DNA from: Chelativorans alearensis
GTDB taxonomy: Bacteria > Pseudomonadota > Alphaproteobacteria > Rhizobiales > Rhizobiaceae
Reading direction: 5' to 3'
Length of the DNA stretch: 64,000 nucleotides
Assembly: GCF_010993735.1 (NCBI RefSeq)
Contig: NZ_WQNI01000006.1
Location: forward strand, 62,001-126,000
Part shown: piece after piece, positions 1-64,000 of the stretch
Layout of the letters: each line of letters starts with the position of its first letter
Numbering within the stretch: the stretch's first letter is position 1
Position numbers and translations under genes: made by a program
Notes under the pieces: generated by a model
Databases searched by the model: none
The model's input: only the letters and a program-made list of their open reading frames with translations
Told to the model about the DNA's origin: nothing

Positions 1-230
1 TTAGCGCCAACGCGCCGATGCTTCTCAGGGCCGCGGTGGAGGGCACGGGCATTATCCAGGCGTTGCACGATATGGTGGCGCCCGACCTTGCCGCGGGACG
101 GCTGGTCACGGTCCTCGACGACTGGGCGCCGCCCCCGGTCGACGGGTGGTTTCTCTATTATCCGAGCCGCCGCCAGATGCGGCCGGCTCTGAAGGCGCTC
201 GTCGACTTTCTTCGCGAGCGGCGGCCGTAG
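1..230 (+). CDS. LysR-family transcriptional regulator, C-terminal fragment (5' end outside window)
   Basis: Only the last 75 or so codons are present, read from base 3. The fragment resembles the end of a LysR substrate-binding domain: a GTGIIQALHDMVAPDLAAG stretch followed by a VLDDWAPP strand and a closing helix LKALVDFLRERR. The DNA-binding half lies outside the window, so its target cannot be inferred. Its TAG stop codon is formed by the first three bases of the dispersed repeat that begins at 228. Assignment to LysR rests on the C-terminal pattern alone. Confidence 0.7.
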   Translation, partial: SANAPMLLRAAVEGTGIIQALHDMVAPDLAAGRLVTVLDDWAPPPVDGWFLYYPSRRQMRPALKALVDFLRERRP

Positions 231-348
231 TGGTCTGACCCAAACAGATGGTACCCATCTGTTTGGATAAGTCAGCCCACAAGCTATTGATCTGGTGGGG
301 CGATTTGTCCTGACAGATGGGTGTCATCTGTCAGGATCGCACCACTAG
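228..348. repeat. RIME-like mosaic palindromic element, full copy 1
   Basis: About 120 bp bounded by TAGTGGT and ACCACTA as terminal inverted repeats. It holds two internal palindromes: CAAACAGATGG/CCATCTGTTTG near the left end and CCTGACAGATG/CATCTGTCAGG near the right end, joined by a 40-bp spacer. Another full copy lies at 9989-10110 and a recombined short one at 2579-2632. The two-palindrome design resembles the RIME elements described in rhizobia; whether it belongs to that family is inference. Confidence 0.85.
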
Positions 349-425
349 GCGGCAAGCCGATGTGCCGGACTGGCAGGCCGCGCGCAACCGCGCTAGAAAA
401 GGTGTCAGGTCAAGGGAGTATTCCG

Positions 426-713
426 ATGTCATTTCTGAAACGGCTTTTCGGCGGTGCCGGGCAGGAGGGCGGCGCGGCGGAGACCGTCGGCGAACCGGCC
501 GAGCACAAGGGCTTCACCATCCGCGCAACGCCCTTCCCGCAGGACGGGCAGTACCAGACCTGCGGCATCATCTCCAAGGAGATCGACGGGGCGGTGAAGG
601 AGCACAAGTTCATCCGCGCCGACCGCTTTCCGAGCGCGGACCTCGCCGCCGATCAGGCGCTGCGCAAGGGCAAGCAGATCATCGACGAGCAGGGCGAGAC
701 GATCTTCAACTGA
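426..713 (+). CDS. HlyU-family small protein
   Basis: A 95-residue cytoplasmic protein beginning MSFLKRLFGG, with a central GFTIRATPFPQDGQYQTCG segment and an end GKQIIDEQGETIF. This matches the short alphaproteobacterial family that Pfam calls HlyU (PF10115). That label comes from a proposed activator role; the sequence shows no helix-turn-helix that I can recognise, so a regulatory function is not established. The ATG at 426 is preferred over upstream codons because AAGGGAG lies about 10 bases before it and the family begins at this MSFL motif. It stands alone between two repeats. Confidence 0.75.
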   Translation: MSFLKRLFGGAGQEGGAAETVGEPAEHKGFTIRATPFPQDGQYQTCGIISKEIDGAVKEHKFIRADRFPSADLAADQALRKGKQIIDEQGETIFN

Positions 714-779
714 GATCGCCGTTCGCTGGGCGAGTTTTTCACGCGAAACGATGAACTGGTCCAGCTCGTTGTTTTTGTC

Positions 780-827
780 GCAATTCCGGACGGAAAACCG
801 GTTTCCACTTTTCCTGGAATTGCTCTA
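780..827. repeat. Dispersed intergenic repeat, GCAATTCC family, copy 1
   Basis: Palindrome-like sequence running from GCAATTCCGGACGGAAAACC to CTTTTCCTGGAATTGCTCTA. GCAATTCC at one end pairs with GGAATTGC at the other. Related copies are at 42499-42545 and 52778-52825. The final CTA on the plus strand is the TAG stop codon of the TetR gene on the minus strand. Confidence 0.85.
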
Positions 828-1412
828 GCCGAGGCTTTCGACCATCGCCGCGAGCGTCAGGCGGAAGGCCTGGGCATCGGCGCCGGCCTCGATGGCGAGG
901 GCCGCGCGGTCGTAGGCGGCGGCGAGCAGTGCCGTCAACGGGTCGAGCGGCAGGCGGCGGATGGCGCCGGCGCGCATGGCTGCCGCCAGCCCCTCGCGCA
1001 GGGTGCGGTTGCCGTGCCTGCCGTCGATCGCATCCATTCCGGCGCGGCCGAGGACGGCCGGGCCATCGAGCAGGAGGAGGCGGGTGCGGCCTGGCGCGGC
1101 CATCGCTTGCAGAAAAGCATTGCCGCCTTCGATCAGGGCGTCGAGCGGGGTGAGGGCGGTGTCGGCTTGCCGCTCGATCTCGGCCGCGACGCGCTCCGCC
1201 TCCTCATCCACCACCGCCTGGAAGAGGGCCTGCTTGTCGGCGAAGTGGTGGTAGAGGGCGCCGCGCGTCAGGCCGGCGGCGGCGGCGATTTCCGGCGTGC
1301 CGGTCCCGGCATAGGACTTTTCCACGAACAGGCGCCGCGCGGCGGCGATCAATCTGGCGCGGGTCTCTTGCGTGCGCTCGCGGTTGGAGCGGCGGGTATT
1401 GCGCTCTTGCAT
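825..1412 (-). CDS. TetR/AcrR-family transcriptional repressor
   Basis: A 195-residue regulator. The N-terminal helix-turn-helix covers residues about 15-60, with [19 protein letters not shown], then [20 protein letters not shown] as the recognition helix region. The C-terminal ligand domain is Ala/Leu-rich and shows no specific ligand signature. It is divergent from the VOC gene at 1486, and two 17-bp inverted repeats lie between them, so it most likely represses itself and that gene. The ATG directly abuts operator 1, leaving no clear ribosome-binding site. Its stop codon comes from the adjoining repeat. Confidence 0.9.
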
Positions 1413-1457
1413 ACATGCAGCCTGTATGTTAATTCAATTTACATGCACACTGTATGT
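1413..1457. promoter_or_regulatory. Two TetR-type operators in the TetR/VOC divergent promoter
   Basis: ACATGCAGCCTGTATGT (1413-1429) and ACATGCACACTGTATGT (1441-1457) are near-identical imperfect palindromes of the form ACATRCAN-CTGTATGT, with centres 28 bp apart. Position between divergent start codons and repetition of the motif support binding by the adjacent TetR protein. This is inferred, not shown. Confidence 0.7.
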
Positions 1458-1485
1458 CAATGTGGAGAGGGAAGGAAGCGCGGCG

Positions 1486-1911
1486 ATGAAGACGACCAGC
1501 TATTATCCCGTCATCATGACGGGCGACGTGACGGGGACGGCGGTATTCTACCGGACGCATTTCCGGTTCGAGGCGCTGTTCGAGAGCGACTGGTATGTGC
1601 ACCTTCGGTCGCGCGAGGACCGGCGGGTGAACCTTGCCATCCTCGACGGCGACCATGCCACCGTTCCCGAGGCGGGGCGGGGGCGGGTGTCGGGGCTGAT
1701 CCTCAATTTCGAGGTTGCCGACCCGGACGATGAGTACGAGCGGGCGAAGACGGCGGGGCTGCCGATCCTGCAGGAACTGCGCGAGGAGGAATTCGGGCAG
1801 CGGCATTTCATCACCGCCGATCCGAATGGCGTGTTGATCGACGTGATCAAGCCGATCCCGCCGTCGGCGGAGTTTGCGGCCCAGTATGATGCGGAGGCGC
1901 TGCCGGAGTAG
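1486..1911 (+). CDS. VOC/glyoxalase-superfamily protein
   Basis: A 141-residue single-module protein of the vicinal oxygen chelate fold. It starts [19 protein letters not shown] and ends with the typical [17 protein letters not shown] strand. Members include glyoxalases, dioxygenases and fosfomycin or bleomycin resistance proteins; nothing here identifies the substrate. The ATG at 1486 follows GGAAGGAAG by a good distance. It is divergent from a TetR repressor with shared operators, so it is probably induced by whatever ligand that repressor senses. Confidence 0.85.
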
Positions 1912-1969
1912 GGGCGCGCGACAGGGCGCTGAGCTAAGCTGCGTCACGCCCTGCGGGCGAACGCCGCTA

Positions 1970-2425
1970 TCAGCCGAAGGCCGGGCCGGGCTCCGTGCCG
2001 ACGATCTCCACCAGTTCGACATCGAAGACGAGGTCGTGGCCGGCGAGCGGGTGGTTGGCGTCGACGGTCACCTGCATGTCGTCGACCTCCACCACGGTGA
2101 GCGGGATCTGCCGTCCGTCCTGGGTGGTGGCCTGCAGGCTGGCGCCGATCCTGAGGTCGAGATCCGCCGGCAAAGCCTCGCGCGGCACGGTCTGCACCTG
2201 GCGCTCGTCACGCGGGCCGTAGGCTTCCTCGGCGGGGACGGTGACGGTCGACTTCTCGCCGACTTCCATGCCTTCGACGTGTTTCTCCAAGCCGGGGATG
2301 ATCTGGCCGCCGCCAACCTGGAACTGCAGCGGATCGCGGCCTTCGGAGGAATCGAACTTGGTACCGTCCTCCAGCTTGCCGGTGTAGTGGACGCGCACGA
2401 CGTCGCCGGTTTTGGCCTGGCTCAT
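1970..2425 (-). CDS. FKBP-type peptidyl-prolyl cis-trans isomerase, SlyD-like
   Basis: A 151-residue protein with an FKBP domain interrupted by a chaperone (IF) insert, as in SlyD. It begins KTGDVVRVHYTGKLEDGTKFDSS, has FQVGGGQIIPGLEKHVEGM near residue 40-55, and closes with NHPLAGHDLVFDVELVEI, the hallmark return strand of SlyD proteins. It lacks the His/Cys-rich metal tail of the E. coli protein. Expected roles are proline isomerisation and protein folding in the cytoplasm. The ATG at 2425 is chosen because the family begins there; upstream in-frame codons extend into unrelated sequence. Confidence 0.9.
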   Translation of the reverse strand: MSQAKTGDVVRVHYTGKLEDGTKFDSSEGRDPLQFQVGGGQIIPGLEKHVEGMEVGEKSTVTVPAEEAYGPRDERQVQTVPREALPADLDLRIGASLQATTQDGRQIPLTVVEVDDMQVTVDANHPLAGHDLVFDVELVEIVGTEPGPAFG

Positions 2426-2578
2426 GGGGTGGGCTCTCTGTCTTTCGCTGTGGTAAATCCTGGCGCGGGAAATCCTCGGTCCTTCCAGAACCTTCCGCAC
2501 CGGCGAAAAGGCCGCGTCAAAACGACTGCCGCAGCCTCGTAGCCCAAGGGTAGGTCATGAGCCCGGGATGTAAACCCC

Positions 2579-2632
2579 AGTGGGGCGATTTGTCCAAACA
2601 GATGGGTACCATCCGTTTGGGTCAGACCACTA
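2579..2632. repeat. RIME-like mosaic element, short recombined copy
   Basis: Starts with the spacer segment GTGGGGCGATTTGTCC seen inside the full copies, but is followed by the left-end palindrome (CAAACAGATGG...) and the left terminal repeat in inverted orientation, ending TCAGACCACTA. In effect the element has its right end replaced by a second left end. See copies at 228-348 and 9989-10110. Confidence 0.75.
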
Positions 2633-2669
2633 GGCGCCGGGATATTTTCGCCGGCGCCGCTGGTCGTGT

Positions 2670-3086
2670 CTATTTGCCGACGACCGCCCACTGGACGCCG
2701 AAGGCGTCGCGCACCTGGCCGTAGCGGTCGCCCCAAAACATCTTTTCGAGCGGCATGACCACTTCGATACCCTCCGTGGCGGTGGCGCGATTCCACCAGA
2801 AATCGACGTCGTCGACGCAGAGCGTGAGCGTGACGGCGGCGGGGGTCTCGGCCGAATGGCCGTATTCGGGATAGGGATCGCTCATCATCAGCGAGCCGCC
2901 GTTGATGTAGAGGTGAAGGTGCATGGTGCGGCCCTTCTCGTCGACCGGGTGACGGGCCACCTCCTTCGCGCCGAAGGCCTTTTCGTAAAGGGCTGCGGCC
3001 TTGGCCGTGCCGTCGAGCATCAGATAGGCGATGACGCCGCCGCGCGGTTCGCCGGTTTCTCCGGGGGCCAGTTCGATTGCCGACAT
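2670..3086 (-). CDS. PhnB-like VOC-family protein, ECF42 regulon member
   Basis: A 138-residue glyoxalase-superfamily protein of the PhnB/YdcA type: GGVIAYLMLDGTAKAAALYEKAFGA, then TMHLHLYINGGSLMMSDPYPE, and a closing FWGDRYGQVRDAFGVQW, typical of this subgroup (often annotated 3-demethylubiquinone methyltransferase-like in error). The reaction is unknown. The start at 3086 follows GGAGAG by 5 bases. It carries an ECF42-type promoter 52-78 bases upstream and lies in the same array as the DUF899 and YCII genes, so it is likely part of one stress regulon. Confidence 0.85.
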   Translation of the reverse strand: MSAIELAPGETGEPRGGVIAYLMLDGTAKAAALYEKAFGAKEVARHPVDEKGRTMHLHLYINGGSLMMSDPYPEYGHSAETPAAVTLTLCVDDVDFWWNRATATEGIEVVMPLEKMFWGDRYGQVRDAFGVQWAVVGK

Positions 3087-3137
3087 TTTTCTCTCCATGG
3101 TTTCGCGAGCGAGTCCTCCTGCGGAACTCGAACGAAG

Positions 3138-3164
3138 GACGGGTGGGGGAACTGAAATCCGACA
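3138..3164 (-). promoter_or_regulatory. ECF42-type promoter of the PhnB-like gene
   Basis: On the minus strand TGTCGG (3164-3159), 17 bases, then CGTC (3141-3138). Four further units in this cluster show the same two boxes at exactly the same spacing. Confidence 0.8.
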
Positions 3165-3331
3165 GGGGCGGGGATTCCCGGGAAAAAAGCGGCCGCACCA
3201 AAAGACGGGGGAGAACGGTGCGGCCGCAGGCGGGGCTCGGGAGGCACTCGCAGGCAGGTCTGCCAATGGGCCGGGCGTGGCCCGGCAATCTGTTCCTCGC
3301 CTTATCGCACAGGGCTCCTGCCAGCTTTGTG

Positions 3332-4051
3332 TCAGGAGGCCTTGCGCTGCTTCGCCGGATACTCGTCGTGACGGTGGATCCAGTCGAGCGGGGTCTTCTC
3401 GTTGCGGCCGATGGGGGTCATGTCGAGATACATCAGCGCGCCAAGCACCTCCTCGCCGCCGCGGGCGAAGGTCGAGTAGGTGTGGTAGACCGTGCCGTCG
3501 ACGTCCTTGTAGAAGACGCTAATGCCGGGGAGATCCTCGACACCGGGATCCTCCTTGAGGGGTGCGAAATTATAGGTGGCGGTGCCCTTTTCCAGGTCCT
3601 CCTTGTGGAAGGAGACGTGGAAATCGTAGTTGAAGTCGCTGCCGCCGGAGGAGACCCAGGGGAAGGACCAGCCCATGCGCTTGCGGTAGGCTTCGATCTT
3701 TTCGACGGGCGCGCGCGAGATGGCGACGTAGGTGACGTCCTTGTGCAGGAAGTGCTGGCGGGCGCCGTCGACATGGTCGGCCTCGAAGGAGCAGCCGGGA
3801 CAGCCGGCCTCCCAGCTTGGCGGGAACATGAAGTGCTGGACGATGAGCTGGCTGCGGCCGTCGAAGAGGTCGGCAAGGCTCTTGCGGCCGTGAGGCGTGT
3901 CGAAGACGTAGTCCTTTTCGATCTTCACCCAGGGCAGCGCCTGGCGCGCCTCGTTGATCTCATCGCGCAGGCGCGAGGCCTGCTTCTCCCTTTTCAGAAG
4001 CGCCTTGCGGGCGGCGAGCCATTCTTCGCGGGAAACGACTTGATGTTGCAT
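3332..4051 (-). CDS. DUF899-family thioredoxin-like protein
   Basis: A 239-residue protein of the DUF899 family (PF05988), which has a thioredoxin-like fold. The diagnostic segment LIVQHFMFPPSWEAGCPGCS carries a CPGC active-site-like pair, followed by VTYVAISRAPVEKIEAYR and WSFPWVSS. Function is unproven; a role in thiol or peroxide chemistry is inferred from the fold. The ATG at 4051 follows a strong GAGAGGAGAAGG site. Genes of this family frequently accompany YCII proteins and ECF42 sigma factors, as here, and an ECF42-type promoter sits just upstream. Confidence 0.9.
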   Translation of the reverse strand: MQHQVVSREEWLAARKALLKREKQASRLRDEINEARQALPWVKIEKDYVFDTPHGRKSLADLFDGRSQLIVQHFMFPPSWEAGCPGCSFEADHVDGARQHFLHKDVTYVAISRAPVEKIEAYRKRMGWSFPWVSSGGSDFNYDFHVSFHKEDLEKGTATYNFAPLKEDPGVEDLPGISVFYKDVDGTVYHTYSTFARGGEEVLGALMYLDMTPIGRNEKTPLDWIHRHDEYPAKQRKAS

Positions 4052-4109
4052 TGTCCTTCTCCTCTCTTTCAGCGACCGCCTCAGCAATTGCGGGGGCAAT
4101 CTCCCATAG

Positions 4110-4136
4110 GACGAAGGCGGAAGCCGCCTTCCGACA
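4110..4136 (-). promoter_or_regulatory. ECF42-type promoter of the DUF899 gene
   Basis: Minus strand TGTCGG (4136-4131), 17-base spacer, CGTC (4113-4110), preceded by an A-tract as in two sister promoters. Confidence 0.8.
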
Positions 4137-4163
4137 TTTTTTCGCGAGGGCGGCGTGGGGCGT

Positions 4164-4526
4164 TCAGGACCGTTCGGCCGCGCACTTTCCCACGGCGCGG
4201 ACTTCGATCGTGTGGTTCTTTAGCATGGGCAACTTCGCGGCCAGCGCGAGGGCTTCGTCGCGGTCTCTCGCTTCGACCAGCAGGAAACCCAGCAACTGCT
4301 CCTTGGTCTCGGCGAAGGGGCCGTCGGTGGCAACAAGCTTGCCGCCGCGCGTGCGCAGCGACGTCGCGTCGGATGGCCATTCCAGGGCATGGCCGACGAT
4401 GAGGTGTCCGCCCTCCTGCAGCACCTTGTCGTTGGCGACCGCTTCGCGCTCGAGCCGGCGCAGTTCCTCTTCCGGCAGGGCTTTCAGGGCCGCCTCCTCG
4501 CCATAGACCAGCAATGCGTACCGCAT
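4164..4526 (-). CDS. YCII/DGPF-domain protein 1
   Basis: A 120-residue single YCII-related domain. It begins MRYALLVYGEEAAL and carries the DGPF signature at residues 68-71 within [16 protein letters not shown]. The family forms dimeric alpha/beta barrels and is widely encoded next to ECF42 sigma factors; no reaction is established. It is about 60 percent similar by eye to DGPF protein 2 just upstream, indicating tandem duplication. A ribosome site GGAGAGG precedes the ATG, and an ECF42-type promoter lies 38-64 bases upstream. Confidence 0.9.
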   Translation of the reverse strand: MRYALLVYGEEAALKALPEEELRRLEREAVANDKVLQEGGHLIVGHALEWPSDATSLRTRGGKLVATDGPFAETKEQLLGFLLVEARDRDEALALAAKLPMLKNHTIEVRAVGKCAAERS

Positions 4527-4563
4527 GGTCCTCTCCTTCTCCGTCGGTACCCCACGACCGCAG

Positions 4564-4590
4564 GACGATCGGCAGGGGGCCGGGCCGACA
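4564..4590 (-). promoter_or_regulatory. ECF42-type promoter of DGPF protein 1
   Basis: Minus strand TGTCGG (4590-4585), 17-base spacer, CGTC (4567-4564), with an A-tract immediately 5' of the -35 box. Confidence 0.8.
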
Positions 4591-4658
4591 TTTTTGCAGC
4601 GTTAGGAGGGGAGAATTTTGAGTGGGTTGGCCATATGGAGATGCCGGTCTCCTCGGCG

Positions 4659-5015
4659 CTACTCTCCCTCCAGCCAGTGCACGGCGCGCACCTCGATGGG
4701 CCCGTGCCGCAGCATGGGCACCTTTGAGGCAAGTGCAAGGGCTTCCTCGCGGTCCTTCGCCTCGATCAGGAGGAAGCCCAGCAACTGTTCCTTGGTTTCG
4801 GAGTAGGGGCCGTCGGTGGCGACGATCTTGCCGCCCTTCGTGCGCAGACAGGTGGCGCGGGCGGGCGATTCCAGGGCGTGGGCGAGGAGGAGGTGGCCGG
4901 CTTCATCGAGAACGCGGTCGTAATCGAGGGATTCGCGGGTGAGCTTGCGGCCGTCCTCTTCCGGCAGGGCCAACAGGTCAGATTCGTTGCCGTGGACAAG
5001 GCAGACATAGCGCAT
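4659..5015 (-). CDS. YCII/DGPF-domain protein 2
   Basis: A 118-residue YCII-domain protein closely related to DGPF protein 1: MRYVCLVHGNESDLLALPEE, then [15 protein letters not shown], so the DGPF signature reads DGPY at residues 68-71. The open frame continues far upstream, but the ATG at 5015 is chosen for the family's conserved MRYV start and the GGGAGAG site. It is transcribed from its own ECF42-type promoter, not simply from the sigma gene, from which it is separated by a repeat block. Confidence 0.9.
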   Translation of the reverse strand: MRYVCLVHGNESDLLALPEEDGRKLTRESLDYDRVLDEAGHLLLAHALESPARATCLRTKGGKIVATDGPYSETKEQLLGFLLIEAKDREEALALASKVPMLRHGPIEVRAVHWLEGE

Positions 5016-5050
5016 GGTTCTCTCCCTTTGCTGAGGTTGCGCGGACGCAG

Positions 5051-5077
5051 GACGCGCGAGGGGTGGTGGGGCCGACA
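5051..5077 (-). promoter_or_regulatory. ECF42-type promoter of DGPF protein 2
   Basis: Minus strand TGTCGG (5077-5072), 17-base spacer, CGTC (5054-5051), again with a preceding A-tract. Confidence 0.8.
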
Positions 5078-5124
5078 TTTTTTCTTCCTCTCCTCGAGGG
5101 GAGGGCAATCGCATGTGATCTTTA

Positions 5125-5236
5125 GTTCGGCTTCGCCGGGACCCCCCACCCTCAATCCCTCCCCTCAAGGGGGGAGGGAAGCCCCCCTCCCCCTTGTGGG
5201 GAGGGGTTAGGGGTGGGGGCCCCGGCGAAGCCGAAC
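5125..5236. repeat. Facing pair of CCCCTCCCC/GGGGAGGGG repeats, no gene inside
   Basis: Outer arms GTTCGGCTTCGCCGGG (5125-5140) and CCCGGCGAAGCCGAAC (5221-5236) are perfect inverted repeats. Inside them are two facing copies of the CACCCCTAACCCCTCCCC-type repeat (one reads CACCCTCAATCCCTCCCC). It lies between the sigma gene and DGPF protein 2. Same family as the ends of the DUF559 cassette at 45167-45633. Confidence 0.85.
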
Positions 5237-5260
5237 AAAGTCCATCCATATGCGATAGGG

Positions 5261-6523
5261 TTAGCTCGCGGCGCGCTTCTTGCCGTCGGCCAGGAGCCGG
5301 TCGATGTGCTGGCGGATGTGGGCGGCTTCGGCGGGGGTGCGGGCAAGCGCGATGGCCTTGTCGAAGGCGGTGTGGGCCTCGGCTTTGCGGCCGAGCTCCA
5401 TCAGGAGGGCGCCGCGCACGCCGTGGAAATAGAAGTAGCCCGACAGGCGGTCGGCGAGCGGCTCGATCAGGAGGAGTGCCGCCTCGGGGCCTTGCGCCTT
5501 GAAGACGGCGACGGCGCGGTTGAGGCGGACGATGGGCGAGGGCTGGTAGCGCTCCAGCATCTGGTAGAGGAGGTTGATCTCCTGCCAGTCCGTGTCCTCG
5601 GGCTTTGCCGCGCGGGCGTGGAGGGCGGCAATGGCCGCCTGGAGCTGATAGGGGCCGGGCTTGCGGTGGCGCATGGCCTTGTCGACCAGAGCCAGGCCCT
5701 CGGCGATCTTCTCGCGGTTCCACAATGAGCGGTCCTGGTCCTCCAGGAGCACGATGTCGCCCTCGGCGTCGAGGCGGGCGGGGGTGCGGGCGTGCTGGAG
5801 GACCATGAGGGCGAGGAGGCCCATGATCTCGGGCTCGGCTGGGAAGAGGCGCAGGAGCAGACGGGCAAGGCGGATCGCCTCCTCGCACAGCTGCTCGCGC
5901 ACATGCGTCTCGCCGCCGCTCGCCGAATAGCCCTCGTTGAAGATCAGGTAGATCATGGCGGCGACGGCGGCGAGCCGCTCGGAGCGCTCGACCGCATCGG
6001 GGGCGGCGAAGGGCACGTCGGCGCCGGTGACGCGGCGCTTGGCGCGGGTGATGCGCTGCTCCATCGCCTTTTCATTGACGAGGAAGGCGCTGGCGATCTC
6101 CGGCACGGTGAGGCCGCAGACGATGCGCAGGGCCAGCGCGATCTGCTGGGTGGCCGGCAGGTCCGGATGGCAGCAGATGAACATGAGGCGCAGGATGTCG
6201 TCCCGGTAATGCGCGTCATCGAGACGCTCGGCCATGTCTGCCTCTGCATCGTCGAGGTCGGAGATGGCCGCGTCCTCGGGCAGTTCCGTGTTGCGGCTGT
6301 CGCGGCGCACCGCATCGAGCGCGGCGTTGCGGCCGACGAAGATGAGCCAGGCGGCGGGGTCGCGCGGCGGCCCCTTGATCGGCCAGGTCTTCACGGCGCG
6401 CAGGCACGCCTCCTGAAACGCCTCTTCCGCCCGGTCGAGATCGCGGAAATAGCGCAGAAGCGCGCCCATGGCCTGCGGGCGGGCTCCTGTCAGTGCGGTC
6501 TCGATCCAGGCAAGGTCGTTCAT
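5261..6523 (-). CDS. ECF42-group RNA polymerase sigma factor with long C-terminal extension
   Basis: A 420-residue extracytoplasmic-function sigma factor. Region 2 spans about residues 15-80 (YFRDLDRAEEAFQEACLRA) and region 4 about 120-165 (VCGLTVPEIASAFLVNEKAM). A helical TPR-like extension of about 240 residues follows, opening with YLIFNEGYSAS, a hallmark of the ECF42 group. These factors have no anti-sigma factor; the extension is thought to control activity. It overlaps the stop of DGPF protein 3 (ATGA), so it is cotranscribed from an ECF42-type promoter and should be autoregulated. The inducing signal is unknown. Confidence 0.92.
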   Translation of the reverse strand: MNDLAWIETALTGARPQAMGALLRYFRDLDRAEEAFQEACLRAVKTWPIKGPPRDPAAWLIFVGRNAALDAVRRDSRNTELPEDAAISDLDDAEADMAERLDDAHYRDDILRLMFICCHPDLPATQQIALALRIVCGLTVPEIASAFLVNEKAMEQRITRAKRRVTGADVPFAAPDAVERSERLAAVAAMIYLIFNEGYSASGGETHVREQLCEEAIRLARLLLRLFPAEPEIMGLLALMVLQHARTPARLDAEGDIVLLEDQDRSLWNREKIAEGLALVDKAMRHRKPGPYQLQAAIAALHARAAKPEDTDWQEINLLYQMLERYQPSPIVRLNRAVAVFKAQGPEAALLLIEPLADRLSGYFYFHGVRGALLMELGRKAEAHTAFDKAIALARTPAEAAHIRQHIDRLLADGKKRAAS

Positions 6524-6906
6524 GATGCCACTTTCACCTTTTCAGGCAGCACGCCCTCTTTGAAGATGCTCAACGGGCGGATTTCGAAGGTGCAAGCCTC
6601 GCCCTCCTTCAGGCGCTTGCCGAACTCGACCACCTCGTCGAGGCTGTCGCAATCGACGATGTAGAAGCCGAGGAGCTGTTCCTTGGTCTCGGCGAAGGGA
6701 CCGTCGAGGACGAGCTGCTCGCCCCCCGACACGCGCAGGGTGGTGGCGGCGGAGGTGGGCATGAGGCGGATCGCCGGGCCCATCTTGCCGTTGGCGACAA
6801 ACTCCTGCTGCACGCGCTCGCGCTTGGCCAAAACGGCCTCGTCCTCGGCCTTGGACCAGGAGCTGACGATGTCTTCGTCGTGGTAGCACAGGATGGCGTA
6901 GAGCAT
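6520..6906 (-). CDS. YCII/DGPF-domain protein 3, first gene of the sigma-factor operon
   Basis: A 128-residue YCII-domain protein: [17 protein letters not shown], with DGPF at residues 68-71 in [15 protein letters not shown]. More distant from the other two copies, with an extended C-terminus. The ATG at 6906 is preferred to a GTG nine bases upstream because GAGGT lies eight bases before it. Its last codon overlaps the sigma factor start, so translation is coupled. The pairing of a DGPF protein with an ECF42 sigma factor is a known conserved arrangement; the biochemical link is not known. Confidence 0.9.
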
Positions 6907-6930
6907 TCGGGTCACCTCGTTCAGTTGGAA

Positions 6931-6957
6931 GACGTTGGAGCATGCCTCAATCCGACA
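6931..6957 (-). promoter_or_regulatory. ECF42-type promoter of the DGPF3-sigma operon
   Basis: Minus strand TGTCGG (6957-6952), 17-base spacer, CGTC (6934-6931), 25 bases ahead of the start codon. Implies autoregulation of the sigma gene. Confidence 0.8.
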
Positions 6958-7043
6958 GTGGCGGTCGAGGATTTTTGTGGGACGGGACGAGGGCTGTTTC
7001 CCCTTGCGTGGGGGCGGAATCCGGGTATCTAGTCGGCGCCGAC

Positions 7044-8093
7044 ATGAAAACGCTCACCATAAGACAGCCCGACGACTGGCACCTTCACCTGCGTGACGGG
7101 GCGGTGCTTGAGGCCGTGGCACCCCATACGGCGGCGCATTTCGCGCGGGCCATCGTCATGCCGAACCTGGTGCCGCCGGTGGTGACGAGCCTTGAGGCGG
7201 CGGCGTATCGGGAGCGTATCCTGGCGGCACTGCCGGAAGGGAGCCGCTTCACGCCGCTGATGACGCTTTACCTTACCGAAGCGACGCAAGCCGCTGATGT
7301 CGAATCGGGTTTCCGCGACAGGCTGGTGGCGGCGGTGAAGCTTTATCCGGCCGGCGCGACGACGAATTCCGAGAGTGGGGTGCGCAACATCGAGGCGGTC
7401 ATTCCGGTGCTCGAAAGGATGGCGGCGATCGGCATGCCGCTTTGCGTGCACGGCGAGGTGACGGATCCGGCGGTCGACATCTTTGACCGCGAGGCGGTGT
7501 TCATCGAACGGGTGCTCGTGCCGTTGCGCCGGCGGCTGCCGGAGCTTCGGATCGTCATGGAGCATGTGACGACGAAGGATGGCGTGGCGTTCGTGCGGGC
7601 GCAGGACGACAACATCGGCGCCACCATCACCACGCATCACCTCATCATCAACCGCAATGCGATCCTGGCCGGCGGCATCCGTCCGCATTACTACTGCCTG
7701 CCGGTGGCCAAGCGCGAAACGCACCGGCTGGCGCTGCGCGAAGCGGCGACATCGGGGGAAGGGCGGTTCTTCCTGGGCACGGATTCGGCGCCGCATGTGG
7801 ACCCCTTGAAGGAGAGCGCCTGCGGCTGCGCCGGCGTCTTCAACGCGCCCAACACGATGGCTTGCCTGGCGCAGGTGTTCGAGGAGGAAGGCGCGCTGGA
7901 GCGGCTGGAGGCGTTTGCCTCGCTGAACGGGCCGGCGTTTTACCGCCTGCCGCCGAACGAGGGGCGTATCAGGCTCACGCGCTGCGCGGAGCCGCAGGAG
8001 TTTGTGCGCAAGGTGACGGCGGGGGCTGAGACGATCACGGTCTTCGACCCGATGTTTCCCATCCACTGGAAAGTCGAGGACGACGCTTCCTAG
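7044..8093 (+). CDS. pyrC: Dihydroorotase, class II
   Basis: A 349-residue zinc enzyme that interconverts carbamoyl aspartate and dihydroorotate, third step of pyrimidine synthesis. Metal ligands are visible: [10 protein letters not shown] (HxH at residues 13 and 15), [12 protein letters not shown] with the carboxylated lysine, CVHGEV, MEHVTT, and GTDSAPH with the catalytic Asp. Full length for the E. coli-type PyrC. The ATG at 7044 gives the standard [15 protein letters not shown] start. pyrE follows after 48 bases, so the two are probably one operon. Confidence 0.97.
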
Positions 8094-8141
8094 ACCGGCG
8101 CCGTCCTGCTAGCGAGAGAGCATCACAGCGGGAGCCTGCCC

Positions 8142-8846
8142 ATGTTCACCAACACCTTTCCCGACAAGGCGCTGATCGCCGAGGCGGTCGCCGACATGCT
8201 TCTGGAGATCGAGGCCGTCCATATCCGCGCCGACAAGCCCTTCACCTTCACCTCCGGCATCGCCAGTCCTGTTTATATCGACTGCCGCAAGCTCATCTCC
8301 TACCCGCGCATCCGCTCGGCCGTGACCGATTTCGGCGCTTCCGTCGTCCTGCGCGGGGCGGGGTTCGAGCAGTTCGACGCGGTGGCCGGCGGCGAGACGG
8401 CGGGCATTCCCTTCGCCGCCTGGCTTGCCGACCGGCTGGGGCTGCCGATGCTCTACGTGCGCAAGAAGCCGAAGGGGTTCGGCCGTAATGCGCAGATCGA
8501 GGGCAATCTTGCGGAAGGGGCGCGGGTGCTCCTGGTCGAGGACCTGACGACCGATGGCGGCAGCAAGATCAAGTTCGCCGAGGTGATCCGCAACGCCGGA
8601 GCCGAGGTGACGGACACGTTCGCCGTGTTCTACTATGGCATCTTTCCCGACACGCCGGACCGCCTGAAGGCGGCGGGCATGCGGCTCCACTATCTGACGA
8701 CATGGTGGGACGTGCTCGATGCCTGCCGCAGGCAGAACCGCTTCGGCGCCGACGCGCTCGACGAGGCGGAGCGCTTTCTGAACGAGCCGCTGGTGTGGTC
8801 GGCCGCCCATGGCGGGATCGCGGAGCTGGCGAGCGCGGGAAGTTGA
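8142..8846 (+). CDS. pyrE: Orotate phosphoribosyltransferase
   Basis: A 234-residue type I phosphoribosyltransferase converting orotate and PRPP to OMP. Visible motifs: [20 protein letters not shown] at the N-terminus, [17 protein letters not shown] (flexible catalytic loop), and the PRPP-binding strand [14 protein letters not shown]. It lies 48 bases after pyrC on the same strand. The start is the ATG in CCCATGTTCACC, giving usual length for alphaproteobacterial PyrE. Confidence 0.97.
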
Positions 8847-8889
8847 CGTTCACGTAAAAGGTAGGCTAAGGTTTGCCTTGACGCGGGCC

Positions 8890-9021
8890 GTCATCCCCGC
8901 GCGTGTTATCCCGGAAAGCCGAAGGCTTGTTCGGGACCCATTCCGTGATGTTTTTGCTTGGCACGGGCCGTTCCGGATGGGTCCCGGACAGTCTCTGCTT
9001 CGCTCCGACTTCCGGGATGAC
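8890..9021. repeat. GTCATCCCGGAA-type palindromic repeat, copy A
   Basis: Long imperfect hairpin opening GTCATCCCCGCG and closing TTCCGGGATGAC, with internal arms CGGGACCCATTCCG and GATGGGTCCCGG. It occupies most of the 255-bp gap between pyrE and the SDR gene; I see no gene in that gap. A second copy at 26804-26910 is in the opposite orientation. Confidence 0.85.
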
Positions 9022-9101
9022 GCCGCAGGGGTGGGGGACGATGCGCAGGGGTGATGACGCGCCAGGTGATACGCAGGGTGTCGGTCAAGGGAGGAACGGA
9101 C

Positions 9102-9971
9102 ATGTCGCTTGCGGGTAAGACGCTTTTCATTTCCGGCGGCAGCCGGGGGATCGGGCTGGCGATCGCGCTTAGGGCCGCGCGCGACGGGGCGAACGTCGCC
9201 ATCGCCGCCAAGACCGCGGAGCCGCATCCCAAGCTGCCGGGGACGATCCATACGGCCGCTGGCGAGATCGAGGCGGCGGGCGGCAAGGCGCTGCCGATCC
9301 TGTGCGACATCCGCTCGGAAGAGCAGGTGGAGGAGGCGGTGGCGGCGACGGTGGAGGCCTTCGGCGGCATCGACATCTGCATCAACAACGCCAGCGCCAT
9401 CCAGCTCACCGGCACGCTTCAAACCGAGATGAAGCGCTACGACCTGATGCACCAGGTGAACGCGCGCGGCACGTTCCTCGTCTCCAAGACCTGCATTCCG
9501 CACCTCAGACAAGCCGAGAACCCGCACATCCTCAACCTGGCGCCGCCGCTCGACATGAAGGCGAAATGGTTCAGGAACCACGTCGCCTATTCGATGGCCA
9601 AGTTCGGCATGTCCATGTGCACGCTGGGCATGAGTGCCGAGTTCGCCGCCGAGGGCATCGCCGTCAACGCGCTGTGGCCGCTGACGGCGATCGACACGGC
9701 GGCGGTGCGCAATGTGCTGGGCGGCGAAGCCATGGCCAAGGTGTGCCGCACGCCGGAGATCGTCGCCGATGCCGCGCATGCCATATTGAGCCGGCCGGCG
9801 CGCGCCTGCACGGGCAACTTCTTCATCGACGAACTGGTGCTGCGCGAGGAGGGGGTGACGGATTTCGCGAAATACGCCCCCGGCGTCACCGGCCCGCTCG
9901 CCGGCGACTTCTTCGTGCCGGACGAGGTGCTGGAAGAGACGGACACCGAGGTGCGGATGATCGGAGAATAG
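9102..9971 (+). CDS. SDR-family oxidoreductase, HSDL2-like
   Basis: A 289-residue short-chain dehydrogenase. The cofactor site is ISGGSRGIGLAIA at residues about 10-22 and the NNAS motif follows at about 90-95. The catalytic segment is atypical: it reads LNLAPPLDM where most SDRs have the serine, then AYSMAKFGMS with the Tyr and Lys. This SPPL/APPL pattern is that of hydroxysteroid dehydrogenase-like 2 proteins, and here the usual Ser is replaced by Ala. The substrate is unknown. The ATG at 9102 is set by GGGAGGAA 9 bases upstream. Confidence 0.88.
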   Translation: MSLAGKTLFISGGSRGIGLAIALRAARDGANVAIAAKTAEPHPKLPGTIHTAAGEIEAAGGKALPILCDIRSEEQVEEAVAATVEAFGGIDICINNASAIQLTGTLQTEMKRYDLMHQVNARGTFLVSKTCIPHLRQAENPHILNLAPPLDMKAKWFRNHVAYSMAKFGMSMCTLGMSAEFAAEGIAVNALWPLTAIDTAAVRNVLGGEAMAKVCRTPEIVADAAHAILSRPARACTGNFFIDELVLREEGVTDFAKYAPGVTGPLAGDFFVPDEVLEETDTEVRMIGE

Positions 9972-9988
9972 GGCCATCCGCCCTGCTC

Positions 9989-10110
9989 TAGTGGTCTGAC
10001 CCAAACAGATGGGTGCCCATCTGTTTGGAAAAGTCAGCCCACAAGCTATTGATCCGGTGGGGCGATTTGTCCTGACAGATGGGTACCATCTGTCAGGATC
10101 GCACCACTAG
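9989..10110. repeat. RIME-like mosaic palindromic element, full copy 2
   Basis: Nearly identical to the copy at 228-348: TAGTGGTCTGACCCAAACAG at the left, CAGGATCGCACCACTA at the right, two internal palindromes and the same spacer. It separates the SDR gene from the cueR promoter and ends 4 bases before the cueR -35 box. Confidence 0.88.
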
Positions 10111-10113
10111 GGC

Positions 10114-10144
10114 TTGAACTTCCAGTTTCTGGAACCTTTATTCG
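10114..10144 (+). promoter_or_regulatory. MerR-type promoter and operator of the cueR-like gene
   Basis: A -35 TTGAAC (10114-10119), a 19-bp spacer carrying the palindrome TTCCAGTTTCTGGAA (10120-10134), and a -10 around TATTCG (10139-10144). The overlong 19-bp spacer with a dyad inside it is the signature of promoters activated by MerR-family proteins through DNA distortion. Confidence 0.7.
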
Positions 10145-10178
10145 CCAGGATGCGAAGCAAGACCGTGGGGACCAGTTC

Positions 10179-10571
10179 ATGAACATCGGAGCAGCGGCGG
10201 AACACTCGGGCCTCCCCGCAAAGACCATCCGCTATTACGAGGATATCGGTCTGTTGCGGGCGTCCAGGGCCATGAACGGCTACCGCGACTACACGAGCGA
10301 CGACGTGCATAGGCTGAAGTTCCTTCAGCGGGCCCGCAGCCTCGGTTTCACGGTCGAGGAGTGCCGGCAGCTCCTCTCGCTTTATGCGGACAAGAATCGC
10401 GACAGCGCGGATGTGAAGGCGATTGCCAGCAACAAGCTCGACGAGATCGATACCAAGATCGCCCAGCTCCAGAGCCTGCGCGCGGTCCTGTCGCACCTCA
10501 TTGCCAACTGCCACGGAAACGACCGCCCGGACTGCCCCATCATCGACGATCTGGCGGGAGAGGCCCATTGA
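10179..10571 (+). CDS. cueR: MerR-family copper-responsive regulator, CueR/HmrR-like
   Basis: A 130-residue MerR protein. The N-terminal HTH reads MNIGAAAEHSGLPAKTIRYY and EDIGLLRASR. A long dimerisation helix follows, and the C-terminal loop NCHGNDRPDCPI holds two cysteines in the CueR spacing that bind Cu(I). This identifies it as the Cu(I) sensor that in rhizobia is called HmrR and activates copper-exporting ATPases. No copper exporter is adjacent in this window, so its targets are elsewhere. Its own promoter has a MerR-type operator, implying autoregulation. Confidence 0.9.
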   Translation: MNIGAAAEHSGLPAKTIRYYEDIGLLRASRAMNGYRDYTSDDVHRLKFLQRARSLGFTVEECRQLLSLYADKNRDSADVKAIASNKLDEIDTKIAQLQSLRAVLSHLIANCHGNDRPDCPIIDDLAGEAH

Positions 10572-10628
10572 GGCGGGGCGCGCCGGCCCTGTCGCGGCCG
10601 ACGCGCTGGACATGGTCACTTCGGCGGG

Positions 10629-10943
10629 TCAGCAAACCCTCACCCTCTGATAGTCATAGTCACCCTCATAAGGATCATAGATCCTCTGGGTGGCATAGTA
10701 GCATTGACGCTCCACGACCACCGGGGCGGCGTAGGCGGGCGGTGCCGAATATACCGTTGTCCGATCGTGGTGATGGGATGCGGCACCGCCAAGGATCAGC
10801 CCTGCAGCAGCGCCGCCGATAGCTGCACCGGTGACCGGATCTATGGCCTGTGCCGTAGTGGGCATGGCCAACGAACTTGCCGCCGTCAACGCGATTGCTG
10901 CAAAGCCGGTGACGGCCGCGGTGTGAAGACTCTTGAGTTTCAT
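10629..10943 (-). CDS. Small secreted glycine-zipper-like protein, unknown function
   Basis: A 104-residue protein with a clear Sec signal peptide (MKLKSLHTAAVTGFAAIALT, cleavage probably after AQA near residue 33). It then has a Gly/Ala-rich stretch, AAIGGAAAGLILGGAAS, and a Tyr-rich tail containing CYYATQRIYDPYEGDY. The GxxxG pattern suggests a membrane-associating or self-assembling segment. I do not recognise a named family. The GAAAGGAGAAG site upstream of the ATG supports expression. The 277 bases between it and the tRNA show no gene I can support. Confidence 0.75.
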   Translation of the reverse strand: MKLKSLHTAAVTGFAAIALTAASSLAMPTTAQAIDPVTGAAIGGAAAGLILGGAASHHHDRTTVYSAPPAYAAPVVVERQCYYATQRIYDPYEGDYDYQRVRVC

Positions 10944-11220
10944 CGGTCTTCTCCTTTCGGTCAGATCACTTCTCCCGGCCTTCCTCAGCCGGCATCATGC
11001 ACTTTGCATTCTTGTAAACTCTGAGATGGGATTGATGGTTCCGGTGGCCGCGAGAGTGCGGCAATCCGCCCCTGAACAGGACCCGCCGCCATTGCGGATC
11101 GTAGCCAAATGAGAATCGGGGCGGCGCAATCCGCCCTTTTTCTTTGCTGGATCGCGTTGCCAAGGCGCTGCCAAATCCGCTTGGCAGCATGCATGATAAG
11201 CCTTTGAAATTAAAGCATTC

Positions 11221-11297
11221 TGGTGGGCCCGGAGGGACTCGAACCCCCAACCAAGCGGTTATGAGCCGCCGGCTCTAACCAATTGAGCTACAGGCCC
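11221..11297 (-). tRNA. tRNA-Ile(CAT), lysidine-type (or tRNA-Met)
   Basis: On the minus strand a 77-nt cloverleaf with encoded CCA: acceptor GGGCCTG pairing with CGGGCCC, D-arm AGCTCAATTGGTTAGAGC, anticodon loop CTCATAA with CAT at 11263-11261, and T-arm GGGGGTTCGAGTCCCTC. The anticodon stem and variable region GGCGGCTCATAACCGCTTGG resemble the minor tRNA-Ile2, whose CAU anticodon is modified to lysidine by TilS, more than elongator tRNA-Met. The identity is therefore inferred; the tRNA itself is certain. Confidence 0.93.
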
Positions 11298-11422
11298 GGT
11301 GCGGCTGAATTAATGGCTTTCGCGGCTGCGCACAAGACAGGGGCGCCGCAATCGATCCATAATCGATGCTTATCCAATGCCGGCTTCAAGACTCAGGCTT
11401 CAAAATCCGAAGGAGATTGCCG

Positions 11423-12145
11423 ATGACCCGTTGCTTCATTCCGCTGGCGTTCGCCGCGTCCGTTCTGGCTGTGGTGCCGGCGGGCGCCCAGGAGGCAGAT
11501 GCCGGGCCGAAGATCATGGTGACCGGCGAGGGCGAGGCGACCGTCAGCCCGGACATGGCGGTTATCACGTTCGCCGTCTTGCGCGAGGGGGATACGGCGC
11601 GCGCGGCGATGGACGAGAACAACGCGGCCATGGCCGCCGTCATCGCGGCGCTGAAGGAAGAGGGCGTGGAGGCGCGCGACCTCAAGACCAGCGGACTGGC
11701 GATCAGCCCGCAATATGTCTATCCGAACGATGATAACGGCGAGGAGAAGCCGCGGATCACCGGCTATCAGGTGACGAACACGCTGACCGTGCGCGTGCGC
11801 GACATGGAGAAGGTGGGAGAGGTGCTCGACCGCTCCGTCTCGCTCGGCGTCAACCAGGGCGGCGACATCGCCTTCACCAACGACGACCCGGCGGAGGCGC
11901 TGAAGGAGGCGCGCACGCAGGCCGTCGAAGACGCGTTCTCGAAGGCGCGCACGCTGGCGGAGGCGGCGGGCGTTTCCCTGGGCGACCTTCTGGAGATCTC
12001 CGAGCAGGCGGGCGCGCGCCCACCCATGCCCATGCCCAGGGCGATGCGTATGGAGGCGGCGGCCCAATCGTCCGTGCCGATCGAGGCGGGCGAGAACAGC
12101 TACAAGGTGCAGGTGAACGTCACCTTCGCGCTGGAGCAGGAGTGA
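11423..12145 (+). CDS. SIMPL-domain (DUF541) periplasmic protein
   Basis: A 240-residue protein with a signal peptide (MTRCFIPLAFAASVLAVVPA, cleavage after AGAQ near residue 23) and one SIMPL/DUF541 domain: ITVTGEGEA-like start KIMVTGEGEATVSPDMA, then LKTSGLAISPQYVYP, and ARTLAEAAGVSLGDLLEISE near the end. This family includes the E. coli protein YggE and the Brucella periplasmic protein BP26, linked to oxidative stress and adherence; biochemical function is unclear. The ATG at 11423 follows GGAGATT. A strong terminator follows. Confidence 0.92.
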   Translation: MTRCFIPLAFAASVLAVVPAGAQEADAGPKIMVTGEGEATVSPDMAVITFAVLREGDTARAAMDENNAAMAAVIAALKEEGVEARDLKTSGLAISPQYVYPNDDNGEEKPRITGYQVTNTLTVRVRDMEKVGEVLDRSVSLGVNQGGDIAFTNDDPAEALKEARTQAVEDAFSKARTLAEAAGVSLGDLLEISEQAGARPPMPMPRAMRMEAAAQSSVPIEAGENSYKVQVNVTFALEQE

Positions 12146-12170
12146 CCGGCCCCTGAACCCGGGCAATGAA

Positions 12171-12207
12171 AGACGCCGCCGGAGCGATCCGGCGGCGTCT
12201 TTCGTTT
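12171..12207 (+). terminator. Rho-independent terminator after the SIMPL gene
   Basis: A 13-bp perfect stem AGACGCCGCCGGA / TCCGGCGGCGTCT with a GCGA loop, followed by TTCGTTT. It sits between convergent genes and may serve both. Confidence 0.88.
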
Positions 12208-12221
12208 CAATCCTGCCCGAG

Positions 12222-12575
12222 TTACAGCGCGCGGATGACGGGGCAGTGGGGCGCGCGGGCGAAGAGGATGCTGGCGCGGCGATGGTAGCGGTGGCCGGAG
12301 ACGCGGATGGCGCGTCGGCTGACCTCGGCCACGCGGACGTGGCTGAGGCCCATGCGGTAGGCCTTCCGGACGGCGCTGCGCGGCGTGCAGGTGAAGACCG
12401 GCCGTGGGCGGTGGTGCCGGTAGTAGCGGCCATGGCCGCGGTGATTGCTAAGGCGCGGGCTTTTCTGGCCGAAGCTGAAATAAAAGCCGTCGGCGTGGGC
12501 GGTCGCCGGTATCGCGGCCAGCGTGCCGAGACCCAGAAGGGCCGAAAGGGCGGCAATCCTGATCTTGCGAAACAT
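12222..12575 (-). CDS. Small basic secreted protein, unknown function
   Basis: A 117-residue protein with a signal peptide (MFRKIRIAALSALLGLGTLA, cleavage after AHA near residue 27). Its mature part is rich in His, Arg and Tyr (HRGHGRYYRHHRPRP), then VRKAYRMGLSHVRVAEVSR and GHRYHRRASILFARAPHCPV. This pattern recurs in hypothetical proteins of rhizobia; no function is known to me. The ATG at 12575 follows GGAGGAAA. Convergent with the SIMPL gene. Confidence 0.75.
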   Translation of the reverse strand: MFRKIRIAALSALLGLGTLAAIPATAHADGFYFSFGQKSPRLSNHRGHGRYYRHHRPRPVFTCTPRSAVRKAYRMGLSHVRVAEVSRRAIRVSGHRYHRRASILFARAPHCPVIRAL

Positions 12576-12664
12576 GGGTTTCCTCCTGGTTTCGTTGCCT
12601 ATCCGCCGAGGCGAATGGGGCAACGATGCCAGAAGGCGCCTGAACCGGGCGCGAACCTGCCGTT

Positions 12665-12702
12665 CATGATGCGTTCAGGCGGGCATGATGCGTTCAGGCG
12701 GG
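12665..12702. repeat. Tandem 19-bp duplication
   Basis: CATGATGCGTTCAGGCGGG occurs twice head to tail (12665-12683 and 12684-12702), ending just before the stop codon of the SnoaL-like gene at 12705. Probably a recent slippage duplication. Confidence 0.95.
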
Positions 12703-12704
12703 CC

Positions 12705-13118
12705 TCAGCCTTTTTCGAGCTGCGCCTTCAGGGCCGCGTGGTTGAAGCAGTCGGTGAGGCGTGTGACGAGATCGTCGTCGACTTCGAAGAAGATGCCGGC
12801 CTGCAGGCGGTAGTTCTGGTCGCGCGCCTCCGGCAGTCCTTCGGCGGTGGCGAGATAGGTGCCGCGGACGGTGAATTCGGCCGCCGCGCGTATGCCGGCG
12901 GGGGCGGTCATGACGATGATGTCTGAAAGCTCCTCGCGGAAGTGGCGGGCCCTTTCGGCCAGCGACCAGCGGACCTTTTCCTTGCCGATCTCGCGCTTGC
13001 CTTCGCGGGTGTCGTGGACGACATCCTCGGAAAGGCAGGCGAGCATGGCCTCATGGTCGCCGGCGTTGAAGGCGGCAAGATAGCGCTCGATCAGCGCCCG
13101 CGTGTCGGTCTCGCTCAT
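12705..13118 (-). CDS. SnoaL/NTF2-like fold protein
   Basis: A 137-residue protein with the cone-shaped NTF2/SnoaL fold: [20 protein letters not shown] at the N-terminus, LSEDVVHD, then [10 protein letters not shown] and the closing [19 protein letters not shown] strand pair. The fold hosts isomerases, hydrolases and binding proteins, and the active-site residues visible here do not settle which. It starts inside the stop of the upstream YcgN-family gene (ATGA), so the two are translationally coupled. Confidence 0.85.
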
Positions 13119-13558
13119 GGCTCTTCCTCCAGAACATAGGGAAAATAGTCCTCCGGCGCGTCGAGCTCGTCTTCAAGGGCCTTGACGCGGCCGCGCACGG
13201 AGATGCCGGCCTCGTGCACGGTTTCGGGATTGCCGGAGACGAGGGGGTGCCACCAGGCGAGATCCTTCCCCTCGGCCACCAGGCGATAGGCGCAGGTGGC
13301 GGGAAGCCAGGTGAGCGTGCGCACATTCTCGGGCGTCAGGCGCACGCAGTCGCGCACGCGCTTCAGCCGCCCGGCATAGTCGCTGCAGCGGCAGGCCCCG
13401 GCGTCGAACAGGCGGCAGGCGACGCTGGTCCAGTGGATGTCGCCGGTGTCCTCGTCCTCGAGCTTGGCCAGGCAGCACTTGCCGCAGCCGTCGCACAGGG
13501 ATTCCCACTCGGCCGGGCTCATGGCCTCGAGAGGCTTGGTTTTCCAGAAGGGGTCCAT
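13115..13558 (-). CDS. YcgN/UPF0260-family cysteine-cluster protein
   Basis: A 147-residue cytoplasmic protein of the YcgN family (zinc- or iron-chelating CxxCxxCC domain). Conserved features: [20 protein letters not shown], the cluster CDGCGKCCL, later [14 protein letters not shown], and [15 protein letters not shown]. Family length is about 150 residues, supporting the ATG at 13558 over an upstream TTG. Function is unknown; metal chelation is inferred from the cysteine spacing. Coupled to the following SnoaL-like gene. Confidence 0.9.
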
Positions 13559-13752
13559 GGCGACGATGTGGCGCGTGGCGGCGAAGAGGTCAAGCAAGAG
13601 AAGGAAACGCCTACCCTAAATGAAGAGATTCGCGGGATTTTCCGTTCTTTCGGGGCGGGAAGGGGCAGCGCAGTCTGCGGGCGAGGGAACCAAAGGGTAG
13701 GTTCGCCGATTACATGCGCCGAAGGGATGCTCCTCTTCAGGAGACACTGCAG

Positions 13753-15888
13753 ATGAAAATGACAAATCAGTTCCTCGCCGGTTCGGCGCTCTACCTCATG
13801 ATGGTCGCGCCGTTCGGCGCTCAGGCGTACGGCGGTCCGATGCCGGCAAATGGCGGTGAAGCGCCGCCGGTGCTGGCGCAGTCGGAAGAGGTTCCGGTGG
13901 AGCCTGAGGCAGGCGAGGCGCCGCCCGCCGCAGGTGAATGCCCGCCGGGCACCGCGCCGGCGTCAGGCGGCGGATGCGCGGCTGTGGAAGAGGAAGCGCC
14001 GGTCGAGGAGGTTCCGACGGAGGAGGCGCCTGTCGAGGAGGTGCCTGCCGAAGAAGCGCCTGTTGAGGAAGCGCCTGTCGAGGAGGTTCCCGCTGAGGAA
14101 GCTCCTGTCGAGGAGGCGCCTGTTGAGGAAGCTCCGGTAGAGGAGGCGCCTGTCGAGGAAGCGCCTGTCGAGGAGGTCCCCACCGAGGAGGCACCGGTTG
14201 AGGAGGTGCCCGTGGAGCCGGAGACGGAGGCGCCGGCCGAGGAGGCGCCCACCGCGGAAGAGCCTGCTGCCGAAGAACCCGTGGAAGAAGAGCCGACCAC
14301 CGAGGAGGCGCCTGCCGAAGAAGCGCCAGTAGAGGAGGTGCCCACCGAGGAAGCACCTGTCGAGGAAGCACCCACCGAGGAAGCGCCGGCGGAGACCGCG
14401 CCCGAAGATGAGGCGCCCGCCATGGAAGAAGCGCCGGCCGAGGAGGCGCCCGAGGCTGGGGAATGCCCGCCTAACGCCGAAATGACCGAAGGCGGCGGGT
14501 GTGTCGTCATAGACGAAGAGGTTCCGCTGGAAGAGATGCCTGCCGAGGAAGCGCCCGCCGAGGAAGCGCCTGCCGAAGAGGCTGAGGAAGCACCTGCCGA
14601 GGAAGCTCCGGAGGAGGAGGCCGCACCGGCGGAGCCGGAAGAGGCCCCTGCCGACGAGGAAGGGGAGGCCGGTGAGGAAGAGGCGTTGCCGGAGGATGCC
14701 GCCCCGGTGCTCGATAGCCAGAAGGAGGGTGCCGCGGAGGCGGTCGATGAAGGCGAGGAGCAGCCTGCCGAGGCCGAGGAGCCTGCCGAACCGGCAGAGG
14801 AGCCTGCCGAACAGGCCGAGGAGCCCGCCGAGGAGCCGGTCGAGCAGCAGGCGGAAGAGGCGCCGGTGCCTGAAAGCGACGAACAGGCGCAGGAGGACCT
14901 TGTCGACCCGCAGCAGGTGCAGGAGGAAATCCGCGCGCTCGTCGAAGAGGAAGGGCAGCCGATCGAGCTTGGCGAGACGCCCGACGACATTCGTGTACGG
15001 CGTGCCGAGCTCTATCAGCCGCGCGAGGAGGTGCGGGTGGTCGAGGAATACAACGACAACCGCACCATCGTTGAGATCAACAACAACATCTACGTGCAAA
15101 GCCCGGACTACGACCGTCTCGCGCGCCAGGACGACCAGGTCTTCTACGAGGAGCTGGGCGGCGAGCGTGTACGCGAGGTGATCGAGCGGCCCGACGGCAC
15201 GCGCGTCATCACCGTGCGCAACCGCTATGGCGACGTGATCCGCCGCGTGCGGGTGCTGCCGGACGGGAGCGAGTACGTGCTCGTCTACGTGCCGGAAGAG
15301 CGCTACGACGAGGTGCTCGTCTTCGAGGATCCATCGTACGGCCTGCCGCCCTTGCAGCTCACCATCCCCGTGAGCGAGTACGTCCTTGAGGCCGACGAGG
15401 TCGAGGATCCGGACCGCTACTACACCTTCTTGCAGCAGCCGCCGGTGGAGCCGGTGCGCCGCCTCTATTCGCTCGAGGAGGTGAAATATTCGGCCCGCGT
15501 GCGCGACACGGTGCGGCGGATCGACCTCGACACCATCGAGTTCGAGTTTGGCTCGGCGCGTATCGAGGAGAGCGAGATCGCCGACCTCGAGGCGGTGGCC
15601 GAGGCGATGCTCAGGATGCTGGAGGAGAATCCGGCGGAGACCTTCCTGATCGAGGGCCATACGGATGCTGTCGGCTCGGAAACGGCCAATCTGGCGCTTT
15701 CGGACCGCCGCGCGGAGGCCGTCGCCGTGGCGCTGACGAATGTCTTCGACGTGCCGCCGGAAAACCTCGTCACACAGGGCTATGGCGAGCAGTATCTGAA
15801 GGTGGAGACGCAGGAGCCTGAACGGCTGAACCGCCGCGTCGCCATCCGCCGCATTACGCCGCTGGTGACCCCGGTGGCGCGCCAGTAG
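13753..15888 (+). CDS. OmpA-family cell-envelope protein with long acidic PVEEA repeat
   Basis: A 711-residue exported protein. A signal peptide ([20 protein letters not shown]) is followed by a low-complexity stretch at residues about 80-400 built from units such as [14 protein letters not shown] and [10 protein letters not shown]. Two copies of a short AGECPP...GGGC motif lie near residues 60 and 235. An [17 protein letters not shown] segment and a peptidoglycan-binding OmpA domain at about 590-705 ([34 protein letters not shown]) follow. The repeat probably spans the periplasm as a stiff charged linker. The ATG at 13753 is chosen for the signal peptide. Confidence 0.9.
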
Positions 15889-15934
15889 CGGCGTTCCCTG
15901 CCCCGTTCCCGAATAGTCGGGACGCGCGGGAAGG

Positions 15935-15975
15935 AGCCCGGCCGGCTTTCCCTCCGCCGGCCGGGCTTGTTTTGT
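15935..15975 (+). terminator. Rho-independent terminator after the OmpA-family gene
   Basis: A 12-bp stem AGCCCGGCCGGC / GCCGGCCGGGCT with a 9-base loop, followed by TGTTTTGTT. Between convergent genes. Confidence 0.85.
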
Positions 15976-15993
15976 TGGGAATCCGGCAGCTCC

Positions 15994-16374
15994 CTACGGC
16001 AGCGGTATCTTCGGGTCGATCCCCGCTGGCGGTCGCTGCACCCGTGGCGGCGTCATTTGCGTGGGTGCGTTGCGCACCGGGCGGCAGGTGGGCTGGATGC
16101 CGACGTTGCCTGGCGGACAGGCGCCGCGCACGGTGGGCCGGCAGCTCGGGAAGACGCCGAAGGTGCCGGGCGGGCAGCGCGAGCGGACGACCGGGCGGCA
16201 ATTGGGATAGACGCCGACTGTGGCGGGCGGGCAGAGCTCGACGGTGGGCTGTTGAGCGTGGGACGGGGAGGTGGGCTCGAGGGTAGCGGCGGCCAGAAGC
16301 GCCAGGCTCGCAGCGCAGAAAACGAGATGCGTTCGCCGCCCCGCGGCCGCCGGGCTCGCGGTATTGCCGTGCAT
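15994..16374 (-). CDS. Small secreted protein with three CPPxTxGxxPxCRP repeats
   Basis: A 126-residue protein with a signal peptide (hydrophobic VFCAASLALLAAATL, cleavage near SHA-QQ at about residue 41). The mature part is three tandem units of about 22 residues, each with two cysteines: CPPATVGVYPNCRPV, CPPGTFGVFPSCRPT and CPPGNVGIQPTCRPV. A Pro-rich tail ends GIDPKIPLP. The cysteine pairs probably form disulfides in the periplasm. I do not recognise a named family. The convergent OmpA-like neighbour carries a related [13 protein letters not shown] motif. Confidence 0.75.
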   Translation of the reverse strand: MHGNTASPAAAGRRTHLVFCAASLALLAAATLEPTSPSHAQQPTVELCPPATVGVYPNCRPVVRSRCPPGTFGVFPSCRPTVRGACPPGNVGIQPTCRPVRNAPTQMTPPRVQRPPAGIDPKIPLP

Positions 16375-16477
16375 GCGAGTCCGGTTCCTGGCCACAGCAT
16401 TTCTCCCGATCGATGCACTGAAGGTGTGGGCGCCGGCTTCTCCGGTCAAGGGGCGCGGGTTTTCGCGGCGGAAGGCG

Positions 16478-17554
16478 CTACCGCTTGAAACGCAGCGTGA
16501 CGGAGAAGCTGATGGTGCTGCCGCCGATGCCCTCGGGCGGGCGTGGATAGGGGGCGGCTCTACGGGCGACCGCGAGCGCCTCCTCATCGAGGATCGCGTG
16601 GCCGGAGCCGCGCGCGAGCCGCGCACCCGCCAGCCGGCCCTGCCGGTCTATGGTGATCGACAGGGTGGCGGCTCCCGCCGCGCCCTGGCGGGCGGCCTTA
16701 GAGGGATAGCGCTTGTGGCGCTCGACATGATTCAGGAGCCGGCGCGCGTAAGCGGCCTTCTCGCCGGCCGTCGCGCCGCCCGTGCGGCCGGCGCTGACGG
16801 CGGGCGCCTGGGCGGGTGCCTTTTTCGCGACGGGTTTTGCCGGGGGCATGGCCCGGCTGCGGGGCGGTTTTTCCGGCGCGGGCTTGGTCCGTGCTTCCGC
16901 CTTCACCCGCGGCTCGGGCCTAGGCGTGGGGACGGGGATATCTTCGCGCGGCAGGGCGAGGGTGCTTGTCGCCTCCGGCGCGGTTTCGGTCGGTTCGGGT
17001 GGAGTTGCCTTCGAAGCCTCGGCTTGTCTCTCGGGCGTCTCGGTGGGGCGGGTCTCTTCCGCCGCCTGCCGCGGTTCGCCGTCGGCGGTTGAAGCGGTTT
17101 CGGTTGTTGTCGGGGCTGTCTCCTCGGCGGGAGGTTCGGCAGCGGCGGCCATCTCCGGACGCGGGGTTTCCGCCACCTCGCCTTCCACCGGCCTGGCCGG
17201 CGGCGCGGGAGGTGCTTCCAGGATGATCTCGACGCTGATGGCGTCGTCGGCCGCCTCGACGCCCTCGCGGGCGACGCGCTCGCCGAGATAGGCGAGCACG
17301 GCGGCGTGCACGGCCGCCGATAGCCCGAGCGCCACGACAAGGCCGAGGGAAAGCGCGCGGGCCCTCTTGGCCGAAAGATAGAGCGGCGGCGCGGCGGCGC
17401 GGAGAGCGGGGGCGGTGTCCGGCGCCGGCGATGCGTGGGGCTCGACGGGCGGAGAAGGCGCGGCGTCCGTCCGCAGTGCGGCGGGCAGGGGGGCTCCCAC
17501 CGGCTCGGCCTCGGTGATCTCGCGCGTGTGCGCGGTGTCGGGCAAGGCGATCAT
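16478..17554 (-). CDS. tonB: TonB energy-transducing protein, last gene of the B12 operon
   Basis: A 358-residue inner-membrane protein. An N-terminal cytoplasmic stretch of about 60 residues precedes one membrane segment (LSLGLVVALGLSAAVHAAVL, about 69-88). A Pro/Glu/Lys-rich periplasmic spacer follows (PEPRVKAEARTKPAPEKPPR). The C-terminal TonB domain at about 275-358 has AYARRLLNHVERHKRYPSKA and GGSTISFSVTLRF. It transmits proton-motive energy to TonB-dependent receptors. It overlaps btuD by ATGA and lies at the end of the operon, so it is probably dedicated to BtuB. Confidence 0.92.
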   Translation of the reverse strand: MIALPDTAHTREITEAEPVGAPLPAALRTDAAPSPPVEPHASPAPDTAPALRAAAPPLYLSAKRARALSLGLVVALGLSAAVHAAVLAYLGERVAREGVEAADDAISVEIILEAPPAPPARPVEGEVAETPRPEMAAAAEPPAEETAPTTTETASTADGEPRQAAEETRPTETPERQAEASKATPPEPTETAPEATSTLALPREDIPVPTPRPEPRVKAEARTKPAPEKPPRSRAMPPAKPVAKKAPAQAPAVSAGRTGGATAGEKAAYARRLLNHVERHKRYPSKAARQGAAGAATLSITIDRQGRLAGARLARGSGHAILDEEALAVARRAAPYPRPPEGIGGSTISFSVTLRFKR

Positions 17555-18333
17555 GGAGCGCCTCCCTCCGTCAGCCCGGTGGGGGCCAGGATGAGGCCGC
17601 CCTCGTCGCGCGTGATATGGGCGGCGACGCCATAGATCGAGGCGAGGTTCCCGGCGGTCATGACGGCCTCGGGCGGGCCTTCGGCGGCGAGGCGGCCGTC
17701 CTTCAGCATCACCACGCGGTCGCACCAGCGGGCGGCGAGGGTGAGGTCGTGCAGGGAGACGAGGATGGCGCGGTCCTCGCCGGCAAGGCGGGCAAGCGCG
17801 CGCATCATGGTGATCTGGTGCGCGGGGTCGAGGCCGGAGGCGGGCTCGTCGGCGATGAGGACCGGCGTATCCTGGGCGACGGCGCGGGCGGCGAGCACCC
17901 GCGCCTGCTCACCGCCGGAAAGCTCCGTTGCCGGGCGGTGGGCGAGGTGGGCGACGTCCATCAATTCCAGCGCGCGGGAGACGATCTCGGTGTCGTGCGG
18001 CCTCAGCCGCGCGCCGAAGCCGCGCCACGGCAAGCGGCCGAGGCCGACCAGATCGCCGACCGTGAGGCGCCAGCCGATGATGCGGGACTGCGGCAGGTAG
18101 GCGAGGAGCCGGGCGCGGACGGTGGGCGGGAGGGCGGCAAGGTCGTCTTTGCCAAGGCGCATGGTACCGGAGGCGGCGATCTGCCCGGCGAGCGCCCGCA
18201 TGAGGGTGGACTTGCCGGCGCCGTTGGGACCGAGGAGGCCGACAACCTCGCCCGGTTCGAGCGTAAGCCCGACGCCGTGCAGGACGGGGCGGCCGGAGAG
18301 CGAAACGTCGAGGTTTTCTATCGCAAGCCGCAT
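17551..18333 (-). CDS. btuD: ABC transporter ATPase for cobalamin (BtuD-like)
   Basis: A 260-residue FecE/BtuD-type ATPase. Walker A is [13 protein letters not shown] near residue 33, the signature is ELSGGEQARVLAARA, and Walker B is VLIADEPASGLDP. The sequence alone fits iron-siderophore, haem or B12 uptake; the cobalamin riboswitch and BtuB-type receptor in the same operon point to B12. The ATG at 18333 is used because it overlaps the permease stop (ATGA) and begins the conserved MRLAIENL segment. Confidence 0.88.
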   Translation of the reverse strand: MRLAIENLDVSLSGRPVLHGVGLTLEPGEVVGLLGPNGAGKSTLMRALAGQIAASGTMRLGKDDLAALPPTVRARLLAYLPQSRIIGWRLTVGDLVGLGRLPWRGFGARLRPHDTEIVSRALELMDVAHLAHRPATELSGGEQARVLAARAVAQDTPVLIADEPASGLDPAHQITMMRALARLAGEDRAILVSLHDLTLAARWCDRVVMLKDGRLAAEGPPEAVMTAGNLASIYGVAAHITRDEGGLILAPTGLTEGGAP

Positions 18334-19322
18334 CAGAACACCTCCCGGCGTGCGCGCACCACCAGCCACAGGAAGAAGGGGGCGCCGATGAGCGCGGTGA
18401 GCACCCCGACGTTGAGCTCGCCCGCCGGCAGGACGAGGCGCACGGCGACATCCGCCGCAAGCAGCAGGGCCGCGCCGCCGAGCCCCGCCGGCAGCAGCAG
18501 CCGGCTCGGCATGCGGGTGGTCAGCGGGCGGACGAGATGCGGCACGACGAGGCCGACGAAGCCGATGGTGCCGGCGACCGCCGTCGCTGCCCCGACGCCG
18601 AGAGCGACGCCGGCGACGATGAGGAAGCGCGTGCGCGCCAGGTGGATGCCTAGGCTGGCGGCCGCCTCCTCGCCGAGCGACAGGGCGTCGATGGCGCGGG
18701 CCGATAGCGCGATCAGGAGCCAGCCCGCCGCCATCAGCGGCAGGGCCAGCCAGACGTGCTCGATCGACCTGTCCTTGAGTGAGCCGAGCAGCCAGAAGAT
18801 GATCTCGTAGCTGGCGAAGGGGTTGGGCGAGAGGTTGAGCACCAGGGCGGTGAGGGCGCCGGCAAGGCTCGAAAGCGCGACGCCGGCAAGGATGAGGGTG
18901 AGGGTGGAGCCGTTGCGGGCGGCGAGCGCCATCAAGATGAGGACGGCGGCGAGTGCGCCGGCAAGGGCGCCGGCCGGAAGCGCGTAGAGGGCGGCGCCGG
19001 CAAGGCCGGAATAGAAGACGGCGACGGCGCCGAAGGCGGCCATGGCCGAGACGCCGATGATGCCGGGTTCGGCCAGCGGGTTGCGCAGGAAGCCCTGCAA
19101 GACGGCGCCGGCCATGCCGAGCGTGAAGCCGATGCCGAGGCCCAAAAGCGCGCGCGGCAGGCGGATTTCGCGCATGATGATGCTTGCGGCCTCGCCACCG
19201 CCGGCGAAGAGCCCGCGCACGCTCTCGGAAAGGCCGAGCTCGGCCGGCCCGACGGCGAGCGAGGCGAGGAAAAGGGCGAGCGCCAGGAGGGCGAGCGCAA
19301 GGTTGAGGGCGAGGGGCTTCAT
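18333..19322 (-). CDS. btuC: FecCD-family ABC permease for cobalamin (BtuC-like)
   Basis: A 329-residue integral membrane protein with about ten hydrophobic helices. Family motifs are LPRALLGLGIGFTLGMAGAV, NPLAEPGIIGVSAMAAFGA, and FVGLVVPHLVR near residue 245. It forms the membrane channel with the ATPase encoded next. Start and stop codons overlap both neighbours by four bases, so the unit is translationally coupled. Substrate assignment to B12 is by context. Confidence 0.9.
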   Translation of the reverse strand: MKPLALNLALALLALALFLASLAVGPAELGLSESVRGLFAGGGEAASIIMREIRLPRALLGLGIGFTLGMAGAVLQGFLRNPLAEPGIIGVSAMAAFGAVAVFYSGLAGAALYALPAGALAGALAAVLILMALAARNGSTLTLILAGVALSSLAGALTALVLNLSPNPFASYEIIFWLLGSLKDRSIEHVWLALPLMAAGWLLIALSARAIDALSLGEEAAASLGIHLARTRFLIVAGVALGVGAATAVAGTIGFVGLVVPHLVRPLTTRMPSRLLLPAGLGGAALLLAADVAVRLVLPAGELNVGVLTALIGAPFFLWLVVRARREVF

Positions 19323-20299
19323 GGCGCTTTCCTGCAGGGCGCGATCTCCCGGCGTAGCGCGTGGAGCGCCTTTACCGCCTCCAGCACCGCCGGCCCGCCG
19401 CAGGACCAGCTGCCGCGCGGCACGAAAGCGCCGATGCGGGTGGCCGGCAGCGCACGAAGCGCCGGATGGCGCGGCACGAAGGCGCCGAGGGACGGGGCGT
19501 CGCCGTCGCCGCCGGGCACGATGACGATATCGGGCTTCTTCTCCACCACCAGCTCGAGCGGGAAGGGGGCCATGCCCTCTACGCCCTCTTCAGTGGCCAG
19601 ATTGCGGAACCCGGCGGCGGTGAGCACCGTATCGGCGAGCGTGCCCTTGCCCAGCGCCACGCCGTTCTGCTCGTAGGCGAGCGCCGTCGGGCGCGGTTCG
19701 CAACTATCGGCCTCGACTTCGGCGAGCCCGGCCTCGAAATCGGCAGCCATGGCCTCGGCCTCCCCTTCGCGGCCGAGCAGCGCGCCCATGCGGCGGATGT
19801 CGCGGGGGATGGTGTCGAGGGTCTGCACGAAGCTGAACTCCTCGACGCGGAAGCCGAGCCGCTTCAGGAGCTGCGTGGTGTTGTGGAGCGTGTAGGTGCC
19901 GGTGAGGACGAGGTCGGGCCGCGCCAGGAACACATCCTCCGCCATGCCGCGGTTGACGGGGTAGCGCTCGGCCTCGCGGTGGAGCGGCGAAAGGTCCGGA
20001 TCGCGCGCCAGGAAGGAGACGGAAACGAGCTGGCCGGGAGCGGCGAGCGCCATGGCGAGCTGGTCCGTGCACACGTTGAGCGACATGACGCGGGCGGGGG
20101 GCTCGGCGTGGGCGGGGAGGGCGAGGGCAGCGCCGGCGAGGAGGAGGCTGAATAAGAGGGAGGCTCGCTTTCTGCCGTGGAATACACCCTTCCGGCCTGC
20201 CGGCCATCTTCCCCGCTTTGGGGGTGGGGTAATCGCCTGACAGGACGGCGCCCTGTCAAGCGATTGCGCTGTCTTGAGGGGGGTACCCCTTTCGCTCAT
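19319..20299 (-). CDS. btuF: Periplasmic cobalamin-binding protein (BtuF-like)
   Basis: An ABC solute-binding protein of the BtuF/FepB type (up to 326 residues): PPARVMSLNVCTDQLAMALA, then FLARPDLVLTGTYTLHNTTQ, and DIVIVPGGDGDAPSLGAFV near the end. A signal peptide is visible only from about residue 43 (RKRASLLFSLLLAGAALALP), so the ATG at 20299, which overlaps the btuB stop, gives an unusually long leader. The true start may be a non-ATG codon nearer the signal. It hands B12 to the permease. Confidence 0.87.
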   Translation of the reverse strand: MSERGTPLKTAQSLDRAPSCQAITPPPKRGRWPAGRKGVFHGRKRASLLFSLLLAGAALALPAHAEPPARVMSLNVCTDQLAMALAAPGQLVSVSFLARDPDLSPLHREAERYPVNRGMAEDVFLARPDLVLTGTYTLHNTTQLLKRLGFRVEEFSFVQTLDTIPRDIRRMGALLGREGEAEAMAADFEAGLAEVEADSCEPRPTALAYEQNGVALGKGTLADTVLTAAGFRNLATEEGVEGMAPFPLELVVEKKPDIVIVPGGDGDAPSLGAFVPRHPALRALPATRIGAFVPRGSWSCGGPAVLEAVKALHALRREIAPCRKAP

Positions 20300-22173
20300 G
20301 GCCCGAACCTTGCCTTGAAGCCGGCGAAGACGGAGAGGCCCGGCGTGCCGAAGCCGCGGGCGGTTTGGTAGTCTTGGTTGAGGACGTTCTCGGCGCGCAG
20401 GTAAAGCTCCGTGTCTTCAGTGGGTTTATAGGCGATCTTGGCGTTGAGGAGGAAATAGTCGTCGAGCGCGAAATCGCCCGTGTCCACCGTGTCGAGGGCG
20501 ATCTTGCCGGCGGTGGAGATGGTCCATTTCTCGGCCGGCTTGTAGGCGGCGGCGAGGCCGACGGCGTGGCGCGGGATGCGCGCGAGGCGGTTGCCGTTCT
20601 GGTCCTCGGCGTGGGTGTAGGTGTAGGAGCCGCCGAGGGTGAGCTGGCTGTTGACGCGGTGGGTGAGGGAAGCCTCGAGGCCGCGCGACTTGGAGGTGCC
20701 TGGGATTTGCCCGTAGGCGCCGCTCTCACAACGGGGATCGATAGCCGGATCCGGGCAGACGAAGCCGATGAGATCATCGATCTTGAGATCGAAATAGGTC
20801 ACGTCGGCAACGAGATCACCGCCGAGGAAACGTTGCTCTACGCCGACGTCAAAGCCGACGCTGGTCTCGGGCTGGAGGTCCGGATTGGACCCGAAGGGGC
20901 CGAAAAGCTCATTCAGGCTCGGTGCGCGGAAGCCGGTGCCGACGGAGCCGTGCAGGCGCGTACCAGTCTCGGCGAAGAGGTAAGAGCCGGTTGCGCGCCA
21001 GGTCGTGTGGCCGCCGAACTCGGAATGCTGTTCATGGCGGATACCGGCGGTTAATGTAAGGTCCTCGACTGGTGTGGCAATGGCCTCCGTCCAAAGGCCG
21101 GTCGTATGAAAATCCGCCTCTGAAGTAATGCCAGGGAAAGTAGCGCTCTGCTTTTCGTAATCGGCGCCGCCTTGAAGGGTCAGCCAACGGTTAACATCGA
21201 AGGCGCCCTGATAATCGAATTTGTGGCGGCGGCCATCATAAGTGCCATCGAAGCCGGTGCCCTCAATGGTGCGCTCCAGATCGAAGGCTTGGACGGAGAA
21301 GGTGTTGCGGAAGCGCCCTTCCAATAAGTTGAGATTGAAGCCGGCGCGACCGGCGAGTTGCTTGCTTAGATTGGTAGCCGTCGGGTTGTCGCGGGCAGGG
21401 AATTCATCATCGAATTCCGCTTCCGCGTCGATAAATAGCGCAGATCCGAATACCGAGAAGACGTCCGAGAATTCGTGCTCGCCCACAATGTCCAGCGTGA
21501 CATTCTCATAGCCGTCGCGCTCTGTGCCTGCGTCCGCCGCCGAAATCCCGTCGGTGCGAAGGCCCGTCGCGTTGAAGGAAAGGCGCGAGCCGCCGTCCGC
21601 CGCGCGCAGGCCGTAGGAGGCGCGGGCGGTGCCGCGGGAGCCGCCTTCGCCGGCGAGGAGGTGGGTCACGCCGGGGTCGATGTCGCCCAGGGTCGACAGG
21701 CTGATGACGCCGGCGATCGCGTCTGAGCCGTAGAGTGTGCTCTGCGAGCCCTTCAAAACCTCGATGGTGTCGATGCCGCCGGACAGGAGGTACTGGTAGG
21801 AGGTCTGCACCTGGGTGTTGGTGGGGTCGGAGATGTCGATGCCGTTATAGAGCGTCTTGACGTAGCGGCGGGGGGCGCCGCGAATGGCAAGGCTCGTTTC
21901 CGTGCCGGGGCCGCCGGGGGAGGTGATGGCCACGCCCGGCACCTGGTTGAGGTAGTCGGTGACCAAGGGCTGTGCCTGCTCCTCGATCTCTTCGCGGCCG
22001 ATCAGGGTGACCGACGAGCCGGTTGTCGACAGTTCTGTTGGCGTCCGGTTCGGCGTGATGACGATCTCGCCCAGTTCGAGGTCCTGGGCGGTGGCCGGCA
22101 GGCTGGCGGCGAGCGCCAGCGAGACGGCTGATACGGTTATGAGAAGGCTGGTTTTGCCTGGTGATGCGGTCAT
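20296..22173 (-). CDS. btuB: TonB-dependent vitamin B12 receptor
   Basis: A 625-residue outer-membrane receptor. Signal peptide (LITVSAVSLALAASLPATAQ), TonB-box region around EIVITPNRT (37-43), then the plug domain with VTLIGREEIEEQAQP, ITSPGGPGTETSLAIRGA and VLKGSQSTLYGSDAIAGVI, followed by the 22-strand barrel ending in GLSVFAGFKARF. Close in pattern to BtuB. The ATG at 22173 follows GGAGGGG. A cobalamin riboswitch precedes it, so expression should fall when cobalamin is plentiful. First gene of btuB-F-C-D-tonB. Confidence 0.93.
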   Translation of the reverse strand: MTASPGKTSLLITVSAVSLALAASLPATAQDLELGEIVITPNRTPTELSTTGSSVTLIGREEIEEQAQPLVTDYLNQVPGVAITSPGGPGTETSLAIRGAPRRYVKTLYNGIDISDPTNTQVQTSYQYLLSGGIDTIEVLKGSQSTLYGSDAIAGVISLSTLGDIDPGVTHLLAGEGGSRGTARASYGLRAADGGSRLSFNATGLRTDGISAADAGTERDGYENVTLDIVGEHEFSDVFSVFGSALFIDAEAEFDDEFPARDNPTATNLSKQLAGRAGFNLNLLEGRFRNTFSVQAFDLERTIEGTGFDGTYDGRRHKFDYQGAFDVNRWLTLQGGADYEKQSATFPGITSEADFHTTGLWTEAIATPVEDLTLTAGIRHEQHSEFGGHTTWRATGSYLFAETGTRLHGSVGTGFRAPSLNELFGPFGSNPDLQPETSVGFDVGVEQRFLGGDLVADVTYFDLKIDDLIGFVCPDPAIDPRCESGAYGQIPGTSKSRGLEASLTHRVNSQLTLGGSYTYTHAEDQNGNRLARIPRHAVGLAAAYKPAEKWTISTAGKIALDTVDTGDFALDDYFLLNAKIAYKPTEDTELYLRAENVLNQDYQTARGFGTPGLSVFAGFKARFGP

Positions 22174-22289
22174 GATGCCCCTCCGCGATATCCCGATGAT
22201 GCTGGAGGGAACGGAGGCTCTTGGCCGCGGTCTCCGCCAGCGATGACACGTCGTCCGCCACCACTGCGAAAACCACAGCCCCGGAAGCT

Positions 22290-22500
22290 GCCCGCATCCG
22301 GACGGTGACGACCCGAGGCAGGTTTCCTGGCTCGCGCTTCTCCGGCTTTCCCGCCTTCCCAGGCCGATTCGGGCCCAGTGGCATATGTGGAAGCCTCGGC
22401 GCTCACAGTTGCGGGAGCAGCTACGGTTGGGGCGGAATGGCCTTTCCGTATTCCCTTTTAACCCCGGCGGCGGGCCGCCCAGGCACCTCTGGCACGAGGG
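22290..22500 (-). promoter_or_regulatory. Cobalamin (AdoCbl) riboswitch upstream of btuB
   Basis: The minus strand shows, in order, the conserved cobalamin-riboswitch elements: AAAAGGGAATACGG, GCTGCTCCCGCAACTGTGAGC, a GCCACTG segment, GGGAAGG, and the B12 box GCCAGGAAACCTGCC around 22340-22318. The start codon lies about 120 bases further on, leaving room for the expression platform. Outer boundaries are approximate because the P1 helix was not folded. Confidence 0.93.
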
Positions 22501-22727
22501 CAGGATTATCAACCGCCCCAGATGCCGTCAATCAGCCAGCAAGGCGCCCGGAGGCGTGTGGGGAGCGGCGATTTTCCGGCTGGGCGGGAATGGGCGCGTC
22601 CGCGCCGCAAAATCGGCGGCACGCTGTCGTTTTTGCGCCATTTATGTCGCATTTTCGGCATTCTGGAGCGTGCGCAGGACGCACACTATGGGAGCATTTG
22701 TGGGGGACTTTTTCGCAGCAAGTTCTT

Positions 22728-22756
22728 TTGACAAGCCGGTGCGGATGCGGAATGCT
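22728..22756 (+). promoter_or_regulatory. Putative sigma-70 promoter of the peptide-type ABC operon
   Basis: A perfect -35 TTGACA (22728-22733), a 17-bp spacer, and a weak -10 AATGCT (22751-22756), 62 bases before the binding-protein gene. No gene is evident between the riboswitch and this point. Confidence 0.45.
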
Positions 22757-22817
22757 AGCGCCTGGTCAGGCTGGGCGATTGGGAAAAACACGCAAACGAA
22801 CAAATGGGAGTGCGTCG

Positions 22818-24470
22818 ATGAGATTCTTCAAGAGCAATGGCGGTCGTGTCCCTGATCGGATCGCGGCGCTGGCGGAGAAAGCGAGGGCGGGCGGTATGGA
22901 CCGGCGCGAGTTTCTCGCGCTGGCGAGCACCTTCGGCGCCACGACTGCGGGCGCCTACGCGATGGCGGGGCTGACGCTGCCTAAGCCCGCGCTGGCGCAG
23001 GAACCCAAGAAGGGCGGTACCCTAAGGGTCGCCATGTGGATCAAGGAAAACAAGGATCCGATGACGGCCGACTGGTCGGAGATCGCCAACGCCATGCGGC
23101 AGACGCTGGAGCCGCTGGTCAAATACACGCGCGACTTTACCTTCGAGGGCCGGCTGCTTGAAAGTTGGGAAGTCAACGAGGATGCGACGGAATACATCCT
23201 CAATGTGCGCCAGGGAGCGACCTGGAACAACGGCGACTCCTTCAGCGCCGACGATGTGATCTACAACATCACCCGCTGGTGCGACCAGGGCGTCGAGGGC
23301 AATTCGATGGCCGCGCGCATGTCCTCGCTCATCGATCCGGAGACCAAGAAGGCGCGCGAAGGCGCCATCGAGAAGGTGGACGACCACACGGTGAGGCTCG
23401 TGCTGCCGGAGCCGGATATCTCCATCATCTCCGGTTTCGTCGATTACCCGGCCCTGATCGTGCATCCGAGCTTCGATGAGACCGGCCGCGACTTCACGGC
23501 GAACCCGATCGGCACCGGTCCGTTCGAACTGGTTTCCTATGAGGTCGGCAACCGGGTGGTGCTGAAGCGGCGCGAGAACGGTCAGTGGTGGGGCGGCGAG
23601 GCCCATCTCGACGGCATCGAGTTCATCGACTACGGCACCGATCCCTCCGCCATGGTCTCGGCCTTCGAGGCGGGCGAGGTGCACACCAACTACGAGACCA
23701 GCGCCGACTTTGTCGATATCCTCGACGGCCTTGGCCTGGTGAAGTCGGAAGTGGTGACGGCGGCGACCATCGTCGCCCGCACCAACGTCGACAACGCGCC
23801 TTATGAAGACCAGAAGGTGCGCAAGGCGCTGCAGCTTGCCGTCGACCCGGCCACGGTGCTGGCGCTCGGCTACGGCAATGCCGGGGAGCCGGCGGAAAAC
23901 CACCATGTCTGCCCGATCCATCCCGAATATGCCGAGCTTGCGCCGTTTGCGCGCGATATCGAGCAGGCCAAGGCGCTGATGGAAGAGGCCGGCCAGATGG
24001 ACTACGAGCACGTGCTCATCACGGTCGACGAGGACTGGCACAAGAACACGGGCGATGCCATCGCCGCGCAGATCCGCGAGGCCGGCTTCAAGGTCAAGCG
24101 CGAGGTGCTGCCGGGCTCCACCTTCTGGAACGACTGGACGAAATATCCCTGGTCCATGACCAACTGGAACATGCGTCCGCTGGGCATCCAGGTGGTGGCG
24201 CTTGCCTACCGGACGGGCGAGGCGTGGAACGAGTCGGCCTATTCCAACAAAGAGCTGGACGCCATGATCGACAAGGCGCTGACCATGCCGGACCCGGACG
24301 AGCGCCGCACGGTGATGAAGGATATCGAGCAGCACATCCAGGATGCGGGCATCATCATCCAGCCCTACTGGCGCAAGCTCTACAACCACTCCGTCGAGGC
24401 GGTGAAGAACCACGGCATGCACCAGACCTTCGAGATCGAGCTGCATGAAGTGTGGCTCGACGAGGCCTGA
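22818..24470 (+). CDS. Family 5 (peptide/opine-type) ABC substrate-binding protein, Tat-exported
   Basis: A 550-residue extracellular solute-binding protein of family SBP_bac_5. The N-terminus carries a twin-arginine signal: [19 protein letters not shown] preceded by a 25-residue n-region. The mature protein starts near [14 protein letters not shown]. Family motifs include [20 protein letters not shown] and [13 protein letters not shown]. Ligands of the family are oligopeptides, opines, nickel or sugars; none can be chosen from sequence. First of four genes encoding a complete importer. The start follows GGGAGTGCG. Confidence 0.92.
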
Positions 24471-24487
24471 GGCCTGTTGCGACAGCC

Positions 24488-24513
24488 AAGAGGGGCCGGC
24501 GACGGCCCCTCTT
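24488..24513 (+). other. Intraoperon hairpin after the binding-protein gene
   Basis: An 11-bp perfect stem AAGAGGGGCCG / CGGCCCCTCTT with a GCGA loop and no T-tract. Such hairpins between binding-protein and permease genes usually stabilise the upstream mRNA, so that the binding protein is made in excess. That role here is inferred. Confidence 0.7.
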
Positions 24514-24563
24514 GCAAGACGCAAGAATAAGACAACAACCCCCGAACGGGGGGAGGGGAAACA

Positions 24564-25601
24564 GTGCTGAGCTTCATCCTTCGCCGCCTCGGTGTCATGG
24601 CGCTGACGATGCTGTGCCTCTCGCTGGTGGTGTTCTTCCTGATCAACCTGGAGCCTAACCTGAAGAAGCTGGCCATCAGCCAGCTCGACATGCGCTCCTC
24701 GGCGGAAGACCTTGAAAGCTGGCTGCAGCGGAACGGCTACCGGCAGAACTTCTTCGTGCGCTACGGCCAATGGCTCGGCGTGATGCCGAAACAGCCCAAC
24801 ATCGACCCGCAGACGGGGGTGGCGAGCCCCCGCTTCGCCTATTGCCGGGAGCCGGCGGAGGCGCGTTTCTCCGGCGTCCTGCAGGGCGATTTCGGCTGCT
24901 CGACCAAGTTCAAGGTGCCGGTGGCGCAGAGGCTCGTCCCGGCGCTCGGGGCGACGGGCATACTGATGTTCTGGGTGATGGCGGTGATGGTGCCGGTGTC
25001 GCTCCTGATCGGGGTGCTTGCCGGCATGCGCGAGGGCAGCCGCACGGACCGAAGTCTCTCGATCGCCTCGATCACCACCACGGCGACGCCGGAATACATC
25101 TCCGGCGTCATCTTCACCGTCGTCTTCGCCTCGTGGCTCGGCTGGCTCAACGGCTCCGCCGCCTCGGCCACCAACCAGGGCGTGACCTTCTACAATTTCA
25201 CCCTGCCGGTGATGACCATGGCCATCTACGGCATCGGCTACATCGCCCGCATGACGCGGGCCTCGATGGTCGAGGTGATGACGCAGCAATATATCCGCAC
25301 GGCCCGGCTCAAGGGGCTGGGCTTCAGCGCGGTGGTGGTGAAGCATGCGCTGCGCAACGCGCTGATCGCCCCGTTCACCGTCATCATGCTGCAGTTTCCG
25401 TGGCTCTTGACGGGCGTCGTCATCGTCGAGGTGATGTTCCGCTACCAGGGCTTCGGCTTCACGCTGGTGGAGGCGGCGGCCAACAACGACATCGACCTGT
25501 TGCTCGCCTGCTCGCTGGTGTCCGTGCTCGTGGTGCTTTCGACGCAGCTCATTTCCGACATCGGCTACGCGCTGCTCAACCCGCGCATTCGCGTGCAGTA
25601 G
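24564..25601 (+). CDS. ABC transporter permease, DppB/OppB type
   Basis: A 345-residue membrane protein with an N-terminal helix (FILRRLGVMALTMLCLSLVV) and the BPD_transp_1 core near residues 125-340, including ARMTRASMVEVMTQQYIRTA and the EAA loop ARLKGLGFSAVVVKHALRNA. It uses a GTG start at 24564, supported by GGGAGGGG 8 bases upstream. It pairs with the permease that follows after 12 bases. Confidence 0.93.
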   Translation: MLSFILRRLGVMALTMLCLSLVVFFLINLEPNLKKLAISQLDMRSSAEDLESWLQRNGYRQNFFVRYGQWLGVMPKQPNIDPQTGVASPRFAYCREPAEARFSGVLQGDFGCSTKFKVPVAQRLVPALGATGILMFWVMAVMVPVSLLIGVLAGMREGSRTDRSLSIASITTTATPEYISGVIFTVVFASWLGWLNGSAASATNQGVTFYNFTLPVMTMAIYGIGYIARMTRASMVEVMTQQYIRTARLKGLGFSAVVVKHALRNALIAPFTVIMLQFPWLLTGVVIVEVMFRYQGFGFTLVEAAANNDIDLLLACSLVSVLVVLSTQLISDIGYALLNPRIRVQ

Positions 25602-25613
25602 GAGGGACGACGG

Positions 25614-26771
25614 ATGGAATTCGAAACCGTCGGCATCTTCGGCATCGTCATCGGCGTGATCGCGCGCTTCTGGCCGGTGTGGCTGGCGCTTGGCATCATC
25701 CTGGCACTCAGCCTGCGCTACAAGAAAATGCTCGGCCTCTACGGGCACCTTTTTGACACCGGCGTGGGGATCGCCGGGCTGATGATCTGCCTGTTCTGGC
25801 TGTTCACGGCGATCTTCGCCGACGTGATCGCCCCATTCGACCCGTTGCAGCAGGTGGCGATCCTGAAGAACGCGGTGCCCGGCACCGTCGACCCCGGTAG
25901 CGGCCTGCCGTTCCTTTTCGGTGGCGACAGGCTGGCCCGCGACGTGTTCAGCCGCATGGTCTTCGGCAGCCAGATCGTGCTCGTCATCGCGCCGGCGGCG
26001 ACGATGTTCGCGCTGATGGTGGGCACGACGCTGGGCCTGCCAGCCGGCTATTACGGCGGGCGGATCGACAATTTTCTGTCTTTCCTCGCCAATCTGGTGC
26101 TGGCATTCCCGGTGATCCTGCTCTTCTACCTGCTGGTCACGCCGGGCATCCGCGAGACCGCCATCCCGCAATGGCTCGCGGGCATCTTCTTCATCTTTCC
26201 CGTCATCTTCTTCGGGACGCTGTTCTATACGCGGTTCAAGAGCCGGCCGGGATTGCTCGCCGCGCAGCTTGCGATCACGGCGCTCATCGGCGGCTGGGTC
26301 TATATCGGGCTCGTCTTCAACAAGGATCCGCTCGGCATCATCTCGATCCGGCCAAACGAACTGAACATCTTCGTGGCCGTGGTCTTCGCCTCTTCGCCAG
26401 GCGTCTTCCGCATCGTGCGGGGGCTGACCATGGACATCAAGACGCGCGACTACGTGGCCGCCGCCCAGACGCGCGGCGAGAACCCCTGGTACATCATGCT
26501 GTGGGAGGTGCTGCCGAACGCGCGCGGGCCGCTCATCGTCGATGCGTGCCTGAGGATCGGCTACACAACCATCCTTCTGGGAACGCTCGGCTATTTCGGC
26601 CTCGGGCTGGCCCCGGAAAGCCCGGACTGGGGAACAGGCATCAAGGAATCGAGCCGGCTGTTGCGCGCCTATATCCACCCCGCCCTGCCGCCCGTCTTTG
26701 CGCTGATGTCGTTTGTGCTGGGCTTGAACCTGCTTGCGGATGCGCTGCGCGAGCAGTCGTTGAAGGATTGA
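25614..26771 (+). CDS. ABC transporter permease, DppC/OppC type
   Basis: A 385-residue membrane protein, longer than usual for DppC (about 300). An N-terminal extra helix (IFGIVIGVIARFWPVWLALG) precedes the standard first helix, and an inserted loop with FYLLVTPGIRETAIPQW and FKSRPGLLAAQLAITALIGG adds further helices in the core. The conserved EAA loop reads AAAQTRGENPWYIMLWEVLP. Directly downstream of the partner permease in the same operon; the start follows GGAGGGACG. Confidence 0.92.
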   Translation: MEFETVGIFGIVIGVIARFWPVWLALGIILALSLRYKKMLGLYGHLFDTGVGIAGLMICLFWLFTAIFADVIAPFDPLQQVAILKNAVPGTVDPGSGLPFLFGGDRLARDVFSRMVFGSQIVLVIAPAATMFALMVGTTLGLPAGYYGGRIDNFLSFLANLVLAFPVILLFYLLVTPGIRETAIPQWLAGIFFIFPVIFFGTLFYTRFKSRPGLLAAQLAITALIGGWVYIGLVFNKDPLGIISIRPNELNIFVAVVFASSPGVFRIVRGLTMDIKTRDYVAAAQTRGENPWYIMLWEVLPNARGPLIVDACLRIGYTTILLGTLGYFGLGLAPESPDWGTGIKESSRLLRAYIHPALPPVFALMSFVLGLNLLADALREQSLKD

Positions 26772-26803
26772 AGGTGACGACGATGATGCGACACCACCAC
26801 CGC

Positions 26804-26910
26804 GTCATCCCGGAAGCCGGAGCGATAGCGGAGGCTGTCCGGGATCCATTCCGTGACACATCCACGTTCCGGAATGGGTCCCGGACAAGCCTTCGGCTTT
26901 CCGGGATGAC
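26804..26910. repeat. GTCATCCCGGAA-type palindromic repeat, copy B (inverted relative to copy A)
   Basis: Opens GTCATCCCGGAAGCCGGAGC and closes GGCTTTCCGGGATGAC, with internal ATCCATTCCG / CGGAATGGGTCC arms. Its left arm is the reverse complement of the right arm of the copy at 8890-9021 and vice versa. It lies inside the ABC operon between the permease and ATPase genes. Confidence 0.85.
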
Positions 26911-26964
26911 GGCGGTGGTGCCTGAAACAAGCAAGCGCCGCCTCGATCAGCGCGGGAGCCAGCC

Positions 26965-29520
26965 ATGAACGAAGCCGTCAGTATCGATCGTCCTCAAAAG
27001 GCGGCCCAGCCGATCCTGGAGATCGAGAACCTCTCCATCTCCTTCTTCACCCGCGCCGGCGAGATTCCCGCGGTGATGGACTTCTCCTGCGAGGTGATGC
27101 CGGGGGAGGCGATGGGGATCGTCGGGGAATCGGGCTGCGGCAAGTCCACCGTGGCGCTCGGCATCATGCGCGATCTTTCCAATGTCGGCAAAATTGTCGG
27201 CGGCCGCATCAAGTTCAAGGGCCGCGACATGGCGCAGATGAGCGAGGAGGAACTGCGCCATATCCGCGGCAACGAGATCGCCATGATCTACCAGGAGCCG
27301 ATGGCGAGCCTGAACCCGGCCATGAAGATCGGCCGGCAGCTCATGGAGGTGCCGCTGATCCACGAGAAGGTGTCGAAGGAGGAGGCATGGAACCGGGCGC
27401 TGGAGATGGTGCGCGCGGTGCGCCTGCCCGACCCCGAGCGCATCATGCGCGCCTACCCGCACCAGCTTTCCGGCGGCCAGCAGCAGCGCATCGTCATCGC
27501 CATGGCGCTTCTGTCGAAACCCTCGCTGCTTCTGCTCGACGAGCCCACCACCGCGCTCGACGTGACGGTGGAGGCGGGCATTGTCGAACTGGTGAAGGGG
27601 CTGGGCAAGGAATTCGGCACGTCGATGATTTTCGTGTCGCATAATCTCGGGCTGATCCTGGAGACCTGCGACCGCATCACAGTGATGTATTCGGGCGAGG
27701 CGGTGGAGACGGGCCGGGTCAAGGATGTGTTCGACCGCATGCGCCATCCTTATACGCAGGGGCTGTTCCGATCCATTCCCTTGCCCGGCGCGGACAAGAA
27801 CGCGCGGCCGCTGATCGCCATTCCCGGCCAATTACCGCTGCCGCATGAGCGGCCGAGGGGCTGCAATTTCGGCCCGCGCTGCCAGCATTTCGTGGAAGGC
27901 GTGTGCGATGCGGCGGAAATTCCCATGATCGCCGTGAAGGAGCACAGGAGCCATCACTCGCGCTGCGTGCGGTTCGAGGAGATCGATTGGGCGAAGCTGC
28001 CGGAAGGGGCGAAAACGGCGCGCGAGCCGGTGAAGCCGGGCGCGCCGATGCTGAAGATCGACGACCTTAAGAAGCACTATCACGTCGCCGCCAACGCCAT
28101 CTTCGGTGGGGCGGAGACGCGCACCGTCAAGGCCAACGAGGCGGTCAGCTTCGAGGCGCGCGAATCGGAGACGGTGGCGATCGTCGGCGAATCCGGTTGC
28201 GGGAAGTCGACGCTCGCCAAGGTTCTGCTCGGCCTCGAGACGGCGACGGAGGGGACCGTCACGCTGGGCAACACGGAAATCCAGGGAACGCCGGTGGAGG
28301 AGCGCGACACGGACACCGTGGCCGGCATCCAGATGGTGTTCCAGAACCCGTTCGATACGCTTAACCCTAGCCACTCGGTGGGCGCGCAGATCATGCGCAC
28401 GCTCGAAAAGTTCAAGGTGGGAAAGACGGTCGCGGACCGCAAGAACCGCATGCTGGAGCTGCTCGACCTCGTCAAGCTGCCGCGTGCCTTCGCTTCGCGC
28501 ATGCCGCGCCAGCTTTCGGGCGGGCAGAAGCAGCGCATCGGCGTGGCGCGCGCCTTTGCCGGCAATGCCAGGGTGGTGGTGGCCGACGAGCCGGTCTCCG
28601 CGCTCGATGTTTCGGTGCAGGCGGCGGTGACCGAGCTTTTGATGGACATCCAGCGCAAGAACAAGACGACGATGCTGTTCATCAGCCACGATCTCTCGGT
28701 GGTGCGCTATCTGGCCGACCGTGTGGTGGTGATGTATCTCGGCCATATCGTCGAGCAGGGGACGACGGACCAGATTTTCGCGCCGCCCTACCACCCCTAT
28801 ACGGAGGCGCTCTTATCGGCGATCCCCATCGCCGACACCTCGGTGCGCAAGAAGCATATCGTGCTCGAGGGCGACATCCCGTCGGCCATGGACCCGCCGC
28901 CCGGCTGCCCCTTCCAGACCCGCTGCCGCTACAAGCGCCTGGTGCCGGACAATCTGTGCGAGCGCGAGCTGCCGCCCTTCGCAGACCTCGGCGAGGGCCA
29001 CCGCAGCCTGTGCTGGTTGGACGAGGAGGCGCTGAAGACGATGGAGCCGGTCATCAGCTTCGACGAGAAGCGCGGGGAAGGGGCGGCGAAGCCCGTCGCG
29101 CCGGCGAAGGCCAGGGCCGGTGCGCGATCTGCTCGCGCCAAGGGCGGGACCAGCCGCAAGGCGAAGGCCGAAACGGCCTCCGCGGTTCCCGGCTTCTCCG
29201 CGCCCAAGAAGGTGCAGACGGAAGTTGGTGGCGGGCGGCAGGCGGCCTCGGCACGTGTGAAGCCGGGCACGACGGGCGCCGACAAGAACCGCCCGCCAAA
29301 GATGCGCAAGCCGCGCACGCCGGACGATCTGAAGCTGATCTCCGGCGTCGGGCCGAAGCTTGAGGCGATGCTCAACGGCCTCGGCATCTACACCTATGCG
29401 CAGATCGCCGCCTGGAAGAAGGCCGAGCGAGAGTGGCTGGACGAGTACCTGAAGTTCAAGGGCCGCATCGAGCGCGAGGACTGGGTGAAGCAGGCGAAGG
29501 CGCTGGCGAGGAAGAAGTAG
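26965..29520 (+). CDS. Fused double ABC ATPase (DppD-DppF type) with C-terminal helix-hairpin-helix domain
   Basis: An 851-residue protein with two full ATPase modules. Module 1 has Walker A GESGCGKST near residue 55, signature LSGGQQQR near 170, Walker [13 protein letters not shown] and an oligopeptide tail with CNFGPRCQHF. Module 2 has Walker A near 407, signature LSGGQKQR near 516 and tail CPFQTRCRYK. After a Lys/Ala-rich linker (about 700-785) comes an unexpected domain, DDLKLISGVGPKLEAMLNG, of the helix-hairpin-helix type otherwise found appended to NuoE or L21 in rhizobia. It powers the importer encoded upstream. Confidence 0.93.
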   Translation: MNEAVSIDRPQKAAQPILEIENLSISFFTRAGEIPAVMDFSCEVMPGEAMGIVGESGCGKSTVALGIMRDLSNVGKIVGGRIKFKGRDMAQMSEEELRHIRGNEIAMIYQEPMASLNPAMKIGRQLMEVPLIHEKVSKEEAWNRALEMVRAVRLPDPERIMRAYPHQLSGGQQQRIVIAMALLSKPSLLLLDEPTTALDVTVEAGIVELVKGLGKEFGTSMIFVSHNLGLILETCDRITVMYSGEAVETGRVKDVFDRMRHPYTQGLFRSIPLPGADKNARPLIAIPGQLPLPHERPRGCNFGPRCQHFVEGVCDAAEIPMIAVKEHRSHHSRCVRFEEIDWAKLPEGAKTAREPVKPGAPMLKIDDLKKHYHVAANAIFGGAETRTVKANEAVSFEARESETVAIVGESGCGKSTLAKVLLGLETATEGTVTLGNTEIQGTPVEERDTDTVAGIQMVFQNPFDTLNPSHSVGAQIMRTLEKFKVGKTVADRKNRMLELLDLVKLPRAFASRMPRQLSGGQKQRIGVARAFAGNARVVVADEPVSALDVSVQAAVTELLMDIQRKNKTTMLFISHDLSVVRYLADRVVVMYLGHIVEQGTTDQIFAPPYHPYTEALLSAIPIADTSVRKKHIVLEGDIPSAMDPPPGCPFQTRCRYKRLVPDNLCERELPPFADLGEGHRSLCWLDEEALKTMEPVISFDEKRGEGAAKPVAPAKARAGARSARAKGGTSRKAKAETASAVPGFSAPKKVQTEVGGGRQAASARVKPGTTGADKNRPPKMRKPRTPDDLKLISGVGPKLEAMLNGLGIYTYAQIAAWKKAEREWLDEYLKFKGRIEREDWVKQAKALARKK

Positions 29521-29533
29521 CGAGGGCTCGGCG

Positions 29534-29570
29534 CCCCTATCTCACCCCATGCAAAGAGGAGAGATAGGGG
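29534..29570. terminator. Possible bidirectional terminator hairpin
   Basis: A 10-bp stem CCCCTATCTC / GAGATAGGGG with a 17-base loop between convergent genes. No clear T-tract, so the call is tentative. Confidence 0.4.
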
Positions 29571-29580
29571 TGCTGCATCC

Positions 29581-30354
29581 TCACCGCTTCGGCGCGGACA
29601 AGGCGAAGGCTGCGCCCTGCGGGTCGAGGCATTGCACGATCCAGCCTCCGCCAGGCACCTCCATAGGCCCCATCAGAAGCTGGCCGCCATTCGCCTTCAC
29701 GCGCTCGGCCGCCTCGTCGATGGCGGGGACGTTGAAATAGAACTGCCAGAAGGGGACGGGGATCTGCTCGGGCTTGTTCATCATGCCGCCGACCGGCTCG
29801 CCACCGGCGGCGAATAGCTGGTAGACCCCCATCTCCCCCATATCCATCGCCTCTCCCTTGGTCCAGCCGAACTGGCCGGAATAGAAGTCGAAGGCCTTTT
29901 GCCAATCTGTCGTGTAGAGCTCGTGCCAGCCGATGTGGCCGGGCGTTTCGGCCGGTACGGGCGGCTGGTCCGGTCCGTCGGGCTTAAGCAGCATGAAGGT
30001 CACGCCCTGGGGATCGGCGACGACGGAGAAGCGGCCGACGCCGGGAATGTCCATCGGCGGGCGGTGGACCGTGCCGCCGGCCTTCTTCACGCCTTCCGTT
30101 GCCACATCCGCATTGTCGGCATGGATGTAGCCAAGCCACGCCGGCTGGCCGCCTGACTGGCGATATTCCTCCGGCAGGTCCATGATCCCGGCTACGCCGC
30201 GGTCCCCTGCATTCATGACGGTGTAGGGCGGCGTGCCGGGCTCGGTCCACGGTTCGGCGCGCCAGCCCACGACGGCCGTGTAGAAGGCTTCGGCCGCCTT
30301 CATATCGGAGGTCATCAGCTCATACCAGAAGAAGGATTTGGGAGAGGTCGGCAT
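29581..30354 (-). CDS. Two-domain VOC/glyoxalase-family protein
   Basis: A 257-residue protein made of two glyoxalase-like modules: FFWYELMTSDMKAAEAFYTA at the N-terminus and GHIGWHELYTTDWQKAFDFY from about residue 138, each followed by a GG-rich strand. This is the CFP-30/hydroxylase-like type often annotated as glyoxalase/bleomycin resistance. The substrate is unknown. The ATG at 30354 follows GAGGAGAAAG. It has no ECF42-type promoter, unlike the VOC gene at 2670. Confidence 0.88.
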   Translation of the reverse strand: MPTSPKSFFWYELMTSDMKAAEAFYTAVVGWRAEPWTEPGTPPYTVMNAGDRGVAGIMDLPEEYRQSGGQPAWLGYIHADNADVATEGVKKAGGTVHRPPMDIPGVGRFSVVADPQGVTFMLLKPDGPDQPPVPAETPGHIGWHELYTTDWQKAFDFYSGQFGWTKGEAMDMGEMGVYQLFAAGGEPVGGMMNKPEQIPVPFWQFYFNVPAIDEAAERVKANGGQLLMGPMEVPGGGWIVQCLDPQGAAFALSAPKR

Positions 30355-30527
30355 CGTCTTTCTCCTCTGTCGCGGCGGCATAGCCGCGTGAAGACCGTAT
30401 GGGATGAACAGCGCCATCATAGGACGATCGAGGAGGGACAACCAGACAGGCAATCGCCCGAACGAGGCGGGAAAACATGATAATATTAGTCAATTTTTTG
30501 ATGCAAAATCGGCTGCTTGGAAGAAAT

Positions 30528-30543
30528 TTGACCGATTGATAAA
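30528..30543 (+). promoter_or_regulatory. Putative RutR box upstream of preT
   Basis: TTGACCGATTGATAAA keeps the TTGACC half of the RutR consensus (TTGACCAnnTGGTCAA) and matches 12 of 16 positions of the better box at 49976-49991. It lies in a markedly AT-rich leader 65 bases before preT. Assignment is inferred from the pathway. Confidence 0.4.
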
Positions 30544-30607
30544 AAAACGAAACTGCGTTAGTTTTCCCCAAGAACAAAAAGGGGCCCTAATTAAAAAGGG
30601 GAATGGC

Positions 30608-31960
30608 ATGGTTCAACGCCAATACGAGGACGGCATCGTCCCGGGCCGCCTTTCACCGGGTGACTACGTGCAGAACTTCGCGGATCTCCATCCGCCGCTC
30701 GATGAGCACGAGGCGCGGGTGGAGGCGGACCGGTGCTATTTCTGCTACGATGCGCCCTGCATGCACGCCTGCCCGACGTCCATCGACATCCCGCTGTTCA
30801 TCCGCCAGATCGCCACGGGCAACCCGCTCGGCTCGGCCAAGACCATCTTCGACCAGAACATCCTCGGCGGCATGTGCGCACGCGTGTGCCCGACGGAGAC
30901 CCTGTGCGAGGAAGCCTGCGTGCGCGAGGCGGCGGAGGGCAAGCCGGTGCAGATCGGCCGGTTGCAGCGCTATGCCACCGACGCGGCGATGGGCGAGGGG
31001 AAGCAGTTTTATGGACGGGCGGCACCCACCGGCAAGAAAGTGGCGGTGGTCGGCGCGGGGCCGGCGGGGCTTGCCTCAGCGCACAGGCTCGCCATGCACG
31101 GGCACGATGTGACGGTCTACGAGGCACGGCCGAAATCCGGTGGGCTCAACGAATACGGGATCGCCGCCTACAAGACGCCGGAGAATTTCGCGCAAGCCGA
31201 GGTCGATTATGTGACGGCCATCGGCGGCATCGCCATCGAACATGGCAAGACGCTCGGGCGCGACCTTTCGCTTTCCGGCCTTGCCGAGGCGTTCGATGCT
31301 GTCTTCCTCGCCATGGGGCTTGGCGGCGTCAACGCGCTCCGGGCCGAGGGGGAGGAGGCCGAGGGCGTGGAGAACGCCGTCGACTACATCGCCAATCTTC
31401 GACAGGCTCGGGATATGGCGCAACTGCCAATCGGCCGGCGCGTCGTTGTCATCGGCGGCGGCATGACGGCCATCGACGCGGCCGTGCAGGCGCGGCTCTT
31501 GGGCGCGGAGGAGGTGACGATCTGCTATCGCCGTGGGCGCGAGCACATGAACGCCTCCGAGTGGGAGCAGGATCTGGCGGCCTCCAAGGGCGTTACCATC
31601 CGCCACTGGCTGCAGCCGAAGCGGGTGATCGCCGAGGGCGGCAAGGTGGCGGCGATCGAACTGGAATACACGCAGCTTTCCGACGGGCGGCTCACCGGCA
31701 CGGGCGAGACGCTGACCTTGAAAGCCGATCAGGTCTTCAAGGCCATCGGCCAGACCTTCGAGCCATCCGTTCTGAACGGCAGCGGCGAGGCGATTGCGCT
31801 CGAAGCGGGGCGCATCAAGGTCGATGAAGAGGGCCGCACATCCATGCCCAAGGTGTGGGCGGGCGGCGACTGCATCGCCGGCGGCGACGATCTCACCGTC
31901 TCGGCGGTGGCGCAGGGGCGCGACGCGGCCGAGAGCATTCATCGCGCATTGATGGGCTGA
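30608..31960 (+). CDS. preT: NAD-dependent dihydropyrimidine dehydrogenase, flavoprotein subunit
   Basis: A 450-residue subunit related to the GltD small chain. N-terminal cysteines for two iron-sulfur clusters are in CYFCYDAPCMHACPTSIDI and CARVCPTETLCEEACV. An FAD site VAVVGAGPAGLASAHRL lies near residue 140, and the NAD(P)H site VVVIGGGMTAIDAAV near 280. With PreA it reduces uracil and thymine to the dihydro forms, the first step of reductive pyrimidine catabolism. The ATG at 30608 follows AAAAAGGGG. preA starts 11 bases after its stop. Confidence 0.93.
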   Translation: MVQRQYEDGIVPGRLSPGDYVQNFADLHPPLDEHEARVEADRCYFCYDAPCMHACPTSIDIPLFIRQIATGNPLGSAKTIFDQNILGGMCARVCPTETLCEEACVREAAEGKPVQIGRLQRYATDAAMGEGKQFYGRAAPTGKKVAVVGAGPAGLASAHRLAMHGHDVTVYEARPKSGGLNEYGIAAYKTPENFAQAEVDYVTAIGGIAIEHGKTLGRDLSLSGLAEAFDAVFLAMGLGGVNALRAEGEEAEGVENAVDYIANLRQARDMAQLPIGRRVVVIGGGMTAIDAAVQARLLGAEEVTICYRRGREHMNASEWEQDLAASKGVTIRHWLQPKRVIAEGGKVAAIELEYTQLSDGRLTGTGETLTLKADQVFKAIGQTFEPSVLNGSGEAIALEAGRIKVDEEGRTSMPKVWAGGDCIAGGDDLTVSAVAQGRDAAESIHRALMG

Positions 31961-31971
31961 GGAGCACACCC

Positions 31972-33282
31972 ATGGCTGACATCCGCTCGAATTTCGTCGG
32001 CATCAAATCGCCGAACCCGTTCTGGCTGGCCTCCGCGCCGCCCACCGACAAGGCCTACAATGTCGAACGCGCCTTCAGGGAGGGCTGGGGCGGCGTGGTG
32101 TGGAAGACGCTGGGCGAGGAGGGGCCGCCGGTCGTCAACGTCAACGGCCCGCGCTACGGCGCCATCTGGGGCGCCGACCGCCGGCTGCTCGGCCTCAACA
32201 ACATCGAACTGATCACCGACCGCGATCTTTACCTCAACCTCAGGGAGATCAAGCAGGTGAAGAAGAACTGGCCGGACCGGGCGCTGGTCGTCTCGCTCAT
32301 GGTGCCGTGCGAGGAGGAGGCGTGGAAGACCATCCTGCCGCTGGTGGAAGAGACGGAAGCCGACGGCATCGAGCTCAATTTCGGCTGCCCGCACGGCATG
32401 AGCGAGCGCGGCATGGGTTCGGCCGTAGGGCAAGTGCCCGAATATGTCGAGATGGTGGTGCGCTGGTGCAAGCAATATACGCGCATGCCCGTCATCACCA
32501 AGCTGACGCCGAACATCACCGACGTGCGCAAGCCCGCGCGTGCGGCCCACGCAGGCGGCACGGACGCGGTGTCGCTCATCAACACGATCAATTCCATCAC
32601 GGCGGTCGATCTCGACAATTTCGCCCCGGAGCCGACCATCGACGGCAAGGGCTCGCACGGCGGCTATTGCGGGCCGGCGGTCAAGCCGATCGCGCTCAAC
32701 ATGGTGGCCGAGATCGCCCGCGACGCTGAGACGCGGGGCTTGCCGATCTCCGGCATCGGCGGCGTGACGACGTGGCGCGACGCGGCGGAGTTCCTGGCGT
32801 TGGGCGCGGGCAACGTGCAGGTGTGCACGGCCGCCATGACCTACGGCTTCAAAATCGTCCGGGAGATGATCGAGGGGTTGAACAACTGGATGGACGCCAA
32901 GGGGCACGCCTCGCTCGACGACGTGATCGGCCGGGCGGTGCCGAACGTGACGGACTGGCAGTACCTCAACCTCAACTACGTGACCAAGGCGAAGATCGAC
33001 CAGGACCTGTGCATTAAATGCGGGCGCTGCCACATCGCCTGCGAGGACACCTCGCATCAGGCGATCACGGCGATGGTGGACGGCGCGCGGCGCTTCGAGG
33101 TGATCGAGGAAGAGTGCGTGGGCTGCAATCTGTGCGTCAACGTGTGCCCGGTGGAGGGCTGCATCGACATGGTGCCGCTTGCAGCGGGAGAGATGGACCG
33201 GCGCACGGGCAAGGTGGTGGAGGCCGAGTACGCCAACTGGACCACACACCCGAACAACCCGATGAAGGCGGCGGCGGAGTAG
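31972..33282 (+). CDS. preA: NAD-dependent dihydropyrimidine dehydrogenase, catalytic subunit
   Basis: A 436-residue protein: an FMN-binding dihydroorotate-dehydrogenase-like barrel (residues about 1-330; IKSPNPFWLASAPPTD, ELNFGCPHGMSERGMG with the catalytic Cys) followed by a ferredoxin tail with two 4Fe-4S sites, CIKCGRCHIACEDTSH and CVGCNLCVNVCPVEGC. It reduces uracil and thymine using electrons from PreT. Full length for the family. Confidence 0.95.
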   Translation: MADIRSNFVGIKSPNPFWLASAPPTDKAYNVERAFREGWGGVVWKTLGEEGPPVVNVNGPRYGAIWGADRRLLGLNNIELITDRDLYLNLREIKQVKKNWPDRALVVSLMVPCEEEAWKTILPLVEETEADGIELNFGCPHGMSERGMGSAVGQVPEYVEMVVRWCKQYTRMPVITKLTPNITDVRKPARAAHAGGTDAVSLINTINSITAVDLDNFAPEPTIDGKGSHGGYCGPAVKPIALNMVAEIARDAETRGLPISGIGGVTTWRDAAEFLALGAGNVQVCTAAMTYGFKIVREMIEGLNNWMDAKGHASLDDVIGRAVPNVTDWQYLNLNYVTKAKIDQDLCIKCGRCHIACEDTSHQAITAMVDGARRFEVIEEECVGCNLCVNVCPVEGCIDMVPLAAGEMDRRTGKVVEAEYANWTTHPNNPMKAAAE

Positions 33283-33288
33283 GACGCC

Positions 33289-33472
33289 TTTCCCTCCCCC
33301 TTGAGGGGAGGGTGGACAACCGCCGCGAGGCGGATGGACGGGTGGGGTCAGCGCGGCCGTGCTCTACGCCAATAGTGCAATAAGAAAATAGGCCGGCGCG
33401 CGTCGCGGCCTACCCCACCCACCTTCCCGGACTTTGTCCGGGAAGGCACCCTCCCCTCAAGGGGGAGGGAGG
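33289..33472. repeat. Facing pair of CCCTCCCCCTTGAGGGGAGGG repeats, no gene inside
   Basis: Left copy at about 33289-33315 (CCCTCCCCCTTGAGGGG) and right copy at about 33448-33472 (CCCCTCAAGGGGGAGGG) are inverted relative to each other, with about 130 bp between them that contain no gene I can support. This fills the gap between preA and the GST gene. Same family as the DUF559 cassette ends. Confidence 0.8.
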
Positions 33473-33481
33473 ACCGACCGG

Positions 33482-34153
33482 TCAGGCCGCCGCCCTATCC
33501 AGCCGCAGGAGCACGCCGCCCTTCTTGTCGAGAAAACGGCGCAGGCGGCCGGCGTAGTCGGGCGCCACGACCTCGCGCACGGAGGGACGCGCGGCCAGCG
33601 TCTTGCGCCACGCCTGCACCTTGGGCAGGCCGTCGAAGACACCGAGATCGGCGATCGTGTCGATGACATCGAAATAGCGGAAGGCGGGGGCGAAGACGGC
33701 GTCGACGACGGTGAAGGCCTCGCCTGCAAAATACGGACCGTCGCCGAGTTCGGCCTCGATGCGCGAGAACTTCTCCTTCAGCGCCGCAACGGCTGCGTCG
33801 AAAGCCGCCCGATCGCCCGTCGTCTCGATGGTCCAGATGTCGGAGAGGGCGGCGGAGCCGAACTCCATCCAGGCGCGGTGGCGGGCACGGGCGATGGCGT
33901 CTTCCGGGTGGAGCCGCGGGGCATACGTCTCGTCCAGGTACTCGACGATGGCCGCGCTCTCGAACAGCACCTCCTCACCCACCTTCAGAACCGGCACCTT
34001 GCCGCGTGGGGAGATTTTCAGGAACCAGTCGGGCTTGTTCTCGAGATCGATGTCGATGCGCTCGAAGGGGACGCTCTTTTCCTTGAGCACGATCGCCGCG
34101 CGCTGCACATAGGGGCACAGGTCGAAGGAGACGAGGGTGGGGTTTTGTGGCAT
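33482..34153 (-). CDS. Glutathione S-transferase
   Basis: A 223-residue cytosolic GST. Thioredoxin-fold N-terminus: LVSFDLCPYVQRAAIVLKEK (a CPYVQ active-site motif, as in Omega/Lambda-like and beta-type enzymes), PRGKVPVLKVGEEVLFESAA binding glutathione, then an all-helical domain with YFAGEAFTVVDAVFAPAF. It may conjugate or reduce electrophiles; the substrate is unknown. Divergent from a MarR regulator with two shared palindromes in the promoter region, so probably under its control. Confidence 0.92.
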   Translation of the reverse strand: MPQNPTLVSFDLCPYVQRAAIVLKEKSVPFERIDIDLENKPDWFLKISPRGKVPVLKVGEEVLFESAAIVEYLDETYAPRLHPEDAIARARHRAWMEFGSAALSDIWTIETTGDRAAFDAAVAALKEKFSRIEAELGDGPYFAGEAFTVVDAVFAPAFRYFDVIDTIADLGVFDGLPKVQAWRKTLAARPSVREVVAPDYAGRLRRFLDKKGGVLLRLDRAAA

Positions 34154-34189
34154 TGAATGCTCCTTGGATATGGGTCGGAGTGGAAAGTT

Positions 34190-34250
34190 GATGCAATTGC
34201 ATCTATATTGGCGATAAGACGACGAATGTCAATCTCGATGCAATTGCATG
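34190..34250. promoter_or_regulatory. Two MarR-type operators in the GST/MarR divergent promoter
   Basis: GATGCAATTGCATC (34190-34203) and GATGCAATTGCATG (34237-34250) are palindromic and centred 47 bp apart. Location between divergent genes points to the adjacent MarR protein as the ligand. Confidence 0.72.
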
Positions 34251-34270
34251 AAATAAACTGTTGGTGAACA

Positions 34271-34705
34271 ATGACCGCAAAACCCGATGAAACCACCGTC
34301 GCTGCATGGATCGCGCTGGCGCGGGCGGGGCGGCTTACCATGGCGGGGATCGAGGCGCGGCTGAAGGCGGCGGAGCTGCCGCCGCTTTCCTGGTACGACG
34401 CGCTGTGGGAACTGGAGAAAGCCGGAGAGTGCGGCCTGCGCCCTTTCGAACTGGAGAAGGCGCTTTTGTTCGAGCAGTACAATCTCTCGCGGCTGGCCGA
34501 CCGGCTGGTGGCGGCGGGGCTCGTCGAGCGCGGTGCCTGCCCGGAGGACAAGCGCGGCCTCAAGCTCAAGATCAGCGCCGAGGGCCGCAGGCTGAGGCGG
34601 GAGATGTGGGAGGTCTACGCCCAAGCTATTCAGGTGGTGGTCGGCGAGCGGTTGAACACAGCCGAGGCCGAAACGTTGGCTTCGCTCCTTAAAAAGCTCG
34701 AATAG
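34271..34705 (+). CDS. MarR-family transcriptional regulator
   Basis: A 144-residue winged-helix regulator: LRPFELEKALLFEQYNLSRL is the recognition helix region, then ADRLVAAGLVERGACPEDK and the wing GLKLKISAEGRRL. MarR proteins respond to phenolics, oxidants or similar small molecules. It is divergent from a GST gene and two identical palindromes lie between them, implying control of that gene and itself. Confidence 0.9.
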   Translation: MTAKPDETTVAAWIALARAGRLTMAGIEARLKAAELPPLSWYDALWELEKAGECGLRPFELEKALLFEQYNLSRLADRLVAAGLVERGACPEDKRGLKLKISAEGRRLRREMWEVYAQAIQVVVGERLNTAEAETLASLLKKLE

Positions 34706-34752
34706 CAGAACACACCTCGCATGGACATTCAGCCTCTTATTGCGGATAAATA

Positions 34753-34779
34753 ATATCCATGATATTTCTTATCCATGAT
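34753..34779 (+). promoter_or_regulatory. Putative Rrf2 operator
   Basis: ATATCCATGATAT (34753-34765) is an imperfect palindrome and TATCCATGAT is repeated at 34754 and 34770, directly ahead of the Rrf2-type gene. Probably an autoregulatory site; inferred. Confidence 0.4.
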
Positions 34780-34790
34780 TGGAGATGAAG

Positions 34791-35312
34791 ATGAAGCTGA
34801 GCGAAGGGGTTGAAGCCGCCATCCATTGCGCCGCCGTCCTGGCTAGGCTGGAGGACGGGCGCGCGCTGCCGGCAAGCGCGCTGGCCGAGTTGCACGGGCT
34901 CTCCCCGAGCTATCTCCTGAAGCATCTGCAGGCGCTGTCGGGGGCGAAGATATTCGAATCCCTCCCCGGGCCCAATGGCGGCTACCGGCTGGCACGGGCG
35001 CCGGAGCGCATCAGCCTGCTCGATATCGTTCTGGCGGTGGAGGGGGCGGAACCAGCCTTCCGCTGCGCGGAGATCAGGCAGCGCGGGCCGGGCGCGCTGG
35101 AGCCGACAGCCTATGTGAAGCCCTGCGGCATCAAGGTTGCCATGCTCAGGGCGGAAAAGGCCTGGCGTGCCGTGCTTGCGGAGACGAAGCTTTCCGAGAT
35201 CGTCGCCGGCTATCAGGCCGAGGCCGATCCCCGCGCCGTCGCCTTCAACTGCGCCTTCGTGGGCCGCCATCAGCGGCCGCAGGGCAGGAGTTTCCCCAAA
35301 GCGCCAAAGTAG
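34791..35312 (+). CDS. Rrf2-family transcriptional regulator
   Basis: A 173-residue winged-helix protein: KLSEGVEAAIHCAAVLARL, LPASALAELHGLSPSYLLKH, then GPNGGYRLARAPERISLLDI, the Rrf2 signature. Cysteines at FRCAEIRQRG and VKPCGIKV could bind an iron-sulfur cluster or sense oxidants, but the three-cysteine IscR spacing is not present. The ATG at 34791 is chosen because GGAG lies 6 bases upstream; ATG at 34785 is an alternative. The AhpD-like gene follows after 13 bases and is its probable target. Confidence 0.9.
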   Translation: MKLSEGVEAAIHCAAVLARLEDGRALPASALAELHGLSPSYLLKHLQALSGAKIFESLPGPNGGYRLARAPERISLLDIVLAVEGAEPAFRCAEIRQRGPGALEPTAYVKPCGIKVAMLRAEKAWRAVLAETKLSEIVAGYQAEADPRAVAFNCAFVGRHQRPQGRSFPKAPK

Positions 35313-35325
35313 AAAGGAGAAGAGC

Positions 35326-35793
35326 ATGCAACCGCGTCTCAATTTCTATCAAGCCTCGCCGGAGATCATCAAGGCCGTGCGGGCACTGAATCAGGAGGTA
35401 GAGGAGTCCGGCCTCGAAAAGAGCCTGCTGCACCTCATCAAGCTGCGCGCCTCGCAGATCAACGGCTGCTCGTTCTGTGTCGACATGCACAGCCGAGAGG
35501 CACGAGAAGACGGCGACAGCGAGCAGCGCGTGCTTCTCGTCTCGGCATGGCGGGAGTCGCCGCTCTTTTCCGAACGCGAGCGCGCAGCCTTCGCCTGGAC
35601 GGAAAAGCTGACGAGGCTTTCGGAAACCGCTGCCGTGGAGGACGACGACTATGACGAGGTGCGAAAGCACTTCAATGAGGACGAGTTGGTGAAGCTTTCC
35701 GTCGCGATCGGGACAATCAATGTGTGGAACCGGCTCTGCGTGCCTTTCCAAGCCATTCATCCGGTGAGGGAAAGCCGGGTCGCTGCGGAATAA
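35326..35793 (+). CDS. AhpD-like/carboxymuconolactone decarboxylase-family protein
   Basis: A 155-residue protein of the CMD family, alkylhydroperoxidase subgroup. The redox motif is NGCSFCVDMHSREAR (CxxC with downstream His), near residues 47-60, and FAWTEKLTRLSE follows. Such proteins usually reduce peroxides with help from thiol donors. Cotranscribed with an Rrf2 regulator, which fits an oxidative-stress role. Not a PcaC enzyme, although pca genes lie next door. The start follows AAAGGAGAAG. Confidence 0.9.
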   Translation: MQPRLNFYQASPEIIKAVRALNQEVEESGLEKSLLHLIKLRASQINGCSFCVDMHSREAREDGDSEQRVLLVSAWRESPLFSERERAAFAWTEKLTRLSETAAVEDDDYDEVRKHFNEDELVKLSVAIGTINVWNRLCVPFQAIHPVRESRVAAE

Positions 35794-35805
35794 AGCGGAG
35801 GCAGT

Positions 35806-36870
35806 CTATGATTTGTGGGCGGCGAAGGAAAGGCCGTCCGCAAGCCCCACCGCGAGCTTAAGCGCGGCTCCGGTCGCCACCACCATCTGCGGCAGGAGCA
35901 TCCATTCCAGTGTCCAGGCGGCGCCCGAACGTTCGTTCTCGTGTACCAGCGCATGGTGCATGCCGGGCAGAAGCGTGGCGTTGAAGCGGGCGAGGGTGAC
36001 GAGGGCCTCGGCCTTCACCGGGTTCTGCTTGTGCGGCATGGCGGACGAGCCGCCGGCCTCGGCGAGCTTCACCTCGCCCATCTCGCTTTGCGCCATCAGC
36101 GCCACGTCCTGCCCCATCTTGCCGAGGCTTCCGGTGGTGAGCGACAGGAATGAGGCGAGGTCGGCGATGCCGTCGCGCTCCGAATGCCGGGCACGGGCGA
36201 CGAGATTGAGGCCGAGCGCCTTGGCCAGCCGCGCGGCGACGGGCGGGCCCTTGTCGCCGAGCTTGTCGAGCGTGCCGGCCGCGCCGCCGAAGGTGAGGAT
36301 GGCAGCGGATTTGGTGACGCTATCCAGGCGGGCGCGGTGGCGCATCAAAGGCTCGCGCCAGGCGCGGATTTTTCGCGCGGCGAGGACGGGAATGGCTGCC
36401 TGCATACGCGTGTGCGCCATGACGGGCGCAGCGCCGTCGCGCTTCTCCAGCGCGTCGAGCGCTTCAACCAGACGGTCGAGACGCGCTGCCAGCAGGCCCA
36501 TGGCCTCGGAGAGCCGAAGCGCAAGGCCGGTGTCGATCGCATCCTGGCTGGTGGCGCCGAAGTGGAGGTGAGGGGCGTATTCCGGCTGAAGCCGCTCGCG
36601 CAACTGGGCGATGAGGGCCGGCACCACCACGCCGTCGCTCGCCACGCCGGCCTTGAGCGCGGAAATATCCGGGCCGAAGCCGGCAAGGGCCTCCGCGATG
36701 GCGCGTGCGGCCCCGTCCGGGATGACGCCTTCCTGGGCCTCCGCCTCGGCAAGGGCGGCCTCGAAGCGCAGCATCGCCTCGATCTCGGCCCTGGCCGAGA
36801 AGAGCTGCGCCAGCTCCTCGTCGCCCAGAAGGCCTGCGAGGATGGGGTGGTCGAAGGCTGAGATGGTCAT
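35806..36870 (-). CDS. pcaB: 3-carboxy-cis,cis-muconate cycloisomerase
   Basis: A 354-residue member of the fumarase/aspartase superfamily that lactonises carboxymuconate in the protocatechuate branch of the beta-ketoadipate pathway. The superfamily signature is GGSSAMPHKQNPVKAEALV near residue 270; FGATSQDAIDTGLALRL contains the substrate loop. It is shorter than many PcaB proteins (about 450), as usual for rhizobial forms. Last gene of pobA-pcaC-pcaH-pcaG-pcaB; 107 bases separate it from pcaG. Confidence 0.93.
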   Translation of the reverse strand: MTISAFDHPILAGLLGDEELAQLFSARAEIEAMLRFEAALAEAEAQEGVIPDGAARAIAEALAGFGPDISALKAGVASDGVVVPALIAQLRERLQPEYAPHLHFGATSQDAIDTGLALRLSEAMGLLAARLDRLVEALDALEKRDGAAPVMAHTRMQAAIPVLAARKIRAWREPLMRHRARLDSVTKSAAILTFGGAAGTLDKLGDKGPPVAARLAKALGLNLVARARHSERDGIADLASFLSLTTGSLGKMGQDVALMAQSEMGEVKLAEAGGSSAMPHKQNPVKAEALVTLARFNATLLPGMHHALVHENERSGAAWTLEWMLLPQMVVATGAALKLAVGLADGLSFAAHKS

Positions 36871-36977
36871 TGCGTTTGCCCTACCCTGTCGCGCCCTCTG
36901 CCCCCTCTCTTGCGACTTCTAACACTTAGCCTTCGGCTAAGCCCAAGAATTTGCAAGAGAGGGGGCCTCTACGGCCC

Positions 36978-37592
36978 TCACACATCGAAAAACACCGTCT
37001 CCTTCTCGCCCTGAAGGTGGATGTCGAAAGTGTAGGTGTCGCCGTCCCGTGGGGCAACCAGCGTGGGGACACGGCTCTGGTGCTCAAGCCGCGTCAAAAC
37101 CGGGTCTTCCGCGTTCGCCTTCTCCTCGTCGCCGAAATACATGCGCGTCTGCAGGCCCAGATTGATGCCGCGGGCGACGATCCAGAGCGAGATGTGGGGC
37201 GCCTGCGGGCGGCCGTCGGGGAAGGGGACGCGGCCGGGCTTGATGGTCTCGAAGGTGAAGACGCCGGTCTCGCTATCGGAAGCCTGCCGCCCCCAGCCGG
37301 TGAAGTTGGGGTCGGCTTTCCCGCGCGGCTCCGAGGGCGAGTTGTAGAGCCCGTCGGCATCGGCCTGCCAGATCTCGATCAGCGCATCCTTGATGACGGA
37401 GCCGGTGCCGTCGAAGACGCGCATCTTCACCGTGATGCGCTCGCCCTTGGTCTTGTCGTCGACCATGCGGGTGCCGAGGTCTTCCGGATAGACGCCGGAA
37501 ATCTCGCAGATGTTCGGCGTGAGCCCGATATGGACGTATGGCCCTGCCGTCTGGGAGGGGGTTTCCTTCAGTCTTGTCAGCGACTGGGCCAT
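36978..37592 (-). CDS. pcaG: Protocatechuate 3,4-dioxygenase, alpha subunit
   Basis: A 204-residue intradiol dioxygenase alpha chain: KETPSQTAGPYVHIGLTP at the N-terminus, IEIWQADADGLYN, and PHISLWIVARGIN. The alpha chain shapes the active site but lacks the iron ligands. Starts two bases after the pcaH stop, so the pair is coupled. It cleaves protocatechuate to 3-carboxy-cis,cis-muconate. Confidence 0.95.
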   Translation of the reverse strand: MAQSLTRLKETPSQTAGPYVHIGLTPNICEISGVYPEDLGTRMVDDKTKGERITVKMRVFDGTGSVIKDALIEIWQADADGLYNSPSEPRGKADPNFTGWGRQASDSETGVFTFETIKPGRVPFPDGRPQAPHISLWIVARGINLGLQTRMYFGDEEKANAEDPVLTRLEHQSRVPTLVAPRDGDTYTFDIHLQGEKETVFFDV

Positions 37593-37594
37593 GA

Positions 37595-38335
37595 TCAATT
37601 GCCCTCCAGCTTGTTCTCGAACATGGTCGAGCGGCGCCCGCGCAGGACAATGTCGAACTTGTAGGCGCGCGCGTCCATGGGCACCGTCGCCTCCATGTCG
37701 AGCACGGCGATGAGCGTCTCGATGGCGCGCTTGTCGGGGATCGTGCGGACAATCGGGCACTGCCAGATCATCGGGTCGCCCTCGAAATACATCTGCGTGA
37801 TCAGCCGCTGCACGAAGCCATGGCCGAAGATCGCGAAGTGGATGTGCGCGGGGCGCCAGTCGTTGATGCCGTTCGGCCAGGGATAGGCGCCGGGCTGGAT
37901 GGTGAGGAAGGAGTAATTGCCGTCCTCGTCGGTGATCGTGCGCCCGCAGCCGCCGAAATTGGGGTCGAGAGGGGCGAGATAGCCGTCCTTCTTATGGCGG
38001 TAGCGGCCGCCGGCATTGGCCTGCCAGAACTCGACCAGCACGTTGGGCACCGGGCGGGCACGCTCGTCGAGCACCTGGCCGTAGACGACGATGCGCGGGC
38101 CGATGGCGCTCTGGCCGGGCTTGGCGTAGTTGAGCGTCAGGTCGTTGTCGAGCTCGCCCAGCATGGCGCGGCCGAAGACCGGGCCGGTGATCTCCGACAG
38201 CGTATTGCCGAAGGAGACGGGCGCGCGCTGCGGCGAGCGCACCACTGTGCTCTTGTAGCCCGGCGCGAAAGCCGGCGGGTGCCAGTTTCGCTGGCGCTGG
38301 AAAAAGCCGCCCGTCTCGGGCCTTGCGTTCCTCAT
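37595..38335 (-). CDS. pcaH: Protocatechuate 3,4-dioxygenase, beta subunit
   Basis: A 246-residue chain bearing the non-haem Fe(III) site: [19 protein letters not shown] with the first tyrosine ligand, ending in [19 protein letters not shown] with the second tyrosine region and the two histidines. [15 protein letters not shown] is the intradiol signature. Start overlaps the pcaC stop by ATGA. Confidence 0.96.
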
Positions 38336-38727
38336 TTTTCTCCTCCGCCTTCCATCTCGGAAAGTGTCTGTTTGATGATCTTGATGGCGTGGTTGGCCGC
38401 GGGCACACCGGCGTAGATCGCCACGTGCAGCATGGCTTCGCGCAGGTCGTCCGCGGTGGTGCCGGTCTTGCCGGTGGCGCGCACGTGCATGGCGAGCTCT
38501 TCGTGATGGCCGAGGGCGGCGAGCAGCGCGATCGTCACCATGGAGCGCTCGCGCTTCGTCCAGTCCGGGCGCGACCAGACGTGGCCCCAGGCGGCCTCGG
38601 TGATGAGCTCCTGGAAGGGCGCGTCGAACGCCGTCTTGCCGGCCTCCGCGCGGTCGACCCAATCATCGCCCAAAACGGCGCGGCGTGTCGCCATGCCTTC
38701 CTCGTAGCGCTTGGACTTCCCGCTCAT
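38332..38727 (-). CDS. pcaC: 4-carboxymuconolactone decarboxylase
   Basis: A 131-residue enzyme converting 4-carboxymuconolactone to the enol-lactone. Hallmarks are [40 protein letters not shown] and [18 protein letters not shown], all typical of true PcaC. No PcaD domain is fused, and no pcaD is present in the window, so the next step is encoded elsewhere. Coupled to pcaH. Confidence 0.95.
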
Positions 38728-38746
38728 TCGTTCCTCCGGGGCCTCT

Positions 38747-40006
<1,260 letters not shown>

Positions 40007-40029
40007 TCAGAACATGTCAGGGAGGCGAG

Positions 40030-40932
40030 ATGCACAGTAGAAGCGTTCCAAACTATTGGCTTTATCGTGCGAAAACAGGGGAGTCGGAGGATTTCTGGCT
40101 GCATAGCGAGACGCTCCCCGAGCGCAGCCGGCTGCACGATTGGGAGATATCGCTGCATCGCCACGAGGCGCTGTTCCAGCTTTTCGTGGTCAAGGAGGGG
40201 GAGGGCGAGCTTCTGGGTCCCGTTGGGCGCGTGCTGGCGTTCAAAGCGCCTTGCGCCATCTACATCGCGCCGGGTTCGGTGCACGGTTTCCGATACTCGC
40301 ACGATGCCGACGGGCTGGTGATCACGGTGCTGGCCGACCGGCTGTCCTCGCTCGGTGCGTCCGACCCGTCGATTGCCGCCTACCTGGCAGCGACACGGGT
40401 AACCGCGCTGGAGCCGGACGAGACGGACAGCGCCCGGCTTGCGGCGCTCGCATCGGGCATCCACGAGGAACTGCACGCGGCGCGGCCAGGCGGCGAGATT
40501 ATTCTCGACGCCATGGTGACGGAGGCCATGCTGAGACTCGCGCGCACGGGGGCGAAGACGGACCATCGGGGCGATATCCCGGCCTCGCGCGAACGCGACC
40601 GGCAGCGGACGAGCGCGCTGGAGGCGCTCGTCGCCGCGCATTGCCGCGAACACCGGCCGGTCGGCTTCTACGCCCGGAAACTCGGCCTGTCCGCCGGTCA
40701 CCTCAACCGCCTCGCGCGACGCGAGACCGGGGCCAGCGTGCAGGAACTCGCCACCCGCCACCTCCTGCGCGCCGCCCGCCGCGACCTCGTTTTCACGCCG
40801 ACACCAGTGCAGGCTATCGCCTACTCGCTTGGCTTCCAGGACCCCGCCTACTTCAACCGCTTCTTCAAGCGCCGGACGGGCATGACGCCGGGGGCGTTCC
40901 GGGAGGCGGAGCGGGGGAAGCTGGTGGGGTGA
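40030..40932 (+). CDS. pobR: AraC-family regulator of 4-hydroxybenzoate degradation
   Basis: A 300-residue AraC/XylS regulator. The N-terminal cupin-like sensor (residues about 20-110) has HRHEALFQLFVVKEGEGEL and APCAIYIAPGSVHGF. The C-terminal double HTH has FYARKLGLSAGHLNRLARRE and AYSLGFQDPAYFNRFFKRRT. The gene is divergent from pobA, the classical arrangement of PobR. The ATG at 40030 follows GGGAGGCG. Confidence 0.9.
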   Translation: MHSRSVPNYWLYRAKTGESEDFWLHSETLPERSRLHDWEISLHRHEALFQLFVVKEGEGELLGPVGRVLAFKAPCAIYIAPGSVHGFRYSHDADGLVITVLADRLSSLGASDPSIAAYLAATRVTALEPDETDSARLAALASGIHEELHAARPGGEIILDAMVTEAMLRLARTGAKTDHRGDIPASRERDRQRTSALEALVAAHCREHRPVGFYARKLGLSAGHLNRLARRETGASVQELATRHLLRAARRDLVFTPTPVQAIAYSLGFQDPAYFNRFFKRRTGMTPGAFREAERGKLVG

Positions 40933-40939
40933 GATTCAT

Positions 40940-41010
40940 GGGTTAAGGTCTGTCAACATTCAGCGCGTGAGGGGGGGGACTCCAGCTTGAATGTCTACAG
41001 CTCTTACCCC
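40940..41010. terminator. Long imperfect hairpin between convergent pobR and DUF982 gene
   Basis: GGGTTAAGGTCTGT...ACATTCA pairs with TGAATGTCTACAGCTCTTACCCC at 18 of 23 positions around a G-rich loop. It overlaps the DUF982 stop codon. A bidirectional terminator is plausible, but there is no T-tract. Confidence 0.45.
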
Positions 41011-41309
41011 CCGCCATAAATCTCGTTCTTCAGCCGCTCTCCCTCATAGAGGCTATCGAGCGGCACGTCCCTCGCGAGGATGCCCGAGGCCCTGGCGAAG
41101 CTCGAGAAAGTTCTATGCGCCTCTTCCACCGATTCGGGATCGGCGCTTGCGGCAAGGCATGCCGCGATGGCGCGCTCGAAAACAGGTCCCTTCTGCACGG
41201 GCCACGCCATCAGAAAATCGAGCGCGTGCTCGGCGCTGTAGATTTCGGACACCGGCTCGCCTCGCCGCAGCTCGAGCCGAACCGGCAGCTTGAATTGCGC
41301 AGCATCCAT
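41004..41309 (-). CDS. DUF982-domain protein
   Basis: A 101-residue protein of the rhizobial DUF982 family (PF06169): FKLPVRLELRRGEPVSEIYS, then ALDFLMAWPVQKGPVFERAI. These short cytoplasmic proteins occur in many paralogues in rhizobia and have no known function. The ATG at 41309 is preferred because it precedes the conserved segment directly. No operon partner. Confidence 0.85.
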   Translation of the reverse strand: MDAAQFKLPVRLELRRGEPVSEIYSAEHALDFLMAWPVQKGPVFERAIAACLAASADPESVEEAHRTFSSFARASGILARDVPLDSLYEGERLKNEIYGGG

Positions 41310-41452
41310 TGTCTTTGACCCCCTCCTCGGACCGGATTGGCGGTAGGCGTTAACGCTTGAGGCCGGGGAAAGTTGCATTGCTGCGGTTTTAACTCAGCCG
41401 GCAGCAAAAAGGGGCGGTTGCCCGCCCCTTCAGAAGGCCACTGGTGTGTGAG

Positions 41453-42439
41453 CTATAGCGCCTTCTCGATGATATCGTGCGTGTAGGCGCCTTCCGGCTC
41501 CTCCGTGATGACCGGGTCGGAGCCGCCGGACAGGAGCGATTCCACCGTGCGCTGGTAGTCCTCCTCGTCCAGCGTGCCGTCGGAGCCGGCCGTCAGCTTG
41601 GCGATCTCGCCCATCATGCGCTTCTGGTGCTCCTCGGTCTGGGCGCCGGTGGCGTCGTTGTCGAGGACGATCATGGCGGCCTCGTCCGGGTTCTCCTCGG
41701 CCCATTTCCAGCCCTTCATGGAGGCGCGCACGAAGCGGACCATCTTGTCGACAAACGCGGGATCATCGAGGCTCTCTTCGAGCACGTAGAGGCCGTCCTC
41801 GAGGGTGGCCACGCCCTGGTCCTCGTATTTGAAGGTGATGAGGTCGTCTTCGGCGATGCCGGCGTCGATCACCTGCCAGTACTCGTTGTAGGTCATGGTG
41901 GAGATGCAGTCGGCCTGCTTCTGGAGGAGCGGGTCGACGTTGAAGCCCTGCTTCAAGACCTCGACACCGTCCTCGCCACCCTCGGTGGGGATGCCGAGGT
42001 GGCTCATCCACGACAGGAAGGGGTACTCGTTGCCGAAGAACCAGACGCCCAGCGTGCGGCCGCGGAAGTCCTCCGGCGTCTCGATGCCGCTCTCCTTGAG
42101 GCAGGTGAGCATCATGCCCGAGGATTTGAAGGGCTGGGCGATGTTGACCAGTGGCACGCCGCGCTCGCGCGCGGCAAGGGCCGCCGGCATCCACTCGACG
42201 ATGACGTCGGCGCCGCCGCCGGCCAGCACCTGCGGCGGGGCGATGTCGGGCCCGCCGGGCTTGATCGTGACGTTCAGATCTTCCTCTTCATAGAAGCCCT
42301 GGTCGAGCGCCACGTAGTAGCCGGCGAACTGCGCCTGGGTCACCCATTTGAGCTGTAGCGTGACGTCGTCCGCCGCAAGGGCGGAATAGGCAGTGAGCGA
42401 CATGGCGCCGGCGAGCATGGTTGTCATCAGTCTTTTCAT
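41453..42439 (-). CDS. NMT1/THI5-like ABC substrate-binding protein of the pyrimidine operon
   Basis: A 328-residue periplasmic binding protein with a signal peptide (MKRLMTTMLAGAMSLTAYSA). Family motifs are LQLKWVTQAQFAGYYVALDQ, LNVTIKPGGPDIAPPQVLAG and GADVIVEWMPAALAARERG, all typical of NMT1/THI5-like proteins that bind pyrimidines such as HMP. In this operon with dihydropyrimidinase and ureidopropionase, it probably delivers a pyrimidine or hydantoin to the permeases. Last gene of the operon, placed after a dispersed repeat. Confidence 0.9.
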   Translation of the reverse strand: MKRLMTTMLAGAMSLTAYSALAADDVTLQLKWVTQAQFAGYYVALDQGFYEEEDLNVTIKPGGPDIAPPQVLAGGGADVIVEWMPAALAARERGVPLVNIAQPFKSSGMMLTCLKESGIETPEDFRGRTLGVWFFGNEYPFLSWMSHLGIPTEGGEDGVEVLKQGFNVDPLLQKQADCISTMTYNEYWQVIDAGIAEDDLITFKYEDQGVATLEDGLYVLEESLDDPAFVDKMVRFVRASMKGWKWAEENPDEAAMIVLDNDATGAQTEEHQKRMMGEIAKLTAGSDGTLDEEDYQRTVESLLSGGSDPVITEEPEGAYTHDIIEKAL

Positions 42440-42498
42440 TTCGCTTCCCTCTGTGGTTGGGCCGTGCTCCCCACGGCCGGTTGGCTGCCCTGTTCTAC

Positions 42499-42545
42499 GC
42501 AATTCCGGGCGGAAACCGGTTTCCACCTTTCCTGGAATTGCTCTA
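42499..42545. repeat. Dispersed intergenic repeat, GCAATTCC family, copy 2
   Basis: GCAATTCCGGGCGGAAACCG to CTTTCCTGGAATTGCTCTA, almost the same as the copy at 780-827. Its final CTA is the TAG stop of the permease gene on the minus strand. It lies between the permease and binding-protein genes of one operon. Confidence 0.85.
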
Positions 42546-43403
42546 TCCACCGCGGATGGACGGATGCCAGAACGTGACGGTCCGCTCGATCTGGGCAACG
42601 AGGCCATAGAAGAGCGAACCCGCCAGGGCGGCGACGGCGATCTCCGCCCATACCATGTCGATGTTCATGCGTCCCACTTCTGTGGATATCCTGAAGCCCA
42701 TGCCGACGATGGGCGTGCCGAAGAACTCTGCCACGATGGCGCCGATCAGCGCCAGGGTGGAGTTGATCTTCAAGGCATTGAAGATGAAAGGTGCGGCCGC
42801 CGGCAGGCGCAGCTTGAAGAGCGTCTGCCAGTAGGAGGCCGCATAGGTGCGCATCAGATCGCGGTCGATGGCCGAGGAGGCCGAAAGGCCGGCGACAGTG
42901 TTCACCAGCATGGGGAAGAAGGTCATGACGACGACGACGGCGGCCTTCGATGGCCAATCGAAGCCGAACCACATGACCATGATCGGGGCGATGCCGATGA
43001 TGGGGAGCGCGGAGACGAAATTGCCGAGCGGCAGGAGCCCGCGCTTCAGGAAGGGCGAGCGGTCGATGGCGATCGCGGCGAGGAAGCCCGTGCCGCAGCC
43101 CAGCGCATAGCCGATGAGCACCGCCTTCAGGAAGGTCTGGCGGAAATCGGCCCACAGCGTGGGGACGGAGCCGACGATGCGGCCCCAGATCATGGAGGGC
43201 GGGGGAAGGAGTACCGTCGGTACGTTGAGGCCGCGCACGAGGCCTTCCCAGACGACCAGCAGCGTGATGCCGAATATGGCCGGGACGAGGAGGGAGAGGG
43301 CGCGGCGGGCAAGCGCGGTGCGCGGGTTCAGCCGCACCAGCCACTCGTTGAGCGCCCAGGCGCCCGCCCAGAAGATGAGAGCGCCGGCCACCGCCGCGCT
43401 CAT
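42543..43403 (-). CDS. ABC transporter permease of the pyrimidine operon (2)
   Basis: A 286-residue permease of the SsuC/ThiX/TauC type with the core VLIGYALGCGTGFLAAIAID and the EAA loop YAASYWQTLFKLRLPAAAPF. It is paired with the second permease, whose stop codon it overlaps by ATGA; the two probably form a heterodimeric channel. The stop codon is supplied by the adjoining repeat. Confidence 0.9.
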   Translation of the reverse strand: MSAAVAGALIFWAGAWALNEWLVRLNPRTALARRALSLLVPAIFGITLLVVWEGLVRGLNVPTVLLPPPSMIWGRIVGSVPTLWADFRQTFLKAVLIGYALGCGTGFLAAIAIDRSPFLKRGLLPLGNFVSALPIIGIAPIMVMWFGFDWPSKAAVVVVMTFFPMLVNTVAGLSASSAIDRDLMRTYAASYWQTLFKLRLPAAAPFIFNALKINSTLALIGAIVAEFFGTPIVGMGFRISTEVGRMNIDMVWAEIAVAALAGSLFYGLVAQIERTVTFWHPSIRGG

Positions 43404-44323
43404 GGCCGCGCCCCCATGCGCGCCATGACGAGGCGCTGGGCAAGGCCGACGAGGGCGACGAGCACTGCCGCAAGGGCCGCTGCCATGAAGAGGGCGGACC
43501 AGATCTGGATCGTCTGGCCGTAATAGGAGCCGGCCAGCAGCCGGGCGCCCAGGCCGGCCACCGCGCCCGTCGGCAATTCGCCGACGATGGCGCCGACGAG
43601 GCTGATGGCGACGGCCACCTTCATGGACGTGAAGAGGAAGGGCAGGGCGGACGGCCAGCGCAGCCTGAAGAAGGTCTGCGTGCGGTTGGCATTATAGGTG
43701 CGCATCAGGTCGAACTGGATCGCTTCGGGACTGCGGAAGCCTTTCACCATGCCGACGACCACCGGGAAGAAGGAGAGATAGGTGGAGATCAGCGCCTTGG
43801 GCAGAAGGCCCGAGAGGCCGATGGCATTGAGGACGACGATGATCATCGGCGCTATCGCCAGGATGGGGATCGTCTGGCTGGCGATCACCCACGGCATGAC
43901 CGACTTGTCCATCGCCCGGTTGTGGACGATGCCGACGGCGAGAATAACGCCCAGCGTGGTGCCGATGGCGAAGCCGAGGAGCGTCGAGGAAAGGGTGATC
44001 CAGGCGTGGTTCAAAAGGCTGCGGTTGGAGGTGGGGCGGGTCTCGACGGTGGTCTTCCACATCTCGGCCACCACCTGATGCGGTGCCGGCAGCACGGGGC
44101 GCTCCTGGGCCATGGTGTCGCGCACGAGGTCGGCGGCGGTCCATTCGGTGCCGGCGCGCTGATAGAGGCCGATCTGCCAGGGGGCGTTGAGATAGACCGT
44201 GAAGCCGTACCAGATGAGGACGATGGCGGCGACGACGATGGCGATGGGCAGCGCCTTGCCGTCGGTGAGGCGGCGGAGGGTGGCGGGGCTTTCCGTGGGG
44301 GTGGAGGCGGCGGAGGCGGTCAT
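43400..44323 (-). CDS. ABC transporter permease of the pyrimidine operon (1)
   Basis: A 307-residue permease with an N-terminal helix (LPIAIVVAAIVLIWYGFTVY) and the SsuC/ThiX-type core: TLGVILAVGIVHNRAMDKSV, LAIAPMIIVVLNAIGLSG and the EAA-like YNANRTQTFFRLRWPSALPF. It lies downstream of the ATPase and overlaps the next permease by four bases. Confidence 0.9.
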   Translation of the reverse strand: MTASAASTPTESPATLRRLTDGKALPIAIVVAAIVLIWYGFTVYLNAPWQIGLYQRAGTEWTAADLVRDTMAQERPVLPAPHQVVAEMWKTTVETRPTSNRSLLNHAWITLSSTLLGFAIGTTLGVILAVGIVHNRAMDKSVMPWVIASQTIPILAIAPMIIVVLNAIGLSGLLPKALISTYLSFFPVVVGMVKGFRSPEAIQFDLMRTYNANRTQTFFRLRWPSALPFLFTSMKVAVAISLVGAIVGELPTGAVAGLGARLLAGSYYGQTIQIWSALFMAAALAAVLVALVGLAQRLVMARMGARP

Positions 44324-44380
44324 GGGGTTGGCCTCCGAAGCCGGTGCCCCTTCGCGCCAACGTGGGTGTTCTGCAGCAAA

Positions 44381-45223
44381 TCACTCATCGCCATGCCCCG
44401 CCCTCAAGCCCTCGCGCACACGATGCGCGATCGCCAGGAACTCCGGCGTCTCGCGGATATCCAGCGGCCGCTCCTTCGGCAGCGTCGATTCGATCACGTC
44501 CGTCACGCGTCCCGGGCGCGGCGACATCACCACAATGCGCGTCGACAGATAGACGGCTTCCGGAATGGAGTGCGTGACGAAGCAGATGGTCTTGTTGGTG
44601 CGCGCCCATAGCTCCAGCAACTGCTCGTTCAGGTGGTCGCGCACGATCTCGTCCAGGGCGCCGAACGGTTCATCCATCAAAAGCAGATCGGCGTCGAAGG
44701 CGAGCGCGCGGGCGATCGAGGCGCGCTGCTGCATGCCGCCGGAAAGCTGCCAGGGGAACTTGCGCTCGAAACCGGTAAGGTTGACGAGGTCGAGCGTGCG
44801 CGCCACGCGCTCCTGCCTCTCCCGGCTGGAATAGCCCATGATCTCCAGCGGCAGGGCGACGTTCTTTTCGATCGTGCGCCAGGGGAAGAGGCCGGCGGCC
44901 TGGAAGACGTAGCCATAGGCGCGGGCCCGGCGGGCGGCCTCCGGCGTAAGCCCGTTGACACGGATGTCGCCCGCCGTCGGCTGCTCCAGGTCGGCGATGA
45001 CGCGCAGGAACGTGGTCTTGCCGCAGCCCGACGGGCCGATGAAGGAGACGAACTCACCTCGGCCGACCGAAAGATCGACATTGCTGAGCGCCTGGACCGG
45101 GCCGTCGGCGGTGTCGAAGGTGAGGCTCAGGCCCCGCGCCTCGACTACGGAAGGGGCCGCGATAGATTCCCCTCCCCCTTGAGGGGAGGGGTTAGGGGTG
45201 GGGGTAGTGGCCACGACGTTCAA
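44381..45223 (-). CDS. ABC transporter ATPase of the pyrimidine operon, with repeat-encoded N-terminus
   Basis: A 280-residue SsuB/TauB-type ATPase. Walker A FIGPSGCGKTTFLRVIADL near residue 65, signature QLSGGMQQRASIARALA, Walker B LLLMDEPFGALDEI. Residues 6-19 (TTPTPNPSPQGGGE) are encoded by the left 40-bp end of the DUF559 cassette, and the start codon lies inside the cassette. The real domain begins at about residue 27 with VEARGLSLTFDT. The start overlaps the DUF559 stop (ATGA). Confidence 0.9.
   Translation of the reverse strand: MNVVATTPTPNPSPQGGGESIAAPSVVEARGLSLTFDTADGPVQALSNVDLSVGRGEFVSFIGPSGCGKTTFLRVIADLEQPTAGDIRVNGLTPEAARRARAYGYVFQAAGLFPWRTIEKNVALPLEIMGYSSRERQERVARTLDLVNLTGFERKFPWQLSGGMQQRASIARALAFDADLLLMDEPFGALDEIVRDHLNEQLLELWARTNKTICFVTHSIPEAVYLSTRIVVMSPRPGRVTDVIESTLPKERPLDIRETPEFLAIAHRVREGLRAGHGDE
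45167..45206 (+). repeat. DUF559 cassette, left 40-bp end
   Basis: Perfect reverse complement of 45594-45633. Translated within the ABC ATPase as TTPTPNPSPQGGGE. Confidence 0.9.
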
Positions 45224-45585
45224 CGCATCACCCCCAACTCCCGAAGTATCTCCTCAATGCAGCCGTCCAAAGTTTCATCCAACTCTCCCGTTCGGAAGCG
45301 CAAAACCCTATAGCCCGCTCGATGCAGCCATCGATCTCTGATCGCGTCCGATGCCATCCTTTCTGGCTCGACATGAAACTGACCGTCTACTTCAATCACG
45401 AGCTTTGCGGAATGAATGGCAAAGTCGGCCACGTATGGTCCGATCGGAACTTGGCGCCTGACATGGGCGCCATAGAGTTTCCTGAATTCTTTCAGTTCGT
45501 GCCAAAGACGTTTCTCTCCTTCCGTCATATTTCGGCGGTGCCGGCGCGCTCGCCCAATGGCGTTTTTTCCAACAACGGATGGCAT
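45220..45585 (-). CDS. DUF559 (Vsr-like endonuclease fold) protein
   Basis: A 121-residue protein of the DUF559 family, related to very-short-patch-repair endonucleases of the PD-(D/E)xK fold. Family features are MTEGEKRLWHELKEFRKLYG, VRRQVPIGPYVADFAIHS (the Asp of the core) and KLVIEVDGQFHVEP (ExDG), then YRVLRFRTGEL. These could be nuclease active-site residues, but function is not established. An ATG at 45651 would extend it through the repeat; the ATG at 45585 fits inside the cassette. It stands between dihydropyrimidinase and the ATPase, to which it is coupled by ATGA. Confidence 0.85.
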   Translation of the reverse strand: MPSVVGKNAIGRARRHRRNMTEGEKRLWHELKEFRKLYGAHVRRQVPIGPYVADFAIHSAKLVIEVDGQFHVEPERMASDAIRDRWLHRAGYRVLRFRTGELDETLDGCIEEILRELGVMR

Positions 45586-45593
45586 CGCGGCTG

Positions 45594-45633
45594 TACCCCC
45601 ACCCCTAACCCCTCCCCTCAAGGGGGAGGGGAA
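45594..45633 (-). repeat. DUF559 cassette, right 40-bp end
   Basis: Perfect reverse complement of 45167-45206. Confidence 0.9.
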
Positions 45634-45647
45634 CGCGTTTGCGCTCA

Positions 45648-47099
45648 TCATACCCCGCTCGCCGGGATGCCGGCCCGCTCGACCTTGCGCGGTGCAGTCA
45701 CCTCTTTCCACTTGGACAGCGCCCGGTGGACGGGAGCATTCGCCTCGCGTGCCACGAACTCGCCATGGCCGGGCTTCGGTTTGACCACCCCGTCCTCGAC
45801 GACGATCTCGCCGCGCGACAGCACCGTCCTCGGCAGGCCCTTGACATGCAGGCCCTCGAAGACGTTGTAGTCGATCGCCGACTGTTGGTTCTGCGCGGAG
45901 ATGGTCTTTTCCGCATTCGGATCCCACACCACGATATCGGCGTCAGCCCCTTCGACGATGGCACCCTTCTTCGGGTACATGTTGAGGATCTTGGCGCTGT
46001 TGGTCGAGGTGACGGCGACGAACTCGTTCATGGTCAGCCGGCCGGTGTTGACGCCATAGGTCCACAGAACCGGCATGCGGTCCTCAAGGCCGCCCGTGCC
46101 GTTGGGGATCTTGGTGAAGTCGCCTACGCCGAAGCGCTTCTGCTCGGTGGTGAAGGCGCAGTGGTCGGTGGCCACCACCTGGAGCGAACCCGCCTGAAGG
46201 CCGGCCCAGAGCGAATCCTGGTGCAGCTTGTTGCGGAAGGGGGGCGACATGACGCGGCGGGCGGCGTGGTCCCAGTCGGGGTTCGAATATTCGCTCTCGT
46301 CCAGCACCAGATGCTGGATCAGCGGCTCGCCATAGACGCGCATGCCCTTCTGGCGGGCGCGGCGGATGGCTTCATGCGCCTGCTCGCAGGAGGTGTGCAC
46401 CACATAGAGCGGGCTGCCGGCCATATCGGCGATCATGATGGCGCGGTTGGTGGCCTCGCCCTCCACCTCCGGCGGGCGCGAATAGGCGTGCGCCTCTGGG
46501 CCGTCGTTGCCCTCGGCCATCAGCTTGGCCTGGAGCCCTGCCACCACGTCGCCATTCTCGGCATGGACGAGGGGAAGGGCGCCAAGCTCGGCGCAGCGCT
46601 GGAAGGACGCATACATCTCGTCGTCGTCCACCATCAGCGCGCCCTTATAGGCCATGAAGTGCTTGAAGGAGGTGATGCCGCGGTCGACCACCTCGGCCAT
46701 CTCGTTGAAGACCTGTTCGCTCCACCAGGTGATCGCCATGTGGAAGGAATAGTCGCACGTTGCCTTGGTGGACTTGTTGTCCCACATCTGGATCGCCTCC
46801 AGCAGCGACTGGCCGGGCGAGGGGAGGCAGAAATCCACCACCATGGTCGTGCCGCCGGAGACGGCAGCGCGCGTGCCACTCTCGAAATCGTCCGAGGAGT
46901 AGGTGCCCATGAAGGGCATCTCCAGATGCGTGTGCGGGTCGATGCCGCCCGGCATGACATAGCAGCCGGTGGCGTCGATCTCGTGATCGGCGTGGAGGTC
47001 GGGGCCGATGCCGACGATCTTGTCGTGCTTGATCAGGACGTCCGCCTTCCACGTGCGGTCGGCGGTGACGATGGTGCCGTTCTTGATGACTTTGGACAT
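45648..47099 (-). CDS. hydA: Dihydropyrimidinase
   Basis: A 483-residue amidohydrolase opening dihydrouracil to N-carbamoyl-beta-alanine. Zinc ligands are GGIDPHTHLEMPF (residues 52-64); the carboxylated lysine lies in GITSFKHFMAYKG. Further motifs are LYVVHTSCEQA and ATDHCAFTTEQKRFG. It is the hydantoinase/dihydropyrimidinase type, full length. Second enzyme of the reductive pathway, downstream of the ureidopropionase gene with a repeat pair in between. Confidence 0.95.
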   Translation of the reverse strand: MSKVIKNGTIVTADRTWKADVLIKHDKIVGIGPDLHADHEIDATGCYVMPGGIDPHTHLEMPFMGTYSSDDFESGTRAAVSGGTTMVVDFCLPSPGQSLLEAIQMWDNKSTKATCDYSFHMAITWWSEQVFNEMAEVVDRGITSFKHFMAYKGALMVDDDEMYASFQRCAELGALPLVHAENGDVVAGLQAKLMAEGNDGPEAHAYSRPPEVEGEATNRAIMIADMAGSPLYVVHTSCEQAHEAIRRARQKGMRVYGEPLIQHLVLDESEYSNPDWDHAARRVMSPPFRNKLHQDSLWAGLQAGSLQVVATDHCAFTTEQKRFGVGDFTKIPNGTGGLEDRMPVLWTYGVNTGRLTMNEFVAVTSTNSAKILNMYPKKGAIVEGADADIVVWDPNAEKTISAQNQQSAIDYNVFEGLHVKGLPRTVLSRGEIVVEDGVVKPKPGHGEFVAREANAPVHRALSKWKEVTAPRKVERAGIPASGV

Positions 47100-47152
47100 T
47101 CGGGTTCCCCTTATTGTTTGTCCGCAGCTAATTTTTCTCGGATGGCGCCGGC

Positions 47153-47294
47153 TACCCCCACCCTCAATCCCTCCCTACAAGGGGGAAGGAGGCTTGGCGT
47201 TGCGCCTTTCGCGCCAACTCTGAGACGCCTGAGATCAAAGGCGGCAGCGACGACGATCCCTCTTCCCCTTGTGGTGAGGGGTGAAGGGTGGGCA
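47153..47294. repeat. Facing pair of the DUF559-end repeat family, no gene inside
   Basis: Left copy TACCCCCACCCTCAATCCCT (from 47153) and right copy ending GAGGGGTGAAGGGTGGGCAG face each other across about 65 bp. This is a degenerate version of the cassette ends without a gene. It lies between the ureidopropionase and dihydropyrimidinase genes. Confidence 0.75.
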
Positions 47295-47312
47295 GTCGTT
47301 GCAACCACACCC

Positions 47313-48563
47313 TCATTCAACAATCTCCGCCGTCTCCACCACCGCATGAAACAGCACATCCGCGCCCGCCTGCGCCCATTCCTTGGAAATCTCCTCCGCC
47401 TCGTTGTGCGACAGCCCGTCCACGCAGGGGCACATGACCATGGCCGTCTGGGCCACGCGGTTGATCCAGCAGGCATCGTGGCCGGCGCCGGAGACGATGT
47501 TGCGGTGGGAGTAGCCGAGCCGCTCGGCGGCGTCGCGGATCGCCTTCACGCAGGTCTCGTCGAAGGCCGGCGGGTCGAACTGGCCGGAAATCGTGCTTTC
47601 GAAGCTGCAGCCGAGGGCCTCGCAGATGCCGGGCGCCTTCTCTTGCAACTCGGCCACCATGGCCTCCAGCGTGTCGAGCAGGTGGCTGCGGAAATCGATG
47701 GTGAAGACCACCTTTTCCGGGATGATGTTGCGCGAGTTGGGGTAGACGTCGATCTGGCCGATGGCGCCGACGGCGTTGGGCTGGTGCTTCATGGCGATCT
47801 CGTGCACCAGCTCGGTGATCTGCGCCAGGCCCCGGCCGGCATTCTTGCGCATGGGCATTGGGGTCGAGCCGGTGTGGCTGCCCTTGCCGGTCACCGTGCA
47901 CTCGATCCAGCGCAGGCCCTGGCCGTGGGTGACGACGCCGATGTCGACCCCTTCCGCCTCGAGGATCGGCCCCTGCTCGATGTGCAGTTCGAAGAAGGCC
48001 TTCATCTTGCGGCCGCCCACCGGCTCCTCGCCCTTCCAGCCGATACGCTCCAGTTCGTCGCCGAAGCGCTTGCCCTCCTTGTCTTGGCGGTCATAGGCCC
48101 AGTCGCGGTCGATGACGCCGGCGAAGACGCCGGAGGCGAGCATGGCGGGGGCGAAGCGCGTGCCTTCCTCATTGGTCCAGTTTGTGACGACGATGGGGTG
48201 CTTTGTCTTGATGCCGAGGTCGTTCACGCTGCGCACGATCTCCAGCCCGCCGAGCACGCCCAGAACGCCGTCATAGCGCCCGCCGGTCGGCTGCGTGTCG
48301 AGGTGGGAGCCGACATAGACGGGCAGCGCGTCCGGGTCCGTCCCCTCGCGCCGGGCGAACATGGTGCCCATCTCGTCGACGGCCACGCTCATGCCGGCTT
48401 CCTCGCACCAGCGCTTGAAGAGGTGGCGGCCTTCGCCGTCCTCGTCGGTCAGCGTCTGGCGGTTGTTGCCGCCGGCGACGCCGGGACCGATCTTCGCCAT
48501 CTCGTGGATCGCGTCCCACAGGCGGTCGGCGTTGATCCTCAGGTTCTCGCCCGGTGCAGCCAT
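47313..48563 (-). CDS. Zn-dependent amidase/hydantoinase/carbamoylase, probable beta-ureidopropionase
   Basis: A 416-residue M20-family enzyme. Metal ligands are in VGSHLDTQPTGGRYDG, NEEGTRFAPAM and VSGAGHDACWINRVA; FELHIEQGPILEAEGVDIGV is typical of the N-carbamoyl-amino-acid hydrolase group. In this operon it should hydrolyse N-carbamoyl-beta-alanine to beta-alanine, CO2 and ammonia, the third step of pyrimidine breakdown. Ten bases separate it from the aminotransferase gene upstream. Confidence 0.92.
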   Translation of the reverse strand: MAAPGENLRINADRLWDAIHEMAKIGPGVAGGNNRQTLTDEDGEGRHLFKRWCEEAGMSVAVDEMGTMFARREGTDPDALPVYVGSHLDTQPTGGRYDGVLGVLGGLEIVRSVNDLGIKTKHPIVVTNWTNEEGTRFAPAMLASGVFAGVIDRDWAYDRQDKEGKRFGDELERIGWKGEEPVGGRKMKAFFELHIEQGPILEAEGVDIGVVTHGQGLRWIECTVTGKGSHTGSTPMPMRKNAGRGLAQITELVHEIAMKHQPNAVGAIGQIDVYPNSRNIIPEKVVFTIDFRSHLLDTLEAMVAELQEKAPGICEALGCSFESTISGQFDPPAFDETCVKAIRDAAERLGYSHRNIVSGAGHDACWINRVAQTAMVMCPCVDGLSHNEAEEISKEWAQAGADVLFHAVVETAEIVE

Positions 48564-48573
48564 GTCCGTTCCC

Positions 48574-49902
48574 CTATTCGATTTCGTTCAGCACGCCGCG
48601 CAGGCAGTCGACGATCTCGTCGATCTGGCCCTTCTCGATGATGAGCGGCGGCGACAGCGCAATGATGTCGCCCGTGGTGCGGATGAGCACGCCCTTCTCG
48701 AAGGCCTTCAGGAAGGCGGAGAAGGCGCGCTTGGTCGGCTGGCCGGGGATCGCCTCCAGTTCGACGGCGCCGACGAGACCGATGTTGCGGATGTCGATGA
48801 CGTGTGGCGCGTCCCGCAGCGAATGGAGCGCGTCTTCCCAGTAGGGGCCGAGCTCGGCGCCGCGGGCAAGAAGGCCCTCCTCCTTGTAGGTCTCCAGCGT
48901 GGCGATGCCGGCGGCCGAGGCAATCGGATTGCCCGAATAGGTGTAGCCGTGGAAAAACTCGATCAGGTGCTCCGGCCCGCTCATGAAGGCGTCGTGGATC
49001 TCCTTCCGCACGAACACCGCGCCCATGGGGATGACGCCGTTGGTCACGCCCTTGGCCGTCGTCATGATGTCGGGCACGACGTCGAAATAATCGGCCGCAA
49101 AGGGCGTGCCGAGGCGGCCGAAGCCGGTGATGACCTCGTCGAAGATCAACAGGATGCCGTGCTTGTCGCAAATCTCGCGCAGGCGCTTCAGGTATCCCTT
49201 GGGCGGGATGAGAACGCCCGTCGAGCCGGCCACCGGCTCGACGATGACGGCGGCTATCGTTGTGGCGTCGTGGAGCGTGACGATGCGCTCCAATTCGTCC
49301 GCCAGGTCCGCGCCGTGCTCCGGCTCGCCGCGGGTGAATGCGTTCCTGGCCGGCAGGTGGGTGTGCGCCAGGTGGTCGACGCCGGTCAAAAGCGTGCCGA
49401 ACATCTTGCGGTTGGAAACGATGCCGCCGACGGAGATGCCGCCGAAATTCACCCCGTGATAGCCGCGCTCGCGGCCGATCAGGCGAAAGCGGGAGCCCTC
49501 GCCCTTCGCCCGGTGGTAGGCAAGCGCGATCTTCAGCGCGGTGTCGACCGACTCGGAGCCGGAATTGGTGAAGAAGACATGGTCCATGCCTTCCGGCGCC
49601 ATGTCGACCAGCCGGTTGGCGAATTCGAAGACGATCGGATGGCCCATCTGGAAGGCCGGCGCATAGTCGAGCTCGGCCGCCTGGTGCTGGATCGCTTCGG
49701 TGATCCTCGGCCGGCAGTGGCCGGCGTTGACGCACCACAGCCCCGCCGTGCCGTCGAGTATCCTGCGGCCGTCGTCTGTCGTATAATGCATGTCCTTCGC
49801 CGCCACCAGCATGCGCGGTGCCTGCTTGAACTGCCGGTTCGCCGTGAACGGCATCCAGAATGCACTGAGATCGTTCGGCTTTACGCTAAGCCGGTTGGAC
49901 AT
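48574..49902 (-). CDS. Class III aminotransferase, probable beta-alanine-pyruvate transaminase
   Basis: A 442-residue PLP enzyme. FWMPFTANRQFKQAPRML is the typical N-terminus of omega-amino acid:pyruvate transaminases. FFTNSGSESVDTALKIA binds PLP phosphate, LLIFDEVITGFGRLG has the Asp, and MTTAKGVTNGVIPMGAV holds the Schiff-base lysine. It should convert beta-alanine to malonate semialdehyde, after the ureidopropionase step. The ATG at 49902 follows GGAGG; first gene of the operon behind a RutR-like box. Confidence 0.92.
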   Translation of the reverse strand: MSNRLSVKPNDLSAFWMPFTANRQFKQAPRMLVAAKDMHYTTDDGRRILDGTAGLWCVNAGHCRPRITEAIQHQAAELDYAPAFQMGHPIVFEFANRLVDMAPEGMDHVFFTNSGSESVDTALKIALAYHRAKGEGSRFRLIGRERGYHGVNFGGISVGGIVSNRKMFGTLLTGVDHLAHTHLPARNAFTRGEPEHGADLADELERIVTLHDATTIAAVIVEPVAGSTGVLIPPKGYLKRLREICDKHGILLIFDEVITGFGRLGTPFAADYFDVVPDIMTTAKGVTNGVIPMGAVFVRKEIHDAFMSGPEHLIEFFHGYTYSGNPIASAAGIATLETYKEEGLLARGAELGPYWEDALHSLRDAPHVIDIRNIGLVGAVELEAIPGQPTKRAFSAFLKAFEKGVLIRTTGDIIALSPPLIIEKGQIDEIVDCLRGVLNEIE

Positions 49903-49975
49903 GACCAAGCCTCCGTTATATTCCCCTTGTCCCGGTCAAGCTTGGTATTCTTGGCGAAGGTGTGATACGCAATTT

Positions 49976-49991
49976 TTGACCGTTTGGACAA
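49976..49991. promoter_or_regulatory. RutR-type operator between the pyrimidine operon and rutR
   Basis: TTGACCGTTTGGACAA matches the RutR consensus TTGACCAnnTGGTCAA at all but two specified positions and is itself nearly palindromic. It lies 74 bases before the aminotransferase start and 135 before rutR. Control of both directions is inferred. Nothing else is evident in the 224-bp gap. Confidence 0.75.
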
Positions 49992-50126
49992 ACGTTAGCA
50001 CCGCCATTCGGGCGGTCAAGACCATTCTAGGGTTTTCAGCCCGCGGCTTGGCGCTCCAGCCTCCGGCGATGCGCTGGGCCAGGGCGCCGCGGCCCAGGGT
50101 GCGGCAAGGAAGGCGGGGTCGAGACG

Positions 50127-50741
50127 ATGGATAAGCCGACGAAGCCGAGGAGCACGCGCATCCAGCGCGAGAAGCGCGAGCTCATCCTGGAAGCCGCACT
50201 CGAAGTCTTCGCCCAGCACGGCTTCCGCGGCGCGACCATCGACCAGATCGCCGAGGCCGCGGGCATGTCGAAGCCCAACCTCCTCTACTACTTCAAGAGC
50301 AAGGAGGCAATCTTCGTCACCCTCATCGACCGGCTGATGGAAGCCTGGCTCGCCCCCTTGCGCGAGATGGACGCAGACGGGGACCCGATCACCGAAATCC
50401 GCTCCTATATCCGCCGCAAGATCGAGATGGCCCGCGACTTCCCGCGCGAAAGCCGCCTCTTCGCCAACGAGATCCTGCAAGGCGCCCCGCGCATCCTGCC
50501 GCTTCTGGAGGGGGAACTGAAGGAACTGGTGGACGAGAAGGCCGAGATCATCCGCCAATGGATACGCCAGGGGCGGCTGAAGAAAACCGACCCCCACCAC
50601 TTCATCTTCGCCATCTGGGCGACGACACAGCACTACGCGGACTTCGACGTGCAGGTGCGCGCGGTGCTGGGGCCGGACAAGGGCGGGGAGGGACGGTTCG
50701 AGGACGCGGCGGCGTTTCTGGAGAGGTTGTTTCTGGGGTGA
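50127..50741 (+). CDS. rutR: TetR-family pyrimidine-responsive regulator RutR
   Basis: A 204-residue regulator strongly resembling E. coli RutR along its whole length: ATIDQIAEAAGMSKPNLLYY in the HTH, KSKEAIFVTLIDRLMEAWLA, then SRLFANEILQGAPRILPLLE, LVDEKAEIIRQWIRQGRL and IWATTQHYADFDVQVRAVLG in the ligand domain. RutR binds uracil and then releases DNA. The gene is divergent from the pyrimidine-degradation operon with a RutR-type box between. The family match is unusually clear. Confidence 0.93.
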   Translation: MDKPTKPRSTRIQREKRELILEAALEVFAQHGFRGATIDQIAEAAGMSKPNLLYYFKSKEAIFVTLIDRLMEAWLAPLREMDADGDPITEIRSYIRRKIEMARDFPRESRLFANEILQGAPRILPLLEGELKELVDEKAEIIRQWIRQGRLKKTDPHHFIFAIWATTQHYADFDVQVRAVLGPDKGGEGRFEDAAAFLERLFLG

Positions 50742-50799
50742 TGGGCGTTTCGTTCGGCGCACGCCGTGCTATGTTTTCGTGAGCCTGGGACCACTGATC

Positions 50800-51000
50800 A
50801 TGACGAAGCTGGAAAGAATTGAAAAAGAGATCGAGGCGCTCGACGCGCAGGAATTGCGCCGCTTTCGTGAATGGTTCGAAGCGTTTGATGCGGCGCGCTG
50901 GGATTCGCAGATTGAGGCCGATGCGGCCTCCGGTAAGCTGGACGCCCTCGGTGAAAAGGCGATTACCGCCCACCGTGCCGGGCGTACCAGACCGTTGTGA
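50800..51000 (+). CDS. Putative antitoxin of a RelE/ParE-type toxin-antitoxin pair
   Basis: A 66-residue protein: MTKLERIEKEIEALDAQELR, FREWFEAFDAARWDSQIEAD, ending HRAGRTRPL. This composition is common for rhizobial antitoxins encoded just ahead of ParE-like toxins; there is no obvious DNA-binding motif. The ATG at 50800 is preferred to a GTG at 50779. Its stop overlaps the GTG of the toxin reading frame, the usual tight coupling. The partner toxin is frameshifted. Confidence 0.7.
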   Translation: MTKLERIEKEIEALDAQELRRFREWFEAFDAARWDSQIEADAASGKLDALGEKAITAHRAGRTRPL

Positions 51001-51255
51001 CGCATTTTGCTGCACCCGAATTCAGGGAAGCATATGAAAGCCTGCCGAAGGCGGTCCGCACAATTGCTGAAAGAAATTTCGCGCGCCTGAAAGAGAATCC
51101 CCATCATCCCCTCCCTGCATTTCAAGCGGGCAGGACGTTATTGGTCCGCCCGGATCGGACGAGGCTACCGAGCGTTGGCCGTGCGTGATGGAGACGACTT
51201 CGTCTGGTTTTGGATCGGTTCCCACGCCGAATATGACAAGCTCTTGCGGACGTAG
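50997..51255 (+). pseudogene. RelE/ParE-like toxin, frameshifted
   Basis: The frame from GTG 50997 reads THFAAPEFREAYESLPKAVR and KENPHHP, then loses homology at the CCCC run 51108-51111. Skipping one C there restores SLHFKRAGRYWSARIGRGYR, ALAVRDGDDFVWFWIGSHAE and YDKLLRT, ending at TAG 51253-51255, a typical toxin C-terminus. So one inserted base breaks the gene, unless +1 ribosomal slippage on the CCC-C run occurs or the base is a sequencing error. Confidence 0.8.
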
Positions 51256-51320
51256 CGGTAGAAGCGGGAAAGATATCCTGTCGGGCTCAAGGCTCTGATT
51301 GATAGAGGGATTTTGAAACC

Positions 51321-51692
51321 ATGAAGCGGACAGAGCTTAGCTCCTTGTCCATCGAGTAGTTGGTCGCAAAATTCGCTGAAATCGGCGTCGCCCAGTACGA
51401 TGCGGAGCTCGATTTGAATACCCGCCGCTACAATCGTCTTTTTCATCAGATGAGGCTTGTTTCGCAGGAGTTGAAACAACGAACCGGAGACGAGCGGCGG
51501 CGTCTTTCCGCCTTATACAAGCACCCGAACATCCAGGTTCGCCTGAAGGCGGCAATCCACACGCTTGCTGTCCGGCCGGAGGAGGCGCGCAACGTGCTTA
51601 AGGAGGTTGCCGATGAGACGGGCTACCCACAGTCTGGGGATGCTCGTGGAATGTTGCGGGCGTTGGCTGACGGCAGATATGTCGCTGAGTAG
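51321..51692 (+). pseudogene. DUF2019-domain protein interrupted by an amber codon
   Basis: From ATG 51321 the frame reads MKRTELSSLSIE, then TAG (51357-51359), then LVAKFAEIGVAQYDAEL through to HPNIQVRLKAAIHTLAVRPE and a stop at 51690-51692. DUF2019 proteins normally have a glutamine (CAG) where the TAG stands, so a single C-to-T change explains the break. The remaining 110 codons are intact and could be read only from a non-ATG start. Function of the family is unknown. Confidence 0.8.
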
Positions 51693-51765
51693 TGATGGGT
51701 AGAGGTGCCGCCTCGGTGCGCGGGCAGCAGGCATATGCTTGCTTTCAGCCGCTGGCCTCGAAACT

Positions 51766-52614
51766 TCACTGACTTTCAGGGAGGGGGAAAAGCTCGGTTC
51801 CCTTGGCAAGGTGGTAGGCCAGGAGCCCTATCCATTCGTGGGCGGCTATATCCGTGAGGTACAGCCCAACGGATATCGAAGGTGCCGGGCGGTGCAGGTC
51901 GGACCGGCGGACGAGATAATCCACGGGGTAGGGGGTTGCTGAAAAATCGGCGGCGCGGAAACAGGCGACTGCCCTTGGCATATGAAAGGCGGATGTGACG
52001 AGCAACCACGTCGCCCCTGGCTCGGGCTTTGCCACAACCTTGCTCTCGACCGCATTCTCACAGGTGTTTCGCGAGCGCTCTTCGAGTTCGATCCGCTCCC
52101 GCGGAATACCGATCTCGACAAGAAGGTCGCGTGCAAGGGCGGCTTCCGATTTCCCTTGCTCAAGCAAGAGGTCGCCGATCCCGCCCGAGATGAGAATCCT
52201 GGCATCGGGATAGAGGCGGCTTAATTCGGCCGTTTTGGTGAGCCGCTCGGCTGCATCGGTCAAGGCGACCGTCTGGCGGTCTTGCGAGATGTCGGTATCG
52301 ATTTGTCCGCCGAGAACGACAATGCCCGTCACGGAACCCTCGATGGCGGGCCGTGGAAACCTGTTTTCCAGCGCGAGCAAGGCGAGGCTTCCGATAGGCG
52401 ACCATCCAATGACGAAGAGCAGAACGGCCGCCGCGATCAGGAGGAATCCCCCCGCCTTCCTCCAGCGGAACACAAGGAACACAAGGCCCAGGAGCGCCGT
52501 CAGACCAATCAGATTGGATGGGAATGTCAAGGCCGAGAAAAGCTTTGAAAGAACGAAGAACACGTGCGGGTCCGAGGGTACGCTGTCGACAGCTCCGTGA
52601 GCGGATCGCGGCAT
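51766..52614 (-). CDS. YdcF-like DUF218 membrane protein
   Basis: A protein of up to 282 residues. Two membrane helices near the N-terminus (FPSNLIGLTALLGLVFLVF and GGFLLIAAAVLLFVIGWSP) are followed by a DUF218 domain: TGIVVLGGQIDTDISQ, ILISGGIGDLLLEQGKSEAA, ERSRNTCENAVESKVVA and WLLVTSAFHMPRAVACF. The family is related to SanA/ElyC and linked to envelope synthesis. The start is uncertain: ATG 52614 is given, but a GTG at 52563 matches the usual FFVLSKL beginning. Confidence 0.85.
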   Translation of the reverse strand: MPRSAHGAVDSVPSDPHVFFVLSKLFSALTFPSNLIGLTALLGLVFLVFRWRKAGGFLLIAAAVLLFVIGWSPIGSLALLALENRFPRPAIEGSVTGIVVLGGQIDTDISQDRQTVALTDAAERLTKTAELSRLYPDARILISGGIGDLLLEQGKSEAALARDLLVEIGIPRERIELEERSRNTCENAVESKVVAKPEPGATWLLVTSAFHMPRAVACFRAADFSATPYPVDYLVRRSDLHRPAPSISVGLYLTDIAAHEWIGLLAYHLAKGTELFPLPESQ

Positions 52615-52777
52615 TTCGTTGGAGGACAATTCGCCCGGCCCGATGAGCATGCCAGAGCCGGTGCGACCGGTTAACCTGACCATACGGTCGAGCCGAGTAC
52701 CCACTCGGGTCGATCTGGTATAAGCCGGAGCGGCGAGCGCCGCTGCCGGTGGGCTTGCGTTCTCTCCTTGCTTTGTC

Positions 52778-52825
52778 GCAATTGCGGACGGAGAGCCGGT
52801 TCCCACTTTTCCTGGAGTTGGTCTA
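52778..52825. repeat. Dispersed intergenic repeat, GCAATTCC family, copy 3 (diverged)
   Basis: GCAATTGCGGACGGAGAGCC to CTTTTCCTGGAGTTGGTCTA. Its end CTA again is the TAG stop codon of the minus-strand gene, here the TPP enzyme. Confidence 0.8.
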
Positions 52826-54472
52826 CCGCCCCTCTCTAATCTCCGTTAGCGTCTTCGTCGGCGTGATCGCCTCGGCGTCCAGCTTCACCTCGATGATCGC
52901 CGGCTTGCCGCTCGCCCGTGCGCGCTCGAAGGTGCCCGCGAACTCCTCCGTTCTCTCCACCGTCTCCCCGTGCCCGCCATAGGCGCGGGCCAGCGCCGCG
53001 AAATCGGGGTTCTTAAGGTCCGTGGCGGAGACGCGGCCGGGGTAGTGGCGCTCCTGGTGCATGCGGATGGTGCCATAGGTGCCGTTGTTGACGACGACGA
53101 CGATGATGGGCAGGCCGTATTGCACGGCGGTGGCGAATTCCTGGCCGTTCATGAGGAAGCAACCGTCGCCGGCAAAGGCGATGACCTCGCGCTCCGGAAA
53201 GAGGTCCTTCGCGGCCACCGCCGCCGGCGTGCCGTAGCCCATGGAGCCGGAGGTGGGAGCGCCTTGGGTGGCGAAGCGGCGGAAGCGGTGGAAGCGGTGC
53301 AGCCAGGTGGCGTAGTTGCCGGCGCCGTTCGTCAGGATGGTGTCGTCGGGAAGGTTCTCTTCCAGCCAGGCCATGATGGGGCCCATCTTCACCGGGCCGG
53401 GGCCGGTCTTAGGCGGGGTGGACCATGCCAGATAGGCGGCGTGCAGGCGCTCTGTCTCGGCCCGCCAGGCGGGTGGGGTCGCGGGGGACAACGCGGCGAA
53501 GGCGGCGGCGAAGGCCGACGGCGTGGCGTTGATGGCAAGCGTCGGGCGATAGACGCGGCCAAGCTCGCCGGCATCCGGGTGGACGTGGACGAGCGGCTGA
53601 TCGGGGTAGGGGCTTTTCAGAAGCGTGTAGTCTGAGGAGGGCATTTCGCCGAGGCGCCCGCCGAGGAGGAGGACGAGGTCGGCGTTCCTGATGGCGTCCG
53701 CAAGCGCCGGGTTGGGGCCTATGCCGATGTCGCCGGCATATGAGGGGTGCAGGTGGTCGAACAGCATCTGCCGGCGGAAGGAGCAGCCGACGGGGAGCGC
53801 CCAGCGCTCGGCCGAACCTTTGAACGAGGCGACGGAGGCCTCATCCCAGCGCGTGCCGCCGAGGATGACGAAGGGGCGTTTGGCTTCGCCCAGAAGGGCG
53901 GCGAGCTTTTCCATCTCCTCATCGCCCGGCCGTGTCTCCACCGGCATGTGGGGCAGGGCGGCGGGCGCCTCCACCGCGTCGGTCAGCATGTCCTCGGGCA
54001 GCGAGACGACCACCGGGCCGGGGCGGCCGGAGGTGGCGACCGCGAAGGCGCGGGTGACAAGCTCGGGGATGCGGGCGGCATCATCGATCTCGACCACCCA
54101 TTTGGCCATCGAGCCGTAGAAGGCCTTGTAATCCACCTCCTGGAAGGCCTCGCGCTCCTTTATGCCGCGCGCCACCTGGCCGATGAAGAGGATCATCGGT
54201 ACCGAGTCCTGCATGGCGATGTGGACGCCGGCCGACGCGTTGGTGGCGCCGGGGCCGCGGGTGACGAATGAGATGCCGGGACGGCCGGTGAGCCGGCCAT
54301 GGCAGTCGGCCATCATGGCCGCGCCGCCTTCCTGGCGGCAGACGATGGTGCGGATATCGGAATCGTGGAGCGCGTCGAGCACGGCGAGATAGCTTTCTCC
54401 TGGCACGCAATAGAGCCGGTCGACGCCGTTCGCCTCAAGTGCCTCGACGATAAGCTGGCCGCCCGTCTTCAT
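52823..54472 (-). CDS. Thiamine-diphosphate-dependent enzyme of the acetolactate synthase-like group
   Basis: A 549-residue ThDP enzyme. The catalytic glutamate is in IRTIVCRQEGGAAMMADCHG, and the cofactor motif is VIAFAGDGCFLMNGQEFATA near residue 430 (GDG...N). The order PYR domain, central domain, PP domain is intact. It resembles acetolactate synthase, benzoylformate decarboxylase and oxalyl-CoA decarboxylase relatives; the reaction cannot be fixed. It overlaps the CoA-transferase gene (ATGA), which hints at decarboxylation of an acyl-CoA, but that is inference. Confidence 0.88.
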   Translation of the reverse strand: MKTGGQLIVEALEANGVDRLYCVPGESYLAVLDALHDSDIRTIVCRQEGGAAMMADCHGRLTGRPGISFVTRGPGATNASAGVHIAMQDSVPMILFIGQVARGIKEREAFQEVDYKAFYGSMAKWVVEIDDAARIPELVTRAFAVATSGRPGPVVVSLPEDMLTDAVEAPAALPHMPVETRPGDEEMEKLAALLGEAKRPFVILGGTRWDEASVASFKGSAERWALPVGCSFRRQMLFDHLHPSYAGDIGIGPNPALADAIRNADLVLLLGGRLGEMPSSDYTLLKSPYPDQPLVHVHPDAGELGRVYRPTLAINATPSAFAAAFAALSPATPPAWRAETERLHAAYLAWSTPPKTGPGPVKMGPIMAWLEENLPDDTILTNGAGNYATWLHRFHRFRRFATQGAPTSGSMGYGTPAAVAAKDLFPEREVIAFAGDGCFLMNGQEFATAVQYGLPIIVVVVNNGTYGTIRMHQERHYPGRVSATDLKNPDFAALARAYGGHGETVERTEEFAGTFERARASGKPAIIEVKLDAEAITPTKTLTEIREGR

Positions 54473-55644
54473 GGCTTCCTCTCTTCCAGTTCGCGCAGGA
54501 TTTCTTGGCTGTGCTCGCCCAGCCGCGGGGAAGGCCGGTCATAGGCGAGCGGCGTTCCCGACAGGCGCATGGGCGCGCGCACCGAGGGCAGGGCATTGCC
54601 GTGGCCGTCGTCCAATTCGATGCGCATGCCGCGGGCGACGGTCTGCGGGTCGGCGAACATCTCCTCGATGGTGTTGATCGGGCTTGCCGGCACATGGGCC
54701 GCGTCAAGCTTTTCGAGCAGCGCGTTGCGGGTGAAGGTCTTCAGCTTCGGTGCGATTTCGCCGCGCAGGCGTTCGCGGTTGGCGACGCGCGCCGCGTTGG
54801 TCGAAAAATCCGTATCGCCGGCCAGATCTTCCGCGCCGATGACCGCGCAGAAGCGGGCGAACTGCGCGTCGTTGCCGACCGCAAGGACGAAATGGCCGTC
54901 CGCCACCTCGAACACCTCGTAGGGGCAGATATTCGGATGGGCGTTGCCCATGCGGGTCGGTGCGTTGCCGGAGACCAGGTAGTTCAGGTTCTGGTTGGCG
55001 AGCACGGAGATTTGCGTGTCGAAGAGCGCCATGTCGATGAACTGGCCTTCACCCGTCCGCTCCGCGTGGCGGAGTGCGGCCTGGATGGCGATGACGGCGT
55101 AGAGGCCCGTGAAGATGTCGGAGACGGCAACGCCCACCTTCTGCGGTTCGCCGTCGGCGGGGCCGGTGATCGACATCAGCCCCGACATGCCCTGGATGAT
55201 GAAGTCGTAGCCTGCGCGCGGGGCATAGGGCCCATCCTGGCCGAAGCCGGTGATGGAGCAGTAGACGAGGCGCGGGTTGAGCGCCTTCAGGCTCTCGTAG
55301 TCGAGGCCGTATTTCTTCAGGCCGCCGAGCTTGAAGTTCTCGATCAGCACATCCGCCGAGGCGATGAGCTTCAGGAGCGTGGCGCGGTCGTCCGCTTCCG
55401 CGAAATCGAGCGCGATGGAGCGCTTTCCCCGGTTGGTGGCGTGGTAGTAGGCGGCCGAAAGGTTCTCGCCGTCCCTGCCCGTCACGAAGGGCGGGCCCCA
55501 GCGGCGCGTATCGTCGCCGCCGTTCGGGTTTTCCACCTTGATGACGTCGGCGCCAAGGTCGGCGAGCTGTTGCCCGGCCCAGGGGCCGGCAAGGATGCGC
55601 GCCAGTTCGACGACGCGGATGCCTTTGAGCGGGGGTTCAGCCAT
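54469..55644 (-). CDS. CaiB/BaiF-family CoA-transferase
   Basis: A 391-residue class III CoA-transferase. Family motifs are LKGIRVVELARILAGPWAGQ, LGADVIKVENPNGGDDTRRW and GRDGENLSAAYYHATNRGKR; the active-site Asp lies in GMSGLMSITGPADGEPQK-type sequence near residue 170. It moves CoA between carboxylic acids. Coupled to a ThDP enzyme, so the two may activate and decarboxylate the same acid, as formyl-CoA transferase and oxalyl-CoA decarboxylase do; the substrate here is unknown. Confidence 0.9.
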   Translation of the reverse strand: MAEPPLKGIRVVELARILAGPWAGQQLADLGADVIKVENPNGGDDTRRWGPPFVTGRDGENLSAAYYHATNRGKRSIALDFAEADDRATLLKLIASADVLIENFKLGGLKKYGLDYESLKALNPRLVYCSITGFGQDGPYAPRAGYDFIIQGMSGLMSITGPADGEPQKVGVAVSDIFTGLYAVIAIQAALRHAERTGEGQFIDMALFDTQISVLANQNLNYLVSGNAPTRMGNAHPNICPYEVFEVADGHFVLAVGNDAQFARFCAVIGAEDLAGDTDFSTNAARVANRERLRGEIAPKLKTFTRNALLEKLDAAHVPASPINTIEEMFADPQTVARGMRIELDDGHGNALPSVRAPMRLSGTPLAYDRPSPRLGEHSQEILRELEERKP

Positions 55645-55767
55645 GAAAGGGGATGCTCCTGTGACGAGGCCCGGTGCCTAGCAGAACTTGCCACGCCCCG
55701 AAAGGCGTGTCGGAGCCCGAGCGGCGATCTGCGGCGGACGTAGGGCGCTGGCGGTAAATGACAACTG

Positions 55768-56703
55768 CTAAGCTGGAGCAATAGCCCGACCCACCCAGCG
55801 CGCGAAATCCTCCATGATGCGCTCCCGGTTCAACTCGTTGAGAGATTCGTGCCGGGTTTCGGGATAAATGCTTGTTTCCAGATTCGAAAAGCCGGCTCGC
55901 CGGAAGCGCCGTTCGAGCTTCTTCAACGCAATGCCGCCGGCGGTGGCGGGGTCGGCGGCGCCGCCGACGAGTTGAATCGGAAAGGATTTGGGAATTGAAG
56001 CGAGCGCCCGGTCGTCGGTGGCCATCAGGTTAAGGCCGAAGACCCCGCGCCACATGCCCACCGTGGCGTCCCAGCCGCAGAGCGGGTCGGCGATGTATTT
56101 TTCCACTTCTCCTGAGTCCCGTGACAGCCAGTCGAAGGGCCTGCGGGCATCGGGAAGGGCCTTCGCCCAGGCGCGGAAAGTGAGGCGCGGCATGAGGCGC
56201 GAGGGCACGTCGGAGCCAAGCCGAAAGCGCTCCCAGGCGAGCAGGAGCTTTGCCGCGCGCGCCTCCGGCCGGCTGGCGAGCGGCATGTTCCACAGCGCGG
56301 CGGCTGCTATGCGGTCGGGATGGCGCATGAGGAAGGTGAGCGCGATCATGGCGCCCATGGAATGGCCGAAGAGGATGACGGGCAGGCCGGGATAATCGGC
56401 GGCGATGCGCTCGTTAACCGCCAACACGTCGGCAAGCACCTTGTCCGCCGCTGGCTCCTGCCCGAAGGAACCGAGCGGTGCCCCCGGCGCCTTCGTGCGG
56501 CCATGGCCCCGGTGGTCGTGCGCGTAAGCTGCGAAGCCGCGGGCGGCAAGGAAGGCGGCGAAGCGGGCGTAACGGGCGGCGTGCTCGGCAAGGCCGTGGT
56601 TGATCTGGACGATACCCCGCGGCTCGCCCTCAGGGCGCTGGACGTAGAGGCGGAGGGTGGCACCCGTCGGTGTCTTAAGGGTCGTCGCGGCGTCGAACTG
56701 CAT
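55768..56703 (-). CDS. Alpha/beta hydrolase, lysophospholipase/monoacylglycerol lipase-like
   Basis: A 311-residue hydrolase of the Hydrolase_4 group. GIVQINHGLAEHAARYARFA is the oxyanion strand, YAHDHRGHGRTKAPG follows, and VILFGHSMGAMIALTF carries the nucleophile Ser in GHSMG. The catalytic His is in YPETRHESLNELNRE near residue 285. It probably cleaves lysophospholipids or monoglycerides. ATG 56703 is given because AGGGG lies 6 bases upstream; ATG 56709 is the alternative. Confidence 0.88.
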   Translation of the reverse strand: MQFDAATTLKTPTGATLRLYVQRPEGEPRGIVQINHGLAEHAARYARFAAFLAARGFAAYAHDHRGHGRTKAPGAPLGSFGQEPAADKVLADVLAVNERIAADYPGLPVILFGHSMGAMIALTFLMRHPDRIAAAALWNMPLASRPEARAAKLLLAWERFRLGSDVPSRLMPRLTFRAWAKALPDARRPFDWLSRDSGEVEKYIADPLCGWDATVGMWRGVFGLNLMATDDRALASIPKSFPIQLVGGAADPATAGGIALKKLERRFRRAGFSNLETSIYPETRHESLNELNRERIMEDFARWVGRAIAPA

Positions 56704-56835
56704 CCCCATCCCCTTGCCCACTCTCCTGGCACCCTTCGCCGCGTTTCCCGCATTGCCCCGCGGCCGCGTTTCGCCTAAATACGCGGGCGAATTCATCTTT
56801 CCCCACCCACACCTTAACGGAGCGCGACGGCCCTC

Positions 56836-58485
56836 ATGGCACGCCAATTCATCTACCACATGGCCGGCCTCAGCAAGGCCTACGGAGCCAAGAAGGTTCT
56901 CGAAAACATCCACCTTTCCTTCTATCCCGACGCCAAGATCGGCATTCTGGGCCCCAACGGCGCGGGCAAGTCGACCGTGCTCAAGATCATGGCCGGCCTC
57001 GACACGGAGTTCACCGGCGAAGCGTGGCTGGCCGAGGGGGCGACGTGCGGATACCTGCCGCAGGAGCCGCAGCTCGACCCGGCGCTCGACGTGATGGGCA
57101 ACGTCATGGAGGGGGTTTCGGCCAAGAAGGCCATCCTCGACCGCTACAACGAACTGATGATGAACTACTCCGACGAGACGGCGGAGGAGGCGGGAAAGCT
57201 CCAGGACCAGATCGACAGCCAGAACCTGTGGGACCTCGATTCCCAGGTGGAGATGGCCATGGAGGCCTTGCGGTGCCCGCCGGGCGATGCCTCGGTCGAC
57301 AACCTGTCGGGCGGCGAGAAGCGGCGCGTGGCGCTGTGCCAGCTCCTCCTGCGCCAGCCGGACCTCTTACTCCTCGACGAGCCGACCAACCATCTGGACG
57401 CCGAGACGACGGCGTGGCTCGAAAAGCACCTGCGCGAATATCCCGGCGCCGTCCTCATCATCACCCACGACCGCTACTTCCTCGACAACGTGACGGGCTG
57501 GATCCTCGAGCTGGACCGCGGGCGCGGCATTCCCTACGAGGGCAACTACACGGCCTATCTTGAGGCCAAGGCCAAGCGCATGGCGCAGGAGGGCCGCGAG
57601 GAGGCCACCCGCCTCAAGGCGCTGTCGCGCGAGCGCGAGTGGATCGCCGCCAGCCCCAAGGCGCGGCAGGCCAAGTCCAAGGCGCGCATCAGGGCATATG
57701 ACGAACTGGTGCAGTCGGCCTCCGAGCGGCGGCCGGGCGACGCGCAGATCATCATTCCGGCCGGCGAACGGCTGGGCAATCAGGTGATCGAGGCCGAGGG
57801 GCTTTCCAAGGGCTATGGCGATCACCTTCTGATCGACGATCTGTCCTTCAAGCTGCCGCCCGGCGGCATCGTCGGCGTGATCGGCCCCAACGGCGCCGGC
57901 AAGACGACGCTGTTCCGCATGCTGACGGGGCAGGAGGGGCCGGACGGCGGCGAAATCCGCATCGGCGACACGGTCAAGCTCGGCTATGTCGACCAGAGCC
58001 GCGACACGCTCAATCCCGAAAAGACCGTGTGGGAGGAGATTTCCGGCGGCAACGACATCATCAAGCTCGGCAGGCACGAGGTGAACAGCAGAGCCTACTG
58101 TTCCTCGTTCAACTTCAAGGGCGGCGACCAGCAGCAGAAGGTGGGCACGCTCTCCGGCGGCCAGAGAAACCGCGTGCACATGGCCAAGCTCCTGAAGGAG
58201 GGCGGCAACGTCATCCTGCTCGACGAGCCGACCAACGACCTCGACACCGAGACGCTGGCGGCGCTGGAGGACGCGCTGGAAAATTTCGCCGGCTGCGCCG
58301 TCATCATCTCGCACGACCGCATGTTCCTCGACCGCCTGGCAACGCACATCCTCGCCTTCGAGGGCGACAGCCACGTGGAATGGTTCGAGGGCAACTTCGA
58401 GGACTATGAGGCCGACAAGGTGCGCCGTCTGGGGCCGGAAAGCGTCAATCCGAGAAGGGTGACGTATAAGCCGCTGACGCGGTAG
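56836..58485 (+). CDS. ettA: Energy-dependent translational throttle ATPase EttA
   Basis: A 549-residue soluble ABC-F protein with two nucleotide-binding domains. First Walker [20 protein letters not shown] near residue 38, signature [12 protein letters not shown], Walker [13 protein letters not shown]. Second Walker [17 protein letters not shown] near 350, signature [14 protein letters not shown], Walker [12 protein letters not shown]. It binds the ribosomal E site and gates entry into elongation according to ATP/ADP. Start [17 protein letters not shown] is the standard EttA beginning. Confidence 0.96.
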
Positions 58486-58703
58486 GCGCAGCGGGGCGGG
58501 CGTCGCCCGCCCGCTTCGGCGTCCTGCGGTCAGAATAACGCCGCATTCGCATTCCCTTAGTTATTCTTTCATAGTATCGATTGCCCCGGGAGGAAGCGGG
58601 GACTGCCGCCTCGTCGGCTCCGCGCGTGAAGATACAACGCAAGAAGGCAGGCCGAACCATGCTACGGCGGACGAGCGAGCGCGAGGCGACGGATTTCGCG
58701 GTG

Positions 58704-59843
58704 ATGACTGCGCGCAGGACGTTCAGCCGCGTGGCGATCGGCGGCATCGGCGTCGAAATCCCTCCGGCCTCCATTTCCAACGAAGAGCTGGTCGATACCT
58801 ACAATACTTGGGTGGAGGCGGAGAACGCCAAGCGGGCGATACGCGGCGAGGAGCCGTTGCCGCGTTCGGACGCCGATTTCATCGTCCAGGCCTCGGGCAT
58901 CCGCCGCCGCCACGTCTACGAGCGCGAAGGCATCCTCGATCCGAACCGCATGGCGCCGCACATCCCCGCGCGCGGCGACGACGAATTGTCGGTGATGGCC
59001 GAGTTCGGCCTCAAGGCGGCCCAAAAGGCGCTCGCCCATGCAAAGGTCGCGCCAGGCGACGTCGACCTCGTCATCTGCTCGGCCGCGCACCACCAGCGGC
59101 CCTATCCGGCGGTCGGCATCGAGATCCAGCAGGCGCTGGGGACGCAAGGCGCGGCCTTCGACATGGGGCTCGGCTGCTCCTCGGCGCTGGCCGGGCTGCA
59201 TGTGGCGACAAACCTTGTGCGCACCGGCGCGCACAAGCGGGTGCTGGTGATCACGCCGGAGCTGATCACCGGGCTCCTGAACTTCCGCGACCGGCAGACC
59301 CACTTCATCTTCGGCGACGCATCCGTCGCCGTGCTCGTCGAGGGCATGGAGGAGGGGGAGGAGCGGCCGGGCCGCTTCGAGATCGTCGACACGCGCAGCT
59401 GGACCCAGTTCTCCAACAACATCCGCACCAATTTCGGCTTCCTTGCCCGCCTCTCGCAGGACAACCCTTCCGTGCTCGAGATGGAAGGCAACATGATCAA
59501 GCAGGTGGGCAACAAGGTCTTCAAGGACGTGACGGTGGCCGGTCATCAGTTCATCGTCGACTTCCTGGCCGAGCACGGCCACACCCCGCGCACCATCCGC
59601 CGCTTCTGGCTGCACCAGGCCAACGCCCGCATGAACGCCATGATCCTCAAGCTCGCCTTCGGCAAGGAAGTGGGCCAGGACCGGGCGCCGACCGTGCTCG
59701 AACGCCTCGGCAACACGGCCGCCGCCGGCGCCATCGTGGCGCTCAAGGAAAACCACGAGGACATGCACGCCGGCGACTTCGGCCTCCTGTGCGCCTTCGG
59801 GGCGGGCTACTCCATCGGCGGTGCGCTTCTCAGGATGATGTGA
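58704..59843 (+). CDS. Beta-ketoacyl-ACP synthase III-like protein
   Basis: A 379-residue thiolase-fold condensing enzyme. Catalytic Cys is in FDMGLGCSSALAGLHVA, His in RRFWLHQANARMNAM and Asn in LERLGNTAAAGAIV. It is longer than housekeeping FabH (about 320) and belongs to the extended type related to DarB and other secondary KAS III enzymes, so a role outside basal fatty acid synthesis is possible. ATG 58704 gives the family's usual length; an upstream ATG at 58659 is possible. Confidence 0.9.
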   Translation: MTARRTFSRVAIGGIGVEIPPASISNEELVDTYNTWVEAENAKRAIRGEEPLPRSDADFIVQASGIRRRHVYEREGILDPNRMAPHIPARGDDELSVMAEFGLKAAQKALAHAKVAPGDVDLVICSAAHHQRPYPAVGIEIQQALGTQGAAFDMGLGCSSALAGLHVATNLVRTGAHKRVLVITPELITGLLNFRDRQTHFIFGDASVAVLVEGMEEGEERPGRFEIVDTRSWTQFSNNIRTNFGFLARLSQDNPSVLEMEGNMIKQVGNKVFKDVTVAGHQFIVDFLAEHGHTPRTIRRFWLHQANARMNAMILKLAFGKEVGQDRAPTVLERLGNTAAAGAIVALKENHEDMHAGDFGLLCAFGAGYSIGGALLRMM

Positions 59844-59865
59844 GCAGGCTCGGGAGGCCCCCTCC

Positions 59866-60183
59866 TTAAACCTCGTCATCCTCCTCCGCATCGAGTAGCC
59901 GTGTCGCCCGCCAGCCCGTCAGCACGTCGTTGATCCGGTCAACCACGAAAAAGCGCGCCGCGTCGCGGTCGTAGCCCTCGGCCAGAAGATCGTCGTAGTC
60001 GCTGTGCTCGTGGCGCACATGGGCGACCGTTGCCAGCCATACGGCGATTGAGGGCGGCAGGCCGCGCAGCTTGCGGTCGCCCGCCAGGGCGCGGATCTTC
60101 TCCGTGTCGGAATAAGGCGCCTGGGGCAGGAGCGCCGTGAGCGCCTTGTTCACCGCGCGCTGGCGGGCGGTCGAGACCTTCAT
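59866..60183 (-). CDS. DUF2293-domain protein
   Basis: A 105-residue protein matching the rhizobial DUF2293 family: STARQRAVNKALTALLPQAP, LPPSIAVWLATVAHVRHEHS and LLAEGYDRDAARFFVVDRIN. Its function is unknown; it contains no recognised catalytic motif and looks cytoplasmic and helical. The ATG at 60183 follows a GGAGAG site. Convergent with the KAS III gene and divergent from the ArsR-methyltransferase gene. Confidence 0.85.
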   Translation of the reverse strand: MKVSTARQRAVNKALTALLPQAPYSDTEKIRALAGDRKLRGLPPSIAVWLATVAHVRHEHSDYDDLLAEGYDRDAARFFVVDRINDVLTGWRATRLLDAEEDDEV

Positions 60184-60319
60184 TGCGCTCTCTCCTTGCT
60201 GCCGAACGATTCGTGCATTCTGCTTTCCCGTCGGCCAAGCCCTATTGAAACGCATCTGCTCTTTGACGTGCCGCGAAGGGTTTCACAAGCGCGCGGGGCT
60301 TGCCAATCCGACGTAATCC

Positions 60320-60339
60320 ATATAAACATATCTTTATAT
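60320..60339 (+). promoter_or_regulatory. Inverted repeat operator upstream of the ArsR-methyltransferase gene
   Basis: ATATAAA-CATATC-TTTATAT: two perfect 7-bp arms around a 6-bp spacer, 18 bases before the start codon. The AT-rich palindrome is what ArsR proteins usually bind, so autoregulation is probable. Confidence 0.6.
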
Positions 60340-60356
60340 CTTTGTTGGAGAGGCGC

Positions 60357-61376
60357 ATGCTGACACGACCGACGATACGGCTGGACGCGATGGTGGATAT
60401 CCTGAAGGCGGCGGCCGAGCCGAGCCGGCTGCGCATTCTCGTTCTCCTGTCGCATGCGGACCTGACCGTTTCCGATCTGACCGAAATCCTCAACCAGTCG
60501 CAGCCGCGCGTCTCGCGCCACCTGAAGCTCTTGCTCGATGCCGATCTCATCGCCCGCTACCAGGAGGGCTCGTGGGCCTTCTTCCGCCTGTCGGAGGCGG
60601 ATGCGGCGCGCGAGTTCGTCGACGGCGTGGTGGCCCGCATCGACCGCACCGACCCGGTGACCGACCGCGATCTGGAGCGGCTCGAAGCCATCAAGCGGCG
60701 CCGGCAAGAGCGGGCGGCGGAGTATTTCGCCAAGAACGCGGCGAGTTGGGACCAGATCCGCTCCCTGCACGTGCCGGATGCCGCCGTCGAGGCGGGGCTG
60801 AAGGCGCTGGTGGGGGAGCGCTCTTTCCAGTCGATGGTCGATCTCGGCACCGGCACGGGGCGCCTTCTGGAGTTGTTCGCACCGCTTTACCGGCGCGGCG
60901 TCGGCATCGACCTGTCGCGCGAGATGCTGGCCGTGGCGCGCGCCAATCTGGAGCGCGCCGGCGTGGGCCAGGCACAGGTGCGCCTCGGCGACATCTATGC
61001 GCCGCCGGTGGAGCGCAACGCGCACGATCTCGTCACCATCCACCAGGTTCTGCATTACCTGGAGGACCCGGCGCTGGCGATTCGCGAGGCGGCGCGCCTC
61101 TTGCGCCCCGGCGGGCGGCTGCTGATCGTCGACTTCGCGCCGCACGGGCACGAATTCCTGCGCGAGGAGCATGCGCATCTGCGTCTCGGCTTCACCGACC
61201 GGCAGATCGCCGAATGGCTGGGCGAGGCCGAACTCGACCTTGAGGAGACGCGTGCATTCGCGCCCCGGGGCGAGGCAACGGACGGACTGACGGTGAAGCT
61301 GTGGCTGGCGCGCGACCGACGCATCCTGATCGCCGGCAGCGAAACAGAAACCAAGGCGCGCGAGGAGATTGCGTGA
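60357..61376 (+). CDS. ArsR-type regulator fused to a SAM-dependent methyltransferase domain
   Basis: A 339-residue two-domain protein. Residues about 10-95 form an ArsR winged helix (LKAAAEPSRLRILVLLSHAD, ILNQSQPRVSRHLKLLLDAD). Residues about 145-290 are a class I methyltransferase fold with the SAM site MVDLGTGTGRLLELFA and LLRPGGRLLIVDFAPHGHE. No metal-binding cysteine motif is visible. Translationally coupled to metF (TGATG), so it probably senses SAM or SAH to control methionine-cycle genes. Confidence 0.9.
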   Translation: MLTRPTIRLDAMVDILKAAAEPSRLRILVLLSHADLTVSDLTEILNQSQPRVSRHLKLLLDADLIARYQEGSWAFFRLSEADAAREFVDGVVARIDRTDPVTDRDLERLEAIKRRRQERAAEYFAKNAASWDQIRSLHVPDAAVEAGLKALVGERSFQSMVDLGTGTGRLLELFAPLYRRGVGIDLSREMLAVARANLERAGVGQAQVRLGDIYAPPVERNAHDLVTIHQVLHYLEDPALAIREAARLLRPGGRLLIVDFAPHGHEFLREEHAHLRLGFTDRQIAEWLGEAELDLEETRAFAPRGEATDGLTVKLWLARDRRILIAGSETETKAREEIA

Positions 61377-62296
61377 TGTCCCGGTACCGCTTTTCCCGCC
61401 GCACGGACAAGGGCGAGAAAATCCGCGTCTCGTTCGAGTTCTTTCCGCCCAAGACGGACGAGATGGAGCGCCGGCTATGGGAGACCGTGAGGCGGCTGGC
61501 GCCGCTCGATCCCGACTTCGTCTCCGTCACCTACGGTGCCGGCGGCACGACGCGCGAGCGCACGGCGCGCACCGTGCGGCGCATCCTTGAGGAGACGGCG
61601 CTGACGCCGGCCGCGCACCTGACCTGCGTCGACGCGGACCGCGATGCGGTCGATGCCGTCATCCGCGAGTTCGCCGGGATGGGCGTGAAGCGCTTCGTGG
61701 CGCTGCGAGGCGATCCGGCCGAAGGCGTGGGTGCCAACTACCGGCCGCATCCGAACGGCTACACCAACGGGGCGGAGCTGGTGGGGGCGCTTTCGCGCCA
61801 CGGCGATCTCGACATCTCCGTCTCCGCCTATCCGGAAAAGCACCCCGAAAGCCCGGATTTCGCCACCGACATCGAGATGCTGAAGCGCAAGGTGGACAAC
61901 GGCGCCACGCGGGCCATCACCCAGTTCTTCTTCGACAACGACGTCTACGAGCGCTATGTCGAGCGGGCGCGCCGCGCCGGCATCTACATCCCCATCGTGC
62001 CGGGCATCCTGCCGGTGCACAACTTCACGCAGATGACGCGCTTTGCCGGGCAGTGCGGGGCGCATGTGCCGGCGTGGCTGGCCGAGCGCTTCCAGGGGCT
62101 GGAGGACGATCCGGCCACGCACCAGCTCGTGGCAGCCGCGGTCGCGGCGGAACAGGTGCTCGACCTCGTCGAGCGCGGCGTGGAGGATTTCCACTTCTAC
62201 ACGATGAACCGCGCCGATCTCGCCTTCGCCATCTGCCACATGATCGGCATACGGCCGGCGGCGGAGAGGATCGGCGTGCAGCCGGCGGCCGCCTAG
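61376..62296 (+). CDS. metF: Methylenetetrahydrofolate reductase
   Basis: A 306-residue FAD enzyme reducing methylene-THF to methyl-THF for methionine synthesis. Motifs: RVSFEFFPPKTDEMERRLWE at the N-terminus, FVSVTYGAGGTTRERT, FVALRGDPAEG, and ARAITQFFFDNDVYERYVER-type sequence near residue 185. The ATG overlaps the upstream stop by one base, coupling it to the ArsR-methyltransferase regulator. Its TAG stop directly abuts the repeat that follows. Confidence 0.95.
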   Translation: MSRYRFSRRTDKGEKIRVSFEFFPPKTDEMERRLWETVRRLAPLDPDFVSVTYGAGGTTRERTARTVRRILEETALTPAAHLTCVDADRDAVDAVIREFAGMGVKRFVALRGDPAEGVGANYRPHPNGYTNGAELVGALSRHGDLDISVSAYPEKHPESPDFATDIEMLKRKVDNGATRAITQFFFDNDVYERYVERARRAGIYIPIVPGILPVHNFTQMTRFAGQCGAHVPAWLAERFQGLEDDPATHQLVAAAVAAEQVLDLVERGVEDFHFYTMNRADLAFAICHMIGIRPAAERIGVQPAAA

Positions 62297-62450
62297 ATCG
62301 TGATGCCTTTTCGTGGAATCGGCATCACGATCCATCTCTTTATTTTAGCATGATCTTATCCGAAAACCGGTATCCACGTTTCGGGATCATGCTCTAAGTC
62401 TTTGAACCTACACCTCGGCCCGAAAATCGATTCCGATTTTCGGGCCGAGG
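62297..62450. repeat. Cluster of three hairpin repeats after metF
   Basis: Hairpin 1: ATCGTGATGCC / GGCATCACGAT (62299-62334). Hairpin 2: AGCATGATC / GATCATGCT with CCGAAAACCGG inside (about 62347-62395), a motif family common in rhizobial intergenic DNA. Hairpin 3: a perfect 17-bp stem, CCTCGGCCCGAAAATCG / CGATTTTCGGGCCGAGG, with an ATTC loop (62413-62450). One or more may terminate metF transcription, though none has a T-tract. Confidence 0.8.
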
Positions 62451-62462
62451 CGTAGCGCGCAA

Positions 62463-62490
62463 CAGAAAAGGCCGGGTCGCCCCGGCCTTT
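62463..62490 (-). terminator. Rho-independent terminator of the small membrane protein gene
   Basis: On the minus strand a 10-bp perfect stem AAAGGCCGGG / CCCGGCCTTT with a GCGA loop followed by TCTGTT (TTTTCTGTT including the stem end). Located 45 bases after the stop of the 28-residue gene. Confidence 0.85.
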
Positions 62491-62534
62491 CCTGAACTGT
62501 TTCAGCTTCTTCCCGTCTTTTCTTATTGTGCTGC

Positions 62535-62621
62535 TTACGGAAGGACCCCCATGATGACTGCGCCGATGAATGCGAAAGCTGCACATATCACGAGCGCGTT
62601 TAGTGGCCGTGTCAGTCCCAT
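62535..62621 (-). CDS. 28-residue membrane protein, unknown function
   Basis: A short gene read on the minus strand from ATG 62621 to TAA 62535: MGLTRPLNALVICAAFAF, then IGAVIMGVLP. Positive N-terminus followed by one hydrophobic segment, so a single-pass inner-membrane protein is expected. Support comes from GAGGAGG with nine bases of spacing before the ATG and from a strong terminator downstream in the same direction. I do not recognise a name for it. It could be a regulatory small protein; that is speculation. Confidence 0.65.
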   Translation of the reverse strand: MGLTRPLNALVICAAFAFIGAVIMGVLP

Positions 62622-62793
62622 AAGCGAATGCCTCCTCTGCAGACTGAAGCCGGATTCTACGGTTTTCCACACGGCATTGCCAAGAGCTTTCTATGCTGCG
62701 CTGCAGCAGCTTTGTGAAAAACGCTTCTCGCGACCTTGCATTGCCGCTTGAATTTCCTGCGCAAACGCTCCCCTTCACGTTGTGTTAACAACT

Positions 62794-63714
62794 TCACACA
62801 CGCGGTCTGAGAAGGCGGCCGTCTATGGTGATCAGCCCCAGCCCGATCAAAACCATGCCGGCGATCTCGAACGTCTCCAGCCTTTCGCTTAGAAACAGGG
62901 CGCCGAGCAGGATGGCGCTGACCGGCACGATGAGGGTGACGAGCGATGCGTTGGTGGCGCCGGCGGACGCGATGATGCGGAAATAGAGGATGTAGGCGAA
63001 GGAGGTGGCGAGCACGGCGAGCGCGACGACCGCCGCCCAGACATGCGCGCTCGCCGAGAACAGGCCCTCCGGCCCGTGCACCAGCATCACCAGGGGGACC
63101 ATGACAACGGTCGAGGCGGTCAGCTGGCCCGTCGCCACCACGGGCGGCGGGATGGCGCGGAAGCGGCGGGCGAAGATGAAGGCGAAGCCGTAGGAGACGG
63201 CCGCGCCGACGAGGGCGAACTTGGCCCAGATCGGCCCGCCGAGGCCGGCAACGAGGCCGGGACCGATCATCACCGCCGTGCCGGCGATGCCGAAGCCAAT
63301 GCCGGCAAGCTTGTTCAAGGAGAGCTTCTCGTCCTGCGTCAGCATGTTGGCGAGGATCGCCGTCCAGAACGGCGTGGTGGCGTTGAGCACGGAGGCAAGC
63401 CCCGCCCCGAGTTCCGTCTGGCCGAGGAAGATGAGGGAGAAGGGGATAATGTTGTTGAGCGTGGCCATGACGAAGAAGCTGCCGGCCATGGGAAAGGCGA
63501 GGCGGAAGCTCGGGCCTCGCAGGGCAAGCCAGAGCTGCAGCACGAGGGCGGCGATCGACACGCGGAACATGACGAGCGCCAGCGGCGCGATCTCGGCCAC
63601 CGCTATGCGGGCAAAGAAGAAGGATCCGCCCCAGATAGCGCCGAGCAGGATCAGCAGCGTCCAGTCCTGCAGCGACATCGGGCGGGCGGTCGCGGCGCTG
63701 GTCCCGGTGGTCAT
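62794..63714 (-). CDS. EamA/DMT-family transporter
   Basis: A 306-residue inner-membrane protein with ten predicted helices in two EamA repeats: LLILLGAIWGGSFFFARIAV opens the first and AKFALVGAAVSYGFAFIFAR the second. Members export amino acids, metabolites or drugs, and the substrate cannot be read from sequence. The ATG at 63714 follows GGGAGAA. Monocistronic; oriented away from the small membrane protein gene upstream of it only by a 170-bp gap. Confidence 0.9.
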   Translation of the reverse strand: MTTGTSAATARPMSLQDWTLLILLGAIWGGSFFFARIAVAEIAPLALVMFRVSIAALVLQLWLALRGPSFRLAFPMAGSFFVMATLNNIIPFSLIFLGQTELGAGLASVLNATTPFWTAILANMLTQDEKLSLNKLAGIGFGIAGTAVMIGPGLVAGLGGPIWAKFALVGAAVSYGFAFIFARRFRAIPPPVVATGQLTASTVVMVPLVMLVHGPEGLFSASAHVWAAVVALAVLATSFAYILYFRIIASAGATNASLVTLIVPVSAILLGALFLSERLETFEIAGMVLIGLGLITIDGRLLRPRV

Positions 63715-63884
63715 GGCGTTCTCCCTCGTGAAAGGAAGGGCATCCTTAACACCGGTACCATCCGCCACCACCCGTTTTCGCCGCTGGCACAACGGCGATC
63801 GCCGCCGTGGCCCGAGGCGGCGGCGAGGCGTGGGGCGAATGCACGGCTAAAGCGAGTTGCGTTGGGCGCGCGAAGAGGCGCCGG

Positions 63885-64000
63885 CTACAAGTTCGAGAAA
63901 AGCGTCGCCGTGGGCCAGCCGTCCGCCGGCAGGCCCAGGCGCAGCTGCTCCTGGCGCACCGCCTCTCGGGTGTTGAAGCCCAGAATGCCGTCGATGCCGC
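63885..64000 (-). CDS. Lytic murein transglycosylase, C-terminal fragment (5' part outside window)
   Basis: The last 38 codons are visible on the minus strand: GIDGILGFNTREAVRQEQLR, then LGLPADGWPTATLFSNL and TAG. This is the end of a peptidoglycan-binding domain as found at the C-terminus of MltB-type lytic transglycosylases in rhizobia. The catalytic part lies beyond the window, so the name rests on this tail only. Confidence 0.6.
   Translation of the reverse strand, partial: GIDGILGFNTREAVRQEQLRLGLPADGWPTATLFSNL

Follow-up and report, generated by a model that had tools for sequence, protein, structure and literature searches.

In the window, by which is meant the whole 64,000-nucleotide stretch of DNA analysed here, a DUF559 gene lies between the genes of a hydantoinase and of an ABC transporter ATP-binding protein, enclosed by two inverted copies of a short repeat. 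The features of this locus and the repeat elements found elsewhere in the window are the following:

5157-5205, no strand: close pair of repeat cores with 1-2 mismatches
33283-33482, no strand: related repeat pair (spacing 157) that encloses no DUF559 gene
36870-36980, no strand: class B repeat element, of the class associated with the second DUF559 gene of the genome; the orthologous gap of G158 lacks it
44381-45223, minus strand: ABC transporter ATP-binding gene with a TTG start at 45223-45221
45167-45206, minus strand: inverted repeat copy downstream of the DUF559 gene, with its minus-strand head at 45204-45195 and its hairpin at 45169-45191
45585-45220, minus strand: DUF559 (PF04480) gene, 366 bp including the stop, 121 aa, Vsr/PD-(D/E)XK fold
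45594-45633, plus strand: repeat copy upstream of the DUF559 gene, with the gene-facing head CCCCCACCCC (45596-45605) followed by a 9-bp hairpin (45609-45631)
45648-47099, minus strand: dihydropyrimidinase (hydantoinase) gene, upstream of DUF559, TIGR02033 above cut-off

The preliminary description had reported exact inverted arms of 40 bases, a DUF559 gene filling 366 of the 387 bp between them, and a lower GC content than that of the neighbours, and all three statements hold. The arms at 45167-45206 and 45594-45633 are complementary at 40/40 positions across a spacer of 387 nt, the reading frame between them codes for the 121 residues, and the gene has a GC content of 54.0% (over 45223-45585) versus 64.8% for the hydantoinase and 67.3% for the ABC ATPase; among 363-bp stretches sampled from the window, 0.94% are as low. 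Inverted 20-mer pairs no more than 700 bp apart occur at two places only in the window (around 33291-33451 and at the DUF559 site), and at none in 20 Markov-1 random windows of the same dinucleotide make-up. The TTG start of the ABC gene overlaps the DUF559 stop (45222-45220) and is placed between the DUF559 gene and the downstream repeat, which is in frame within the predicted N-terminus of the ABC ATPase (TPTPNPSPQGGGE). On the other side, in the region 45633-45651, an ATG near 45650, in frame with DUF559 via the upstream repeat, overlaps the hydantoinase stop; the two genes may therefore be translationally coupled, with the upstream repeat translated in a longer form of the protein.

The PF04480 match of the protein has an E-value of 9.7e-30 and 103.1 bits, the cut-off being 20.6. 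DUF559 is the only Pfam domain above cut-off, accompanied by three weak others, and no transposase domain (HUH/Y1) was found in this search. The AlphaFold model has a pLDDT of 87.5, and its matches among PDB structures are 3hrl, the structure of NGO0050, together with 3r3p and 1cw0/1vsr, the best being nucleases of the Vsr type. Residues D54 and E65 of the protein are invariant. Vsr itself nicks the T:G mismatch in the target of a methylase. Relative to the copy in the related genome G152, the gene differs at 15.9% of nucleotides and the hydantoinase at 4.1%, a comparison of one species pair and one neighbour, and the arms are 40/40 identical in both loci despite the divergence of the gene. 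With a dN/dS of 0.083/0.605 versus the G152 copy, the DUF559 gene of the window is under purifying selection.

The 21-nt core of the repeat has 95 matches (no more than 3 mismatches) in the 5.70-Mb genome, and the reversed core pattern has none in that genome. Greedy pairing arranges these matches in 34 +/- pairs, most of them 42-48 nt apart, 9 -/+ pairs and 9 single copies. One of the -/+ pairs is the DUF559 site, and the eight others lie 70-213 apart, one of these being perhaps a pairing artefact. Most pairs in the genome have their heads pointing outward, opposite to the arrangement at the DUF559 gene, and such close pairs resemble REPINs or BIMEs. As single-stranded DNA, a repeat copy is predicted to fold into a 9-bp hairpin with an unpaired C-rich head. 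Many of the pairs (L004-L032) form the inner part of a larger palindromic mosaic, the outer ends of which are of the CATATGG / CCATATG type. The same genome has a second DUF559 gene, which is also located between inverted repeat copies, of a different class with 13 matches genome-wide. Repeat elements of other classes are polymorphic among close relatives, and gaps near the window have gained or lost elements. At the gap orthologous to 33283-33482, G152 carries another pair, and the short sequences of G158 and G153 include none of this kind; a class C pair present in G152 at the gap 44323-44377 is absent from the window. Comparison with Rfam gave no match near any family threshold, and PADLOC returned weak partial matches only (best E 1.5e-4, 17.7 bits), which is no evidence for a role in defence.

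The preliminary description had also asked whether the flanks of DUF559 genes in rhizobial genomes carry this repeat more often than those of random genes. To score flanking repeats without any motif, each gene was given the score of the best inverted repeat that its 300-bp flanks form with each other, and a score of at least 40 was taken as positive; in a broad form of the test, direct repeats and one-sided repeat pairs were also counted. PF04480 is present in 96 of the 151 genomes of the family, and the 112 loci tested are the two of the window's own genome and 110 of the best-scoring among the matches listed. The outcome is far above controls, with 48/112 DUF559 loci positive versus 2/357 ORFs of the same regions. 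A separate run gave 47/112 versus 2/384 control ORFs (Fisher p 4e-32), and of these two positive controls, the one at L149 1278-1686 coincides with another DUF559 match. ParE toxin genes of the same genome sample (the best match from 30 of 122 genomes) were negative in 30 of 30 cases by the inverted-repeat and the broad test alike. By the broad test, the counts are 96/112 DUF559 loci versus 15/357 control ORFs, which leaves 16/112 loci with no repeat signature. Counting each shared neighbourhood once gives 36 contexts, 25 of them with at least one positive locus; of the 24 singletons, 15 are positive. A null obtained by pairing the flanks of different loci was dropped, as its 99% level for inverted repeats lay above the scores of all 32 loci (0/32 higher); this null is uninformative because relatives share repeat classes, and the control ORFs and ParE genes were used instead.

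The association extends to other sets of genomes. In the genus, where the set overlaps that of the family (e.g., L179 and L087), an inverted repeat flanks 9/19 DUF559 loci, while loci from a phylum-wide search were positive in 11/27 cases and two further batches of its matches, of mixed kinship, in 13/20 and 14/20. From a scan of named genomes, the best 80 of 560 loci were taken, of which 2 were dropped for short flanks and 78 were usable; this set may overlap that of the family, since L322 and L327 look like family loci. Positive loci amount to 33/54 in Pseudomonadota, 8/19 in other phyla and 1/5 among unnamed records, versus 0/60 control ORFs, and the broad test gives 49/54, 12/19 and 1/5, respectively, versus 4/60. 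The records from other phyla are of Chloroflexi type, Gastranaerophilales/Melainabacteria, Desulfobacterales and Planctomycetota. Some loci of the named set are short contigs of metagenome bins, and a phylum label may therefore be wrong. The four Clostridia loci of the named set were all negative.

It is clear that short repeats with a C-rich head and a terminal hairpin accompany DUF559 genes, on one or both sides. In most arms, the order outward from the gene is head, short linker or inner hairpin, and terminal hairpin, for example CCCTCACCC-AA-CCCTCTCCC-loop-GGGAGAGGG, and the head is C-rich across the arms examined. When the head was sought on either side of the hairpin, it faced the gene in 79 arms and away from it in 21, with 9 tied. 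Orientation from the hairpin alone was discarded as invalid, because the hairpin is its own reverse complement. Of 109 distinct arms, 83 have a head that mirrors the 5' stem with at most one letter differing over 7-9, compared with 43 for a direct copy, and 41 of the 54 single differences between the head and the mirror are T to A. For asymmetric stems, the mirror beats the direct copy by 29 to 8 with 13 ties (p 0.0008), which makes it a modest rule; the ends of the named loci were approximated in the mirror and orientation counts. Given that the head mirrors the 5' stem, the head and the 3' strand of the hairpin are parallel complements, so that a folded-back, triplex-like shape is possible, and it is possible that the protein recognises the repeat by this shape.

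Different clades of DUF559 go with different classes of repeat. On the protein tree, which rests on 106 columns, the repeat class requires 17 changes versus a mean of 67.1 for shuffled labels, and 0/200 shuffles were as low. All 29 class C rows fall on one side of a single branch (support 100/97); since 21 of these 29 loci share one neighbourhood, the match of class and tree is partly co-inheritance. The 21 class B loci, in contrast, are spread over 19 neighbourhoods, or over 15 when a single neighbour in common is taken as enough. Class motifs were found at 105/112 DUF559 loci versus 16/341 controls, values that are inflated because the motifs were written after the arms had been seen.

Genomes with the cognate gene have more of the repeats, and this genome-wide copy number is a partly independent test of the pairing. 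The class C pattern occurs in 29/29 genomes with a C-type gene (median 27, maximum 268), versus 9/55 genomes without DUF559 (median 0) and 39/67 with other DUF559 genes (median 1), the last group including genomes whose DUF559 matches were not among the matches listed. After removal of two copies per C genome, to allow for those beside the gene, the difference has a p of 7e-13 versus genomes without DUF559 and 9e-6 versus those with other DUF559 genes, values that ignore the relatedness of the genomes. The reversed class C pattern had 0 matches in the genomes scanned. Class C repeats also persist without a detected C gene, as in the window's own genome (15 matches). The effect is weaker for class B, found in 14/23 genomes with its gene (a list that includes L095 and L121, added by tree position), 1/55 without DUF559 and 9/73 with other DUF559 genes (p 7e-5 and 0.012, respectively, again ignoring relatedness). 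The tested classes are dispersed through their host genomes, and that of the window mostly as close inverted pairs.

Among the 16 genomes of the genus, the core of the window's repeat has 89 and 123 matches in the two that carry the cognate gene. G155, which is without it, has 40, and the other 13 have 0-5. One of these 13 is G158, with 2 matches, where the cognate gene is internally deleted. No other DUF559 of the genus that was compared exceeds 43% identity to that of the window. The head of the window type was present in 29/30 sampled copies of the own genome, 5/5 of G152 and 3/14 of G155, where the remaining 11/14 have other heads. G155 also has a truncated DUF559 of another clade (L383), which is 68% identical to L188 over 44 aa and has a related repeat upstream.

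The junction between the hydantoinase and ABC genes was compared at 11 of the 23 hydantoinase loci retrieved, among which L159 and L160-L163 do not count as simple empty sites. G152 is arranged as in the window, G158 has kept both repeats around its internally deleted gene, and G155, G087 and G153 have the same junction with neither gene nor repeats. The preliminary description had regarded the gene as interrupting an operon, and this is upheld by these three relatives and by the position of the hydantoinase and ABC genes on the same strand. Its proposal to align empty sites succeeded in part: such sites were found, and they are too diverged to define exact ends, with no clear target duplication, and no clean insertion with a duplicated target, seen among the gaps compared. 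The ABC start region reads TTGAACGTC in the window, compared with ATGAACGCC and GTGAACGCC at empty sites.

These results can be weighed for what the gene and its repeats might be to each other. For a classical IS-like element, the 467-bp repeat-gene-repeat unit would move whole with the repeats as its ends, and the dispersed pairs would be deleted, MITE-like derivatives. The three junctions lacking gene and repeats, the deleted gene of G158 and the eight additional -/+ pairs of the own genome, including the possible artefact, fit such an element. The ABC start codon lies between the gene and the downstream repeat, however, and the repeats are therefore not simply the ends of one insert. Moreover, of 43 paralogue pairs from ten genomes, 41 are 40-60% identical and two are closer (0.96 and 0.80), part of the DUF559 loci are orthologous positions, most pairs of the own genome are oriented opposite to the pair at the gene, and class motifs are found on one side only at 64 of the 112 family loci. 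An IS-like element is improbable on these grounds, and the idea in the preliminary description of a compact unit that copies itself whole is not supported, given the start codon inside it, the mostly diverged paralogues and the partly orthologous positions.

A homing-type nuclease would cut a site made of two repeats and be copied into it by recombination, leaving the flanking arms as the split target. This is unlikely, since there are 95 core matches for one cognate gene and homing alone does not multiply its target sites, and none of the genus junctions examined has both arms without any gene remnant. The homing endonuclease I-Bth0305I has a Vsr-like catalytic domain; at DUF559, in contrast, no intron is seen, the protein is a single domain of 121 aa and the partner repeats are multicopy hairpins. 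A role in repair or control is suggested by the Vsr fold, in which case a Vsr-like repair or structure-specific nuclease would remove or process the cruciforms of repeats that are spread otherwise, and be retained where repeats are common. The available text of a study of Caulobacter VsrA, a DUF559 protein, describes it as required for the SOS response when the cytosine methylase is missing and argues that it is a mismatch-repair nuclease, with no repeat association mentioned in that text (PMC12907096). T:G mismatch repair is the known or proposed role of the Vsr/DUF559 nucleases, including NGO0050 and VsrA, which the window protein resembles at the level of the fold, and a repeat role of DUF559 would have to be squared with that argued for VsrA. 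Nonetheless, repair leaves unexplained why the repeats are right beside the gene and why they match the protein tree class by class, and we consider it quite unlikely.

From the analysis as a whole, DUF559 probably provides the nuclease for a repeat system that resembles RAYT/REP in its working and has an unrelated enzyme; the nuclease would act on its cognate hairpins and thereby sustain them. The RAYT-like relation put forward in the preliminary description stands with regard to the association (flank enrichment, a class that tracks the protein tree and an abundance that is higher with the cognate gene), while recognition, cutting and copying or movement of the repeats by DUF559 are what we infer from it. 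In this proposal, the Vsr-fold nuclease would recognise the extruded or single-stranded head-plus-hairpin and cut beside it, and the cut would initiate copying, of single repeats or of pairs, to further intergenic sites, either via a strand-transfer intermediate or via repair of the cut. The DUF559 gene itself would mostly stay put and be inherited, its flanking copies serving as its own substrate or as a control element.

RAYTs, relatives of the IS200/IS605 transposases, are tyrosine enzymes, and REPs carry tags of the GT(A/G)G or CGTC type. DUF559, in contrast, is a Vsr-fold nuclease with no HUH/Y1 tyrosine transposase domain, its repeats have a C-rich head (CCCCCACCCC in the window) in mirror relation to the hairpin and no GTAG/CGTC tag, and two-sided flanking is common and not universal. 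The DUF559-repeat system works like RAYT/REP and is not a member of it, given that enzyme and tag differ. According to the available text of PMC2817692, the RAYT gene is flanked by two inverted palindromic repeats and evolves faster than its neighbours, its presence correlates with the abundance of its repeats, and composite arrays of alternating repeats occur. All four traits described in that text (flanking repeats, fast gene, abundance correlation and composite arrays) have DUF559 counterparts, that of the fast gene being seen in one species pair only.

In the open-licence literature searched, no account was found that ties DUF559 to palindromic repeats, which may be in print elsewhere, nor one of what spreads such dispersed hairpins. 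Hairpins of the DUF559-associated type are widespread in the genomes sampled, with one class alone in 77/151 family genomes, and the association suggests that enzyme and repeats form a so far unrecognised partnership, by which tiny repeats are spread across the genomes of bacteria. If DUF559 spreads the hairpins, a superfamily of repeats gains an enzyme, a large family of unknown function gains a job, and the question of how non-coding repeats persist in bacteria would have a second answer, unrelated to the first. Chances seem even for the wider reading that the nucleases of the DUF559 family form a second class of repeat-spreading enzymes, which evolved independently and is present in several phyla, each clade with its own head-hairpin repeat recognised by a folded (triplex-like) DNA shape, and that they are the source of the CCCTC-head / CTCCC-GGGAG intergenic hairpins dispersed in Pseudomonadota.

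The pyrimidine-degradation operon of the window harbours DUF559 genes with different repeat classes at several of its gaps in relatives (L047, L051, L070, L083, L089, L094, L103, L105, and L117). The gene is found before the hydantoinase in L089, L094, L103, and L105, and after the ABC gene in L083, L117, and L070.
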